Positions 1-8,892 of a stretch of 8,892 nt of DNA are shown here, piece after piece. The stretch is from a bacterium. Lineage in GTDB: Bacteria; Thermosulfidibacterota; Thermosulfidibacteria; Thermosulfidibacterales; Thermosulfidibacteraceae. Position numbers and translations under genes: made by a program. The DNA lies in NCBI GenBank assembly GCA_027022065.1, contig JALVZS010000115.1, forward strand, positions 1 to 8,892, given 5' to 3'. Every line of letters starts with the position of its first letter. Within the stretch, counting starts at the first letter, position 1. The notes beneath the pieces are model-generated. The model was not told where the DNA came from. It was given only the letters and a program-made list of their open reading frames with translations, and made no database searches.

Positions 1-1
1 T

Positions 2-151
2 CTAAAGGAAGCTGCTGAAAACCTGAGCTTGGGAGATCTTGACACTCCTATAGAGTATAAGGGTAAGGATGAGCTTTCCTCTGTGGCTGAATCTTTGGAG
101 AGGATGAGGCAGTCTTTGAAAGCGGCTATTGAAAGGCTGAGAAGGAGATAA
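2..151 (+). CDS. HAMP-domain protein, C-terminal fragment (5' end outside window)
   Basis: The reading frame that ends at the TAA at 149-151 is open to the left edge and gives 49 residues starting [19 protein letters not shown]. This matches the second half of a HAMP linker: the connector with the hydrophobic/Gly-Asp pattern, then the helix AS2 around [21 protein letters not shown] domains normally pass a signal from a membrane-spanning periplasmic sensor to a cytoplasmic output domain. Here the protein stops about 13 residues after the second helix, with a basic tail (ERLRRR), so no kinase, GGDEF or methyl-accepting domain follows. The next gene, a periplasmic binding protein, begins 17 bases downstream on the same strand, so the two are probably co-transcribed. 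The N-terminal sensor part is not visible, so its class remains unknown. Confidence 0.75.
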
Positions 152-168
152 AGGGAGGGGGTGTTGTT

Positions 169-1299
169 ATGCTTAGAAAGTTGAGTGTCTTCTTCTTTGC
201 TATCTCTTTGATTTTCTCAATTTGTTATGCGAGTTCCATAAAGGTTGGGGCCAGTATAGATCTTACAGGGCCTTTTGGTAAGCTATCTCACTCACTTATA
301 AAGGGTTATTTGTTGGCCTTTAGAGAGGCAAATGAAACGGGGGGGATAAACGGCAAGGGTATAGATTTTGTTTATTACGATGACAGATACGATCCCAAGA
401 TAACGGTTGCAAACCTGAAGACATTGGTTCTTAGGGACAAAGTTGATCTGTTATTTTCTGTTTTTGGTACTCCTGAGACAATAGCTGTGGGAAGGAGGCT
501 TGGATACTATAAAAAAGTGCTTTTCGCTCCCATAACGGGCTTCTCCGTCATATACAACGCTGAGCAGTATCCATGGATTTTCGCTGTTCTTCCCTCCTAT
601 AAGGATGAATCTTCTCAGTTGGCAGAGCTTATTTCCAAAAGACATAAAAGGGTCGCAGTAGTTTACTATCCTAATCTCTGGGGGCTTGATTGTTTTAAAG
701 AAGCGGTAAGGGTATTCAGAAGCAAGGGGGTTTCTGCTGAGAAGTTCCCTGCATTTAAGGTTCCCGATGTGCTAAAGGCGGCAAAGTTTGTGGTTAAGAA
801 TAAGATTGAGGCTGTGTATCTTATAACTCCTCCTGGACTGACCCAGCCTTTCATAAGCTATCTTGTCAGTGCACAATTTTATCCTGCTGTTTACGGAGAG
901 CACTACTCTGGAGTTACTAAAATACTTGACAGATTGGAGGCCAACGGCACCTCTATGAATTTTTCTGAGGTTTATACCACCATGTTTCTGCCTCTGCTCA
1001 AAGACAGTCCTATACTGGGTAAGTACTATTTATCCGCTCTTGAAAAATACGGTGAAGGCGAGAAGCCTTCTTACGAAATGTACTACGGATATTTCTTGGC
1101 AAGGACTTTAGTGCAGGTTTTGAGAAAGGTTGGAGATTTTAAGAGTTCCGAAGACTTAAAGAAAAAGATAGAAAATATAAAGAGATTGGATGTGGGACTT
1201 TCTGAGTACATTGATTACTCTCCTAAGGATCACAAAGGGCTACAGAAGATATACATCTACAAGTGGGTAGGTCAGGGAAAGCTTGAGTTAGTAAAGTAA
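169..1299 (+). CDS. LivK-type periplasmic binding protein (Peripla_BP_6 family)
   Basis: A 376-residue exported ligand-binding protein of the branched-chain amino acid binding protein family (COG0683-like). Residues 1-21 form a signal peptide (MLRK, then a hydrophobic core, with likely cleavage after CYA); the FSIC stretch is a poor lipobox, so a soluble periplasmic protein is more likely than a lipoprotein. The mature N-terminus begins IKVGASIDLTGPFG, followed by KGYLLAFREANETGGINGKGIDFVYYDD, which is the classic first-lobe pattern (split here: KGYLLAFREANE and TGGINGKGIDFVYYDD). The length fits the family. The ATG at 169 is preceded by a purine-rich site (GGGAGGGGG at 153-161). The gene follows a HAMP protein and ends at a terminator, with no LivH/M/G/F genes nearby. 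The ligand cannot be read from the sequence; transport with distant permease genes, or ligand sensing with the HAMP partner, are both possible. Confidence 0.88.
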   Translation: MLRKLSVFFFAISLIFSICYASSIKVGASIDLTGPFGKLSHSLIKGYLLAFREANETGGINGKGIDFVYYDDRYDPKITVANLKTLVLRDKVDLLFSVFGTPETIAVGRRLGYYKKVLFAPITGFSVIYNAEQYPWIFAVLPSYKDESSQLAELISKRHKRVAVVYYPNLWGLDCFKEAVRVFRSKGVSAEKFPAFKVPDVLKAAKFVVKNKIEAVYLITPPGLTQPFISYLVSAQFYPAVYGEHYSGVTKILDRLEANGTSMNFSEVYTTMFLPLLKDSPILGKYYLSALEKYGEGEKPSYEMYYGYFLARTLVQVLRKVGDFKSSEDLKKKIENIKRLDVGLSEYIDYSPKDHKGLQKIYIYKWVGQGKLELVK

Positions 1300-1315
1300 A
1301 GATGCTTTTATTTAG

Positions 1316-1348
1316 GGAAGCACCCTAAGAAGGGTGCTTCCTTTTTTT
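1316..1348 (+). terminator. Intrinsic terminator after the binding-protein gene
   Basis: A perfect 10-bp stem GGAAGCACCC (1316-1325) and GGGTGCTTCC (1332-1341), with loop TAAGAA, is followed by seven T residues (1342-1348). It lies 16 bases after the stop codon of the + strand binding-protein gene. Read on the - strand the hairpin is followed by CTAAATAAAAG, which is not a T tract, so it is a poor terminator for the converging cytochrome operon, although the hairpin could protect that transcript's 3' end. Confidence 0.93.
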
Positions 1349-1359
1349 ATTCTTAATTC

Positions 1360-1983
1360 TTAATGGTGTTCTTCTGGTTCTTCCTCCCATCCTGTTATCA
1401 TTGCCTTAAAGTGGGCAAGGGGAGTGTGTCCTAGGGTTGCAAGGTAAAAGTGAGCTATTATAAAGGACGCAAAGAAGAAGAAGAGCAGTACATGAATGGT
1501 GTCTATGACTTTTATGCCTCCGAAGAAGTTTATGATGCTGGAAAACTTCACTGGGTATAGGAGGAAGAGACCTGTAAGTATTTGTATGGGCAATAGGAGA
1601 AGCATAATGTTGAGGTAGGCAGTTTTCTGGAGAGGATTGAACTTGTTTTCAGGGGTTGGGTGGAAGGGGTTTGGCTTACCGAGGAAAATTTCAAAGCTGT
1701 AAAATTTTATCTGCCTTATGGCTCCGTGGGCCAGCTCTTCTACGGTGGGGAAGTAGGTTTTGATCTTTCCTGTTCCTACATAATAGGCGAACCACAGGAT
1801 GAAGTCCAGAGCAACTATTATCCCCACTATGTTGTGGAATCTTACTGCCTGATCAAGGGGGATAGCCTTTGTGTAATCTGCGAATCTGATAAAGACCCCG
1901 GAGATTACCAGTAAGGTAATGCATGCAGCGTGAATCCAATGCCATATTCTTACGGGTATGGGATGCAAATATATCCTCTTCAT
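1360..1983 (-). CDS. Four-helix membrane cytochrome b (FdnI/HydC/thiosulfate-reductase b-subunit type)
   Basis: A 207-residue diheme-type cytochrome b that should carry electrons between the membrane quinone pool and a periplasmic partner. It begins with [16 protein letters not shown], the signature start of Ni/Fe-hydrogenase, formate dehydrogenase and thiosulfate reductase b subunits. Hydrophobic helices lie at about 18-34, 50-69, 122-143 and 159-182. Candidate heme-ligating histidines are H15/H18 (helix 1), H50 (helix 2), H164 and H178 (helix 4). The C-terminus is acidic (EEEPEEHH). The ATG overlaps the stop of the upstream heptaheme cytochrome gene (ATGA at 1980-1983), and a good AGGAGG lies 8 bases before the start (1992-1997). 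No molybdopterin, iron-sulfur or hydrogenase subunit is encoded in the window, so the partner is most simply the adjacent cytochrome c. The physiological substrate is unknown. Confidence 0.87.
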
Positions 1984-3068
1984 TTGTTCTTCCTCCTAAG
2001 AGGTATTGTTAACATGCGAATTGTTCCATGCCCTCCTGCAAAGGCTATTCCACCAAGCACTATAAGTAATCCTATTATGTCTATCACCTTTATCCTAGTT
2101 GCTGAGATGGCGTAAAAGTGTCCTACATGGAAGGAGGTGAGGGCTGCTTTGCTTACAGGATATGTTTCTGCGGTTTTGTCCCCTTTCCCTAAGACCAATT
2201 GTACATTGGAAAGTATGGAAGATTTCTCAGAGTGGCATTTGGAGCACTCTTTAATGGCCTTTTCTTTCGTGATGCTGTGGACTGAGGGATCCATGTCCAC
2301 AACAAGCTCCCCCATAAAAGCGGCGTGAATCCCTTTCTTTTTCAGTATGGCAAGGGCAGTGGCAAGCTCTTCAGTATCAAGTTTGCCGTTTTTGTTTTTG
2401 TCCAGCTTTTCTAGAAAATCTTCGTATGTTGCACCTAAAGCTTCAAGGATCTTTTTGGAGGGTATGACTTCTTCAGTTATGGGATTGTAAAACCTCAGTG
2501 CTACAAATTTAGGGGCTTCAGGGGAATGGCATACGGAGCACTCTACACGGGCAAAATGGAACTCTTTTTGAGGAAGCCAGTTGTGACTTTTTAGAGGATC
2601 GTGACACCTTAGACAGAATTTGTGATCTCTTTCATCTACCGTTAGCGCAGCGCTTCTCTCAGTGTAGTGGTAGCTGTGGCAGTTGAAGCATTCAGGAGCT
2701 TTTGGAGATATGCTTTTTGAGTGCACGCTTTCTTCAACAGATTCCTGCTCACTATCGTGGCAGTCGGAGCAGTTTACCTTTGCTACAGGCACCTTGTGGG
2801 GGACCTCTTTTTCGTAGTTGAGCTTTGTGATGTCTGAGTGGCAGTCGGTGCATGCTATCTCGTTAGTGCCGTGCACAGAGACCTTGAACTTGTCTGGATT
2901 TACATATAGGGACTTCACCTTACCGTTAGGAAGCTCTACGGTGAAATCCGGATCCCCGTGGCAGTCAAGGCATTCGCTGTTCTCAATGGCAAATGCTCCT
3001 AGGGAAAAGAGAAATAAGAAAATCACTCCAAACACAATAAAAGCTAAAGATTTCCCTGAGGCTTTCAT
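1980..3068 (-). CDS. Heptaheme c-type cytochrome with EF-hand loop and C-terminal membrane anchor
   Basis: A 362-residue exported multiheme cytochrome. A signal peptide covers residues 1-27 (cleavage after AFA). Seven CXXCH heme-attachment motifs start at C33, C73, C100, C127, C152, C177 and C275; all 14 cysteines of the protein are in these motifs. Extra histidines (for example H66, H91, H116, H134, H149, H162, H171, H264, H314, H317) could serve as sixth ligands. Between hemes 6 and 7 is a 93-residue Cys-free insert holding the EF-hand loop [12 protein letters not shown] (223-234). A transmembrane helix at about 328-345 is followed by a basic tail (RRKNK), giving a large periplasmic domain anchored at its C-terminus. 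The ATG at 3068 follows AAGGAGGG at a 9-base distance. It is the first gene of a two-gene operon with a cytochrome b, so it probably relays electrons to or from quinones. Relatives include the cytochrome c3/NapC-NrfH-like group, but no specific family name is certain. Confidence 0.88.
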
Positions 3069-3078
3069 TGGAAGTTCC

Positions 3079-3090
3079 CTCCTTAAGGAG
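3079..3090. repeat. 12-bp perfect palindrome overlapping the cytochrome ribosome binding site
   Basis: CTCCTTAAGGAG reads the same on both strands, and its half nearer the gene supplies the - strand Shine-Dalgarno sequence (AAGGAGG, 3078-3084) of the heptaheme cytochrome. Without a loop it is unlikely to fold strongly in RNA; a DNA-binding site or simple chance are alternatives. Confidence 0.35.
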
Positions 3091-3096
3091 TTTGTG

Positions 3097-3129
3097 ATTT
3101 TACTAACATACCAGTGAAATAATAGTCAA
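3097..3129 (-). promoter_or_regulatory. Weak candidate promoter of the cytochrome operon
   Basis: On the - strand a TTGACT (3129-3124) resembles a -35 box. Possible -10 boxes downstream are TATGTT, preceded by TGG as in an extended -10, and TAAAAT (3102-3097), but the spacings (13 and 21) are both poor. Transcription of the cytochrome operon must start somewhere in 3091-3260, opposite the groESL promoter; the exact site is not resolved. Confidence 0.25.
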
Positions 3130-3166
3130 TAGCTTTTTAAAGGCATATCCTTTCTGTTCAGCAGTA

Positions 3167-3199
3167 TTGACATAAAATCTTAGTTGTATATTTATATAT
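3167..3199 (+). promoter_or_regulatory. sigma70-type promoter of groESL
   Basis: A consensus -35 TTGACA (3167-3172) precedes a very AT-rich -10 region (TATATTTATATAT, 3187-3199). The best hexamers there are TTTATA at 18-bp spacing and TATATA at 20-bp spacing, so the exact -10 is uncertain. The CIRCE operator begins about 12 bases further downstream, which places it at or just after the transcription start, as in other HrcA-controlled operons. Confidence 0.65.
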
Positions 3200-3210
3200 C
3201 TCGGTTGGTG

Positions 3211-3237
3211 TTAGCACCCATTGAAAGTGAGTGCTAA
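3211..3237 (+). promoter_or_regulatory. CIRCE operator (HrcA binding site)
   Basis: TTAGCACCC (3211-3219), a 9-base spacer, then GAGTGCTAA (3229-3237). This matches the CIRCE inverted repeat TTAGCACTC-N9-GAGTGCTAA except for one base in the left arm. It sits between the promoter and groES, 24 bases before the start codon, the usual location. From knowledge of the family, HrcA represses groESL here and releases it on heat shock; hrcA itself is not in the window. Confidence 0.96.
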
Positions 3238-3261
3238 TAAAAATAGAAGAGGAGGTGGAGC

Positions 3262-3555
3262 ATGAAGGTCCAGCCGCTCTATGACAGGGTTCTAGTGAAG
3301 CCTTATGAAGAGGAGGAGAAAAGGACAAAGGGAGGAATAATTATCCCTGACACTGCTAAGGAAAAGCCCCAGAGGGGTAAAGTGGTGGCTGTTGGAGAGG
3401 GAAGGCTTTTGGAGAACGGGCAGAGGGTACCTCTTACTGTGAAGGTTGGAGATGAGGTTATCTTCGGTAAGTATGCGGGAACGGAGATAGAGATTGATGA
3501 TGAGAAGTACCTTGTGATGAGGGAAGAGGATATCTACGCCATCATAAAGGAATAA
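3262..3555 (+). CDS. groES: Co-chaperonin GroES (Hsp10)
   Basis: A 97-residue protein of normal GroES length. It starts [20 protein letters not shown], the standard N-terminal beta-strand pattern (PLxDRVLVKP). The mobile loop contains GGIIIPD (24-30), where GGIII corresponds to the GGIVL that docks onto the GroEL apical domain in E. coli. The central [18 protein letters not shown] and the end DIYAIIKE are also typical. Seven GroES subunits cap the GroEL ring and enclose the folding chamber in the cytoplasm. The ATG is preceded by GAGGAGGTGG at 3249-3258. It is first in the CIRCE-controlled operon, with groEL 24 bases downstream. Confidence 0.98.
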
Positions 3556-3579
3556 AACTTTTGAAGAGGAGGTGAGATC

Positions 3580-5196
3580 ATGGCTGCAAAGGAGTTACTG
3601 TTCAAAGAGGAAGCGAGGGCTAAGATCGCCAGAGGTGTTGATATACTTGCCGAGGCTGTGAAGGTTACACTTGGTCCTAGGGGCAGGAATGTTGTTATAG
3701 AGAAAAAGTTTGGTTCTCCTTTGATCACAAAGGATGGAGTGACTGTTGCCAAAGAGATAGAGCTTGAGGACAAGTTTGAGAATCTGGGTGCCCAGCTTGT
3801 GAAGGAGGTAGCTTCTAAGACCAGCGATGTGGCTGGAGATGGTACTACCACTGCTACTGTGCTTGCTCAGGCCATATTCAAGGAGGGTCTCAAGAGCATA
3901 GCCGCTGGTGCCAATGCTATGAGCTTGAAGAGAGGAATTGATAAGGCCGTTGATAAAGTGGTGGAAGAGCTGAAAAAGATGGCCAGAGAGGTCCAGGACA
4001 AGAACGAAATAGCTCAGGTTGGAGCCATTTCTGCTAACAACGATAAGGAGATAGGTGAGCTTATAGCCGAGGCTATGGAGAAGGTGGGCAAAGACGGTGT
4101 TATAACCGTTGAGGAGGCAAAGGGACTGGAAACCACCTTGGAAGTTGTTGAGGGTATGCAGTTTGATAGAGGGTATCTCTCCCCGTATTTTGTGACCGAT
4201 CCTGATAAGATGGAGTGTGTGCTTGAGGAGCCTTACATCCTGATTCATGAGAAGAAGATCAGCAACTTAAGGGATATGCTGCCTCTGCTTGAGGAAGTGG
4301 CAAGATCTGGTAAGCCTTTGCTTGTGATTGCTGAGGATGTTGAGGGTGAGGCCCTTGCTACACTTGTGGTGAACAAGCTCCGTGGAACTTTGATGGCCTG
4401 TGCTGTGAAGGCTCCTGGATTTGGTGAGAGAAGGAAGGAGATGCTCAAAGATATTGCTATCCTCACTGGTGGTCAGGTGGTGTCTGAGGAGCTTGGCATC
4501 AAGCTTGAGAATGTAAGGCTCCAGGATCTTGGTAGGGCCAAGAAGGTGATTGTAGATAAGGAGCACACCACCATTGTTGGTGGAATGGGTGATCCCAAGC
4601 AGATTGAGGGCAGGATTAAGGAGATAAAGGTCCAGATTGAAAAGACCACTTCTGAATATGACAGGGAGAAGCTTCAGGAAAGGTTGGCCAAGCTGGTTGG
4701 TGGTGTGGCTGTAATTAAGGTGGGTGCTGCTACTGAAACTGAGATGAAGGAGAAGAAGGCCAGGGTTGAGGATGCCCTTAACGCTACCAAGGCCGCTGTG
4801 GAAGAGGGTATAGTGCCTGGTGGTGGTGTGGCGCTTCTTAGGTGTCAGAAGGTGCTTGAGGATCTGAAGCTTGAGGATGAGGATGAGCAGATTGGAGTGA
4901 ACATTGTTAAGAAAGCTTTGGAAGCACCCATGAAGCAGATTGCCAACAATGCTGGGGTTGAGGGATCCATAGTGGTGGAAGAGGTTAAGAAGAGCAGTGA
5001 TCCCAACTACGGATTCAACGCTGCCACCTTGGAATACGGTGATATGTACAAGTTTGGCGTGATTGATCCTGTAAAGGTGGTAAGAAGCGCTCTTCAGAAT
5101 GCTGCAAGTGTTGCGGGGTTGATGCTCACAACTGAGTGCGCCATAACGGAGATTCCTGAGAAGGAGAAGAATACGCCGCCTATGCCTGAGTACTAA
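3580..5196 (+). CDS. groEL: Chaperonin GroEL (Hsp60)
   Basis: A 538-residue ATP-driven folding chaperone that forms double heptamer rings in the cytoplasm. Catalytic and nucleotide-binding residues fall at the same numbers as in E. coli: D52 in [14 protein letters not shown]87 in [12 protein letters not shown] and D398 in [18 protein letters not shown]. The PGGG nucleotide-binding stretch (VPGGGVAL) follows soon after. The apical domain occupies roughly 190-375. The C-terminus ends [13 protein letters not shown] and lacks the GGM repeat tail found in many GroELs, so it is about ten residues shorter than E. coli's 548. AGAGGAGGTGAG upstream of the ATG is nearly the same ribosome binding site as that of groES. 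An intrinsic terminator follows the stop. It is the only chaperonin gene seen here. Confidence 0.99.
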
Positions 5197-5201
5197 GAGT
5201 G

Positions 5202-5229
5202 AAAGGGGGGCCGATAAGGCCTCCCTTTT
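5202..5229 (+). terminator. Intrinsic terminator of groESL
   Basis: An 11-bp stem AAAGGGGGGCC (5202-5212) and GGCCTCCCTTT (5218-5228), with one G-U pair and loop GATAA, runs into TTTT (5226-5229) and a further T-rich stretch. It lies 5 bases after the groEL stop codon. On the - strand the G-U pair becomes an A-C mismatch and only three T residues follow, so it would work less well for the converging rpsT operon, which has no other visible terminator. Confidence 0.9.
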
Positions 5230-5243
5230 AACTTTTAATTTTA

Positions 5244-5459
5244 TTAATTGTTGCTTGTTAGATGTAGCTTTACAAAGAAGTCAATGCTTCTATCATAGGT
5301 CTTTTCTGCATCTGGGGTGAAGTAACAGGCGGGTAGCTCTCCCCTTTCTCTGTGATAGGCTATGCATTCACAGCAGTAGCCTTTCTTGGAGCAAGGCTCA
5401 TATGTGCAGTTGCAGACCCTCATATTCTTCTGGAAGTTCTTACAGCCGTTGTGCTTCAT
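5244..5459 (-). CDS. Small Cys-rich protein, DUF6485-like
   Basis: A 71-residue soluble protein with eight cysteines (C6, C16, C18, C23, C29, C30, C32, C45) and H36, including the block [17 protein letters not shown] and then the conserved-looking [13 protein letters not shown] and [10 protein letters not shown] recognise this layout as the uncharacterised family DUF6485, seen in anaerobic bacteria; that assignment is from memory. The cysteine spacing suggests zinc or iron-sulfur binding, but the metal is not known. There is no signal peptide or membrane helix, so it should be cytoplasmic. Its ATG overlaps the stop of rpsT (ATGA at 5456-5459), and a GGAGG lies 13 bases upstream, which predicts co-transcription and translational coupling with the ribosomal protein gene. 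Function unknown. Confidence 0.82.
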
Positions 5460-5749
5460 TGCTGTGCTGTTGCCTCCAGTGTTGCTAGGTATTTGTTAAC
5501 CTTTGCCATTAGGCGGGATTTCTTACGGGCAGCCTCGTTTTTGTGAAACACACCTTTGGACGCTGCTTTGTCTATGGCCTTTTGTGCTATTCTGACCTTT
5601 GCCATCAGGCTTTCCCTGTCTTCTCTTGCCTCTATCGCTGCTAGAACCTTCTTTATGCATGTTTTTACATAGCTTCTTATGGCCTTGTTGCGGAGTCTCC
5701 TCTTTTCTGCCTGTCTCATCCTCTTCTTTGCAGACTTAAGATTAGGCAA
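5456..5749 (-). CDS. rpsT: 30S ribosomal protein S20 (TTG start)
   Basis: S20 binds 16S rRNA early in 30S assembly. Read from a TTG at 5749 the protein has 97 residues and begins (M)[18 protein letters not shown], matching the universal S20 N-terminus; the basic, helical remainder ([31 protein letters not shown]) is also typical. An in-frame ATG at 5812 would add 21 residues (beginning [11 protein letters not shown]) unknown in S20, and it overlaps the likely -35 box. GGGAGGG lies 8-9 bases before the TTG, which supports that start. E. coli rpsT also uses UUG, where it takes part in autogenous control; a similar role here is inference. The gene overlaps the downstream Cys-rich gene by ATGA and is convergent with groEL. 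Confidence 0.96.
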
Positions 5750-5782
5750 CGCACTTCCCTCCCTTCTATTTTTTGTGAGCCA

Positions 5783-5812
5783 ATGAATGCCACACTTGCC
5801 TTGAGGTGTCAA
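5783..5812 (-). promoter_or_regulatory. Candidate rpsT promoter
   Basis: A consensus -35 TTGACA (5812-5807, - strand) is preceded by an AT-rich, UP-element-like stretch. The -10 at 18-bp spacing is ATTCAT (5788-5783), only three of six consensus bases, so the -10 is weak. Transcription from here would begin near 5776, giving a leader of about 26 bases that contains the rpsT ribosome binding site. Confidence 0.5.
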
Positions 5813-5825
5813 TATATTTTATAGC
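5796..5825 (+). promoter_or_regulatory. Candidate promoter of the ybbR-glmM-pdxJ-pgpA operon
   Basis: TTGCCT (5796-5801) followed at 18 bp by TATAGC (5820-5825) is a moderate match to a sigma70 promoter; a TATATT at 5813-5818 is an alternative -10. Either would start transcription at about 5825-5832, at or after the ATG at 5829. The site overlaps the divergent rpsT promoter. Confidence 0.4.
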
Positions 5826-5828
5826 TTT

Positions 5829-6449
5829 ATGAGACTCTCTCGGAGGTGCCCCATTAAGGGTCTTTGGGAGAAGATACTGGCTCTTTTTATAGGATTCCTT
5901 CTCTGGAACTATGTTGTTTCTCAAGGATATATAGAGGTTACCTATCTTGCACCTGTGGAGTTTAGAAACCTATCGTCCGAATATGAGATAAAGGGGGCAC
6001 CTGATTCTGTTAAGGTTAAGGTTAGGGGAGCTCCTTGGGTTATTAAGAGGATCATGCCTGGTGAGATCAAGGTTGTGGTGGATATGAAGGGGGTGAGGAT
6101 TAAGAGAAAGATGATAATCTACTTTGACAACGTGGAGGTTCCCACGGGGGTTGAGGTCGTTTCTGTTAAGCCTGAGTATGCAAGGGTGTATGTTGTAAGG
6201 ATTGTGAAGAAGAAGGTGCCGGTTGTGGTGAAGTGGAGGAGGTCCCCATCCTTTAAATGGAAGGTGTCGCCTAGTGAGGTTACCGTAATGGGGGAGGATA
6301 GGCTTGTTTCAAGGATAAACTATGTAAGTACGAAGCCTGTGGATCCCGATATTTTAGCTAACAGCACTTCTATAGATGTCTATCTTAAGGTTCCCTATCC
6401 AGAGGTGAAACTGGACACGCAAAAGGTTAGGTTGGAGGTGGTGAGGTGA
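5829..6449 (+). CDS. YbbR-domain membrane protein (CdaR-like); start uncertain
   Basis: A 206-residue protein (from the ATG) with an N-terminal membrane anchor at about 14-31 ([19 protein letters not shown]), then extracytoplasmic beta-rich YbbR repeats, about 37-123 and 127-205. The first has [19 protein letters not shown] and [13 protein letters not shown], typical of YbbR domains. In Firmicutes YbbR (CdaR) modulates the diadenylate cyclase CdaA and is encoded with glmM; here glmM follows with a GTGA overlap, but cdaA is absent. The ATG at 5829 has no Shine-Dalgarno sequence, and no GTG or TTG lies in frame between it and the stop at 5802-5804. A strong GGAGGTG (5842-5848) precedes an in-frame ATT at 5853, leaving six residues before KILAL. 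Either start keeps the anchor. Most YbbR proteins carry more domains, so this is a short version. Confidence 0.85.
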
Positions 6450-7789
6450 AGCTGTTTGGGACTGATGGAATAAGAGGAAGGGCCAATGAGTATCCGATGG
6501 TTCCTGAAGTGGTGCTGAAGGTGGGAAAGGCTGTGGGAAAGATTTTTAGCAATCGCGGCAAAAGCAGGGGTATGATTGTTATAGGGAAGGACACGAGGGT
6601 TTCCTGCTACATGTTTGAGGCTGCTCTTGTGGCTGGTATATGCTCAATGGGGGCTGATGCTTATCTTTTAGGTCCTATGCCCACACCAGGCATAAGCTTT
6701 ATAACCGAGAACATGAGGGCTGATGCGGGCATTGTTATTTCCGCTTCACACAATCCGTACCACGATAATGGGATAAAGATCTTTAATGAAGAGGGTATGA
6801 AACTTACAGAAGAGCTGGAGAGAAGAATTGAGGAGCTTGTGGCAGGGGAGGATATAGCTGGATCTGCAGAAAAGGTTGGTAAAGCTTACAGGATAGAGGA
6901 TGCTGTGGGAAGATATATTGTGCACTTAAAGCAGTGCTTTCCTAAAGGGGAGACCCTAGACGGTATTAGAATAGTGGTGGATTGTGCAAACGGGGCCACT
7001 TATAAGGTGGCTCCTTTGGTATTTTCTGAGCTGGGAGCGGATGTAATAGCAATCAACTGTTCTCCCAATGGTTACAATATAAATGACAACTGTGGAGCTG
7101 TTTATCCTGAGGGTATGGCAAAGAAGGTTGTTGAAAGTGGAGCCCATTTAGGGGTTGCCTTTGACGGAGATGGAGATAGGGCCATATTTGCCGATGAAAC
7201 TGGCACTGTAATTGATGGGGACGATGTGCTTGCCATATGCGGTGTGGAGATGAAAAGGGAGGGGATGTTAAATAACGATGTTGTTGTTTCCACAGTTGCG
7301 GCGGGAAAAGGGCTTGAGGTTTCTCTATCTCGTGAGGGTATCAGGCTTGAGAGGTCTCCTGTTGGAGATAGATTTGTTTATGAGAAGATGCTTGAAACAG
7401 GGGCTTTCTTGGGGGGAGAGCCCTCTGGTCATGTTATTTTCAGGCATTTTGTGAAGACAGGAGATGGTATTGTTACGGCTCTTAGGCTTCTCTGGGTAAT
7501 GAAGGCAACAGGTAAGGGCCTTTCTCAGCTGAGGGAAGAGAGGGTGTTAAAGTTTCCAAAGGCTGAGATTAGTATCCCTGTAAAGAAAAAGGTGCCTTTT
7601 GAAAGCATTCCTTTAGGGGAGCTTGTTAACAGGGTTAGCCGTGAGGTGGAAGGAATAGGCGGCAGGGTATTGGTGAGATATTCCGGAACTGAAAATAAGC
7701 TTAGAATAATGGTTGAGGGAGAGGATGGTGATAGGGTAAACTACTATGCACAGATTTTGGCCGAAGAGGCTAGAAAAGAGCTGGGTTAG
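6446..7789 (+). CDS. glmM: Phosphoglucosamine mutase
   Basis: A 447-residue enzyme converting glucosamine 6-phosphate to glucosamine 1-phosphate, the step feeding UDP-GlcNAc for peptidoglycan and lipopolysaccharide. It starts [18 protein letters not shown], the standard GlmM N-terminus. The phosphoserine loop is SASHNP with S101; metal binding is DGDGDR (D240, D242, D244); the sugar-binding loop is GGEPSGH (323-329); and the phosphate-binding loop is RYSGTEN (411-417). These four sites and the length are all normal. The start is GTG, sharing four bases with the ybbR stop (GTGA at 6446-6449), with GGAGG 7 bases before it. pdxJ follows 13 bases after the stop. In Firmicutes GlmM also binds CdaA; no cdaA is visible here. 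Confidence 0.98.
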
Positions 7790-7802
7790 GAGGTGATTGG
7801 TC

Positions 7803-8522
7803 ATGGGGTATGTGAGGTTAGGGGTTAATGTTGATCATGTGGCTACGTTGAGGGAGGCTAGAAAAAGTGTTGCTCCTGACCCTGTGGAGGCAGCTTTTCT
7901 GGCGGAGCTTGCGGGTGCCGATGGTATTACTGTGCATCTAAGGATGGATAGAAGACATATAAAGGAGAGGGATCTTAGGCTGCTCAGGCAAACTGTGAAA
8001 ACCAGGTTGAATTTAGAAATGGCAGCTACCGAGGAGATGCTTAGCATAGCCCTTGAGGTGAAGCCGGATCAGGTGACGCTTGTTCCTGAAAGGCCGGGAG
8101 AGGTAACCACTGAAGGTGGGCTAGATGTAGCTTCTTCTGTTGATGAGATAGCCAAGGTTGTTGAAAAGCTGAAAGGAGCGGGTATTGAGGTTTCCATATT
8201 TGTTGATCCAGATACCTCTCAGGTTAAGGCTGCCAAAGAGGCTGGTGCTGATGCCATTGAGATACACACAGGTATATACGCAGCGGCTAAAAATAAGGAA
8301 AATGAGTTGGAGAGGATTTTTGAAGCAGCCAGGGTTGCAAGAAACCTAGGGCTTAGAGTCCATGCGGGTCATGATCTCAACTACAGAAATATCATCCCTG
8401 TTCTTAAGACACCCGGATTGGAAGAGGTAAATATAGGGCATGCCATTATAGCTAGGGCTATTTATGTAGGTATTGAAAGGGCAGTAAGGGAGATGAAAGA
8501 GGTTATAAATGCGTATAGCTAA
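7803..8522 (+). CDS. pdxJ: Pyridoxine 5'-phosphate synthase
   Basis: A 239-residue TIM-barrel enzyme that joins 1-deoxy-D-xylulose 5-phosphate and 3-amino-2-oxopropyl phosphate to make pyridoxine 5'-phosphate, the last ring-forming step of DXP-dependent vitamin B6 synthesis. Motifs are [15 protein letters not shown] (6-20), [12 protein letters not shown] (42-53, with H45, R47, R50), NLEMA with E72, and [10 protein letters not shown] (187-196). Length is normal for the family. The ATG at 7803 lies 9 bases after AGGAGG (7788-7793), part of a near-complete anti-16S match AGGAGGTGAT. A TTG at 7797 is in frame but only 3 bases from the site, so ATG is preferred. The gene overlaps pgpA by 14 bases. 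Finding PdxJ implies the PdxA-PdxJ route rather than PdxS/PdxT. Confidence 0.97.
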
Positions 8523-8892
8523 GGTACTATTTCTCACGGGATTAGGTACAGGTCTTATTCCCTTTGCTCCTGGGACATGGGGATCTCTTTTGGGTTTGTT
8601 CTTTTATCTTATCTTTTATAAATTACCGGTTGCTTTTTTGATTTACCTTGCGGTTCTTGCGCTAGGTGTAAAACTCTCATCTTCCTCTTACATGCTGTTT
8701 GGGGAAGAGGACAGCTCAAAGATTGTCATTGATGAAGTTTTGGGTATGTGGACTGCCCTTTTGGGGCTAAAGTTAAGTTTTTGGTTGATTGTTATTGCAT
8801 TTCTGATGTTTAGGTTTTTTGATATATATAAACCAAATTTCATAGCTTTCTTTGAGAGGTTACCTGGCGGCTGGGGCGTTGTGGTTGATGAT
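8509..8892 (+). CDS. pgpA: Phosphatidylglycerophosphatase A, partial (3' end outside window)
   Basis: The open frame from the ATG at 8509 gives 128 residues to the window edge; complete PgpA proteins are roughly 150-170. It removes phosphate from phosphatidylglycerophosphate in the inner membrane to give phosphatidylglycerol. Diagnostic motifs are [16 protein letters not shown] (11-26), [12 protein letters not shown] (68-79) and FRFFDIYKP (101-109), followed by [13 protein letters not shown] at the edge (116-128). Hydrophobic segments lie at about 25-37, 40-56 and 82-104. The start is inside pdxJ in another frame, overlapping it by 14 bases and preceded by an AGAGG-like site about 6 bases upstream, so expression is probably coupled to pdxJ. 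No frameshift is seen. Confidence 0.95.

Follow-up and report, generated by a model that had tools for sequence, protein, structure and literature searches.

A putative structural calcium site in the CbcA-type heptaheme cytochrome of a minimal CbcBA pair

Introduction

CbcBA is an inner-membrane oxidoreductase that exchanges electrons between the quinone pool and periplasmic cytochromes. It is active at low potential in Geobacter, and a reverse operation has been proposed for the sulfate-reducing bacteria that partner ANME archaea (PMC12307469, PMC10553843, PMC12977616). With this complex, Geobacter-type bacteria can respire close to the energetic limit; it also serves as a metagenome marker for extracellular electron transfer. 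Here we describe a CbcBA-like gene pair in an 8,892-nt stretch of DNA (hereafter the window), whose heptaheme cytochrome carries an EF-hand loop in an insert between hemes 6 and 7. Our literature search found no paper joining a multiheme or heptaheme cytochrome with an EF-hand, nor one describing an EF-hand in CbcA; the nearest by wording dealt with Ca2+ binding by PilY1, which a separate cytochrome promotes in Myxococcus (PMC8833165). Three papers that mention an EF hand together with Geobacter and cytochrome concern other topics, judging by their titles. The loop is a trait of the CbcA family that appears undescribed in the literature searched, in a complex whose type is already known.

Results

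A heptaheme cytochrome c gene coupled to a cytochrome b gene

The features of the locus discussed below are the following.

1980-3068, minus strand: CbcA-like heptaheme c-type cytochrome gene, 362 aa
2247-2525, minus strand: insert between hemes 6 and 7, residues 182-274 (93 residues, Cys-free), from the AlphaFold2 model and motif positions
2367-2402, minus strand: EF-hand loop, residues 223-234, with D223, N225, N227 and E234 at ligand positions 1, 3, 5 and 12
2277-2279, minus strand: H264, a near-invariant His of the insert in alignments and a candidate distal heme ligand
1360-1983, minus strand: CbcB-like membrane cytochrome b (PF01292, Ni_hydr_CYTB, E 4e-24)

The larger reading frame encodes seven CXXCH motifs, with Cys at residues 33, 73, 100, 127, 152, 177 and 275. 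Inspection of the N-terminus points to a signal peptide at about residues 1-27, and the AlphaFold2 model places a single transmembrane-type helix at the C-terminus (about 327-361). An initial annotation made from the sequence alone had noted the seven motifs and placed the Cys-free stretch at residues 182-274, as confirmed here. It had also described the protein as a periplasmic electron carrier, which covers only part of the picture: the C-terminal helix anchors it to the membrane, and a cytochrome b gene overlaps its own. A soluble periplasmic carrier is ruled out by this membrane helix together with the coupled cytochrome b gene.

The stop codon of the cytochrome c gene and the start codon of the cytochrome b gene share 4 bases (ATGA, 1980-1983), and the two genes are therefore probably translationally coupled. 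Six orthologues from the same order (52-56% identity) carry both genes. Among the homologues open to checking, nearly all have a cytochrome b gene directly downstream or fused to the cytochrome c gene. A motif search found no cytochrome b downstream in L034, L160 and L175, with little downstream sequence available for L160. Fusions of CbcA and CbcB in one reading frame of about 600-640 aa occur in L037 (6001-7719), L105, L120, L123, L124 and L131, from Oryzomonas and some Desulfuromonadia genomes. The neighboring genes in the window encode a periplasmic binding protein and groES/groEL, and a plasmid search returned no match.

The C-terminal membrane helix contains a GGHxxxR motif; of the 76 family modules, 75 keep its H347 (bases 2028-2030) and 72 keep R351. 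In the partner CbcB, H347 may contact a heme b or the quinone site.

The locus is a CbcBA-type pair

Judging by sequence and gene order, the 1980-3068 product is a CbcA-type subunit of a CbcBA quinone:cytochrome oxidoreductase: it combines seven CXXCH motifs and a signal peptide with an adjacent cytochrome b gene and whole-length homology to members of cbcABCDE operons. None of cbcC, cbcD and cbcE, which accompany cbcAB in those operons, lies within the 8,892 nt, and on the same grounds the window holds a minimal CbcBA pair. Because these three genes are missing from the window and the literature takes CbcBA as a functional pair, we classified the locus as CbcBA-type rather than as a CbcABCDE operon. 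Homologues from Geobacteraceae (L036 and L037) align with the window protein at 26-27% identity, and a profile search based on the alignment recovered Desulfuromonadia homologues at E values down to 1e-114.

The best sequence match in the PDB was 28pb_A, a 278-aa protein named 'Cytochrome c' (profile E 5e-21). The match covers hemes 1-7 and the insert, spans profile positions 32-314 at about 26% identity in the aligned part, and brings the loop of 28pb_A, DTNNDNYISLAE, into register with the EF-hand loop of the window. Its three closest relatives among the genomes searched, which do not include the genome of 28pb_A itself, are 66-76% identical to it (L183-L185). They encode in order a 7-heme cytochrome c, a cytochrome b, a 12-CXXCH cytochrome, a 1-heme cytochrome c and a protein of about 210 aa. 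This order fits the cbcABCDE operon as published, where the annotation gives CbcC 11 hemes (PMC10470525), and the gene neighbors of these relatives suggest that 28pb_A is a CbcA. The initial annotation regarded the layout as unfamiliar, which is not supported: the protein belongs to the CbcA type, and both insert and loop recur in 28pb_A, a homologue of solved structure.

The EF-hand loop is conserved across the family

The window protein contains a single full match to the PROSITE pattern PS00018, at residue 223. The canonical EF-hand loop that the initial annotation had read at residues 223-234 was thus confirmed, position included. Scores against Pfam profiles were marginal. EF-hand_1 (PF00036) matched residues 216-240 of the whole protein with E 4e-4 and 20.1 bits, against a gathering score of 25.4. 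When the insert was scanned alone, EF-hand_7 reached E 5e-6 and 27.1 bits (cut-off 30) and EF-hand_1 reached E 5e-5 and 23.1 bits (25.4). That the window protein stays below the Pfam EF-hand gathering scores counts against reading the loop as a Ca2+ site. The insert of the homologue L030, also scanned alone, scored above the EF-hand_1 gathering score (27.1 versus 25.4).

We then compared 76 aligned family modules from several phyla, a set that includes near relatives and does not represent independent events. All 76 have D at loop position 1, and 75 have E at position 12. At position 3, 74 modules have N or D; at position 5, 75 have D, N or S; and the full PS00018 pattern is present in 69. The three most conserved columns of residues 182-274 are those of D223 (1.00), E234 (0.99) and H264 (0.93). 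The H264 column holds His in 71 modules, and in the other five a His stands one residue earlier. In an alignment of 14 sequences with identity down to 26%, L191, D223, E234 and H264 are the only invariant columns of the insert, and N225 is nearly so. The insert is variable overall and best conserved at the putative Ca2+-ligand positions, and homologues retain the ligand residues whose loss the initial annotation had named as evidence against a calcium site. A lineage-specific insertion is ruled out, as the insert and loop are present in Geobacteraceae, in Desulfobulbaceae and in 28pb_A.

Clear loss of the loop was seen in a single aligned module, L035 (2356-3945), a 9-heme Rhodocyclaceae protein that retains the insert and the His. 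Since the insert and His persist there without the loop, Ca2+ is not indispensable for the fold. L035 is thus a naturally occurring contrast against which the role of the loop site could be judged. Where modules are repeated, the loop is repeated with them: two 13-heme tandem-module proteins, L031 (5902-7980) and L032 (4993-7020), and the partial tandem-module protein L034 (1-1404) have an EF loop in each copy of the insert. All three come from Thermodesulfobacteriota/Deltaproteobacteria MAGs. A Thermodesulfobacterium MAG encodes a 25-heme protein (L040, 4819-7533) that ends in this insert-plus-heme module; the EF loop there, DYNNDGIIQKDE, is intact, and a cytochrome b gene follows.

The homologues were found by scanning genome contigs and carry the labels Aquificota, Deferribacteres, WOR-3, Thermodesulfobacteriota, Desulfobulbaceae and Geobacteraceae. 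Seven close orthologues (L021-L025, L030 and L033; 46-56% identity) are spread over the first four of these labels. The taxonomy labels of these MAGs are in conflict, because such close orthologues sit under different phyla.

The insert is predicted to form a hairpin capped by one EF-hand

The structure of the protein was predicted with AlphaFold2 from 14 aligned sequences (mean pLDDT 77.6 for the whole protein). In the insert, the model contains a strand (187-195), a helix (204-211), a second helix (218-222), the loop (223-231), a third helix (232-244) and a second strand (250-257), with a pLDDT of 93-95 over residues 201-250 and about 94 at the helix-loop-helix. The insert predicted alone gave the same elements at a pLDDT of 62, with helices 215-222 and 232-244 flanking the loop. 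A helix-loop-helix around residues 223-234, whose absence from a predicted structure the initial annotation would have held against the loop, was found in both models. The insert is predicted to be a two-stranded beta-hairpin capped by one EF-hand; going by their order, the two strands would pair with each other. A second, degenerate EF-hand at residues 195-211 is unsupported, as both models give strand-turn-helix there.

Searches of the full model and the insert model with Foldseek and VIA-align gave weak EF-hand matches, with a VIA Z of about 3 at best and Foldseek E values above 1. EF-hand proteins such as calmodulin, S100 and polcalcin recur among the weak fold matches, which neither prove nor exclude an EF-hand fold. 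28pb did not turn up in the fold-search library, which ends in April 2026.

Discussion

A probable structural calcium site in the insert

The conservation pattern and the model together make it likely that the locus encodes a minimal CbcBA complex whose EF-hand-capped insert holds one structural, permanently occupied Ca2+ site. In such a complex, CbcB would trade electrons with the quinone pool. CbcA, tethered next to CbcB by the C-terminal helix, would relay electrons along its periplasmic hemes in a direction that we infer. Ca2+ would be held by D223, N225, N227, the backbone carbonyl of residue 229 and a bidentate E234, with the site presumably occupied. Bound Ca2+ would lock the EF-hand cap, and the locked cap would rigidify the hairpin, which leads back to H264. 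This His probably serves as distal ligand to a heme near the insert, in which case a fixed cap would also fix that heme.

Glu at position 12 of an EF loop favors Ca2+ over Mg2+. Periplasmic Ca2+ follows the concentration outside, and the periplasm usually offers enough of it for constant occupancy. We prefer a structural Ca2+ site because no other residues of the insert are as well conserved as the ligands, because E at position 12 is Ca2+-selective and because periplasmic Ca2+ is sufficient. Near-universal conservation and the expected periplasmic calcium levels likewise make a structural site likelier than a switch.

Alternative readings

The EF-hand could instead be a calcium sensor, in which Ca2+ binding and release shift the hairpin or the H264-ligated heme and thereby gate the exit of electrons from CbcBA. 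The single EF-hand does adjoin the near-invariant His, and the Ca2+ ligands are kept across phyla; however, a site exposed to periplasmic Ca2+ would usually be saturated and an unpaired EF-hand tends to be structural, which leaves this reading unlikely. Its broader form is that CbcBA is calcium-responsive: the Ca2+-loaded cap would set the geometry or potential of the H264 heme, and environmental calcium would gate the quinone-periplasm step of extracellular electron transfer in several phyla. We consider this rather improbable.

It also seems improbable that the cap serves as a docking surface, shaped by Ca2+, for a periplasmic cytochrome, CbcC or a second CbcA. In favor of docking, the insert is compact, lies outside the heme motifs and occurs with and without the rest of cbcCDE. 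Yet apart from the ligands and a few core positions, most of the cap is highly variable, and the loop of the window is equally well conserved with no cbcCDE next door.

The loop might further be an EF-hand-like structural turn that binds no Ca2+ in vivo, or that binds another ion such as Mg2+. The marginal Pfam scores would fit such a turn, as would the variation at loop position 6, where Gly is found in 51 of 76 modules and H or R in two Aquificota-labelled homologues. We consider this quite doubtful, as only a role as Ca2+ ligands readily accounts for the E at position 12 (75 of 76 modules) and the D or N at positions 3 and 5.

Finally, although the motif is short and the Pfam match of the single sequence falls under threshold, a chance match in a Lys/Asp-rich stretch can be virtually dismissed: the pattern arose in 35 of 200,000 shuffled inserts (and 24 of 20,000 whole-protein shuffles), and the homologue alignment, in which 75 of 76 modules preserve the ligand pattern, refutes it.

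A structural Ca2+ site would explain the purpose of the large insert, and chelators would then have to be avoided during purification; a regulatory site would constitute a new control point. Conserved in Geobacteraceae, Desulfobulbaceae and uncultivated lineages alike, and present even in every tandem copy, the putative calcium site is a testable part of the complex, and the deposited structure 28pb could show it.

Comparison with known systems

The window protein resembles CbcA of the CbcBA/CbcABCDE systems of Geobacter sulfurreducens and G. metallireducens (Gmet_2928-2932) in its seven hemes, its C-terminal helix and the cytochrome b gene directly downstream. Like the Geobacteraceae homologues, it has an EF loop in a Cys-free insert that separates hemes 6 and 7. 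It differs in sequence (about 26-27% identity to the Geobacteraceae homologues) and in setting, with a periplasmic binding protein and groES/groEL as neighbors in place of cbcC, cbcD and cbcE. To 28pb_A it is alike in the insert, the loop and heme 7, although identity is only about 26% in the aligned part. With the EF-hand family (PF00036, PS00018) it has in common the canonical 12-residue loop and a predicted helix-loop-helix, whereas its EF-hand would be unpaired and sit on a beta-hairpin of a multiheme cytochrome rather than in a helical EF pair. Its partner matches the family of formate dehydrogenase gamma and Ni,Fe-hydrogenase cytochrome b (PF01292). Cytochromes b of this family exchange electrons with quinone via a neighboring subunit that has one membrane helix; in the window the electron partner is a heptaheme cytochrome c and not an Fe-S subunit.
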